Shown here one piece after another: positions 1-30,959 of a stretch of DNA of 30,959 nt. Position numbers and translations under genes: made by a program. Each line of letters begins with the position of its first letter. Within the stretch, counting starts at the first letter, position 1. The stretch is taken from the IMG/VR virus record IMGVR_UViG_3300025695_001202, positions 1-30,959 of that record; one strand, 5' to 3'. This DNA comes from a virus. The notes beneath the pieces were generated by a model that was not told the DNA's origin, did no database searches, and saw only the letters and a list, made by a program, of their open reading frames with translations.

Positions 1-123
1 ACTTGTGTGGTATGTATCGTCCAATTGGACACCTGTTAACTTGTGATACCCCTTGTTGAAATCAACAAGTACACCGTCCATATCACAAAATACTTTATAC
101 TCTAATTCTTTAAATAATAACAT
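1..123 (-). CDS. HAD-family 5'-nucleotidase-like protein, N-terminal fragment
   Basis: This is the first 41 codons of a leftward gene that runs off the left edge. The start is ATG at 121-123. Residues 11-22 read VFCDMDGVLVDF, which is HAD motif I (DxDGxLxD); the first Asp would be the nucleophile and the second the general acid. Small phage proteins beginning this way are usually 5'(3')-deoxyribonucleotidases or related phosphatases that act on nucleotides in the cytoplasm. Later motifs are outside the window, so the substrate cannot be judged. A 3'-phosphatase role in RNA repair is possible in principle, but nothing visible supports it. Confidence 0.75.
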   Translation of the reverse strand, partial: MLLFKELEYKVFCDMDGVLVDFNKGYHKLTGVQLDDTYHTS

Positions 124-133
124 AGTATAAAAT

Positions 134-259
134 TTAGGCGTTATAAAAAGTTGTTAGGTATACACCTAATGCTAGTACTGTAAGTAGAGTCAATGAGACT
201 CCTGTAATAAACCCTTGTAGTTTTGGGTTTAACTCTTTGAATTTTGGAATTGTAGTCAT
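134..259 (-). CDS. 41-residue single-span membrane protein
   Basis: A short leftward ORF from ATG at 257-259 to TAA at 134-136. The N-terminal 15 residues are polar and lysine-rich (MTTIPKFKELNPKLQ). Residues 16-37 form one hydrophobic segment (GFITGVSLTLLTVLALGVYL), followed by a four- to five-residue tail. It looks like a single-pass inner-membrane miniprotein; function is unknown. A host-type promoter ends 19 bp before the start, which argues that this short ORF is real and may be expressed early. It ends 10 bp upstream of the nucleotidase start. Confidence 0.6.
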   Translation of the reverse strand: MTTIPKFKELNPKLQGFITGVSLTLLTVLALGVYLTTFYNA

Positions 260-278
260 AATTGTTTCTTTTATTTTA

Positions 279-308
279 CAAAGATAACAATTAATTCGTA
301 ATATCAAA
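279..308 (-). promoter_or_regulatory. Bacteroidota-type promoter for the 41-residue gene
   Basis: On the minus strand, TTTG (305-308) is followed after 18 bp by TATCTTTG (279-286), which matches the Bacteroidota primary-sigma consensus TAnnTTTG in all fixed positions. The -7 box ends 19 bp before the ATG at 259. The same layout occurs at 16772-16803 and 25742-25773. Confidence 0.6.
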
Positions 309-327
309 AAATAAATTGTGTTTTTTT

Positions 328-2130
328 TTAGAATTCTTCGAATAATCTTTCGTTAGTGACGTACTCTAATATTTTTTCAACCGTAATGTGACCTCTCCAA
401 TTCTTATTTTCACCGTCTTCATTTTGAGATCGATCAACATATGATATGTAAACAGGTACCACCATTTTTTCACAGTCAACCCCACCATTAATGGTTATAT
501 TCATGTCTTCACTCTCGTATCGATTATATTTAAAATATTTAGTGATGACCTCAGCAAGTTTCTTTTTTTCTTCCATACACTCGGGTGACTCGTTAAATAT
601 TTCCTCCACCCTATCAGCATAACCTTCTAATGTTGTCTTCATATCAGAAAATTTAGGGTACTCTAAGTTCATATTGTACATTGGGTTTTCATACTCATAA
701 TCCAATCCATGGTGTGAAATATATACCTCTAAAAGACTTTCAACGTCTGTTATTTGTGTTAGTCCTTCTTTAAATATAAACAGTGCGAGTTGTGATGGTG
801 GTACTGTAATCTCAAAATCATTACCATCTTCTGTGATTGTAATATACTTTTCTATTTTATTAACTTCAGTCTCAGATGCGGACACCACTAAAGGGTCGTT
901 TATGTCTGAGTATTCGGTAGCATAATCATCAATAATACTATCTAACTCATCATGCATTAAATCTCTATATACCTTATAATCGTTAGTGAATGTAACATAC
1001 CCACTATCCCACAACTCTTTTACTAATTCCTCGAATTTCTCTTCTTGCCACTCTTCATCCTGTTCGGTTACGTCGTATCTTAGTTGGTCTCTGTGATCTG
1101 CATATGGATCCGAATCGTATTGATATTGTCTGAGTGTTTCATAAAGATCATACAATTCATTGTTAATATCACTAATTGTAAAAATAACGTTATTTGTTGT
1201 ACTATAATATTGTTGAGTTTCGGTTGTTATATTAACAGAGTCATCGGTAACGTATTTACTGAAACTTTTAATCATTTCTTCAGGATCACTCTCCATCAAC
1301 GCATCGACAATTGGGTTGTCCGTCCCTTCAATAACCCTATTAATTAGTTTTTTAGAAAGTTCATCACTCAAGAATCCCATTCTACTAACTTCCTCCTCAT
1401 CTACCCCACTATCCTCATAAAGAGATGGATAAAAATATTTAGTTACCTCAGGGTGATTGTCAAAGAAGTTTGCCGTTTTTATACCACGATCATTTTTATC
1501 CATAAACTGTTTAGTTTCAAAATGGAATTGGTACTTATCTGTTGGGTCCTCTTTATTAATTATAACGTATAGACTACCCTGATTATTGTGAGATGTAAAA
1601 TGATTTCTTCGGTTTCTATATTCTGTTTTTGTTGAGTATGGTCCCCATGCGGTACACCACTCGGTACCATTACCTAAGTAAGCTGCCGCCTTCTCAGATT
1701 TTGGTGTATAGATTATCCACTTCTCACCATTTAAAAGTAAATTGTATTCTGAATCGTCCAAGACCTTTAATAATTCAAACACATTATTATTATCACCAGA
1801 TGAATAATGTTTTTCGACTAAACCGAAAAGATCCCCTAATGTCTTAATTTTATTGATGTCGACAGGTACATTATGTTTGTAAACTAATGTAAGATAGTCG
1901 GTTGCTTTAGGGAAATCCTCCGATTTAAGGTTCCCATTTTTAAACATCTTAATAAGTAATTTAGAATATTTCCCAATACGTTTAATCGTTTCCCCCTCAA
2001 TCTTTGTGGCGGGATCTAAAGATATAATTCTATTAAAAGTTTTTTTGTCAATATCCGAATAATATTTTTTATATATTTCTTCGGGTGCCGCCTCGACAAT
2101 TAGATCGTATATTGTATTGAGTAGTTTCAT
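328..2130 (-). CDS. Large acidic phage protein with WCTA motif, function unknown
   Basis: A 600-residue acidic protein; no enzyme family can be named with confidence. Visible marks are WCTA at 158-161, the strand-like LYVIIN near 187-192, YQFHFE at 200-205 and QFMD at 208-211. A conserved W/C followed by SLYVI- and QFHF-like strands recalls the C-terminal part of PcfJ-like proteins, as in the gene at 9843, but the match is loose. The C-terminal half is rich in Asp, Glu and Tyr with no clear motif. The N-terminus, MKLLNTIYDLIVEA, resembles the T4 capsid-targeting leader (MKTYQEFIAEA) and holds an I-x-E|A site like those cut by the T4 head protease. It lies 2 bp after the next gene, probably in one operon with it. 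Packaged or internal virion protein is an inference. Confidence 0.75.
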   Translation of the reverse strand: MKLLNTIYDLIVEAAPEEIYKKYYSDIDKKTFNRIISLDPATKIEGETIKRIGKYSKLLIKMFKNGNLKSEDFPKATDYLTLVYKHNVPVDINKIKTLGDLFGLVEKHYSSGDNNNVFELLKVLDDSEYNLLLNGEKWIIYTPKSEKAAAYLGNGTEWCTAWGPYSTKTEYRNRRNHFTSHNNQGSLYVIINKEDPTDKYQFHFETKQFMDKNDRGIKTANFFDNHPEVTKYFYPSLYEDSGVDEEEVSRMGFLSDELSKKLINRVIEGTDNPIVDALMESDPEEMIKSFSKYVTDDSVNITTETQQYYSTTNNVIFTISDINNELYDLYETLRQYQYDSDPYADHRDQLRYDVTEQDEEWQEEKFEELVKELWDSGYVTFTNDYKVYRDLMHDELDSIIDDYATEYSDINDPLVVSASETEVNKIEKYITITEDGNDFEITVPPSQLALFIFKEGLTQITDVESLLEVYISHHGLDYEYENPMYNMNLEYPKFSDMKTTLEGYADRVEEIFNESPECMEEKKKLAEVITKYFKYNRYESEDMNITINGGVDCEKMVVPVYISYVDRSQNEDGENKNWRGHITVEKILEYVTNERLFEEF

Positions 2131-2132
2131 TG

Positions 2133-2972
2133 TTAATTAATTTCATATCCAACCTCTGAAAGTCGGTCTTTAAGATTATCGTTAAAGTTATTGTTATCTA
2201 TATCCGGTGTCCATCTATCGTCGATACTAAACTCCGGATTATCACCTGACATATCACCAAGAACTATTTCATCGAAAAAACATTCCGAATCCCAATCACA
2301 AGTTTCCTTTAATTCTTCAATAAATTCATCATCCTCATAAAAATCTTTACCGTACATTGCGGTGACAAACTCATAAAAATCTATCTCGATTGATATTCCT
2401 TCATCAGAATATTTTACAATGTTCCCATAATTGGATAGTACGTCCCTAAGTTCGTTATTTAGATAAGTGACGTAACTGTCCGATTCGGACGAGTTTATTG
2501 AATCTCTTAAGGCATTTTTTATTAAATCTTCCTCATCAAACTCCTCGATCAGGTCCTGTAAACTCATATCATCGTGGTCTGAGGGTTCATCACCATTACT
2601 AACAATAATCTTATTGATTAGTGTTTTTATAATACCTTCATTCTCAGAATCGACGTAGTAATCTAATGCGGATTCCCAATCACCGTCGTAACCATAATTA
2701 TCCCATAGGTCCCACCCATCACCACTTAAAATAGTTTGGAATAAACCTATAGATTTTTGGTTACCTGATTGGTCTTTATATTTTCTAATGGTATAATCAC
2801 CATTTATGTAACGATCTACCTCATCCGAATCAATATTTAAAGTGAAATCAAAAATCCCATTTTCAACACCTAATCTAAGGTATCTTTCATTATTAAAAAA
2901 CTTAGGGTTCTTTTTAAAAATCGCTTCAACCTTCTCTTTACTGAGTGATTCGTATAGTGGTGATAATTTCAT
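2133..2972 (-). CDS. Acidic phage protein, function unknown
   Basis: A 279-residue, very acidic protein (rich in Asp, Glu, Asn and Tyr) with no recognised domain. It starts MKLSPLYESLSKEKVEAIFK, a short amphipathic helix like those of its two neighbours. Residues 85-105 (around DGWDLWDNYGYDGDWESAL) are rich in Trp, Tyr and Asp and may be a small repeat or binding surface. Spacing is 2-3 bp on both sides, so it is co-transcribed with the genes at 328 and 2976. Acidity and gene order are shared with 328-2130, so the two may act together. Function cannot be stated. Confidence 0.7.
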   Translation of the reverse strand: MKLSPLYESLSKEKVEAIFKKNPKFFNNERYLRLGVENGIFDFTLNIDSDEVDRYINGDYTIRKYKDQSGNQKSIGLFQTILSGDGWDLWDNYGYDGDWESALDYYVDSENEGIIKTLINKIIVSNGDEPSDHDDMSLQDLIEEFDEEDLIKNALRDSINSSESDSYVTYLNNELRDVLSNYGNIVKYSDEGISIEIDFYEFVTAMYGKDFYEDDEFIEELKETCDWDSECFFDEIVLGDMSGDNPEFSIDDRWTPDIDNNNFNDNLKDRLSEVGYEIN

Positions 2973-2975
2973 ATT

Positions 2976-3299
2976 TTATTTTTTACTGTTTACTAATTTA
3001 CCTATCTTAGTTAAATCTGGTTTACCATCAGCGCCATAAGGTATGGTATAATAATTACCGTCAGGATCTTTCGCCAACCTAACGTCGTTACCTCCTTCAT
3101 TGTCCTCTTGGTCGTTACCCTCTTGATCATTGTCTTCAGGTTCTAAATCTTGTTGATCTTCATAATCACTAAACCCTGGTTGTTCTTCTGGACCACCTAA
3201 GTTCATGTCATCCATTGCCCATGAATTACCCTCTTCTTTGATTATATTACTAACGATTTTACTAATATCTGACTGTTTTAATTTTACTATTTTTGACAT
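2976..3299 (-). CDS. Small acidic phage protein with N-terminal helix motif
   Basis: A 107-residue protein in three parts: a basic-amphipathic N-terminal helix (MSKIVKLKQSDISKIVSNII followed by KEE), a low-complexity acidic middle of about 45 residues (repeated QE, ED and ND units), and a short C-terminal part (DGNYYTIPYGADGKPDLTKI). The helix pattern S-[DE]-I-x-K-[IL]-V-x(3)-IKE returns at the extreme C-terminus of the protein at 7565. It is the first gene of a three-gene leftward unit (3299 to 328) and has the palindrome TATTTATAAATA upstream. A linker or cargo protein of the virion is a guess from composition only. Confidence 0.65.
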   Translation of the reverse strand: MSKIVKLKQSDISKIVSNIIKEEGNSWAMDDMNLGGPEEQPGFSDYEDQQDLEPEDNDQEGNDQEDNEGGNDVRLAKDPDGNYYTIPYGADGKPDLTKIGKLVNSKK

Positions 3300-3309
3300 A
3301 TCCTTGTTT

Positions 3310-3855
3310 TTATTTATAAATATCTAAATCTTTGAAAAAGGGTAGTCCCTTATCCTTATTTGAAATTAGGAACTCTTTGCTCACATCCCAATCTATATCT
3401 AATTGAGGGTCATTGTATATAATACCGCTCTCACTGATTTTACTATATGTATTATCAACCTTATAATTTAATGTTGAATCTTCTTGTGTTGAGAATCCAT
3501 GTGCACACCCTCTCGGTATAAATAAAGACCTATTAAAACCACCAGAGAGTATTACCTGTATTTTACGACCATAACTTTCTGAATTACGTCTTACGTCCAC
3601 AACAACATCCGTAATCGAACCTCGGGTGCATCTAACTAACTTTGCTTGATCAAACGGTGGTAGTTGTAGGTGGAGACCCCTAATTGTGTTTTTATAACTA
3701 AATGATTCATTTTCTTGGATGGAGTTAAAGTCTATGCCTGTCTTCACTTTAAATAGTGTCCTATTAAATGGTATATTAAAAGACCCTCTCTCATCAATTA
3801 TGTGGTCCCACTCGATAATATAACAATCCTTAATAATTGTTTCTACTAATTTCAT
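3310..3855 (-). CDS. rmlC: dTDP-4-dehydrorhamnose 3,5-epimerase (RmlC-like)
   Basis: A 181-residue cupin enzyme. RmlC epimerises C3 and C5 of dTDP-4-keto-6-deoxyglucose, the third step of dTDP-rhamnose synthesis, in the cytoplasm. Visible marks: RGLHLQ at 59-64 with the catalytic base His62, QAKLVRC at 70-76, DVVVDVRR at 83-90, LFIPRGCAHGF at 111-121, and a Tyr near 131 in the place of the catalytic Tyr. Length fits the family (about 180). The other rml genes are absent here, so it must use host dTDP-sugar or make a different 6-deoxysugar, such as a 3- or 5-epimer. It overlaps the preceding small gene by 26 bp, so the two are likely translationally coupled. A sugar-nucleotide 3,4-ketoisomerase of the same fold is the main alternative. 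Confidence 0.88.
   Translation of the reverse strand: MKLVETIIKDCYIIEWDHIIDERGSFNIPFNRTLFKVKTGIDFNSIQENESFSYKNTIRGLHLQLPPFDQAKLVRCTRGSITDVVVDVRRNSESYGRKIQVILSGGFNRSLFIPRGCAHGFSTQEDSTLNYKVDNTYSKISESGIIYNDPQLDIDWDVSKEFLISNKDKGLPFFKDLDIYK
3315..3322 (-). promoter_or_regulatory. Putative phage promoter element (TATTTATA)
   Basis: TATTTATA on the coding strand begins 23 bp and ends 16 bp before the ATG at 3299. It is embedded in the palindrome TATTTATAAATA, so the T4 late consensus TATAAATA is also present in the coding direction at 3311-3318. The same octamer lies close to the starts at 6528, 8968, 9483 and 14545. Confidence 0.35.
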
Positions 3856-4036
3856 TTCTCTTGTTCTCTATTTGTTTCAACAACTCACTATAGTATGTTT
3901 CAACCTGATTATTGTTATCGTAATTAACCTCCCTAAATAATTCACAGTATTTTATGGATACCTTTAATTGATTAATGGTTTCACAACTATTAACAACCTT
4001 TAGAGATTTTGTATATGATTCTAAAATACTAGCCAC
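3830..4036 (-). CDS. Small helical protein, unknown
   Basis: About 68 residues and predicted all-helical, with no known motif; the middle is NSCETINQLKVSIKYCELF and the end is basic (ENKRNEISRNNY). There is no ATG in the frame. The chosen GTG (4034-4036) overlaps the TAG stop of the gene before it (GTGGCTAG), a normal arrangement for translational coupling; a TTG at 4054 is the alternative. The 3' end overlaps rmlC by 26 bp, so three genes in a row are overlapped. Function unknown. Confidence 0.5.
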   Translation of the reverse strand: MASILESYTKSLKVVNSCETINQLKVSIKYCELFREVNYDNNNQVETYYSELLKQIENKRNEISRNNY

Positions 4037-4283
4037 GATCAATTGTGTGTACAAATATAGGGGTTTTTTCCCCCATAAAGCAATTTAAAACATTAAAATC
4101 TAAAAATTCTAACGACTCTTCGTATGATAACCCTTCATCCATTAAGATATTTACCATTTCATTAATATCATATATTAATTTATCCGTCGATTGTTCATAA
4201 CCAATGATGGCACCATCGAAACCATCGGCCTGTAGAAACTCCCCGTCAACGTTCATTTCTAAAATTTTATTAATGTTTTCCAT
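4029..4283 (-). CDS. Conserved small phage protein, unknown
   Basis: An 84-residue acidic protein. The start is the ATG at 4281-4283; an upstream TTG would add seven residues but has no support. The run QADGFDGAIIGYEQS, then LIYDINEMVNILM, EESLEFLDFN and MGEKTPIFVHT is a pattern I recognise from small conserved proteins in phages and some prokaryotes (DGFDxAIIGY ... FNVxNxxxGExTPI), for which I know no function. It is followed directly by the coupled small gene at 3830. Confidence 0.65.
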   Translation of the reverse strand: MENINKILEMNVDGEFLQADGFDGAIIGYEQSTDKLIYDINEMVNILMDEGLSYEESLEFLDFNVLNCFMGEKTPIFVHTIDRG

Positions 4284-4324
4284 ATTTAATGTATTATTTT
4301 TCAATATTGTGTTACGAACTAAAT

Positions 4325-4909
4325 TTATATAATATTATTCCTTAATCCTCTAATCCTAACGGAGGGGTCAAAATGTCTGTTGGCATCACAACTATATGGG
4401 ACACCTAAAATTTTAAATGGGTCGTTCTCGACATTAAAGATATCCTCGTAATATAGAATATCTAATTTTAGTTCGTCGGATATGGTGGACATTATTTCTT
4501 TTTGTGTGGTTAATTCGAATTTAATGTCATCACTTATTACTATATTTTTAGGGTCATAATTTTTAAATCTAGACACACCTTTTTTTAAACAGTTTTTTAA
4601 ATTAGTGTAACTTATGAGATGATCATCAAAATCTAACCTATCCATCAATATTACTCGTTCAAACTTAGATGCGAGAAAAGACCAATATTTTCGTTTACTT
4701 TCATCAGTGACACAATCATTTGGTGTTTGGTGGGTTATGACTTTCATTACAAAATCACCACTCTTAAGATTAAAAAAGTTAATGTGTTTCTTTAACTTAT
4801 CTGAAACATAAAAAGGTTCCTCATAATGTGGTAAATGCAATGATTCACTTATCGCTCTCATTACACTTGTCGTTCCCGATCTAGGTAATCCAATAATTAA
4901 TATCTTCAT
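4325..4909 (-). CDS. Sulfotransferase-like P-loop protein
   Basis: A 194-residue protein that begins MKILIIGLPRSGTTSV; GLPRSGTTS at 7-15 is the PAPS-binding P-loop form of sulfotransferases. The family moves sulfate from PAPS to sugars or other acceptors. A short body with MKVITHQTP near 61 and RVILMDRLDFDDHLISY near 90-106 takes the place of the second PAPS motif (usually RxPxxxxxSxY), where RLDFDDHLISY would serve. It is shorter than most (usually 250 or more). It stands between RmlC and a presumed structural gene, which suits a role in glycan decoration. A nucleotide kinase of similar P-loop shape is less likely because the Walker lysine is missing. Confidence 0.7.
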   Translation of the reverse strand: MKILIIGLPRSGTTSVMRAISESLHLPHYEEPFYVSDKLKKHINFFNLKSGDFVMKVITHQTPNDCVTDESKRKYWSFLASKFERVILMDRLDFDDHLISYTNLKNCLKKGVSRFKNYDPKNIVISDDIKFELTTQKEIMSTISDELKLDILYYEDIFNVENDPFKILGVPYSCDANRHFDPSVRIRGLRNNII

Positions 4910-4934
4910 AGGGAATTACATGTTTTTATGGGTG

Positions 4935-5090
4935 TTAAGTGTGTTTATTTAAAATTAACTTTAATAGGTTAGTAACCTTACCATTTATTTCTTCTTTTTC
5001 AGATGTGGTGGGTGGGGTAACCGTTACATTCTCTGTTACTGATTTTCTTCTATAAACCAATTCTTCTACTTGTGCTTTTGTAAGTGCCAT
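4935..5090 (-). CDS. Small phage protein (51 residues), unknown
   Basis: Start chosen at the ATG at 5088-5090 (MALTKAQVEELVYRRK), a natural phage-like N-terminus; an ATG at 5126 would add 12 residues and overlap the end of the preceding gene by 17 bp. The sequence is an N-terminal helix, a Thr/Pro-rich linker (TENVTVTPPTTSEKEE) and a short C-terminal helix ending LLKLILNKHT. The layout of helix, flexible linker and helix could suit a small adaptor or scaffold-like protein. Function unknown. Confidence 0.55.
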   Translation of the reverse strand: MALTKAQVEELVYRRKSVTENVTVTPPTTSEKEEINGKVTNLLKLILNKHT

Positions 5091-5109
5091 ATTTAAATTT
5101 TTTAAAAAG

Positions 5110-6528
5110 TTAGTATTCACTATCATAAAACTCTAATTTTCTATTATGAACAATAAATGATAATGAAAGTACTTGCGTACCCACTATTAAGTTATCTACC
5201 GTCTCTATATCTGCAGCGAAAAATGAACCTGTTGCAACCTCTAATTGTAACAATTCTACAGATACAATATCAACTTGATTCCCATCAAAATCCAATAATT
5301 TATGGTTGGATGGGGTTAGTTGGAATACACTTACGTATCTAATACCTTCTTTAGTGGTGTCATATACCATTGCCGAACTACTACCACCTAAATAAAGTGT
5401 CTCATTAGTAGTCGTCACTTTAAAGACCTCACCGTTAAGGTTTGGTGTTTTGTGTTGACCGTGTACAACAACCGAAGAAGTTACCTCAGACCCTTCAGGC
5501 CACGTACTACCACTATGAAACCATGATAAATATTCATCAGGTATGTCGGTGTCAGGTGCGTTAGGGACATAAAATGATTTTAACTCCTGACCCACAAAAA
5601 TTTCGTCTAAACCTACTGGTTCATTATCTATAGACGACGATACGAATGTCTCAGTTTCAAACACTCCATCAACCACATCTTTAGTTTTCCATGTTGATGT
5701 AGAAAATTCTTTTTGGTGTTTGATAGGTAACTCCCAATTTGTCAATCCATCCCAATTTAAATTTGATGATGATGGTATACTAAATTCTGCAACCCTTTTC
5801 ATAGTACCCAAATCAATGTAATCTAATCCACTACCATAAACAATTCCATAGTTTCTATATGATTCAACATAATTAGAATCTATAGCACTTTGGTTAATTT
5901 CATAGTTCTGCATATAATGGGTTTCATTAAGATCATTCTTAGCTGTTTCCCAATCACTTATTTTAGAAAAAACCACATTTCCGTGAACGTTAGATTTAGG
6001 TTTGTATACCACATCGGGTATATTATCCGGATTAGATGAAGAAATAAGTGTGTTAATCACCGTACCATCATCATCCACAGTATAGAATGGTATCGCGGCG
6101 GAACCCGAACCCACTTCGTTAAATAACTTTAATACTGTGTCACCCTTAGAAGTGTATTGTGAATCTAATATTGCGTTTTCATCATAACACATTCTAAGTA
6201 TAAATTTATTATCTGCATCTCCCACCGGTGTCGGGAAAGAACTATGTAGTGGTTCGGATTGTGTGGTAATAGTTGTTATATTCGTTGCATTTTCAGTAAC
6301 CTTTAACTTTAAATCATCTACCGCGTCTTTATGTAGTTCCGCTTTATACATTAAATGTAACGTATCGAAACCATTGTTAGGGTCAGACAAAAAATCCGTC
6401 AGTCCCGTCCAATCTGCATCATTTTTTAAGAAATTACCATATAGTACGGTATCTGTGTTCATTTCTAAGAATCTGAGATTACCGTCCCTATCCTTAACAA
6501 AGTCATTTGAAATTAATATTCCTTTCAT
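5110..6528 (-). CDS. Phage protein with ATP-grasp-like start and Hint-like C-terminus
   Basis: A 472-residue protein without a firm family. The N-terminus holds DGNLRFLEMNTDT (about 15-27), which is like the metal and substrate loop of ATP-grasp enzymes, and KFILRMCYDENAILDSQY (around 107-125) and DVVYKPKSNVHG (around 170-181) would fit such a fold; this is weak. The last 100 residues look like a Hint (hedgehog/intein) beta domain: VFQLTPSNHKLLDFDG at 401-416 resembles intein block B, and FIVHN at 458-462 resembles the C-terminal splice motif. The +1 residue is Arg rather than Cys, Ser or Thr, so full protein splicing is not expected. The many Ser/Thr and beta-prone stretches would suit a virion surface protein. 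Confidence 0.6.
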   Translation of the reverse strand: MKGILISNDFVKDRDGNLRFLEMNTDTVLYGNFLKNDADWTGLTDFLSDPNNGFDTLHLMYKAELHKDAVDDLKLKVTENATNITTITTQSEPLHSSFPTPVGDADNKFILRMCYDENAILDSQYTSKGDTVLKLFNEVGSGSAAIPFYTVDDDGTVINTLISSSNPDNIPDVVYKPKSNVHGNVVFSKISDWETAKNDLNETHYMQNYEINQSAIDSNYVESYRNYGIVYGSGLDYIDLGTMKRVAEFSIPSSSNLNWDGLTNWELPIKHQKEFSTSTWKTKDVVDGVFETETFVSSSIDNEPVGLDEIFVGQELKSFYVPNAPDTDIPDEYLSWFHSGSTWPEGSEVTSSVVVHGQHKTPNLNGEVFKVTTTNETLYLGGSSSAMVYDTTKEGIRYVSVFQLTPSNHKLLDFDGNQVDIVSVELLQLEVATGSFFAADIETVDNLIVGTQVLSLSFIVHNRKLEFYDSEY

Positions 6529-6547
6529 AATTTTATAATATCTTTTA

Positions 6548-6555
6548 TATAAATA
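6548..6555 (-). promoter_or_regulatory. Putative phage promoter element (TATTTATA)
   Basis: TATTTATA on the coding strand, followed by TAAAAGATATTATAAAATT and the ATG at 6528. It sits in the 51-bp gap between this gene and nagB, which is one of the few gaps in the left part of the window. Confidence 0.35.
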
Positions 6556-6579
6556 TTAGGTTATATCTATTTATGTTTT

Positions 6580-7239
6580 TTATTGACAATATAAAACCTC
6601 CACATTCGGGTGAAGTTGTAGTATACTTGCAGGTAGATCTTTACTTATTGGTCCGTTAAAACATTTATCTATAATGTCCCATTTCTCCGAACCGTTTGCA
6701 ATTACTATAATTTTTTTAGATTGTCTTATTGTTTTCATCCCCATAGTAAAAACCCATTTAGGTAGGTCACCTTCATTAAATAACTTACTTTTTTTCTCTA
6801 TGGTTGATGGACTTAACTTTACTCTTCTGGTTGGTGATGTGTGAGAAGATCCAGGTTCATTATATCCAACATGTCCGTTAGTACCAATACCCAATAATGT
6901 AACATCCAAACCATTAAATTTTTGTATTATGTTATCCATGTTACCGTCGGGAAAATGTATGTTCTTCTCATTAATATTTGTGTGTAAAAACAATTTACGT
7001 TTCATATACATATATGATGATTCGGGATGGTTCTCACTTAAACCAACGTACTCATCAGTATTAAAGGTCTTAACCGACCCCCAATCTAATTCTGTCTGTA
7101 TAATGTTCTTATAAAAACCGATGGGTGTCTCTCCGGTTGGTAAACCTATATTAAGTTTAGGGTTTTCGACTATCATGTCTCCAATGACCGCAGTCACATA
7201 CTCAGACATTTGATTATAATCTTCAAATAACGTAATCAT
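6580..7239 (-). CDS. nagB: Glucosamine-6-phosphate deaminase/isomerase
   Basis: A 219-residue NagB-family enzyme that converts glucosamine-6-phosphate to fructose-6-phosphate and ammonia, or the reverse. Motifs in order: phosphate loop LPTGETPIGFY at 33-43, FNTDEYVGL at 59-67 with the catalytic Asp62, HPESSYMYM at 71-79, GIGTNGHVGYNEPGSS at 117-132 with His123 and Glu128, MGMKTIRQSKKIIV, and LPASILQLH near the end. Asn121 stands where E. coli has Asp141; I believe many NagB enzymes of Gram-positive bacteria also have Asn there. It is shorter than the E. coli protein (266), with no C-terminal allosteric tail. The neighbouring surface-sugar genes suggest that it steers amino-sugar supply. 6-phosphogluconolactonase is a related fold but lacks the DEYVGL and NEPG motifs. 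Confidence 0.9.
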   Translation of the reverse strand: MITLFEDYNQMSEYVTAVIGDMIVENPKLNIGLPTGETPIGFYKNIIQTELDWGSVKTFNTDEYVGLSENHPESSYMYMKRKLFLHTNINEKNIHFPDGNMDNIIQKFNGLDVTLLGIGTNGHVGYNEPGSSHTSPTRRVKLSPSTIEKKSKLFNEGDLPKWVFTMGMKTIRQSKKIIVIANGSEKWDIIDKCFNGPISKDLPASILQLHPNVEVLYCQ

Positions 7240-7242
7240 ATT

Positions 7243-7452
7243 TTATCTTATTATTTTAAATGAACTCACTTTATGACACTCAGTACAGACGATGGTGTCT
7301 ATCCTACCCCTAACACAAGAATCATGGTCGACTAACTCTACATGGTTATCTTTAGTGTTACAACCACACTTCTGATTACTACTTATATTTAACCTACCTA
7401 ATTCTTTTAAGTGTGGGTCGTTTATCCAAATGTCTCTGTGGTGTGTTGTCAT
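7243..7452 (-). CDS. Small zinc-ribbon-like protein
   Basis: A 69-residue protein with cysteines at CGC (29-31), C47 and CTEC (56-59), plus several His residues: enough ligands for one zinc site. It may bind nucleic acid or act as a small regulator; nothing shows which. It ends 3 bp before nagB and probably shares its transcript. The leader of about 60 bp holds no clear promoter box. Confidence 0.55.
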   Translation of the reverse strand: MTTHHRDIWINDPHLKELGRLNISSNQKCGCNTKDNHVELVDHDSCVRGRIDTIVCTECHKVSSFKIIR

Positions 7453-7512
7453 AAATTGTTGGCTTATTAGGTTAATATACTATTTTTATTTGAATAAATC
7501 AAACTTTAGTAA

Positions 7513-7539
7513 ATAAAAAAACCCAACTTTCGTTGGGTT
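7513..7539 (-). terminator. Rho-independent terminator
   Basis: On the minus strand, AACCCAAC, loop GAAA, GTTGGGTT (7539 to 7520) is a perfect 8-bp stem with a GNRA tetraloop, followed by a run of T residues (7519-7513). It ends transcripts of the leftward gene at 7565-8968 and separates that unit from nagB. Confidence 0.85.
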
Positions 7540-7564
7540 CTCCATTCTCTTTAAATCGAACAAT

Positions 7565-8968
7565 TTATTTGTTTTCTTTAATCGTTTTAACCACTAATTT
7601 CTTTATTTCACTTTCATTCATTTGAGCGTTTCTCAAATTTCTCTCACCACCTAAATCCTCTATCTTAGTAACCGCTCTTCTTATAGAATCGGCAGGATTA
7701 GTAGATAATAATTCATCTTTAAAATCCTTAATTACTTGTTCAAGACCCGCAGAAATATTAATATCTGTAAGTGGGTGATTAGTTCCCGTATCTGTTTCAG
7801 ACCCACCATCAAATTTTTTAGGTTCACTTAATTCAACCTCAACGGTTTTATCGATCTCACCGTCCCTTATCATTTTTCTTGCAATGTTGTCGGTTGGTGC
7901 TTTCTTAGCGTATTCAACTAAATATGTAATATTCCAAGACCACTTAGTTGTTTCACCTTCTTCATTCTTTTCAGTTGACTTACCTGTTATTTTAACGTCG
8001 GACGCAACCATAACCTCAAACTTCCTATCGTTCGGGAAGTCACCTTGATCTAATTCGAATACGGGTGTTTTCCCATAACTTGAGTTACTCGTAAACCTTG
8101 TCTTAGACCAATTAGTGTATTTTGTGTTATATAACCTTCTAAGTGGTTTACTTTCTTTTTCAGGTACCTTACTAAGATCCCTTAATCTAGCTGACATTGC
8201 AACGTCCTTTATGAAGTTTTTCTGTGTTTCGTAAAGATTAATGTTGTGTGACTGAAAAGATATTTCACTATCACTAGTTGTACTATATCTATTTCTATGT
8301 TTAGGGTCGTCTATAATTATTTTAGGTAAACTAAGTTTTTTTAATCCATTATTAAGTTCTTCATCCTCTTGAATTTCTTTTTTAAGAATACTATTAAATG
8401 TTCTATTAATCTTCTCAGTTGTTTTTGTTGTTTTGAAGTTACCCTCGTCATCGAACCCTATTTGAAATGGGTCAACATCTAAGGTGAAGACTTCTTCTCC
8501 CCCCTCACCAGGTATTGCCTTAACCGATAGACTTTTACCCTCTTGGGTTCTAGGTGGGTCATATCCACAAGCCGCTTCAGTTAGTTTAACATCACCATAT
8601 TTATTTCGTATTTTAGTTGTTAAATCCGGATGTCTCTCCTTTAATTCGTCCCATTCACATGAAAATATAATTGGTAAGACTTCGTCTGTTTCTCTATTAT
8701 ATTTGAAAAAACCAACATGTTCTATAGGTTTTCCCGATTCATCTGTTGCATATAGTGGTGTCCAATCCGGTGGGAATTTCTTATCTTCTGGATCCTTAGC
8801 CCTTCTATTAAGTCTTCTCGGGTCCGAATCTCTCTTTATCTTTGTGACATCTCTTGGCATCTCATCCAAATCCTCAGATTCGTTAGGTCCGGCGTATCCT
8901 GCATGTCTTATTGTGGTTAGATTCTCCCCAATCAATGTAAGGATATCTTTTTTATTTAATTCTTCCAT
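7565..8968 (-). CDS. Unknown phage protein, charged, with C-terminal helix motif
   Basis: A 467-residue, highly charged protein; no domain recognised. The N-terminus MEELNKKDILTLIGENLTTI is an amphipathic helix. The first 100 residues are rich in Arg, Asp and Pro (e.g. RDSDPRRLNRRAKDPEDKK) and contain PPDWTPLYATDESGKPIEHV. The last 18 residues, MNESEIKKLVVKTIKENK, repeat the helix motif seen at the N-terminus of the protein at 2976. The central part carries mixed beta-prone segments, including SSYGKTPVFELDQGDFPNDR. Its transcript ends at the terminator 25 bp downstream. A virion or head-associated protein is a possible reading; I cannot show it. Confidence 0.65.
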   Translation of the reverse strand: MEELNKKDILTLIGENLTTIRHAGYAGPNESEDLDEMPRDVTKIKRDSDPRRLNRRAKDPEDKKFPPDWTPLYATDESGKPIEHVGFFKYNRETDEVLPIIFSCEWDELKERHPDLTTKIRNKYGDVKLTEAACGYDPPRTQEGKSLSVKAIPGEGGEEVFTLDVDPFQIGFDDEGNFKTTKTTEKINRTFNSILKKEIQEDEELNNGLKKLSLPKIIIDDPKHRNRYSTTSDSEISFQSHNINLYETQKNFIKDVAMSARLRDLSKVPEKESKPLRRLYNTKYTNWSKTRFTSNSSYGKTPVFELDQGDFPNDRKFEVMVASDVKITGKSTEKNEEGETTKWSWNITYLVEYAKKAPTDNIARKMIRDGEIDKTVEVELSEPKKFDGGSETDTGTNHPLTDINISAGLEQVIKDFKDELLSTNPADSIRRAVTKIEDLGGERNLRNAQMNESEIKKLVVKTIKENK

Positions 8969-8981
8969 GAGATAATTTATA

Positions 8982-8989
8982 TATAAATA
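8982..8989 (-). promoter_or_regulatory. Putative phage promoter element (TATTTATA)
   Basis: The coding strand reads GTATTTATATATAAATTATCTC just before the ATG at 8968; the octamer ends 14 bp upstream of the start. The gap to the next gene is only 23 bp, so the motif fills most of it. Confidence 0.35.
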
Positions 8990-8991
8990 CT

Positions 8992-9483
8992 TTAATTATT
9001 TGTTTTATTATTAGTATCCGTTTGATCTGAGTCCGTTAACTCACCAATGAACACCTTAGGTTGTATACCCATCGCGGCTGCAGTACAAAGTCTCGTGTTA
9101 CCCGCAACTAAGTGATACCTATTATTAAATTTTAATATTAATGGTCTTTTGTAGGAACCATCCTCAAATGAGTTTTTCAATTTAGATGGGTTACTTTTAT
9201 CATATGTGTCGGCAATTTTATTAACCTTATCCATATCACCCTTCTCCACATCATTGGACTCTGTATTCTCTAACTCGTCCCAAATATCTTTATTTAATGT
9301 AACTTCTTTAGACTTATCAAAGACGTCAACCAACTCATTAACAGTTACATGTAACCCCTCATCTCTATTAAGATACTGAGTTACTCTTTGGATCTCATCC
9401 ATTTCACTCTTTAAGTCAGGTCTATTGATGGGATTAACACCCATCATTTCACTAATTCTCCTTATGTCTTCAGATATTAACAT
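8992..9483 (-). CDS. ParB-like nuclease-fold protein
   Basis: A 163-residue protein. The N-terminal helix MLISEDIRRISEMMGVNP is a leader type I associate with large T4-like phages. The C-terminal third carries the ParB/sulfiredoxin-like core: KRPLILKFNNRYHLVAGNTR (112-131), where the GNTR stretch replaces the usual GEHR box, followed by a helix (AAAMGI) and a strand (KVFIGEL). Phage proteins with this core are often adaptors, DNA-binding proteins or nucleases. The basic surface of true ParB is missing, and the tail is Asp/Thr/Asn-rich. A TATTTATA motif on the coding strand overlaps the start codon (9483-9490). Confidence 0.65.
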   Translation of the reverse strand: MLISEDIRRISEMMGVNPINRPDLKSEMDEIQRVTQYLNRDEGLHVTVNELVDVFDKSKEVTLNKDIWDELENTESNDVEKGDMDKVNKIADTYDKSNPSKLKNSFEDGSYKRPLILKFNNRYHLVAGNTRLCTAAAMGIQPKVFIGELTDSDQTDTNNKTNN

Positions 9484-9490
9484 ATAAATA
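9483..9490 (-). promoter_or_regulatory. TATTTATA motif overlapping a start codon
   Basis: The coding strand reads AATATTTATTTATATG, with one exact octamer running into the ATG and a 7/8 copy 4 bp further upstream. If it is a promoter the transcript would be leaderless or start inside the gene, so it may be chance or the upstream copy may be the functional one. Confidence 0.2.
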
Positions 9491-9516
9491 AATATTAGTT
9501 AAAATGAATTAATTCG

Positions 9517-9846
9517 TTATAAACTAAAACTTTCACCACATCCACATGTCCTACTCGCATTTGGGTTTATCCAATCAAAACCCTTACCATTTAAACCCCC
9601 TTGGTGGTCTAATGTAGTCCCACTAATATAGAGTAATGATTTTTTATTGATTACCACGTTTATGGGGTCGATTTTAATTACTGTATCGTCCTCATCAGTG
9701 TGGGTATCAAAGTCCATTATATATGATAGACCACTACATCCACCACCCTTTACTCCAACTCTCAGGTAGTGAGTATTAACATCCATATTTTCCTCACTAA
9801 TTAATGTCTTTAACTTTTCGATGGCACTTTCTGTTATTTTAATCAT
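9517..9846 (-). CDS. iscA: Iron-sulfur cluster carrier, IscA/ErpA (HesB) family
   Basis: A 109-residue A-type Fe-S carrier. It holds a [2Fe-2S] or [4Fe-4S] cluster or iron and passes it to target proteins. All three ligands are present: Cys37 in KGGGCSGLSY and Cys101/Cys103 in TCGCGESF. Length and the central DHQGGLNGKGFDWINPNA block match the family. It starts inside the last codons of the upstream PcfJ-like gene (4-bp overlap), so it is translationally coupled. No Fe-S scaffold gene is near, so it must work with host assembly proteins. Similar carriers are known as auxiliary metabolic genes in marine T4-like phages. Confidence 0.92.
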   Translation of the reverse strand: MIKITESAIEKLKTLISEENMDVNTHYLRVGVKGGGCSGLSYIMDFDTHTDEDDTVIKIDPINVVINKKSLLYISGTTLDHQGGLNGKGFDWINPNASRTCGCGESFSL

Positions 9847-11282
9847 ATAATATCATATTTTTCTTTAGACCACTTTATATCTTTAAATTTTTTCATTCTT
9901 TTAGTTAACGAATCTATAGCAATTTTAAAATCCGGTGGAGTGTTTGAATTGGCTTTACCATAACACATTGTTTTATCCCCACTTCTAAATTGTACATCGA
10001 CCCACTTTTTACCTTTTCTAAGTGAGACATATATTGAAATAGACCCATGATCAAACTGACCACCCATACAATTCTTCATTATGTGACCCTCAATTTTAAA
10101 AGACTCTTCTGTTTTTAAAATTAGAGGAGTATAAACAACATTTCCGATTACAATTGGTTTTTCAATATAATCTACAAAATCGGTTGGGAAATTATAACGA
10201 ACTCTATATCCTTTTATTAAATACTTCTTTAATGAAATCCATTCCTCATATATGATGTCTAATTCTGAATCACATGTGGCTGTGAATTTAAGTTCTATTC
10301 CTTTATCTTCGACCTTATTTCTTAACTCTAATAGGTTATATATGGATGTAATTACCGACCCATCCATACTAATTTCAGTATTTGTTCTTAACCCCTCTTC
10401 TTCCCAATTCTGAATAAGTTTTACCATATTCTTTTTTTCCCTTTCATTTTTAAGTGTGTGGGTCTTTTTGGTTGGTGGTGATTTATAACAGTGTAAATGC
10501 CAATCAATTTTATTCATGTAATCTATATAGTTCTCACCGAATAATTTACATAAATAATTTAATGATTTTATTATTATAGGCATATCATCTACACTGTTGT
10601 TAAGTGCACCAATAAATTGTTTAGTTTTAATTCCGTACTGATCTAATAATGAGGGTACGAATTTTCTATCGTTAACCTTTAGGAATTTTTCTTTTGGGAA
10701 GTCCTCCTGTATATCCAAATAAATCAGGTCATGTCCTTTAACTTTTTTACTGTCAATGTAAAAGTCAGATATTAAATCATAGAGTGGACTTATCGTTGGT
10801 GAGTTATAATTTTTTGTCTTTAGGTATGGGTCTTTGATTAATGGTTGCATAATATTCTTTATAACCTCCCATGCAGACTTAGTTTTTTTCTCATACCTAA
10901 CACCCCATGATGTTCCCTTTTTACCACCACCATAAAAACCTAAATCAATTATCTCTGCCAACTGTCTAAAATTATTTTTTAATTCCCTGTTTTTAGATTT
11001 TTTTTCTTCAGAAAGGAACCCACTATTAATTGTAGAGCTAAACACAAAAAAATTGGGTTTAAGTAGGTCTATAGTAATTCTATATTGGGACTTCACCTCC
11101 CTTAATGACTCTCTTTTAATATTGTCTGGTGTGGGTTCGACAGGGGATTTAAGGTACGTGAAATGGTAACTTAAATCAATAATTAATTGATCGTGTTGGT
11201 GAAAAACATCTATAGAACATTTCTCGTCACATCTACCCTTTTCAGTTTGTTTTTTCTGTATATAATTAAACACATTCTCCAT
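9843..11282 (-). CDS. PcfJ-like protein
   Basis: A 479-residue protein whose C-terminus matches the PcfJ-like domain: IEGHIMKNCMGGQ (about 397-409), then SIYVSLRKGKKWVDVQFR. The His (HIMKNC) and Cys pair followed by a strand with SLR is the diagnostic part. PcfJ was described on a conjugative plasmid, and homologues are common in phages, but no biochemical activity is established that I know of. The N-terminal 380 residues are Lys-rich and mixed alpha/beta (RITIDLLKPNFFVFSSTINS). The start is the ATG at 11280-11282; an upstream TTG would add two residues. The WCTA protein at 328 may be a distant relative. Confidence 0.75.
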   Translation of the reverse strand: MENVFNYIQKKQTEKGRCDEKCSIDVFHQHDQLIIDLSYHFTYLKSPVEPTPDNIKRESLREVKSQYRITIDLLKPNFFVFSSTINSGFLSEEKKSKNRELKNNFRQLAEIIDLGFYGGGKKGTSWGVRYEKKTKSAWEVIKNIMQPLIKDPYLKTKNYNSPTISPLYDLISDFYIDSKKVKGHDLIYLDIQEDFPKEKFLKVNDRKFVPSLLDQYGIKTKQFIGALNNSVDDMPIIIKSLNYLCKLFGENYIDYMNKIDWHLHCYKSPPTKKTHTLKNEREKKNMVKLIQNWEEEGLRTNTEISMDGSVITSIYNLLELRNKVEDKGIELKFTATCDSELDIIYEEWISLKKYLIKGYRVRYNFPTDFVDYIEKPIVIGNVVYTPLILKTEESFKIEGHIMKNCMGGQFDHGSISIYVSLRKGKKWVDVQFRSGDKTMCYGKANSNTPPDFKIAIDSLTKRMKKFKDIKWSKEKYDII

Positions 11283-11323
11283 TGACAAAATGTAGGAGAA
11301 AAAAAATAAATTCTGTAGTGTTT

Positions 11324-12148
11324 TTATATAATTTTAGGTTTAAAATTATTGATATAACATAATGTATCCTCAAGATTAAAAATATCTTTATTAATTCCAA
11401 GTTCGGTAAATTTATCGATAAGGGTTCTAATTTTAATGTATCTTTGTGAAAGAATGTCTTGGTAATAAAGTTCCTTACCTCCCTCCAATAGATACTTTAT
11501 TAGATGGTGACCCGGTCCCACATATGTACCATAACCATTTTCGGATACACGGTGCTCAAGTTTATTTAATGCGTGTTCTTTGAATAAATTATAAGGTTTA
11601 TTATGTAACTCTAAATAACACAAAGAAGATTCGTTAATGGGTTCTAAGTTAGAACAGTTATGAAATCCAATATCTAAATTAGAAACCGTTGTATTTTTAA
11701 AAAATAATTTACGATTATTATTGGCAATGTAAAATTGAGTATAATCCGTTAAATGATTCTTAAACCTATGTTTGGATTCATATGTACCAATTTTAAGTGA
11801 TTTGAAGTAATCCATAAAGTCTACTCGGTTAGAAGTAAGATTACCACTATCTAATGTAATAAATTCATCACAATCCAACGGTAAAAATATATCATATTTA
11901 TCTTGTGTATTGTTTATTATACGTGACATAATATTACCTTTATCTGAAAAATGTTCTGATTTATTATATGTATAATCAATATGAACCCCCAAATCAGATG
12001 CGGTATCCAATAAAGGTTTCATAGTTTCAGATGACCCATTATCAAAGACATGAATATTTTCGTATCCGAAAATTTCTCCATAATATCTTATAAAGACGGG
12101 AAAAAGATCAAACTCATCTCTTTGCATTAAAAATATCCCCACTCTCAT
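11324..12148 (-). CDS. Glycosyltransferase (GT-A, family 2/92-like)
   Basis: A 274-residue GT-A fold enzyme: MRVGIFLMQRDEFDLFPVFI at the start, NIHVFDNGSSE around 32-42, then FLPLDCDEF near 89-97, where DCDE is the metal-binding DxD motif. FRYY/FIRYYGEIFG and the late histidines (LELHNK, FKEHALNK) fit the GT92 or 'glycosyl transferase family 2_4' group. The sugar donor is unknown. It is the last of five leftward genes (14545 to 11324) joined with gaps of 0-6 bp, all carbohydrate or tailoring enzymes. It probably works in the cytoplasm on a surface glycan. Confidence 0.8.
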   Translation of the reverse strand: MRVGIFLMQRDEFDLFPVFIRYYGEIFGYENIHVFDNGSSETMKPLLDTASDLGVHIDYTYNKSEHFSDKGNIMSRIINNTQDKYDIFLPLDCDEFITLDSGNLTSNRVDFMDYFKSLKIGTYESKHRFKNHLTDYTQFYIANNNRKLFFKNTTVSNLDIGFHNCSNLEPINESSLCYLELHNKPYNLFKEHALNKLEHRVSENGYGTYVGPGHHLIKYLLEGGKELYYQDILSQRYIKIRTLIDKFTELGINKDIFNLEDTLCYINNFKPKII

Positions 12149-12154
12149 TAAATA

Positions 12155-12745
12155 TTAAATTAAAGTTCGTTTATTAAAAGTGGGGAATGGGTAAGATTCT
12201 CTAATTCTATCCAAATGTGATAAATCCCCATCACCTCGGTACCAATGATATACGTACACCCCCAACATAAGTCCAACCTTAATACCGTTATCTAAACACC
12301 TCATATGAAAATCGTTATCCACAGACAAAAAACCGTGTTTAAACCCTCCGGATTTCCTCCAAGTTTGTTTGTTTATTAATATTATAACACCACTTAGTAA
12401 AGTATTATAATCATCTAAAATTTTAACCTCAGAACGAAATTTATTTTGAATGGACTTACCAATTTTTCTATGATAATCGATGTCGTGATTATTTTTATCT
12501 ACATATTCAATTACTTGTTCTTTCTGACCTATTCGATTAGTCATTGCGGTGAAGGCACCAATCGTTGGGTGTTCTTTAATAATACTCTCGAGTTGGTGGT
12601 ACCAATATGTAGTAGTAAATGTGGCATCGTGGTCTAAAAAACATACCCAATCATCCTCTCCAACCATTTCCATAAAGTTATTATACGCCCAACCTAAATT
12701 ACCTTCATGTTCTTTAGGTGCATATGGTATGTAAGTGTGTATCAT
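12155..12745 (-). CDS. Glycosyltransferase (GT2-like)
   Basis: A 196-residue GT-A type protein with the short DHD motif (WVCFLDHDATFTT, 33-45) as DxD, a middle acceptor region (LLSGVIILINKQTWRKSGGF) and VDNDFHMRCLDNG, which carries the catalytic Asp near 142, then YVYHWYRGDG. It lacks the usual N-terminal beta-strand and nucleotide loop (VxVNN), starting directly at MIHTYIPYAPK, so it is short by about 60 residues compared with normal GT2 enzymes. Either it is a compact type or it works with a neighbouring enzyme. It sits 6 bp before the gene at 11324. Confidence 0.75.
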   Translation of the reverse strand: MIHTYIPYAPKEHEGNLGWAYNNFMEMVGEDDWVCFLDHDATFTTTYWYHQLESIIKEHPTIGAFTAMTNRIGQKEQVIEYVDKNNHDIDYHRKIGKSIQNKFRSEVKILDDYNTLLSGVIILINKQTWRKSGGFKHGFLSVDNDFHMRCLDNGIKVGLMLGVYVYHWYRGDGDLSHLDRIRESYPFPTFNKRTLI

Positions 12746-12748
12746 AGT

Positions 12749-13345
12749 TTATAGGAAATTATAATTAAATTTAATAAAATCGTTCTCATATAATAAATTT
12801 ATTTTATCTATTATAGACGTTGGGATCTCATTAATATGGTCTTTTGAATGATGTGTTGTTTTATTTACAATCTCTAATGTTGGGTTGACATTTATATTAA
12901 ACGTGGAAATTAAATCCGAATAGTCTTTCTGTAATGTTTCGAACCTTCCAATAAAATCAACTGTTTCATCCACAAATAAATGTTGTGCGAGTTTATGGTC
13001 ATGATTTATTGTGGAATAATAAAAATTAAACCAATCTTCAAATGCAATTAAATTTCTATTCCGTTTATTTATATAAAAGTATTCAGACAATACTCGAGTA
13101 TATGGATTTCGTACCATGGTGAATTTTACACATTCATTATAAACATCGTCCCCCAATCTCTCTTTTATAATATTTGGGGTATAATGTTGTGGTGATGTTT
13201 TTATACCATTTATGATGGATTCTTCTTTATGTATTAACTTACTATGATTCCACTGTCGATGTATTCCTAAATTTTTTTCAATGGATGATCCACCCGTTTT
13301 TGGTATATGGATGAAAATTAAATTATGTTCTTGTAAATATGGCAT
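12749..13345 (-). CDS. Sulfotransferase (Sulfotransfer_2 family)
   Basis: A 198-residue carbohydrate sulfotransferase. The PAPS 5'-phosphosulfate loop is FIHIPKTGGSS (11-21), the 3'-phosphate-binding motif is MVRNPYTRVLSEY (about 77-89), and IGRFETLQKDY and YENDFIKFNY near the end are the other conserved parts of the family. The enzyme moves sulfate from PAPS onto sugar hydroxyls. The adjoining glycosyltransferases (12155 and 13345) suggest that it sulfates their product. The gene overlaps the upstream glycosyltransferase by one base. It is clearer than the first sulfotransferase-like gene at 4325. Confidence 0.88.
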   Translation of the reverse strand: MPYLQEHNLIFIHIPKTGGSSIEKNLGIHRQWNHSKLIHKEESIINGIKTSPQHYTPNIIKERLGDDVYNECVKFTMVRNPYTRVLSEYFYINKRNRNLIAFEDWFNFYYSTINHDHKLAQHLFVDETVDFIGRFETLQKDYSDLISTFNINVNPTLEIVNKTTHHSKDHINEIPTSIIDKINLLYENDFIKFNYNFL

Positions 13346-14055
13346 TATAAAAGTGTTTTTGGTTTATATGAATTTACTATGTAATCACCCTCCCAATTAG
13401 GAATTCTCTTCCATGGGGAGTTTCTAAAATTATGACCTATCTCGTTAAGATAAATATACCGTTCTTTTCTTTCTTTAGTCTTCTCTAACCTACCACTTAT
13501 CCATCTATAATGATTTATAAGAATAATATTCTTCATGTTATTGGTATTATCTCTCAAATGATGAGGAGTAAGTAATCTATCCTTCGATGGAAATATGCAG
13601 GGTTTGTGTAAATCATCCCATATAGTCCTTTTTGTAATTAATGGGAATTGAATTTCTAGTGGTTCCGAAGTGACGTCCGTTAATTTCTTATTTTTAGATT
13701 CCCTATCCTGTAGTAACCCCCACCTAAAATCGGAAGTTTTTAAAAAATCTTTCACAGGGGAGTCCCATATTTGAAACTCGTCCACATCTGCCGTCATAAT
13801 ATAATTTTCAGTAGATTCTTCAATTATTTTATTTAATTTATCGGTTTTAGTAACCCCGTCAAAAGGACCCACCCATTTTTCAAAAACCACATTCTTATAT
13901 TTGAGATTGTATTGTTCAATATTAAAGTCAATTTTACTATGTAAAATTAAATGGATTATATCAATATCCATTTTACTATAATATTGAATAAAATGTGGTA
14001 ATAATGTGGAATCATAATCCAACCCGACACAACTAATTAATTTAATTTGTACCAT
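13345..14055 (-). CDS. Glycosyltransferase (GT2/GT92-like)
   Basis: A 236-residue GT-A enzyme. It starts with VQIKLISCVGLDYDSTLLPHFIQYYSKMD, contains the DxD-like YIMTADVDEF (about 85-94) and the strand-rich middle typical of GT92 or DUF23-related enzymes, and has a His-rich stretch (TPHHLRDN, 163-170) usual in the family. The order of residues resembles the neighbouring gene at 11324 (FIRYYG and LDCDEF against FIQYYSK and ADVDEF), so the two may be paralogues. It is in the same operon, immediately before the sulfotransferase. Donor and acceptor are unknown. Confidence 0.78.
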   Translation of the reverse strand: MVQIKLISCVGLDYDSTLLPHFIQYYSKMDIDIIHLILHSKIDFNIEQYNLKYKNVVFEKWVGPFDGVTKTDKLNKIIEESTENYIMTADVDEFQIWDSPVKDFLKTSDFRWGLLQDRESKNKKLTDVTSEPLEIQFPLITKRTIWDDLHKPCIFPSKDRLLTPHHLRDNTNNMKNIILINHYRWISGRLEKTKERKERYIYLNEIGHNFRNSPWKRIPNWEGDYIVNSYKPKTLL

Positions 14056-14056
14056 A

Positions 14057-14545
14057 TTAAATGAGTGAACTAGGGGGTTTTGTATACCACATTACCAATA
14101 CCCTACGACGACCCCTCGTTATAGTTGATACTGAGTGTGGCTCATGACATCCAACATATTTAATGATCTGACCCCTTTTTTTAAAATTTGTTAATTCCCC
14201 ATTCAAATAAAAGTCACCACCTTCAAAGTTATCTTCTAACATAATAACATAGGTTTCATGTGAATCCTTATCTTTATGGTACGGAGCCATACCACCTACA
14301 GTATATGTAACATCGTGTATAGTTAATGGTGTGTTTGAGTCAATATTTATTATATGGGATAGTAATTTATTTAATTCGTTATTATCGACCGGATAAAACT
14401 TAACAATTTGAATAGTTGCATCGTTGACCGCATAGTCGTTGACAATTTTTGAGGTTTTTGTCATTTTATCCCTCTCAACTGTCGGAGTATTAATTAGTAG
14501 GTTCTCTAATTTCGTTAGTAAATTATCATCTATTTCTCGAATCAT
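14057..14545 (-). CDS. 2-oxoglutarate/Fe(II)-dependent dioxygenase
   Basis: A 162-residue double-stranded beta-helix oxygenase. Iron ligands: His90 and Asp92 in YHKDKD, and His137 in CHEPHSVS; Arg145 or Arg147 in TRGRRR would bind 2-oxoglutarate. GGDFYLNG (109-116) is the usual beta-turn between them. It hydroxylates an unknown substrate, either a protein (prolyl hydroxylase-like) or a sugar. Compact enzymes of this kind are common in marine T4-like phages. Its place at the head of the glycan operon suggests tailoring of a glycan or of the protein that carries it. A TATTTATA element lies 11 bp upstream. Confidence 0.85.
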   Translation of the reverse strand: MIREIDDNLLTKLENLLINTPTVERDKMTKTSKIVNDYAVNDATIQIVKFYPVDNNELNKLLSHIINIDSNTPLTIHDVTYTVGGMAPYHKDKDSHETYVIMLEDNFEGGDFYLNGELTNFKKRGQIIKYVGCHEPHSVSTITRGRRRVLVMWYTKPPSSLI

Positions 14546-14555
14546 TATTTTAATT

Positions 14556-14563
14556 TATAAATA
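14556..14563 (-). promoter_or_regulatory. Putative phage promoter element (TATTTATA)
   Basis: The coding strand reads TATATATTTATAAATTAA, followed by AATA and the ATG at 14545. It lies in the 46-bp gap ahead of the five-gene glycan operon and would drive all of it. Confidence 0.4.
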
Positions 14564-14591
14564 TATAATTCTACGGAGTTTTTTTAGGTGA

Positions 14592-14891
14592 TTATATGAA
14601 TTGAGTTAAGATATAAGCCAACTTATAACCGGTAAAGGCACCTAACGCTGTTGGTACTGGAAAAATAATGAATTTACCCAATGAGGTCACGTATTTAGGT
14701 CTATTAATTACCTTACCAACAAAGAAATAATACGTTAAGTAACCAATTAATACCATTATATCTACTCTTTCGGCGATAAAGACAACCAATACCGACCCTA
14801 AGAAACCATAAACGAAGTTTTCGATAACGGCACTTTGTATCTCCTTACTATTAGTTTCTCTGTATTCTTTTTTTAATTTTTTGATGCTCAT
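14592..14891 (-). CDS. Small membrane protein with three helices
   Basis: A 99-residue protein with a charged N-terminus (MSIKKLKKEYRETNSKE) and three hydrophobic segments at about 27-40 (FVYGFLGSVLVVFI), 46-58 (MVLIGYLTYYFFV) and 75-97 (IIFPVPTALGAFTGYKLAYIL). A cytoplasmic N-terminus is likely from the positive residues. Size and topology would allow a holin, but no other lysis gene is visible, so this is only a possibility. Its start lies within the last 41 bp of the upstream gene. Confidence 0.55.
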   Translation of the reverse strand: MSIKKLKKEYRETNSKEIQSAVIENFVYGFLGSVLVVFIAERVDIMVLIGYLTYYFFVGKVINRPKYVTSLGKFIIFPVPTALGAFTGYKLAYILTQFI

Positions 14892-15162
14892 TGCAATTTA
14901 TACTTTTAATGATTTCTTTTTTAGTCTTTTCTCTTGGAACTTTTGGACATAAAGTATTTTGGATAAACTCTTCTGCTTTCTCGATAGTTTTAAATTCAAT
15001 AATACTATCATAACAATCACCCATCCCACATTTAGTCTCTGTTATGTATTTTTTATATTTGAATAGTCCTATAAATTTACGGTAACTAAATATAAAGTAA
15101 TATGGGTCAGATGGTTTACCTAAATGATTGTGATATTGTCTTTTTTCTATATGATATTCCAT
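14851..15162 (-). CDS. Small unknown protein with paired Cys
   Basis: A 103-residue basic protein without a known domain. The N-terminal half is aromatic (KPSDPYYFIFSYRKFIGLFKYKKY), the middle holds KCGMGDCYDS, and the C-terminus is Lys-rich (REKTKKEIIKSINCNEHQKI, KKRIQRN). The overlap with the membrane gene at 14592 is large (41 bp), so the end of this frame or the start of the next might be shorter than drawn. It follows thyA by 6 bp and is probably co-transcribed with it. Confidence 0.5.
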   Translation of the reverse strand: MEYHIEKRQYHNHLGKPSDPYYFIFSYRKFIGLFKYKKYITETKCGMGDCYDSIIEFKTIEKAEEFIQNTLCPKVPREKTKKEIIKSINCNEHQKIKKRIQRN

Positions 15163-15168
15163 AACTTA

Positions 15169-16224
15169 TTAATTTGATAGTGGTGCTTTAATTGCTGGGT
15201 GTGATTTGTAATCCACTAATGATATATCTCCAACTGAATAATAAGGTAAACAATCACCTTCTACCCATGGTACTTCATCTTCTAATTTTAATAAAGACAA
15301 TTCAAAAGAATCTCTACCTATTTGTTCTTTTGCTTGTTCGATATGGTTTGAATATAAATGAACATCTCCTAAATTACCAATCAATTCATCAGGTACCATA
15401 TTTACTTCCTTTGCTATAATTTCTAATAGTAAACCATAAGATGCTATGTTGAATGGTAGACCGAGAAAGGTATCGACACTTCTCTGATTCCACATTAGTG
15501 AGATTGCTCTGGTTGGTGTATTATTTAAAACATGCTCAGATAATTTATGATGATTCATCGTTACTTTATTGTTTTTATTAAAGTACTCAAATCTTTCATC
15601 TAAACTTAACTCTCTCGTATATATCTGAAATCCGTAATGACATGGTGGTAAAGTCATTTCATGTAACTCACCCACATTCCAAGCATTAACCATCAATCTT
15701 CTACTATCTGGATTTGTTTTAAGGTTTCTTATAAGGTTTGCAATTTGGTCTACATTTGTACTTAACCAATCTTCTTGATACTCCCAATTCGTATCGATTG
15801 ATTTCCAACTTCTCCATTGCTTCCCATAGATAGGACCTAACTCACCCCACTCTTCTGCAAACTTATCATCTGTTTTTATTCTATCTATGAACTGAGCTTC
15901 GGTAGGTAAATCTTTTGCCTCTAAATAATGAACTTCTATATCAGATATGTATTTTTTATAAGCATCACCATTCCAAATGTTACATCCGTTGTCAACCAAA
16001 TACTTGATGTTGGTATCACCTTTTAAGAACCACAGTAACTCAGTTACCATAGTTTTGAATGCTAACTTTTTAGTGGTTAGAGCAGGAAATCCATCTGACA
16101 TATTATGTCTAATTTGTCTACTGAATACAGATAAAGTACCTGTTCCTGTTCTGTCTTGTTTTTCTACTCCATTCTCTAAAATATCTTGTAGAAGTGCTTG
16201 GTAGTCTTTATCTAGTTTATTCAT
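15169..16224 (-). CDS. thyA: Thymidylate synthase
   Basis: A 351-residue ThyA-type enzyme that methylates dUMP to dTMP with methylene-tetrahydrofolate. Conserved parts: DRTGTGT at 24-30 with the phosphate-binding Arg25, the folate region around LLWFLKGDTNIKYL, GPIYGKQWR at 130-138, SRR at 174-176, the active-site Cys195 in LPPCHYGFQIY, and QRSVDTFLGLPFNIASYGLL. Two insertions make it longer than the E. coli enzyme (264): one at about 94-128, as in Lactobacillus-type enzymes, and one of about 40 residues (205-244) between the active-site Cys and the QRSxD motif. Its first bases overlap the small gene at 16217. It supplies dTMP for phage DNA. Confidence 0.96.
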   Translation of the reverse strand: MNKLDKDYQALLQDILENGVEKQDRTGTGTLSVFSRQIRHNMSDGFPALTTKKLAFKTMVTELLWFLKGDTNIKYLVDNGCNIWNGDAYKKYISDIEVHYLEAKDLPTEAQFIDRIKTDDKFAEEWGELGPIYGKQWRSWKSIDTNWEYQEDWLSTNVDQIANLIRNLKTNPDSRRLMVNAWNVGELHEMTLPPCHYGFQIYTRELSLDERFEYFNKNNKVTMNHHKLSEHVLNNTPTRAISLMWNQRSVDTFLGLPFNIASYGLLLEIIAKEVNMVPDELIGNLGDVHLYSNHIEQAKEQIGRDSFELSLLKLEDEVPWVEGDCLPYYSVGDISLVDYKSHPAIKAPLSN

Positions 16225-16381
16225 CTTTATTTAATCTTCTATCGATTACTTCAAATAATTCCTTTTCTATTTCTTCTTCGGTTACATCATCTAAATTAAA
16301 GTACCAATCATCGAATCCTGAACGGTTACATAATTTATCTAATATTTCAGCAACCGTCTTTTTAATTTCTACTTTTTTCAT
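16217..16381 (-). CDS. 54-residue acidic protein coupled to thyA
   Basis: ATG at 16379-16381, TAA at 16217-16219. The protein is helical and acidic: MKKVEIKKTVAEILDKL, then CNRSGFDDWYFNLDDVTEEE, then a C-terminal helix ending RRLNKDE. The stop overlaps the thyA start by 8 bp (ATGAATAA), a firm sign of translational coupling and so of a real gene. Asp/Glu clusters around a WYF core resemble small acyl-carrier-like or ribosome-related helices, but no family can be named. Confidence 0.65.
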   Translation of the reverse strand: MKKVEIKKTVAEILDKLCNRSGFDDWYFNLDDVTEEEIEKELFEVIDRRLNKDE

Positions 16382-16401
16382 GTTTGTGTTTTCTTATTTT
16401 T

Positions 16402-16749
16402 TTATTTCCAAAGTATTTGAATTGATATTAATATAAGACACAATATTAAACTAACAACCGTCTTAGTGTTGATCCCCTCATTGAAATGATAACTAACCAT
16501 AATTGCATAGATCACCATACCGATACCGAAACCGACGAATCGTGCCGGCCACAGTAACCCATTAAAACCTAATACAGTATATTTTGTCCCCCACACATAA
16601 AAAAACGATAGTACCGCACCAAACGCCATGACGAAATATTCGTTCTTTTGAAACCATTTGTTTATAAACTGACCGTTTAGTTGGTAGAATGTAAGTAGGT
16701 GTGCCACAAAAAATAACCCTATCCCGACAAGAAGTTGGTTTATCTTCAT
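16402..16749 (-). CDS. Four-helix membrane protein, unknown
   Basis: A 115-residue hydrophobic protein with four probable spans at about 5-23, 39-55, 68-86 and 98-114, and short loops. The second loop (NKWFQKNEY) is the most charged, which would favour loops alternating across the inner membrane. There is no catalytic signature. It has its own host-type promoter (16772-16803), which would allow transcription soon after infection. It could alter the host membrane or help exclude other phages; both are guesses. Confidence 0.6.
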   Translation of the reverse strand: MKINQLLVGIGLFFVAHLLTFYQLNGQFINKWFQKNEYFVMAFGAVLSFFYVWGTKYTVLGFNGLLWPARFVGFGIGMVIYAIMVSYHFNEGINTKTVVSLILCLILISIQILWK

Positions 16750-16771
16750 AATTGTTTTTTTAAATTTTGTG

Positions 16772-16803
16772 TAAAGATATAACGTTTATTTTAATTAACC
16801 AAA
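16772..16803 (-). promoter_or_regulatory. Bacteroidota-type promoter for the four-helix protein
   Basis: On the minus strand, TTTG (16800-16803), 20 bp, then TATCTTTA (16772-16779), a 7/8 match when the fixed positions of TAnnTTTG are counted with the final G to A change. The -7 box ends 22 bp before the ATG at 16749. It faces away from the DUF192 gene across a short divergent gap. Confidence 0.5.
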
Positions 16804-16814
16804 TAATTATTAAT

Positions 16815-17174
16815 ATGAACGTAAAAATAAATGATCAAACATTTAATGCCGAATATTTGAGTACTCCTGAGGATCTACAAAAAGGCATGATGGGGAGAAC
16901 CGAACTCAATGGTTGTATGGTCTTTAAAATGGGTAAAGGTCACCACCGTTTTTGGATGGAGGGATGTCTTATACCATTAGATATTGTTTTTATCAATAAA
17001 AACCGTATTAGTAGAATCCACCACAATTGTCAACCGTGTAAAGATGACTGTACCGAAAGATTTACAGGGATAGGGGACCACGTTGTGGAATTCCCTGCGG
17101 GTACGTGTGATGGATTTCGTATTGGTGATAAGGTTAATCTATACTTGGGTTCTCCGGAAAATCCTACTCATTAA
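16815..17174 (+). CDS. DUF192 family protein with an added Cys cluster
   Basis: A 119-residue DUF192 protein of the compact beta-barrel type. Conserved parts are LQKGMMGRTEL (near 20-30), HHRFWMEGCLIPLDIVFINK (52-71) and VVEFPAGTCDGFRIGD (93-108). The domain has no proven activity. Unlike the usual exported bacterial proteins, there is no signal peptide, and an extra group of cysteines, NCQPCKDDC (81-89), looks like a metal site. The start is ATG at 16815; an upstream TTG frame has no support. It converges with the methyltransferase at 17164 and overlaps it by 11 bp. Confidence 0.8.
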   Translation: MNVKINDQTFNAEYLSTPEDLQKGMMGRTELNGCMVFKMGKGHHRFWMEGCLIPLDIVFINKNRISRIHHNCQPCKDDCTERFTGIGDHVVEFPAGTCDGFRIGDKVNLYLGSPENPTH

Positions 17175-17844
17175 AACTATAAGGTACTCTCGGTTTTCTT
17201 TTCTCAAATACCCAAAAATAAGAATGGTATTTTCTTGCATGGTGTTGTTTCTTCCACTTAGTCCCATTAAACGCATTTACCCTAACATTAGAGGTTAATA
17301 CAAACATGTCTCTTGGGTAGAAACCTAATGACTGTGCCATATTCATTACCATAACGTGAGTGAAATGGTTTTTACCACCTGAAACCGTATCCTGACATTT
17401 CATTACAACAAAACCCCCTTCAACACAAAGTCTATATAATTCCTTTAATGTGTTATAATAATTGGTAGTTAAATCACCATAATTACTATAACCTTCAAAC
17501 CTCTTAGCGATAATAGAACTACCAGACTTATTAGTTTTATATTTGTTACCCGGACCAACAATAACGAATGGTGGGTCGTACATTATATTTCTCATAGAGT
17601 TGTCCTCAAATGGTAGGTCTTCAGAGTTGGCTTCGATCACATAATCAAAGTGTGGTAATAAATCTGTCTTATGTGTTGGTTGAGGTAAGTCCTTCCAAAA
17701 ACTACCCTTGGAATAGGTGCAATCTAAATCGAACCTTTCTATACCATATAGTGACATTATATTTGTTATGGTTTCATAGTTTGAACCATAAACACTTTTC
17801 ACCATTTTAAACTCTTTTTCTTCCGTGTTTGTTTTACTTTCCAT
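17164..17844 (-). CDS. DNA methyltransferase-like protein (DPPF motif)
   Basis: A 226-residue SAM-dependent methyltransferase-like protein. Residues 38-45, FDLDCTYS, occupy the usual place of the donor-sugar motif in phage adenine methyltransferases, and DPPF at 90-93 is the catalytic motif IV (N/DPPY/F). GGFVVMKCQDT (about 142-152) supplies the following strand. A stretch rich in His and Lys near the end (KKQHHARKYHSYF) may contact DNA. It probably modifies adenine N6 or cytosine N4 in phage DNA, protecting it from host restriction. No restriction enzyme is next to it. The classical FxGxG SAM loop is not clear, so a diverged or permuted type is likely. Confidence 0.75.
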   Translation of the reverse strand: MESKTNTEEKEFKMVKSVYGSNYETITNIMSLYGIERFDLDCTYSKGSFWKDLPQPTHKTDLLPHFDYVIEANSEDLPFEDNSMRNIMYDPPFVIVGPGNKYKTNKSGSSIIAKRFEGYSNYGDLTTNYYNTLKELYRLCVEGGFVVMKCQDTVSGGKNHFTHVMVMNMAQSLGFYPRDMFVLTSNVRVNAFNGTKWKKQHHARKYHSYFWVFEKRKPRVPYSFNE

Positions 17845-18022
17845 TATATTGTTTTTATCTCTTATGTTAGAATATACAAAAATTATTTTACATAAACAAC
17901 CCCCGACTAAATAAAGTTTTTTTTTGGTTTAAGTCTTGATATTTCAAATTTATTTACATATTATTAAGTTACCAATCAGATATTTTCAGAATATCAAATA
18001 ATTATAATAAAACAACAATATT
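17845..18022. other. Divergent intergenic region, no gene seen
   Basis: An AT-rich gap of 178 bp between the leftward methyltransferase and the rightward Cys-rich miniprotein. It must hold promoters for both directions, but I see no full TTTG/TAnnTTTG pair and no exact TATTTATA. A run of T residues occurs at 17919-17927. Confidence 0.4.
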
Positions 18023-18154
18023 ATGGGATGTGGATGTAAAAAGAAAAGTCAGACAGTAAAAACAGAAACCAATACTAACCAACAAATTTCAACAGTGAAG
18101 AACGAATCTACTGAGTTGGTAGTTAAGGTGTCCGAAATGAAATCTGATAAGTAA
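18023..18154 (+). CDS. 43-residue MGCGCKKK protein
   Basis: A small rightward ORF starting MGCGCKKKSQTVKTETNTNQ and ending VVKVSEMKSDK. The CGC pair followed by three lysines is at the extreme N-terminus and could bind metal or sit on membrane or nucleic acid; the rest is a soluble Thr/Glu/Lys-rich tail. A strong terminator 30 bp after the stop and the empty gap before it support a separate transcript with this gene alone. I remember short phage ORFs with similar MxCGCK starts but no function. Confidence 0.6.
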   Translation: MGCGCKKKSQTVKTETNTNQQISTVKNESTELVVKVSEMKSDK

Positions 18155-18183
18155 ACCCCTAAAAGGGACCAAAAAGTAATTAG

Positions 18184-18213
18184 GGTCATTAAAAATTTTT
18201 AATGACCTTTTTT
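18184..18213 (+). terminator. Rho-independent terminator
   Basis: A perfect 12-bp inverted repeat, GGTCATTAAAAA / TTTTTAATGACC (18184-18207), followed by T6 (18208-18213) in the rightward direction. It ends the transcript of the MGCGC gene and lies 35 bp before the next gene, so the glycosyltransferase operon needs its own start in the region 18214-18248 (TATATATATAAAAATATATAC). Confidence 0.85.
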
Positions 18214-18248
18214 ATATTTAAACTATATATATAAAAATATATACTAAT

Positions 18249-18452
18249 ATGGCAAAGGCAAAAACAAAACTCACAACAGTAAACGTTATTGAGGATACGT
18301 ACAAAAAATTTAGAATTAATTCAATCGAAGATGACGGAGTTAATTTTCAAAAATTGGTTAATAGGACATTAGATCTTTATACTACCAATACAGATTTCAA
18401 AACTTTGATTGATAACCACGATGTACTCGCAGTAAGTGGGTCAAGATTTTAA
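18249..18452 (+). CDS. Small protein at the head of a glycosyltransferase operon
   Basis: A 67-residue protein: MAKAKTKLTTVNVIEDTYKK at the start, then FRINSIEDDGVNFQKLVNRT, then LDLYTTNTDFKTLIDNHDVL. A strand (TTVNVIE) followed by two helices would suit a ribbon-helix-helix DNA-binding fold, which would make it an operon regulator or phage transcription factor; the match is only by pattern. It is separated by 3 bp from the first glycosyltransferase and so is co-expressed. Confidence 0.6.
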   Translation: MAKAKTKLTTVNVIEDTYKKFRINSIEDDGVNFQKLVNRTLDLYTTNTDFKTLIDNHDVLAVSGSRF

Positions 18453-18455
18453 TCT

Positions 18456-19832
18456 ATGAAAAAGAAGATATTATTACTTTCTGATGATATGAGAATGACA
18501 TCTGGTGTCGCCACAATGTCTAAAGAAATTGTTTTAGGGACTGTAGATAAGTTCGATTGGGTTCAATTATCGGCATCGGTTAAACACCCCGAACAAGGTA
18601 AAATAATCGATTTAAATGATGACGTTAGGAAAAGGACAGGAGTAGAAGATGCAAGTGTTTTACTATACCCAACTAATGGGTATGGAGATATACATAAACT
18701 CCGAGAAATAATTAGGGATGAAAAACCCGATGCAATCCTACATTTCACTGACCCACATTATTGGCAGTGGTTGTACGATAACGAACATGAAATAAGAAAA
18801 CAAATACCAATATTTTATTATCACATATGGGATAACTTACCTGACCCACATTATAATAGGGATTACTATGAAAGTTGTGATTGGTTGGGTTGTATTTCAA
18901 AACAAACTTACGGTATAGTTCATAGAGTCGGGAAAACAAAAAGAGAGTCCACACATAAACCATTAGAGGATTGGCAGATTTCTTACGTCCCTCACGGTAT
19001 AAATACTGAAGTATATCACCCTATAGAGAATGTGGATGATGAGATGACTAAGTTTGTACATGGTGATAAGAATTACGATTTTATTCTTTTCTATAACAAT
19101 AGAAACATTAGAAGGAAACAACCTTCAGATGTGATTTATAGTTATAAATTATTTTGTGACACATTACCAAAAGAGAAATCAGACAAATGTTTATTGTTAA
19201 TGCACACATCTTCGGTAGATAAGAATGGGACGGATTTAGTATCCGTTGTTAATGAACTATGTCCGGATTATGATGTTAAATTTACTAAGGACAAATTTTC
19301 ACAAGATAAATTAAATAGAATTTATAACGTAGTGGATTGTACCATCAACATCGCAAATAACGAAGGGTTTGGTTTGACAACAGCCGAGTCATTAATGTCG
19401 GGTACACCGATCATAGTTAATGTAACGGGAGGTTTACAAGATCAATGTGGTTTTAAGATAAAGAACAAACCTTTAACTGAAAAAGATTATATTAAGATAG
19501 GATCTTTACACGACACAACTAAGAAACCTAAAGAACTTAAGTGGGGTGAATGGGTTGAACCTGTGTGGTCCACATCATTGACTTTAAATGGGTCCCCGAG
19601 TACTCCGTACATCTTTGATGATCGAGTTAACCACAATGACGTTGTCAATTCCATAGAAAAGATGTATAAATTGGGTAAAGACGGACGTAAAAGAGTCGGT
19701 CTATTAGGTCGAGAATATGTAGTTAAGAATTTCTCACAAAAAGTAATGTGTGATTCTTTAGTGAAGGGAATAAATAAGGCATTTAAGTCTTATAAACAAA
19801 AGAAACCATTTGAATTATATAAAATATCATGA
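18456..19832 (+). CDS. Glycosyltransferase family 4 (GT-B)
   Basis: A 458-residue GT-B enzyme. The N-terminal domain starts KKKILLLSDDMRMTSGVATM, where the SGVA loop is the usual GT4 acceptor loop. VPHGIN (178-183) marks the link to the C-terminal domain, and NNEGFGLTTAESLMSGTPII (297-316) is the donor-binding ExxxxxxxE motif, with GGLQDQCGF after it. Donor sugar is unknown. It overlaps the next glycosyltransferase by 4 bp. The run of two GT4 and two GT2 enzymes without polymerase or flippase genes points to glycosylation of a phage or host component in the cytoplasm rather than a full capsule pathway. Confidence 0.88.
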   Translation: MKKKILLLSDDMRMTSGVATMSKEIVLGTVDKFDWVQLSASVKHPEQGKIIDLNDDVRKRTGVEDASVLLYPTNGYGDIHKLREIIRDEKPDAILHFTDPHYWQWLYDNEHEIRKQIPIFYYHIWDNLPDPHYNRDYYESCDWLGCISKQTYGIVHRVGKTKRESTHKPLEDWQISYVPHGINTEVYHPIENVDDEMTKFVHGDKNYDFILFYNNRNIRRKQPSDVIYSYKLFCDTLPKEKSDKCLLLMHTSSVDKNGTDLVSVVNELCPDYDVKFTKDKFSQDKLNRIYNVVDCTINIANNEGFGLTTAESLMSGTPIIVNVTGGLQDQCGFKIKNKPLTEKDYIKIGSLHDTTKKPKELKWGEWVEPVWSTSLTLNGSPSTPYIFDDRVNHNDVVNSIEKMYKLGKDGRKRVGLLGREYVVKNFSQKVMCDSLVKGINKAFKSYKQKKPFELYKIS

Positions 19833-21088
19833 GTAAACAAGTACTATTATTTAGAGGACCGGTAAAAACCTTAAGTGGTTACGGTGCACACTCAAGAGAC
19901 ATCTTAAAATCATTATTTGATTTAGATATTTATGACGTAAAAATAGATAGTTGTGGTTGGGGTAACACACCAATGACAGCATTAGAACCATCTAACCTAT
20001 TCCACCAATGGATTGAGTCCTGCGTGGTCACATCATTCGATGGTGTACCTGACATATATGTTCAGGTTACCGTACCTAATGAATTCCAAAAAAGAGGAAA
20101 GTATAATATTGGGGTAACTGCGGGGATAGAAACAACTGTCGCACCTAAAAATTGGATTGACGGGATTAATAGAATGGATAAGGTTATTGTATCATCGACC
20201 TTTTCTAGAGATGTTTTACTTCAAACTGTTTATAATGAAAATGATAAGGTAACAGGTAAGTTAGTAAATCAACATAAGGTTACAACACCTATAGAAGTCC
20301 TTCATGAAGGGGTGGATTTATCGATCTACAATAATGAGGAGTCGGATATGTCTTTAGACTTAAAAGAGGATTTTAATTTTCTTTTTGTTGGTCATTGGTT
20401 GTCAGGTAAGTTAGGTCAAGATCGTAAGGATGTTGGAATGTTAATCAAATGTTTTTGTGAGTCTTTTAAGGATTCAGAAAATAAACCGGGTTTAGTATTA
20501 AAGACGTCTAGTACCACCTTCTCAATAAAACAGAGGGAACACATAAGAAAGAAAATACAAACCATTACGAGTGACTACGACAACCCTCCACCAATTTACC
20601 TACTGTTCGGACAATTAACCGATATGGAGATGAACAACCTTTATAACCACCCAAAGATTAAATCGATGGTGACTTTAACTAAGGGTGAAGGTTTCGGTAG
20701 ACCATTATTAGAGTTTTCTATGACAGGTAAACCAATCATATCATCTAATTGGTCTGGACAAAAAGACTTTTTACCTGCCGATAAAGCAATAATGATTGGT
20801 GGTAAACTTACTACAGTGGATGAAACGGCGGTGAATGAGTTTATTCTAAAAGACTCAAAGTGGTTTACCGCTAACTATAACGAGTTCATACACGTACTTA
20901 AAATAGTTAATGAACAATATGATACATTTTTAGATAGGTCAGAGAGTTTAAGGTTAGATAATATGAAAAATTTCTCAATAGAGAAAATTACCGAAGACTT
21001 AAAATTATTATTAAGTAAGGTTGTGGTTCAAAATACACCAACCAAAACAAAATTAGTTTTACCTGAATTAACGAAAGTAAAAAAATAA
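19829..21088 (+). CDS. Glycosyltransferase family 4 (GT-B), second copy
   Basis: A 419-residue GT-B enzyme. Residues 8-21 (FRGPVKTLSGYGAH) carry the Gly-rich acceptor loop, VLHEGVDLSIYN is the interdomain segment (about 152-163), and KGEGFGRPLLEFSMTGKPII (287-306) is the donor-binding motif with both Glu residues, followed by SSNWSGQKDFL. It differs enough from the gene before it that it is not a recent duplicate. The gene begins inside the stop of that gene (ATGA-type overlap) and ends at the ATG of the next one. Confidence 0.86.
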   Translation: MSKQVLLFRGPVKTLSGYGAHSRDILKSLFDLDIYDVKIDSCGWGNTPMTALEPSNLFHQWIESCVVTSFDGVPDIYVQVTVPNEFQKRGKYNIGVTAGIETTVAPKNWIDGINRMDKVIVSSTFSRDVLLQTVYNENDKVTGKLVNQHKVTTPIEVLHEGVDLSIYNNEESDMSLDLKEDFNFLFVGHWLSGKLGQDRKDVGMLIKCFCESFKDSENKPGLVLKTSSTTFSIKQREHIRKKIQTITSDYDNPPPIYLLFGQLTDMEMNNLYNHPKIKSMVTLTKGEGFGRPLLEFSMTGKPIISSNWSGQKDFLPADKAIMIGGKLTTVDETAVNEFILKDSKWFTANYNEFIHVLKIVNEQYDTFLDRSESLRLDNMKNFSIEKITEDLKLLLSKVVVQNTPTKTKLVLPELTKVKK

Positions 21089-21715
21089 ATGAAAATTAGT
21101 TACGGAATTACAGTTTGTAATGAACTTAAAGAAATACAAATTCTATTTAACTTTCTTTTAGAGAATAAGAGAAAGGAAGATGAAATTGTAATATTATTTG
21201 ATAAAAAGAACGGAACCAATGAAGTGTGGTCTTATCTAAAACTTATTAGTGGGAAGGATTGTTCTGTACATTCAGAAGAATTTGATAATGACTTTTCAAA
21301 TTGGAAAAACATATTAAGTGATTTTTGTAATGGTGATTATATATTTCAAATAGATGCCGATGAGGTTCCCCACAAATATCTTATATTGAATCTCCCTTTA
21401 ATTATTGAAAGTAACCCTAATAATGACCTATTTTTGGTACCTAGGATCAACACAGTTGAAGGTTTAACTAAAGAACATGTAAGTAGATGGAATTGGTCGG
21501 TTAATTCGTTAGGATGGGTTAATTACCCCGATTACCAAACACGAATATGGAAAAAGATTGATTCAATTGGTTGGGTTGGCCAAGTTCACGAACGTTTAAG
21601 GGGTTATAACAATTATTCTGCACTACCAGATGTAGAAGAGTATTCTCTATATCACCCTAAAGATATTGAAAGACAGGAAAAACAAAATAATTTTTATAGT
21701 AATTTAATAAGATAA
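21089..21715 (+). CDS. Glycosyltransferase family 2 (GT-A)
   Basis: A 208-residue GT-A enzyme. MKISYGITVCNELKEIQILF is the first strand with the nucleotide loop (TVCNE), DYIFQIDADEVPHKYL (89-104) holds the DADE metal motif, and WVGQVHERLRGY (about 168-179) is the VHExL block of lipid-A or core-type GT2 enzymes such as WaaE-like transferases. That block suggests transfer to a lipopolysaccharide core or similar acceptor, though the family is broad. It overlaps the next gene by one base (TAATG). Confidence 0.85.
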   Translation: MKISYGITVCNELKEIQILFNFLLENKRKEDEIVILFDKKNGTNEVWSYLKLISGKDCSVHSEEFDNDFSNWKNILSDFCNGDYIFQIDADEVPHKYLILNLPLIIESNPNNDLFLVPRINTVEGLTKEHVSRWNWSVNSLGWVNYPDYQTRIWKKIDSIGWVGQVHERLRGYNNYSALPDVEEYSLYHPKDIERQEKQNNFYSNLIR

Positions 21716-22812
21716 TGGACATATCCTTAGTTCTCGCAGTTTTTAATAATTTAGATTACACTAAAGATTGTTATAATCGTATTAGATATATATACCCTGA
21801 AGCCCCACTAGTAATTAGTAGTGGTGGTTCTACAGACGGTACTTTAGAATGGTTACAATCTTTAAATGATGATTACCTATCATACATACATGACGACGAT
21901 AAGTTGTCTTTCTCAGACAATTATAACTCTGCAATTAAATTGGTTGACACCGATAAATTAGTATTGATTCATAATGATATGATTATAGGTGAACATTTTT
22001 TGGAAAACCTATCTAGACTTTCGGATAAGGACACAATACTGACCTACACAGTAGTGGAACCACCAATATTTAAGGACCACAGTAAACCAGGTAAAGTAAT
22101 CATGGAAATGGGTAGAGGATTTAGTGATTTTAACTATGATCTCTTTAACCAATATGTGGAACGAAATAAAAATAATGAAACCATAATAAATGGTGCGACG
22201 TTTTTTATGTCGGGTTATAAAGAATCATTTATGGATATTGGATTATTCGACGGATTTTCATTTAACCCTTTCTTTTGTGAAGACGATGATTTCCTTATAA
22301 GGGCAAAACTAAAAGGTTATAAGTTAAAAACAACATCATGTGCAATAACCTACCACTTTGTTTCAAAAACAAGTAGAGTACTTAGATCTGATGAGGCAAT
22401 ATTAAGTGAACATAAGAACATTAGAAACTTTGTACGTAAGTGGGGAATAACAATACCCGTATTTAATGAACTTTATTATTGGGAGGACGATGTATTCGAA
22501 TTTAAGACCTTTACAATGGGTCTAACCACTAAAAATGAAAGTCGTTTGTTTAATGTTGAACCTTTTTTTGATAAGATTAATTTAGGTAGGATACCCTCAG
22601 AATATATTAATAATGAACAACCAAACACAAATTACGATATTAGGTCTAAATTCTTACTTACCGATGTTGTAGATGTAATGATATACGAAACTTCTCCAAT
22701 GACTGAAGAAGACATATATGTTATAAATAAAATCCGATTATCAATTCCTCACTATGAAGTTGGGGAATATCAAATCGGAAATTTACTTATCGATATTAAA
22801 AATAAGGTTTAG
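21715..22812 (+). CDS. Glycosyltransferase family 2 (GT-A) with C-terminal extension
   Basis: A 365-residue protein. The GT2 domain covers about 1-240: DISLVLAVFNNLDYTKDCYN with the FNN loop, ISSGGSTDGT at 34-43, HDDDKLSFSDNYNSAI, LVLIHNDMIIGEHFL with HND as the metal motif, and FFCEDDDFLIRAKLKGYKLK with the catalytic ED region. The remaining 125 residues are extra and carry no motif I know. It is the last gene of the rightward operon and ends 4 bp inside the convergent gene at 22809; no terminator is seen between them. Confidence 0.86.
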   Translation: MDISLVLAVFNNLDYTKDCYNRIRYIYPEAPLVISSGGSTDGTLEWLQSLNDDYLSYIHDDDKLSFSDNYNSAIKLVDTDKLVLIHNDMIIGEHFLENLSRLSDKDTILTYTVVEPPIFKDHSKPGKVIMEMGRGFSDFNYDLFNQYVERNKNNETIINGATFFMSGYKESFMDIGLFDGFSFNPFFCEDDDFLIRAKLKGYKLKTTSCAITYHFVSKTSRVLRSDEAILSEHKNIRNFVRKWGITIPVFNELYYWEDDVFEFKTFTMGLTTKNESRLFNVEPFFDKINLGRIPSEYINNEQPNTNYDIRSKFLLTDVVDVMIYETSPMTEEDIYVINKIRLSIPHYEVGEYQIGNLLIDIKNKV

Positions 22813-23258
22813 TCTTTTTTAACCAATTTAAAAAGTACAACGTACTGATCTTTACTCTTACCAGCATCTTTTAGATCCTCTTTAGTAATTTCAGGGTGAT
22901 CTAATTCGATTTCCTTATTAAGTAACTTTTGATATTCCTCAATAAACTCAACGTATTTAGGGTTCTTTACGGTTGTTACCTTTTTACCGTTCTTTTCTTC
23001 AAGTGTAGGAGTTATTTGTACTCCACCTTCTTCGGTTTTCTCACCGTACTCTTCAATTAAACTGTTCCTTAGGTTATCAACTTTTTCTCTCTCTTCTCTA
23101 AGTTTATTGGTTAACTCAACCAACTCATATTTTAATAAGATTGATAAGGGTTGTTTTGAAAACCCTTCATATACCACCTCACCTGTTTGTTGGTTTGTGA
23201 ATCCGTTAATTTCTGCATCCAATTGTAATATTTGGTCTATTGTCAATTTTGTTGTCAT
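22809..23258 (-). CDS. Unknown helical protein
   Basis: A 149-residue, Glu/Lys-rich protein. Starts with MTTKLTIDQILQLDAEINGF, followed by a long helix or coiled coil (LLKYELVELTNKLREEREKV, then DNLRNSLIEEYG) and a charged C-terminus (KSKDQYVVLFKLVKKD). It could be a small chaperone or adaptor, but this is not supported. It overlaps the convergent glycosyltransferase by 4 bp and has 51 bp of AT-rich DNA to the methyltransferase after it. Confidence 0.6.
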   Translation of the reverse strand: MTTKLTIDQILQLDAEINGFTNQQTGEVVYEGFSKQPLSILLKYELVELTNKLREEREKVDNLRNSLIEEYGEKTEEGGVQITPTLEEKNGKKVTTVKNPKYVEFIEEYQKLLNKEIELDHPEITKEDLKDAGKSKDQYVVLFKLVKKD

Positions 23259-23309
23259 AATGTTTTAAATTTACTATAATATATATTTATTTTTTTAAAA
23301 AGTCAACTC

Positions 23310-23939
23310 TTATATTATTGATTTTTTTATTTTTATTGGGTCGTTAAGGTTCTTAATAATCGGTAATAACACTTGGGACAATTTATGACTAATGTATTCT
23401 CCACCACTCACATGTTGTTCCTTAGGCACATCAACCACATATTCTTTATAGGTCAATTCTAAATTATTGTTAACACAAAATTCCTCTAAGTAGGGGTTTT
23501 TGTCATTTGTATTAACCCACTGAGTAAAAATACCTCCCTTATTTAATAGTGATGGGAGTTTTCTAATAAACCCGTTAACGAAATCCTTACCGTACTCCGC
23601 AAACGTATCAAAGTATATCCCATCGAATGTTGGTAAATCATTTATTACGTGTTGCCACCTACCTTCAACAACGATCGATTTCTCGTACCAACCATTGTCT
23701 CTCATGTATTTTAACACATCCTCATGTGATTCGACGATCGTGTGACTCTTTATATTATGTTGATTGATGAATGTGTCTACCAAACCTAATCCGTGACCCA
23801 CATTTAGTATGTCACCACCATTCTTACAGACAATATCAGCCGACTCTTCCATCCATTCTTTTTCCCACATCATCATGACCGCATTCCCATTCTCATCATA
23901 AAGATTGTCGTCCTTGTATATGTACTTACCTAAATTCAT
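23310..23939 (-). CDS. SAM-dependent methyltransferase, GAMT/RMT2-like
   Basis: A 209-residue class I methyltransferase. DILNVGHGLGLVDTFI (43-58) is the SAM loop, HTIVESHEDVLKYM (66-79) has the acidic residue (Glu70) that binds the ribose, and FDGIYFDTFAEYGKDF (105-120) is motif II-III. The phrase VGHGLG followed by VVEGRWQHVI and FDGIYFDTF is the pattern of guanidinoacetate and protein-arginine (RMT2-like) methyltransferases. A substrate such as a guanidino group on a small molecule or protein is inferred. It stands alone, bounded by the terminator at 23950. Confidence 0.78.
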   Translation of the reverse strand: MNLGKYIYKDDNLYDENGNAVMMMWEKEWMEESADIVCKNGGDILNVGHGLGLVDTFINQHNIKSHTIVESHEDVLKYMRDNGWYEKSIVVEGRWQHVINDLPTFDGIYFDTFAEYGKDFVNGFIRKLPSLLNKGGIFTQWVNTNDKNPYLEEFCVNNNLELTYKEYVVDVPKEQHVSGGEYISHKLSQVLLPIIKNLNDPIKIKKSII

Positions 23940-23949
23940 AACCTAATAA

Positions 23950-23984
23950 TAAAAATAAAAGGTGAGATTTTAAACCCACCTTTT
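23950..23984 (-). terminator. Rho-independent terminator
   Basis: On the minus strand, AAAAGGTGGG (23984-23975), loop TTTAAAAT, CTCACCTTTT (23966-23957) with one G-T pair, then an ATTTTTATT tail. It lies 24 bp after the stop of the SPFH gene and 10 bp before the start of the methyltransferase, so it should end the former and separate the two. Confidence 0.75.
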
Positions 23985-24007
23985 AAAAAAAACCTAATAA
24001 AGTATTA

Positions 24008-25435
24008 TTAGTTCTTCTTATTTAATAATTGCTTAGCCATTTCAGCTTGAATTAATGAGTTAGTTAAGTTGTTACCACCTTTACTATTACCTCCCATTAT
24101 TACAACACCAGGTGCTGACATCTTAGCGAACTCTTTAGCTACGGCAGTCGCCTTTGCCAATTCAAGTTCGGCCTTTTCTTGTGGTGTTAAACCCGCCGAC
24201 ACTAACTTTGCGTTCTCATAGTATTGTGCATCGGCCGCAACTTTCTTAGATTGTGCCTTTAACTTTGCAACCTCTAATTTCTTTTTCTCCGCAATCACGT
24301 TCTGTTCGGCAACCTTAGCTTCAGTTTCAGCCGCGATGGTCAATTTGATTTGTTCCTTTTCTAAAGACGCTCTTTCCTTAGCTTTCTCGGCCTCACCCTT
24401 AGCGATCTCTTTCTTAGCGGTATAATACTGTCTTTCAGCTTGTTGTTTCTCTAATTGAGTTTGTGCGACTTCATTCTTTTGTAAATCTAATCTCTTATCA
24501 AACGATTGTTCCCAATCAATAGAAGTAACTTGAGCTTGGAATATAGTGATACCATATTGTTTTAAGGTATTTGATTTGTTATCTCTTAATATATTTCCTT
24601 GTCTATCTCTCTTAATTCTAAATCTCTTCTGTTTAGACGAACGTTGAGGTTGAATTTTACGTATTGTTGTTGTATCCCCTATGATCTCAGCGTTTCTATC
24701 GGCTTCATAGTATTCCTCAACTAAGTACATTCCATTTTCTAATTGATCTCTAAAGTATCTATCGAAATCAGATGCCTTACCACTAATGTATTCTTGTGCG
24801 TCCATTAACTTACAAGTGTTCTTTAATGCCGCATCTATATTTGGCAATACTCTACCATAGATTAACTTTGATTCTGAACGATTTCTATCCGCCATATCTA
24901 AGAATACTTCTTCATCATCAGTATTTACACCAACAACCACTGCCGTCCCAATTTCCGCTTTAATTGCATCTGAGAATTCCCATAAACTTGCATGTCTATT
25001 ATAAATACCATCTGCACTTTCAGGTAATTTTGCCTTTCTACCGTCCTCATCAGATTCAGTGATTACATCTTGAATTGAAATTTCAAATGATAATGGAATT
25101 GTTCTACCCCATAGTTTAGTTTTTAAACCTTGAGTCTTTACCATTTTATCTCCACCCCATGGATATTGTACCGCATATGCCGTACCACTATTCGCCCAAA
25201 AGAAGACCCCATTTAACGCTAAAATACCTATTCCAATTAACAACACAAACATTGGTTTCATTCCGATTGGGAATGGTATCATATTGCGAATCGTTTTATG
25301 ATAATACTTATCTTTTTGTAATTCGTTATACTCTTGATTTTTAATGTCATTCGCGTCTTGGACCTTTTTAATTTGATTCCACACAAACCCTGTAATTGCG
25401 GTCAATATGACCAATACCCCTACTAATGTTAACAT
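24008..25435 (-). CDS. SPFH/flotillin-like membrane protein
   Basis: A 475-residue SPFH (band 7/prohibitin) family protein. There are two hydrophobic segments, 4-19 and 62-80, then a beta-rich SPFH region (about 85-285, including GVFFWANSGTAYAVQYPWGG and FQAQVTSIDWEQSFDKRLDL), then a long Ala/Glu/Lys/Gln coiled coil (about 285-425), and a Gly-rich end (VVIMGGNSKGGNN). Cellular SPFH proteins oligomerise into membrane-bound rings or cages that guard membrane proteases or microdomains. The layout matches a flotillin more than HflK/HflC. Its purpose in a phage is unknown; it may control host proteases such as FtsH, hold membrane domains, or resist membrane-acting defence. It has its own terminator. 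Confidence 0.8.
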   Translation of the reverse strand: MLTLVGVLVILTAITGFVWNQIKKVQDANDIKNQEYNELQKDKYYHKTIRNMIPFPIGMKPMFVLLIGIGILALNGVFFWANSGTAYAVQYPWGGDKMVKTQGLKTKLWGRTIPLSFEISIQDVITESDEDGRKAKLPESADGIYNRHASLWEFSDAIKAEIGTAVVVGVNTDDEEVFLDMADRNRSESKLIYGRVLPNIDAALKNTCKLMDAQEYISGKASDFDRYFRDQLENGMYLVEEYYEADRNAEIIGDTTTIRKIQPQRSSKQKRFRIKRDRQGNILRDNKSNTLKQYGITIFQAQVTSIDWEQSFDKRLDLQKNEVAQTQLEKQQAERQYYTAKKEIAKGEAEKAKERASLEKEQIKLTIAAETEAKVAEQNVIAEKKKLEVAKLKAQSKKVAADAQYYENAKLVSAGLTPQEKAELELAKATAVAKEFAKMSAPGVVIMGGNSKGGNNLTNSLIQAEMAKQLLNKKN

Positions 25436-25460
25436 AACTTTCTAATTTAAATTTAATTGT

Positions 25461-25721
25461 TTATTTTTCTTTAATTATGTAAGTACCTTCCATTACTCCG
25501 AACGATGATTTCTCGTAAAACTCATACGATTTAGGTTGGACCGAATCAGGTCTTTTGGATGTTAATATCCAAATTTGTTCTTTTTTCCAAGTGACCATTT
25601 CTAATTGATCCCCTTTTTTAATTTCGATAGTACCTGTACCACCAAAAGATTTAACTCTTTGGTTTTCCGTACACGACATGAGTGATAACGAAATACCAAT
25701 AATAATGATTAATTGTTTCAT
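25461..25721 (-). CDS. Small lipoprotein
   Basis: An 86-residue protein from the ATG at 25719-25721. MKQLIIIIGISLSLMSC is a signal peptide with a lipobox (LMSC), so Cys17 should be lipidated after cleavage by signal peptidase II. The mature part is short and beta-prone (GGTGTIEIKKGDQLEMVTWK, then QIWILTSKRP). A TTG upstream would put the promoter boxes inside the gene, which argues for this later start. The promoter of host type at 25742-25773 fits. It may sit in the outer or inner membrane and block other phages or alter the envelope. Confidence 0.75.
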   Translation of the reverse strand: MKQLIIIIGISLSLMSCTENQRVKSFGGTGTIEIKKGDQLEMVTWKKEQIWILTSKRPDSVQPKSYEFYEKSSFGVMEGTYIIKEK

Positions 25722-25741
25722 AATTTTAATTTGATTTGATA

Positions 25742-25773
25742 CAAAAGTAAGTAAAAAATTATTAAAAACCAAA
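25742..25773 (-). promoter_or_regulatory. Bacteroidota-type promoter for the lipoprotein
   Basis: On the minus strand, TTTG (25770-25773), 20 bp, then TACTTTTG (25742-25749), full match to TAnnTTTG. The -7 box ends 20 bp before the ATG at 25721. Confidence 0.6.
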
Positions 25774-25783
25774 TTTTTATGGT

Positions 25784-26791
25784 TTATAATTTTCTAAAAT
25801 CCGGTTTTAATATTCTCCATAGGGTTTCTGCGTAATCGGATCCATCTAACATCTTAAATAAGAGTTGTGGGTATTCATATCTTTTTGCTCTTTCTGCAAA
25901 TTCTGCTCGATTATCTTTTAGAGATTCTAATACATTATAGAACGCTAAGTAACTTGATTCTAATAAAATATATTGTGAAGTCAGTTCTTCTACATACTCA
26001 TCTATTTTATTAAAGAATTCATCAGGAACATCTTCTAATATTTTGTAAATATCATTTCCACTACTCAAACATTCCCATACAGATTTAGTAGAGATTTCAG
26101 TCATAATCTTATGAAGTCTAATGTACTCCTCACCTTTGATTTTACACCTATCTCCATTTGAGAACTTAATCACAAATCCTTCTCTATTTTCACCTATATT
26201 TTGTTTTAGGTATTTGTAATTCTTAATGTTATTGTATTTTCTAACAACATCATATCCATTATTTTTAAATTGATCTAATGAATATTCTTCACCTGAATTG
26301 GTTCCAATTCTCCCCAATAAAACTAATCTCTCTGAACCTGCGTAATCTACAACAATTCTGTTTTCTGGATAGATGATTTCAAACATATAGGTTGAATCTT
26401 TAGAAAAATGAGATTGTTGAAATTTATCCTTAAACATCTCACCACCTTTAATTGCCTGTTCGGAAGTAAAAGAACCTCTACTTGCAAAAATCCATTTACC
26501 ATCATAGTAAAATGCAATACCTAACGAACCATCCATTTTCTCATATACCTCAAACTCATCAGTTATTGTATGTTTTTGTTCCTCGATATTAAAGAACTTT
26601 TTAAATGGTCTTGCTACTACATTACCACTTTCATCAGTAACCAGTCCTCTACATTGTAGAGTAATTTCATCCCACTTACCTTCATATTGAGTTGCCTGAG
26701 AATAGTTCCAAATAGTCAAAGGTAGGGTTGGGTGAGTTTGTTTAATCAACCAACCATCTTCGTAGTATTTGTTTAATAATTCTAAGTTCAT
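25784..26791 (-). CDS. rnlA: T4 Rnl1-type RNA ligase
   Basis: A 335-residue ATP-dependent RNA ligase of the T4 gp63 (Rnl1) kind. Motif I is EKMDGSLG with nucleophile Lys85; Arg48 sits in CRGLV upstream; motif IIIa is in YMFEIIYPENRIVVDY (135-150); motif IV is EGFVIKF (204-210); motif V is CKIKGEEY (216-223). The C-terminal all-helical domain follows, as in Rnl1. It seals 5'-phosphate to 3'-OH ends in RNA; in T4, Rnl1 repairs tRNA cut by the host anticodon nuclease PrrC. The polynucleotide kinase gene lies 1 bp upstream, and the tRNA cluster is beside it. Confidence 0.93.
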   Translation of the reverse strand: MNLELLNKYYEDGWLIKQTHPTLPLTIWNYSQATQYEGKWDEITLQCRGLVTDESGNVVARPFKKFFNIEEQKHTITDEFEVYEKMDGSLGIAFYYDGKWIFASRGSFTSEQAIKGGEMFKDKFQQSHFSKDSTYMFEIIYPENRIVVDYAGSERLVLLGRIGTNSGEEYSLDQFKNNGYDVVRKYNNIKNYKYLKQNIGENREGFVIKFSNGDRCKIKGEEYIRLHKIMTEISTKSVWECLSSGNDIYKILEDVPDEFFNKIDEYVEELTSQYILLESSYLAFYNVLESLKDNRAEFAERAKRYEYPQLLFKMLDGSDYAETLWRILKPDFRKL

Positions 26792-26792
26792 A

Positions 26793-27185
26793 TTATCTTA
26801 GTTTAATTTCAAATCTATCTTCCATCTTCTGTAAACTTTCTTCTGGTACTCCATGTTCATTTACTCCACCATGTCTGTTTTCAACAATTAGTGAATAAAC
26901 TCTATAGTCATGTTTTTCTGCAAGTTCATAGTATGGTTTCATTTCCCATTCTTGAGTAAATGTGTTTGAGACTACAATTCTACTAGTTTCTTGTTGCATC
27001 GCCCAATCCGTATTGTTTTGACACCATGTATGTGCTGAATGTAATTTAGTAGCTTCAAAAATATATGCACCTGTTAATGGGTGAATAAAGAATTGATCAG
27101 CTTCAAAATGTTCTCCACCTAATGATTTTGCTAAGGTTGATTTACCACTACCTGGTAATCCTCTTAATAAGTATAGTTCTTTCAT
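26793..27185 (-). CDS. Polynucleotide kinase-like P-loop protein
   Basis: A 130-residue kinase with the Walker A motif GLPGSGKST at 9-17, FEADQFF at 27-33 in the place of the acidic substrate-binding residue, and RIVVSNTFTQEWEM (69-82), which matches the N4BP2/AAA_33 family of small phosphotransferases. It phosphorylates RNA or DNA 5'-ends or a related hydroxyl. It has only the kinase part; T4 Pnkp is 301 residues with a 3'-phosphatase. The gene is next to rnlA with a 1-bp gap, so they are co-expressed. The order kinase then ligase fits RNA repair. Confidence 0.82.
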   Translation of the reverse strand: MKELYLLRGLPGSGKSTLAKSLGGEHFEADQFFIHPLTGAYIFEATKLHSAHTWCQNNTDWAMQQETSRIVVSNTFTQEWEMKPYYELAEKHDYRVYSLIVENRHGGVNEHGVPEESLQKMEDRFEIKLR

Positions 27186-27299
27186 GACGTTGTTTATTCT
27201 TAATTTTTTGTAAAATTAGTAAAAATAAATAAACCCGCCTAATATAAAGTGATTTTTTTAGTGAAGTGAGTCATTGACTTTATTGGATAGAATATTTTG

Positions 27300-27373
27300 T
27301 GGTCCCCCCAGGACTCGAACCTGAAACCTTCTCGTTATGAGCGAGGTGCACTAACCAATTGTGCTAGAGGACC
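27300..27373 (-). tRNA. tRNA with anticodon CAT (elongator Met or Ile2)
   Basis: A 74-nt cloverleaf on the minus strand: acceptor GGTCCTC/GGGGACC, D stem GCAC/GTGC, anticodon loop CTCATAA, T arm TCAGG/CCTGG with loop TTCGAGT, discriminator A. One mismatch (C27-A43) in the anticodon stem. The CAT anticodon can be Met or, if C34 is turned into lysidine, Ile for ATA codons; sequence alone cannot decide. No CCA is encoded. Confidence 0.9.
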
Positions 27374-27457
27374 GTGTGGGGTTTTGTCGGTTAAGACCTA
27401 CATGACTTTAACCCCCTAAAGTTCACTGTGTAATTAAAGACCCACAGCGGTCATTGT

Positions 27458-27688
27458 TTACTGATGGTATCGAATGTATCTTCCGAAACGATCAACTCTA
27501 ACATTGAGTCTCTCAATTTTAAAATTCCATTCATCAAACCTACCTAAACCAGACATCTCTCTGGCTTGTTTAATTGCGGATTTCTCCGACTTCTCACGTA
27601 CAGATTCCGTAGTTTCTACGAAAAATGTGGGAGCCTGAACACCGTTTCTAACGGGAACTACTCTCCAAATCCTCAATTTCTGAGTCAT
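27458..27688 (-). CDS. 76-residue protein between tRNA genes, unknown
   Basis: A basic, Arg-rich protein: MTQKLRIWRVVPVRNGVQAP, TFFVETTESVREKSEKSAIK, QAREMSGLGRFDEWNF, KIERLNVRVDRFGRYIRYHQ. It seems to fold as beta-alpha-beta with an amphipathic helix in the middle. There is no known domain; the basic charge and its place among tRNA genes would allow RNA binding. Immediately upstream is a hairpin at 27694-27710. It is not like the two homing endonucleases. Confidence 0.6.
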   Translation of the reverse strand: MTQKLRIWRVVPVRNGVQAPTFFVETTESVREKSEKSAIKQAREMSGLGRFDEWNFKIERLNVRVDRFGRYIRYHQ

Positions 27689-27693
27689 AATCT

Positions 27694-27710
27694 TTGTTCT
27701 AATAGAACAA
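27694..27710 (-). promoter_or_regulatory. Leader hairpin before the 76-residue gene
   Basis: TTGTTC (minus 27710-27705), loop TATTA, GAACAA, ending 5 bp before the ATG at 27688. It is six base pairs, so weak, but the position just ahead of a start recalls the leader hairpin of the GIY-YIG gene at 29204. Confidence 0.35.
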
Positions 27711-27762
27711 GACTATGGTGAGTTAATTTTTTCTTTTCCTTTCATAATGTTTTTGTTTTTAG

Positions 27763-27837
27763 TTGCGGGGGCAGGATTCGAACCTGCGTCGTTCGGGATA
27801 TGAGCCCGAGCTGGAACCACCTCCAGTCCACCCCACT
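27763..27837 (-). tRNA. Initiator-like tRNA-fMet (CAT)
   Basis: A 75-nt tRNA with the marks of a bacterial initiator: the position 1/72 pair is unpaired (A1 against A72), the anticodon stem ends in three G-C pairs (TCGGG / CCCGA around CTCATAT), and the end reads CCCCGCA as in E. coli fMet. The D arm is irregular, its best stem being CTGG/CCAG. T arm GCAGG/CCTGC with loop TTCGAAT is normal. No CCA is encoded. It begins 10 bp after the stop of the first GIY-YIG gene. Confidence 0.82.
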
Positions 27838-27847
27838 ATATATTATT

Positions 27848-28357
27848 TTACTTAGTGTTGTAATAGTTTTTCATGATCTCAGAATGTTCTTTTCTATGAG
27901 TTTTATTTGACCACCTTTGTTTTGCCTTTTCTGATATTTTCTTTTTGGTTTCTTCTGATATCCCCCTTCTACGATTTGCATCTGAAATTTTTTTTCTCGT
28001 TTCGTTAGTTGGTTTTTTCCCTTTATTAATTTCAGACAACTTTTTCTTGGTCTCAAGTGTGTGTTTTAACCCTAAGAACATTGGTCCACCCTCACCACCT
28101 AAACCCATATTATAGGTTTCACTAGTTGAGATAAACGACTCGTTTACTAGTTCTTTTTCTTTATTATTCATTTCTTCCTCACTATCAAATATAAACAAAA
28201 CTTGTTTTTCAAAGGACCCTTTTCCATACTTTTTTAATGCTTCCCTGATTGCCCTACCACTACCCATATAGTTATCATATGGATTTTTGGTTTGGTGTTT
28301 TCCAATATAAACCTTACCATTTATTTTGTTTGTTGTTTTGTATACCGTATATTTCAT
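27848..28357 (-). CDS. GIY-YIG homing endonuclease with NUMOD3 repeats
   Basis: A 169-residue protein from the ATG at 28355-28357; a longer frame starting with GTG further upstream would read through a tRNA-like element, so it is not used. The catalytic domain is MKYTVYKTTNKINGKVYIGK with the two Tyr motifs, RAIREALKKYG with the catalytic Arg, EKELV with the metal-binding Glu and YNMGLGGEGG. The C-terminal part holds NUMOD3-type DNA-binding repeats (ETKKKLSEINKGKKP, ETRKKISDANRRRG, ETKKKISEKAKQRW). This is a free-standing seg-like homing enzyme. It sits between tRNA genes, a common place for such elements to settle. Confidence 0.93.
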   Translation of the reverse strand: MKYTVYKTTNKINGKVYIGKHQTKNPYDNYMGSGRAIREALKKYGKGSFEKQVLFIFDSEEEMNNKEKELVNESFISTSETYNMGLGGEGGPMFLGLKHTLETKKKLSEINKGKKPTNETRKKISDANRRRGISEETKKKISEKAKQRWSNKTHRKEHSEIMKNYYNTK

Positions 28358-28372
28358 ATTAATAGGAATGTA

Positions 28373-28387
28373 ATCACTCACAGTGAT
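28373..28387 (-). other. Hairpin between tRNA-like element and GIY-YIG gene
   Basis: ATCACT, loop GTG, AGTGAT on the minus strand, 15 bp before the ATG at 28357. Either a leader hairpin of the homing enzyme or a processing structure for the RNA upstream. Confidence 0.35.
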
Positions 28388-28392
28388 ATTAG

Positions 28393-28484
28393 TTGGTATG
28401 GTAAGGATTCGAACCTCTATACCTCCGTTCCGCATTCCCCATATCGGTTCCAACTTCACAGTGTGCCCACTACACTACTACCAA
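28393..28484 (-). tRNA. tRNA-like element, degenerate, amino acid unclear
   Basis: A 92-nt element on the minus strand. Its 5' part follows tRNA numbering: TTGGTAG, TA, D arm GTGT/ACAC with loop AGTGGGC, and T at position 33. The 3' part has a normal T loop (GAGG TTCGAAT CCTT) and ATACCAA, which pairs with TTGGTA of the 5' end. The middle does not form a normal anticodon stem: T33 is followed by TGG (Pro), but 27-31 and 39-43 do not pair; a second possible stem, CCGAT/ATGCGG with one bulge, gives a GGG loop. It is a tRNA pseudogene or a class-II-like tRNA with an inserted piece. Confidence 0.4.
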
Positions 28485-28533
28485 ACGAGAGTTTCGAACC
28501 TCTCAGTCTCAGGTTAATTACTCCTAAGATTTG
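28482..28533 (-). ncRNA. D-armless tRNA-like element, candidate
   Basis: The minus strand reads CAAAT (closing 5' arm), CTTAGG / CCTGAG (6-bp stem with one G-T, loop AGTAATTAA), ACT, GAGAG / CTCTC (5-bp stem, loop GTTCGAAA, which includes TTCGAAA), GTTTG (closing 3' arm, pairs with CAAAT). This is a three-way junction with the T-arm signature but no place for a D arm, 52 nt in all. It begins at the discriminator base end of tRNA-Asp. Its 3' arm shares bases with the 5' end of the tRNA-like element at 28393, so the two cannot fold together. Confidence 0.4.
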
Positions 28534-28605
28534 CGGTCTATGAGGGTTCCGACCCCTCTACTTCTGCGTGACAGGCAGATATGATAGCCACTTCACCAAT
28601 AGACC
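28534..28605 (-). tRNA. tRNA-Asp (GTC)
   Basis: A 72-nt tRNA: acceptor GGTCTAT/ATAGACC perfect, anticodon stem TCTGC/GCAGA with loop CTGTCAC, D stem GTGA/TCAT, T stem GAGGG/CCCTC, discriminator G as in Asp tRNAs. The T loop is GTCGGAA, lacking the universal T54 and A58. No encoded CCA. Confidence 0.88.
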
Positions 28606-28833
28606 AGCAATTGGTTGTTTCGGGTACAACCAAGAAAACCTTGACATAATACCTACCAAAGGTAGATATCTCATAATTAAAATAATAAGTTACACAATTT
28701 ACTCTACACCAAACTTAACCTTCAAGTAAATCCCTTCAACTAACTACTCGTTTGGTTCTTTCGTTAGCCTCTCCAGTACTCTTTCAAGCATTAGGATTAG
28801 TAGCCTACCAGTCTTACCTCGCTTATTATTTTG
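28606..28833 (-). other. Structured spacer between tRNA-Asp and tRNA-Ala
   Basis: No gene is seen in these 228 bp. It holds three stems: TTGGTTGT/ACAACCAA with a 7-nt loop (28611-28633), directly ahead of tRNA-Asp; ATACCTACC/GGTAGATAT with one mismatch (about 28650-28670); and ACCAAAC/GTTTGGT, which closes a 49-nt element (28708-28756). The last has a direct repeat of TTGAAGG in its interior. No T-loop sequence is present, so these are not simple tRNA genes. Confidence 0.4.
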
Positions 28834-28906
28834 TGGAGAAACCGGGACTCGAACCCGGAACTATAGAATGCAAATCTATGATGATAGCCAATTTCACCAA
28901 ATCCCC
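28834..28906 (-). tRNA. tRNA-Ala (TGC)
   Basis: A 73-nt tRNA: anticodon stem ATAGA/TCTAT, loop TTTGCAT, D stem GTGA/TCAT, T arm CCGGG/CCCGG with loop TTCGAGT. The acceptor GGGGATT / TTTCTCC keeps G3-T70, the identity pair of alanine tRNA, but positions 6 and 7 are T-T mismatches, so the lower acceptor stem is weak. Discriminator A. No CCA encoded. Confidence 0.85.
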
Positions 28907-28909
28907 AAA

Positions 28910-29015
28910 TATTGAATGTGTTATAGGGCGAGGTTCAAAAACCACACACTATACAAAGACCGATTCTTATTTGTAACCCAAACTAGCCCAGGTGCCGGTG
29001 CAACGCCATTCAATA
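28910..29015 (-). ncRNA. Stem-closed RNA element between two tRNAs, candidate
   Basis: A perfect 9-bp closing stem TATTGAATG/CATTCAATA (28910-28918 and 29007-29015) spans nearly the whole spacer from tRNA-Glu to tRNA-Ala, leaving 1 and 3 bp on either side. Inside on the minus strand are TATAG/CTATA with GGTT-TTTG-AACC, TGC/GCA and possible GGCG/CGCC pairing. It is too long for a tRNA and has no anticodon arm, though it is built like a cassette between two tRNAs. Confidence 0.45.
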
Positions 29016-29016
29016 G

Positions 29017-29088
29017 TACTCCGTAGGGGTATCGATCCCCTTACTCCACCGTGAAAGGGTGGTGACTTAGCCAGTTGTCGAACGGAGC
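29017..29088 (-). tRNA. tRNA-Glu (TTC)
   Basis: A 72-nt tRNA: acceptor GCTCCGT/ACGGAGT with a G-T end pair, anticodon stem CCACC/GGTGG, loop CTTTCAC, D stem GAC/GTC, T stem AGGGG/CCCCT. The T loop is ATCGATA, with A in place of T54. Discriminator A. No CCA encoded. Confidence 0.88.
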
Positions 29089-29203
29089 ATTTGTAACTTT
29101 TAAATTATCCCCATAGTTACTAACTGTGCCAACATACGATTTGGAGGTATCAGTGTGCATTGTTAAGAGGCAGTACCTATCTTCGTTCCCTTGTACTTCG
29201 GGC
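29089..29203 (-). other. Spacer after the second GIY-YIG gene
   Basis: No coding sequence seen. Minus strand hairpins: CACAGTT-AGT-AACTATG (7 bp with one G-T, 29112-29128) and AGGTA/TACCT enclosing about 24 nt (about 29145-29175). It separates the homing endonuclease from tRNA-Glu and may be 3' processing sequence. Confidence 0.35.
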
Positions 29204-29884
29204 TTATTTCTTTTTTACTTTTCTACCTAATCTCCAACCCTCAGGTATTGCATCTCCTTTATGAATTTTCTTACTCTCAACATCATTTGTAATCCAACAG
29301 GTTCCGTACTGTGAGTTTTCCTTACCTTTGCCATGACCTTTTTTAGTCGCTTTCATCAGTTTAATAGTGCTGGTACTGTGTGTCCTACCTAACATTGTTG
29401 CATGATTAAAGTTAACTGCTTTTAGTCCTTCTGATATTTTATTTGAAAGTTTTTCATGGTCATCTTCGTTTAGTGAATCTCTCCATCGTTTTGCTATAAA
29501 CTTTCCATATTCCTTTCCATATTTTCCAACTAAGATCTCGTTTGTTTTTCTCCTACCTCTTTGTGCCTGTTCTTTGGTAAAGCCTCCATCTCCACCTACT
29601 TTTAGATTCATACATTCCTTCTTAGCAATTTCTTGAAGAGATACTACCTCTTTTTCTCTTACTGCTAATTCCTCTCTTGAATTTAAAAATTCCAAGATCT
29701 CTATCGAATGATTTTCTTTACCATATTTATTTATCGATCTCCTTAGTAGTATTCCAGATCCTAAATATCCATCATTCAAATCATCTGTTGAATGCATTCC
29801 TATATAATATCTTCCACTCAATAAATTTGTGGTCTTATAAATAAAGTGGTACTTTTTTCTTGTACCGTATTGTTTTTTTGCCAT
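29204..29884 (-). CDS. GIY-YIG homing endonuclease (Seg-like)
   Basis: A 226-residue enzyme. YHFIYKTTNLLSGRYYIGMH (13-32) is the GIY-YIG core, GSGILLRRSINKYG includes the catalytic Arg, REKEVV the catalytic Glu, and MNLKVGGDGG the closing Asn and Gly-rich turn. The middle is a basic DNA-binding linker, and the C-terminus (NSQYGTCWITND and IPEGWRLGRKVKKK) matches the DNA-recognition end of T4 Seg proteins. It lies between tRNA-Gly and tRNA-Glu. The leader has a 10-bp hairpin that covers the Shine-Dalgarno sequence. Confidence 0.93.
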   Translation of the reverse strand: MAKKQYGTRKKYHFIYKTTNLLSGRYYIGMHSTDDLNDGYLGSGILLRRSINKYGKENHSIEILEFLNSREELAVREKEVVSLQEIAKKECMNLKVGGDGGFTKEQAQRGRRKTNEILVGKYGKEYGKFIAKRWRDSLNEDDHEKLSNKISEGLKAVNFNHATMLGRTHSTSTIKLMKATKKGHGKGKENSQYGTCWITNDVESKKIHKGDAIPEGWRLGRKVKKK

Positions 29885-29887
29885 AAT

Positions 29888-29920
29888 GTACTTCCTTTCT
29901 AATAAATAGTAAGGAAGTAC
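29888..29920 (-). promoter_or_regulatory. Leader hairpin that buries a Shine-Dalgarno sequence
   Basis: A perfect 10-bp inverted repeat: GTACTTCCTT (29920-29911) and AAGGAAGTAC (29897-29888) on the minus strand, with the 13-nt loop ACTATTTATTAGA. The distal arm contains AAGGAAG, ending 6 nt before the ATG at 29884, so the stem would cover the ribosome site. The loop holds TATTTATT, a 7/8 match to the element found before five other starts. A transcript begun inside the loop would lack the upstream arm and free the site. Confidence 0.6.
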
Positions 29921-29936
29921 AAAAACAACTTCCCGG

Positions 29937-30008
29937 AGCGGCTAGAGAGAATCGAACTCTCATCTTTAGATTGGAAGTCTAAAGTAATGACCATTATACG
30001 ATAGCCGC
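29937..30008 (-). tRNA. tRNA-Gly (TCC)
   Basis: A 72-nt tRNA: acceptor GCGGCTA/TAGCCGC perfect, anticodon stem TTAGA/TCTAA, loop CTTCCAA, D stem GTA/TAC, T stem GAGAG/CTCTC with loop TTCGATT, discriminator T. No CCA encoded. Confidence 0.9.
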
Positions 30009-30225
30009 ATTTTCGTTTAGTGAGATTTGCCAAACTAGATTTTAACGGTTTTCTCATACTTTCATTTAAACCATTAGTGTCTTACCACATAAAAACAAGT
30101 CAAGTTACTGGGAGGCTCTACTACCTGCCTTTATTCCTCAGAGACCGGCATTAAGGATGTCCAGTCTAATACCCCTATTTTATTTATAGACTCCATAGAT
30201 GTCTGTGAGTATCTCTTACTCGTTG
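30009..30225 (-). other. Spacer between tRNA-Gly and tRNA-Thr
   Basis: No gene seen in 217 bp. Short stems occur, for example GAGTA/TACTC with a 5-nt loop (30207-30221), GGCAT/ATG(T)CC (about 30147-30162) and TGAGA/TCTCA (about 30021-30050). None is long enough alone to claim an RNA gene. Confidence 0.3.
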
Positions 30226-30297
30226 AGCTCAGACTCAGGTTCGAACTGAGGACTATTGATTACAAGTCAATTGTTTTACCAACTAAACTATCCGAGC
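30226..30297 (-). tRNA. tRNA-Thr (TGT)
   Basis: A 72-nt tRNA: acceptor GCTCGGA/TCTGAGC, D stem GTTT/AAAC, anticodon stem ATTGA/TCAAT, loop CTTGTAA, T stem CTCAG/CTGAG with loop TTCGAAC. Discriminator T. No CCA encoded. It is the cleanest tRNA of the set. Confidence 0.92.
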
Positions 30298-30707
30298 AAA
30301 TGAAGAGGTTTCGGGTCTTTCAGGGTTTCTGGTTTGGTAGGTATATTACAAACCCTTTTTAAGTTACCTACCCTAACAGCTTCACTACCTCTTCGCAAAA
30401 GACTTACCCTGGTACGATGTTCTTATGTTTATCGTGGTAAGTACTTATGATAAAGTTAGAATGGTGATTTGAATCCCTTTTAAGTTCCCTATGAACGTCT
30501 AACTTTTAATTTTTAACCATCTATAATAGCTGTATTAGATTGTTCCTATCTAATCAACTTAATGTTTCCAACACTATTATAAATGGTTTGGAGATAATTT
30601 CACTCTTGTTAAAATACCAACTTACCATTACCGAAAGTACTCCCGTAATAAATGGGACCGGGTTAAAGGGTCTATAGTTGTATGTTACTTTTTTCTTATT
30701 TGCCATC
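30298..30707 (-). other. 410-bp non-coding stretch with a run of stem-closed elements
   Basis: No gene is seen here. There are five stems in a row: GAAGAGGT/ACCTCTTC (30302-30309, 30387-30394) around GGTAGGTA/TACCTACC (30336-30343, 30365-30372); ACTTACC/GGTAAGT (30402-30408, 30436-30442) around ACGAT/ATCGT; AAAGTTAGA/TCTAACTTT (30452-30460, 30498-30506); ATTAGAT/ATCTAAT with a 7-nt loop (30534-30554); AATGGT/ACCATT (30582-30587, 30624-30629). The third encloses two hairpins and the T-loop sequence TTCAAAT on the minus strand. The order and spacing recall a row of eroded tRNA genes. Confidence 0.5.
30452..30506 (-). ncRNA. 55-nt tRNA-like element without a D arm, candidate
   Basis: A perfect 9-bp closing stem AAAGTTAGA/TCTAACTTT. 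On the minus strand it encloses GTTC-ATAGG-GAAC (4-bp hairpin at the anticodon side) and GGGA-TTCAAAT-CACC, whose loop matches the tRNA T-loop consensus. This is the same order of parts as at 28482-28533: closing stem, one hairpin, T-loop hairpin, closing stem. Confidence 0.45.
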
Positions 30708-30959
30708 TTATTCTGATTTTAGGAGGAACTTATTACTAATTGCTTTAAATGAGATTTTGTTATCTGCGCTTCGGATTACAATACCTTCACGCTCTGCTTT
30801 ATCGTTCATTATTGATTTTGCTTCTGCTATTACTAATAAATCCTCAATAGTATCTGGTAATTTAAAGCCTGGTACTGCGGCTACTGGTACCATTTGTAGT
30901 TCCATGACTTCACTGATTAGATTTGTCATTTCACCGTAACTCATTCTTTCGTAACTATC
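30708..30959 (-). CDS. RNA ligase, C-terminal part (second ligase)
   Basis: The frame stays open to the right edge (the last codons visible read DSYER before MSYGEM), so only the C-terminal 83 residues are inside the window. REGIVIRS is ligase motif IV and KISFKAISNKFLLKSE is motif V followed by the usual terminus of the DRB0094-like RNA ligase group. The part LPDTIEDLLVIAEAKSIMND matches the helix before motif IV. The group seals nicks in RNA or RNA/DNA duplexes, different from Rnl1. The gene is just upstream of the tRNA region in transcription order. Confidence 0.8.
   Translation of the reverse strand, partial: DSYERMSYGEMTNLISEVMELQMVPVAAVPGFKLPDTIEDLLVIAEAKSIMNDKAEREGIVIRSADNKISFKAISNKFLLKSE

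Follow-up and report, generated by a model that had tools for sequence, protein, structure and literature searches.

Introduction

The closest precedent comes from phage T4, whose RNAC and RNAD (species 1 and 2) are small RNAs that are not tRNAs but are encoded in a tRNA cluster, immediately adjacent to tRNAs. They are made late, and no function has been assigned to them (PMC9697503, PMC3014915). Each is a single unit of 120-137 nt, and both lie directly behind tRNA-Arg; species 1, to which the RNAC probe of PMC9697503 corresponds, ends at its 3' side in a hairpin followed by a T arm. Phage tRNAs themselves have been linked to escape from anticodon nucleases, from retrons and from Septu, in the case of Septu through amplification of a tRNA-Tyr segment by the SegB homing endonuclease (PMC10264068, PMC11555353, PMC13096335). 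GOLLD and ROOL are phage non-coding RNAs often found near tRNA islands (PMC12286853). Both are hundreds of nucleotides long.

Two adjacent hairpins within a phage transcript are present in the put RNA of HK022. Mitochondrial D-armless tRNAs keep their acceptor stem and decode through an anticodon loop. The D-armless forms of animal mitochondria have been described (PMC7609411). Here we compare these systems with two small elements in a phage tRNA array, which a sequence-only reading had proposed to be tRNA-like and to lack a D arm.

Results

The window, which is the whole stretch of DNA analysed, is a 30,959-base IMG/VR record. On its minus strand it carries an array of seven tRNAs running from 30297 to 27299 (Thr, Gly, Glu, Ala, Asp, Met and Met, by ARAGORN and Rfam), with two homing endonuclease genes inside the array (27848-28459 and 29204-29884). 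The next gene after the array is polynucleotide-kinase-like (PNK; 26793-27185), and beyond it lies an Rnl1-type RNA ligase gene (25784-26791). A 99.97% identical copy of the window phage, L016, runs past the window, and there one ORF beyond the array is read as a putative DRB0094-type RNA ligase and another, further up, as a putative CCA-adding-like enzyme, both named from motifs by eye. The two proposed elements, A (28482..28533) and B (30452..30506), are present on the minus strand, the same strand as the seven tRNAs.

Element A consists of a CAAA lead followed by two hairpins. Hairpin 1 (28507..28529, minus strand) has a 7-bp stem and a 9-nt loop, AGUAAUUAA, and hairpin 2 (28487..28504, minus strand) has a T-arm-like stem of 5 bp and an 8-nt loop, GUUCGAAA. 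The window copy folds as two adjacent hairpins with a z-score of -2.26. Upstream lies tRNA-Asp(GTC) (28533..28605, minus strand; ARAGORN and Rfam), whose discriminator G adjoins element A and whose ARAGORN span takes in the first C of A. The last 3 nt of A overlap the 5' end of the acceptor stem of a second, tRNA-like unit, termed X.

We searched for relatives of element A among viral contigs. With nhmmer, one homologue came up, located in another tRNA array, L035 (E 0.001). A pattern scan of IMG/VR returned 24 stretches, 22 of them true homologues, all in tRNA arrays; the remaining two (L045 and L047) were chance matches without tRNAs. With a wider pattern, 85 stretches were recovered. In total, 58 distinct sequences of A were gathered from IMG/VR, nearly all on tRNA-rich phage contigs of up to 430 kb, a figure that counts distinct sequences and not independent lineages, since the contigs, many of them fragments, may repeat closely related phages. 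A covariance model, R1, built from 35 relatives with the window copy excluded, scored the window copy at 75.1 bits (E 3e-18, cmsearch), the next match in the window reaching 10.8 bits. Among 12 large phage contigs (176-430 kb), 11 carried one strong copy of A and one carried two, with two further weak matches.

The distribution of element A was phage-only at the search sensitivity used. A strict pattern had no match in 84,980 bacterial and archaeal species, represented by one genome each. Among INPHARED phages, blastn with the L048 copy of A-X as query gave no match. The interval 28482-28533 had no Rfam match, either at gathering thresholds or at E≤10, including to GOLLD, ROOL and tmRNA, and neither A nor X of the window matched GOLLD or ROOL in Rfam scans. 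Against T4, the best R1 score was 12.1 bits, elsewhere in the T4 region and outside RNAC/RNAD, and 6.8 bits was reached within species 1; X of the window showed no homology to RNAC/RNAD by nhmmer. A relationship of A to these T4 RNAs or to an Rfam family was rejected on this basis. The A-X family has no description in Rfam 15 or in the literature searched, which was largely that outside subscription journals.

The stems of element A vary in a compensatory manner across relatives. All seven pairs of hairpin 1 showed double-sided changes, as did four of the five pairs of hairpin 2. Over the 58 sequences, hairpin 1 was 94.3% paired (shuffle maximum 78.6; 94-98% of cells) with 94 double-changed cells (maximum 40), and hairpin 2 was 100% paired with 60 double-changed cells (maximum 25); the percentages paired are partly built in, because the search patterns and collecting script required stems of at least 4 bp, and the double-sided changes are independent of these requirements. 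A further count for the hairpins gave 115 cells with double changes, compared with 32 after shuffling. Shuffle controls ignore kinship, whereas slide controls correct for relatedness, and any slide of the partner strand abolished the covariation signal in the 35-sequence alignment. The presence of several pair types at each stem position also argues against a single inherited change. The loops were nearly invariant, with UAAUU in hairpin 1 (58/58) and R-UUCGAA-R in hairpin 2 (8 nt in 58/58), an invariance that is itself partly built in since UAAUU and UUCGAA were search words, although the loop length of hairpin 2 is not varied by the TTCGAA anchor. This covariation indicates that element A is a real, strongly conserved two-hairpin RNA in the tRNA arrays of large phages.

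Directly behind A lies X (28393..28484, minus strand), a tRNA-like body in which the acceptor stem, U8, the D arm and the T arm are all present. Its acceptor stem stays 96.7% paired, unlike the candidate closing stem of A, and it covaries, double changes numbering 24 against at most 11 in shuffles; the best of three offsets was taken for this pairing, a choice that favours pairing. U8 was present in 56 of 56 copies and the D-arm motif (GTGT...GG...GCAC) in 57 of 58; the T arm has a 7-nt loop and a covarying stem that is 85.7% paired. Many copies have U-G or a mismatch as the first acceptor pair, so the RNase P site at X is uncertain. The standard anticodon arm (5 bp, 7-nt loop) is missing: 31-96 nt separate the first strand of the D stem from the T stem, and of the anticodon domain just the stem base is kept, where GC/CG and CG/AT/TA changes covary. 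This domain falls into classes comprising a short arm with the loop GUAAYU, the arrangement GAACGGAGUA-[variable hairpin]-GAAAGGGGA, and C-rich forms. In the near-identical copy of the window phage, X scored 16.4 bits against the Rfam tRNA model (cut-off 29), and ARAGORN called a few short X copies as tRNA-Val(AAC), Thr(AGT) or Ile(AAT).

A and X were found together throughout. X follows A in all 58 copies, and a scan with a pattern for X alone yielded 32 loci, every one with A in front. At 52 of 55 testable copies, the start of A falls exactly one base past the 3' strand of an acceptor stem that belongs to a tRNA or to a tRNA-like unit. With this tRNA-type 3' end upstream and X directly behind, A sits between two probable tRNA-processing sites. 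An open covariation search over fixed A+X columns ranked highest the two A hairpins, the acceptor and T stems of X and the base of its anticodon stem; no A-X helix covaried, and A and X therefore look like independent domains. As a matter of anatomy, these comparisons make it very probable that A forms the 5' portion of A-X, a conserved non-coding RNA module that has two parts and belongs to large tRNA-rich phages.

The 5-bp closing stem that the sequence-only reading had placed around element A (CAAAU/GUUUG) did not hold up: none of its pairs covaried in relatives; compensating changes were found in both hairpins and not in the stem said to enclose them. The fourth, innermost pair fails in 56 of 58 sequences and forms in 2. 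On the 3' side, 9 of the 58 have something other than NTTG (GAATG, GGTGA, GATTA, GGAAA and others). The 3' half of this stem is the start of the acceptor stem of X. CAAA follows 320 of 980 (32.7%) other tRNAs in A-X arrays and 41 of 41 A copies counted, and it is thus a conserved lead and not one side of a helix. The T-loop word of A is of the kind found in real tRNAs, as had been proposed, whereas the loop that holds it has 8 nt and not 7. Nor does A have an anticodon arm with a 7-nt loop, the hairpin-1 stem being 7 bp and its loop 9 nt in 58/58; the candidate anticodon never varies, TAATT being a search anchor.

Element B is a 9-bp stem-loop (minus strand) unrelated to A. R1 gave no match at B even with filters off, which does away with the idea of A and B as one set or family. 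Nine perfect closing pairs and a fold better than its own shuffles (z -2.83) would favour a real small RNA private to the lineage of the window phage. Its T arm is poorly formed, however, consisting of GG/CC plus a mismatch, and when the array was shuffled, 38% of the versions still had a 9-bp stem around a TTCRA word (P=0.38), which puts the B stem at chance level. A search of the closest tRNA arrays with nhmmer gave no homologue, and a pattern for the 5' half of B across IMG/VR recovered only the 99.97% identical copy of the same phage. We rejected B as a conserved RNA, and a private RNA is very unlikely; B, which may be an eroded tRNA, is best treated as an unsupported, apparently chance fold.

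Discussion

Several explanations of element A were weighed against one another. That it is a D-armless tRNA, charged and decoding, or an eroded tRNA would account for the T-loop word, the order of the two hairpins and a hairpin-1 loop that holds U and then AAU, and the two-hairpin appearance with a T-like arm is shared with the D-armless tRNAs of animal mitochondria. Unlike those tRNAs, A lacks both an acceptor stem with comparative support and the kind of variation seen in anticodons. The closing-stem comparison, together with loops of 8 and 9 nt and a constant length, rules out a D-armless identity; ARAGORN made no call for A, and no tRNA model, searched up to E 10, matched it. The strong covariation of A and the constraint on its stems and loops across phages are incompatible with erosion, which is excluded for A. 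We consider such a tRNA identity extremely improbable. The suggestion of a functional mini-RNA fared better: it fits A, a small structured RNA with no earlier description that has the T-loop word of a tRNA and lies among the tRNAs of a phage. A might also be a decoy, as was suggested alongside.

A could instead be a cis-acting two-hairpin signal in the nascent array transcript with no separate life, serving either antitermination, like HK022 put RNA, or the processing or stability of X. Adjacent hairpins, conserved loops and a constant distance to X would suit such a signal, and long untranslated array transcripts would benefit from antitermination. A resembles put RNA in its two adjacent hairpins and differs from it in being tied to X and in lying mid-array: it is not at the array start in L035, L055, L056 or L063. 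Antitermination, moreover, needs no strict coupling to X alone, and A and X do not pair with each other, so that a cis-acting role appears rather doubtful. Another explanation is that A-X forms one stable structural RNA comparable to RNAC/RNAD of T4, with a role outside defence, for example in late translation or ribosome control. Both T4 species are likewise placed directly behind a tRNA, and species 1 ends in a hairpin and a T arm; RNAC/RNAD are late RNAs checked by Northern blot, with no described function (PMC9697503, PMC3014915). Among the matches listed, GOLLD was present in 2 of 10 A-X arrays scanned (L056 and L063), which is in keeping with such a role, and tmRNA in 1 of 10. However, there is no sequence relation, the T4 RNAs contain nothing like the 50-nt unit of two hairpins whose loops read UAAUU and RUUCGAAR, and their role is itself a puzzle. 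We regard this explanation as unlikely.

The overall explanation that we favour, at about even chances, is a tRNA-processed A-X module that acts by tRNA mimicry in the defence of the phage tRNA pool. Following established tRNA processing, the tRNA machinery would probably cut the array transcript by 3' processing of the upstream tRNA and by RNase P at X, and these cuts would likely either free A as an RNA of about 50 nt or leave A-X as a single molecule. The hairpins of A might then mimic the anticodon and T arms of a tRNA and be bound by a protein that recognises tRNAs, the likeliest candidate being a host factor that cleaves or modifies them. A-X could in this manner serve the defence of the tRNA pool beside the RNA repair enzymes, and the array might be a locus of counter-defence and repair. 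A-X does not decode.

A counter-defence role as such is a tentative suggestion. Nuclease-evading phage tRNAs share with A-X a location in tRNA arrays and a possible role in counter-defence (PMC10264068, PMC11555353), and differ in having anticodon loops, A and X not being tRNAs. The PNK and Rnl1-type ligase adjoining the window array, with the DRB0094-like ligase and CCA-adding-like enzyme farther out, fit such a role. Across A-X loci, Rnl1 was near 7 and PNK near 6 of 106 fragmentary loci, and RNA repair genes as a constant neighbour were therefore rejected; because so few loci have these genes within reach, the link to counter-defence is weak.

Members of the A-X family occur on dozens of large phage contigs, with loops kept almost base for base. 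Phage tRNA arrays thus contain, besides their tRNAs, another group of RNAs that are tRNA-shaped, either conserved or hypervariable, and unable to decode in the normal manner. The puzzle long posed by RNAC/RNAD now concerns a far larger set of RNAs. Why phages carry tRNA clusters is an old question, and the family supplies definite RNAs with which it can be tested. A more specific and distinctly unlikely version of the tRNA-mimicry reading is that A and X would both be released by the tRNA machinery and the constant tRNA-mimicking parts would hold a host tRNA-targeting factor while a swappable X tip tunes the target, with the many anticodon-less V elements as a larger repertoire along the same lines. 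Between L078 and L087, A and the displayed flanks of X are identical and the tip of the X hairpin differs.

Possible exchange of X tips, and V-type elements around A

We compared the X tips, the hairpin ends of the variable domain that replaces the anticodon arm in X, the tRNA-shaped partner directly after the two-hairpin RNA A. Among the tips of L071, L081, L083 and L112, a GAATACGAAAAGCATT..GCTTTCG hairpin was common to X from different phages, and a GACAGTCCRCATGAGGACGG hairpin was common to others. Because different phages carry the same tip hairpins, X tips look, from sequence comparison, as if they were exchanged between phages like cassettes.

The arrays also carry many copies of the V family, tRNA-Leu-like elements with a constant acceptor (AGTCAGG/CCTGACT), a constant T arm and a hypervariable middle in which a recognisable anticodon arm is mostly absent (L002:5158-5256; L019:9343-9962; L044, L066, L076 and L080). 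A regular-expression search gave approximately 8-12 matches per array in the last four loci. In 10 cases, the acceptor directly upstream of A was V-type.

Other RNAs and genes of the tRNA arrays

Four further elements lie on the minus strand of the window. I4, a 216-nt RNA between tRNAs (30009-30224), had homologues in about 20 of the compared loci, all from phage tRNA arrays (best E 1e-35, L038), and an Rfam search returned no match for it. Y (30296-30400), a structured RNA with the closing stem GAAGAGGT/ACCTCTTC, had relatives in the arrays of L033, L027 and L038. For I2 (28907-29015), nhmmer found a homologue in L038 (E 4e-4); element Z (30398-30452) had only a weak homologue. In large phages, a GOLLD RNA and a tmRNA were present within or adjoining the tRNA arrays carrying A and X (L056:6171-6574, 7779-8171; L063:30-459).

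Among 980 array tRNAs (L016, L032-L035, L042 and later loci), 96.9% were directly followed by an encoded C, and a full encoded CCA seldom followed. The array is flanked by genes for a PNK that is short and kinase-only, for two ligases, one of the Rnl1 type and the other putatively DRB0094-like, and for a putative CCA-adding-like enzyme (window 25784-27185; 195-932 and 5038-6084 of L016, a near-identical copy extending past the window), which suggests an RNA repair neighbourhood.

Follow-up and report, generated by a model that had tools for sequence, protein, structure and literature searches.

A conserved hairpin over the start of a SegB-like endonuclease gene in a phage tRNA array, a probable hairpin-gated late switch

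The stretch of viral DNA analysed here, referred to as the window, is 30,959 nt long. It contains seven tRNA genes, all within 27.3-30.3 kb, and the gene P0001 lies between tRNA-Gly and tRNA-Glu. By homology, P0001 is a SegB-type GIY-YIG homing endonuclease. The protein matched phrog_314 (homing endonuclease) in a profile search with an E value of 5e-34, and shares 36% identity with T4 SegB across nearly its whole length (E 2e-42). The score against the Pfam family SegE_GIY-YIG was 23.4 bits, just below the cut-off of 25. Rfam at gathering thresholds matched the tRNAs alone. The locus comprises the following features:

29204..29884, minus strand: SegB-like GIY-YIG homing endonuclease gene (P0001), an ORF of 226 aa with its ATG at 29884
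29885..29934, minus strand: leader of 50 nt, from the tRNA 3' end to the ATG
29935..30008, minus strand: tRNA-Gly(TCC), directly upstream, the presumed origin of read-through RNA
29911..29921, minus strand: 5' arm TGTACTTCCTT, predicted to be missing from late transcripts
29887..29897, minus strand: 3' arm AAGGAAGTACA, which pairs with TGTACTTCCTT
29899..29909, minus strand: inner 3-bp stem and 5-nt loop, 29909-29907 pairing with 29901-29899
29902..29908, minus strand: TATTTAT, candidate late-promoter element, in the inner stem and loop
29895 (about +/-2 nt), minus strand: predicted late transcript start, placed by analogy with the T4 spacing
29891..29897, minus strand: AAGGAAG, Shine-Dalgarno-like, though a Bacteroidota host makes that role doubtful
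29925..29929, minus strand: arm of a weak outer helix, pairing with AUGGC at 29884-29880 (RNAalifold consensus of five close relatives)

A second GIY-YIG endonuclease gene, P0002 (27848-28357, minus strand, 169 aa), probably starts at ATG 28357 rather than at GTG 28459. It sits after a tRNA-like 3' end (about 28392) that received no ARAGORN call, and its leader contains no TATTTAT and is open (2.9 kcal/mol, by the measure given below). Between tRNA-Asp and P0002, tRNA-like TpsiC arms were read by eye (28340-28530, minus strand); they perhaps belong to a degenerate or variant tRNA-His. The tRNA array is adjoined by an RNA ligase gene (25784-26791, minus strand) that matches phrog_562 (T4 RNA ligase / tail fiber attachment catalyst) with an E value of 9e-70, a position that may suggest tRNA repair; its best listed cultured matches, at about 37-38%, are from Streptomyces phages. 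A block of glycosyltransferase genes (18456-22812, plus strand), on the strand opposite to most of the window, has homologs in Flavobacterium phage immuto.

The hairpin upstream of P0001 occupies 29921..29887 of the minus strand and is composed of 11 perfect base pairs, an A/A mismatch and then 3 bp (CTA/TAG), in the order TGTACTTCCTT-A-CTA-TTTAT-TAG-A-AAGGAAGTACA. The first-pass annotation, made from the sequence alone, had described a perfect 10-bp stem; this stem is real and highly stable, but it is 11 bp long, with the mismatch and three more pairs beyond it. AAGGAAG had been placed within the stem and 6 nt before the ATG, in agreement with the coordinates 29897..29891. The promoter-like element had been placed in the loop; it is indeed present in the hairpin, but its first bases overlap the inner stem and it spans both stem and loop. 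The weak outer helix (29929-29925 with 29884-29880), which was absent from that annotation, takes in the start codon too.

The MFE of the hairpin was -17.5 kcal/mol, compared with -4.87 (sd 1.95) for shuffles (z -6.5), and none of 200 shuffles was as good. When the same RNA was cut at 29907, the fold around the start was lost (-5.6, z -0.7). In 200-nt block shuffles, a 31-kb window is expected to contain 0.35 perfect short-loop arms of 11 bp or more. Since such an arm alone is not rare, the case rests on the relatives. TATTTAT was not enriched over the whole window either, with 28 occurrences against 27.95 expected. The palindrome and TATTTAT are each unremarkable singly; their placement and their conservation are not due to chance.

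A scan of viral contigs yielded 144 relatives, 80 of which were kept, giving 47 distinct leaders (more than 4 differences in 45). From genome contigs one relative was obtained, on a MAG contig and uninformative on the host. The gene begins 34-60 nt past the 3' end of a tRNA (39 cases, one untyped) or of a tmRNA (one case) in 40 of the 47, and the tRNA identities are many. TATTTAT was found in 37/47 leaders, while shuffling gave a mean of 2.33 and a maximum of 7; the remaining leaders contained ATATATA (five), ATAAATA (two) or none of the three elements (three). In L011, L025, L070 and L071 (4/47) the distance from the element to the ATG in use is 7-11 nt, which puts the predicted start past the ATG. 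Two hairpin geometries were observed. The element is either located in the loop between the arms, as in the window, or it is itself the 5' arm and pairs around the ATG (L012, for example), an arrangement that resembles T4 segB and I-TevI.

The cost of opening the region from -14 to +3 was computed for the full read-through leader and for an RNA starting 6 nt after TATTTAT, using as controls 1061 non-endonuclease ORFs from the window and six relatives' contigs, with a subset of 90 that carry TATTTAT at -18..-30. The median for the full leaders was 10.5 kcal/mol (n = 47 distinct), against 2.8 for the 1061 control ORFs. For the motif-matched subset (n = 90) the median was 3.0, the 95th percentile 9.4 and the maximum 12.3, so that some of these controls are partly closed. 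The 9.4 line was exceeded by 34/47 leaders, and by 27 of the 33 in which the element is present and the predicted start falls before the ATG, the other six lying below it. In these 33 leaders the cost dropped from 10.8 kcal/mol in the full RNA to 0.2 in the predicted late RNA, with the same outcome for offsets of 3-9. The window's own leader gave 13.9 kcal/mol in full and 0.5 in the predicted late RNA.

The spacing used for the predicted start is the T4 late-promoter-to-start spacing as it is given in PMC2988020. T4 leaders that served as positive controls were closed: segB 15.1, I-TevI 13.4, I-TevII 14.9 (late 0.4) and e 16.0 (late 0.9) kcal/mol. The effect was weak for soc (9.1 in full, 4.8 late), and no closure was obtained for T4 I-TevIII, a defective gene in that record, or for mobE (3.5 and 3.4 kcal/mol, respectively).

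The two sides of the hairpin change together among the relatives. When 5' parts were swapped among the 33 leaders, the mean closure decreased from 12.27 to 7.53, and 0/10000 permutations matched the observed mean. A leader's own 5' part ranked first in 8/33 cases and among the top three in 19/33. In eight leaders of the same geometry, 91.9% of the cells were paired, which fell to 39-56% after sliding by one to three columns; 6/20 pairs had changed on both sides, a count equalled in 1/500 shuffles, with the structure used in this count derived from the same kind of sequences. In the subfamily of the window (five leaders) 0/95 cells were broken; both partners had changed in one pair and a single partner in three. 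A 15-leader alignment with misregistered arms was left out of these counts. Shuffling the bases before the element alone gave p <= 0.05 in 19/33 leaders, and this test is blind in several leaders because the element itself forms the 5' arm there. The sense strand folded better than the antisense strand in 42/47 leaders, which favours an RNA over a plain DNA palindrome. As judged from these alignments and folds, the hairpin is conserved in the relatives as an RNA structure, with compensatory changes.

With regard to the element, 7-mers were counted at -40..-1 of the ORFs, observed against expected. TATTTAT was the top upstream 7-mer in the window (6 vs 0.5 expected). The element had previously been noted upstream of five other genes, and TATTTAT was found near these five minus-strand starts:

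3316..3322, minus strand: TATTTAT, before the gene with its start at 3299
6549..6555, minus strand: TATTTAT, before the gene with its start at 6528
8983..8989, minus strand: TATTTAT, before the gene with its start at 8968
9484..9494, minus strand: two overlapping TATTTAT immediately before the gene starting at 9483
14557..14563, minus strand: TATTTAT, before the gene with its start at 14545

The same word was also top in G005 (13 vs 1.8 expected) and in G023 (63 of 337 ORFs vs 3.9), ranked second in G006 (17 vs 1.2) after the overlapping GTATTTA, and was strong in G009 (55 of 360 ORFs vs 8.4). In G020 and G011 it reached 35 vs 4.8 and 17 vs 2.1, respectively. The signal was weaker in G004 and G008, where other words lead. 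Applied to the late region of T4, the count recovered ATAAATA (12 vs 0.4). TATTTAT is the reverse complement of ATAAATA, and the possibility of an antisense T4-type promoter was considered and rejected, given that G023 is enriched at -30..-1 for the sense word and not for its reverse complement; the rejection is less firm in G020 and G011, in which ATAAATA is enriched as well. The T4 late promoter box TATAAATA was not found in the sense strand, the element here being TATTTAT.

Other strong upstream words were also observed. In G009 (L124-L140) these were ACGTATAA/CGTATAA (CGTATAA 29 vs 1.3 expected), perhaps an early or middle promoter; in G004 (L089-L093), GTATAGA and TTGAAGG; and in G008 (L098-L102), TACATTTG.

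TATTTAT precedes late-type genes more often than other genes. When genes were classed by homology to T4 proteins, with G011 and G020 included, TATTTAT was found at most 60 nt upstream of 19/30 late-type but 1/13 early-type genes. In immuto it was present at 8/21 structural, packaging or lysis genes vs 2/21 others, the latter picked from the annotation. Pooled, with immuto included, the counts were 27/51 late-type vs 3/34 other genes (p 2e-5), where late-type means T4 late-gene homology or annotation and not expression timing. The 24/51 late-type genes that have no TATTTAT within 60 nt may in many cases be operon-internal. These counts point to TATTTAT as a candidate late promoter element in these phages. 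A match to the late sigma factor gp55 (phrog_234) was absent from the window's contig, a 31-kb fragment, and was obtained in 3/25 records. In the literature, no report was found of TATTTAT as a phage late promoter or of late promoter motifs of Flavobacterium phages.

The first-pass annotation had assigned the DNA to a Bacteroidota-type phage, and this was supported indirectly by homologs of Flavobacterium phage immuto, which were found for 44/107 ORFs of a relative's contig (G004) and for 7/36 ORFs of the window. The G004 helicase shares 77% identity with that of immuto. Near relatives of window positions 1-25000 were not found among cultured phages, and tblastn with two window proteins gave no match. 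According to PMC9976891, Bacteroidia ribosomes do not use Shine-Dalgarno sites. In line with the earlier claim that other genes here lack such a site, the Shine-Dalgarno core at -18..-4 was present in 0/34 window ORFs other than endonuclease genes (1.1 expected from shuffling), and among the endonuclease leaders only 6/47 carry it. In G004 the cores were above expectation (25/104 ORFs vs 7.3).

With these counts, the hiding of a Shine-Dalgarno site was set aside as the main point. The earlier statement that the hairpin hides the ribosome site holds in that the start region is closed, but AAGGAAG is probably not a Shine-Dalgarno site in a Bacteroidota host. It is more likely that AAGGAAG serves as a stem arm than as a working ribosome site, and that the hidden part is the start-codon region as a whole, because Bacteroidia ignore Shine-Dalgarno sites and few leaders have the core. 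An extended Shine-Dalgarno route via bS21-lacking ribosomes has been described for rpsU (PMC9976891); that such a route acts at AAGGAAG is a remote alternative.

The design is already known from T4 segB, I-TevI to III and Aeh1 mobE, and the leader described here matches it. Among the T4 cases segB, left unnamed in the earlier annotation, comes closest. As in the window, a homologous GIY-YIG endonuclease gene follows a tRNA gene (at 41 nt in T4), a hairpin covers the start and a late-promoter-like element is placed inside the hairpin; segB is listed among the hairpin/late-promoter cases in PMC2988022. In contrast, the T4 element CATAAATA is part of the 5' arm, whereas TATTTAT here spans the inner stem and loop, and the T4 host uses Shine-Dalgarno sites, which the presumed host here does not. 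In T4 I-TevI to III the ribosome site is described as hidden in the early/middle transcripts and accessible in the late ones (PMC2988022, PMC3014915). I-TevI and I-TevII differ in being intron-encoded, in td and nrdD, while the endonuclease here is free-standing in a tRNA array. Aeh1 mobE likewise encodes a phage homing endonuclease that is free-standing, and its ribosome site is concealed by a hairpin (PMC2988022, PMC3014915), but the enzyme is of the HNH family and the insertion is in genes for ribonucleotide reductase. For T4 e and soc, too, the late promoter is located in a hairpin or close to it, and the hairpin prevents the long early RNA from being translated (PMC3014915); these are, however, ordinary phage genes. 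A 2026 paper reports SegB homologs near tRNAs, those of Bacteroidota phages included, and a term search of its main text returned no mention of hairpin or late promoter (PMC13096335).

The T4-like design that had been proposed for this leader mostly held at the sequence level: full leaders are closed, predicted late RNAs are open, the arms co-vary and TATTTAT is enriched before late-type genes. It is therefore considered probable (about 0.8) that the leader of this mobile SegB-like endonuclease in a phage tRNA array acts as a hairpin-gated late switch. Read-through RNA from the tRNA genes would contain both arms, the start region would be folded shut and little endonuclease would be made early. 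At the late stage, the phage late RNA polymerase would recognise TATTTAT inside the hairpin and start transcription about 6 nt downstream of it, within the 3' arm or just before it. The late RNA, which would be devoid of the 5' arm, could not form the fold and the endonuclease would be translated.

Alternatively, the palindrome could be a DNA operator, bound by the endonuclease or by some other protein so as to shut off the promoter that overlaps it. This would be comparable to the autorepression of I-TevI, which is described as binding an operator that overlaps its own late promoter (PMC2988022); the element here is likewise inside the palindrome. An operator is unlikely as the explanation of the hairpin, as the better folding of the sense strand and the retention of G-U pairs fit a constraint on RNA, the stems of the relatives differ greatly in sequence while the pairing is kept, and the weak helix extends to the start codon. 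The operator and the RNA switch are compatible with each other. A role of the hairpin in RNA processing or stability, marking 3' cleavage of the tRNA precursor or protecting the mRNA 5' end, with an incidental overlap with the start, is a quite improbable explanation. The location of most relatives 34-60 nt past a tRNA or tmRNA agrees with this, as does the processing of T4 segB RNA, reportedly by RNase E (PMC2988022). However, L022, L057 and L082 are strongly closed with no tRNA found within 600 nt upstream, and neither a fold over the ATG nor an element at near-constant distance is required for processing. As a strong stem that follows a tRNA gene, the hairpin could also be an intrinsic terminator of the tRNA operon, a very remote prospect that was rejected since no T run follows either arm and a scan of 29100-30350 gave 0 terminator-like sites. 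An accidental palindrome in an AT-rich leader, conceivable from the expected number of such arms per window and the absence of window-wide TATTTAT enrichment, is contradicted by the permutations, by the pair changes in eight leaders and by the 34/47 leaders above the control line, and has very little probability left.

The hairpin-gated switch also appears to travel with its gene. The leaders of L004 and L144 are identical at 45/45 bases behind tRNA-Cys and tRNA-Gln, respectively, and farther upstream the identity falls to 2/5 and 11/50 bases. This indicates that the leader is part of the mobile unit, since the similarity is lost beyond leaders that are identical behind different tRNAs. The element in the leader seems to follow the phage in which it resides. 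In G025 the top upstream 7-mer is ATAAATA (11 vs 0.4) and the endonuclease leader contains ATAAATA as well; in G024 (L162-L174) ATATATA precedes 38/272 ORFs vs 1.5 expected, and ATATATA is again present in the endonuclease leader. ATATATA of G024 can be noted as a third candidate promoter class. Three Tequatrovirus/Mosigvirus SegB homologs have CATAAATA inside the hairpin. Five Klebsiella/Enterobacter homologs are devoid of both ATAAATA and TATTTAT (L148 and L150, 11.0; L083, 8.7; L154, 8.1; L149, 7.6 kcal/mol). Judging by these words, the leader element has apparently been retuned to each phage's own upstream word. We regard as finely balanced the broader proposal that the leader is a portable switch, off early and on late, which moves together with the endonuclease and is tuned per phage, the word being TATTTAT in phages of the Flavobacterium type and related large ones, ATAAATA in those like T4 and ATATATA in a third group.

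To the known design, this adds a further group of phages, a different promoter word, dozens of leaders conserved through compensatory changes and an apparent retuning per phage. The design is extended from T4 and Aeromonas phages to many uncultivated phages, at least some of which are relatives of Flavobacterium phages, and its compensatory conservation suggests that it is more than a T4 curiosity. SegB-type enzymes in tRNA arrays have been linked to the amplification of anti-defence loci (PMC13096335), and the timing of their expression matters because of this link. The translational block would be effective in hosts that make no use of Shine-Dalgarno sites. If the portable switch is true, it would operate there by burying the start-codon region, and the promoter code of uncultivated phages could be read from their mobile leaders.
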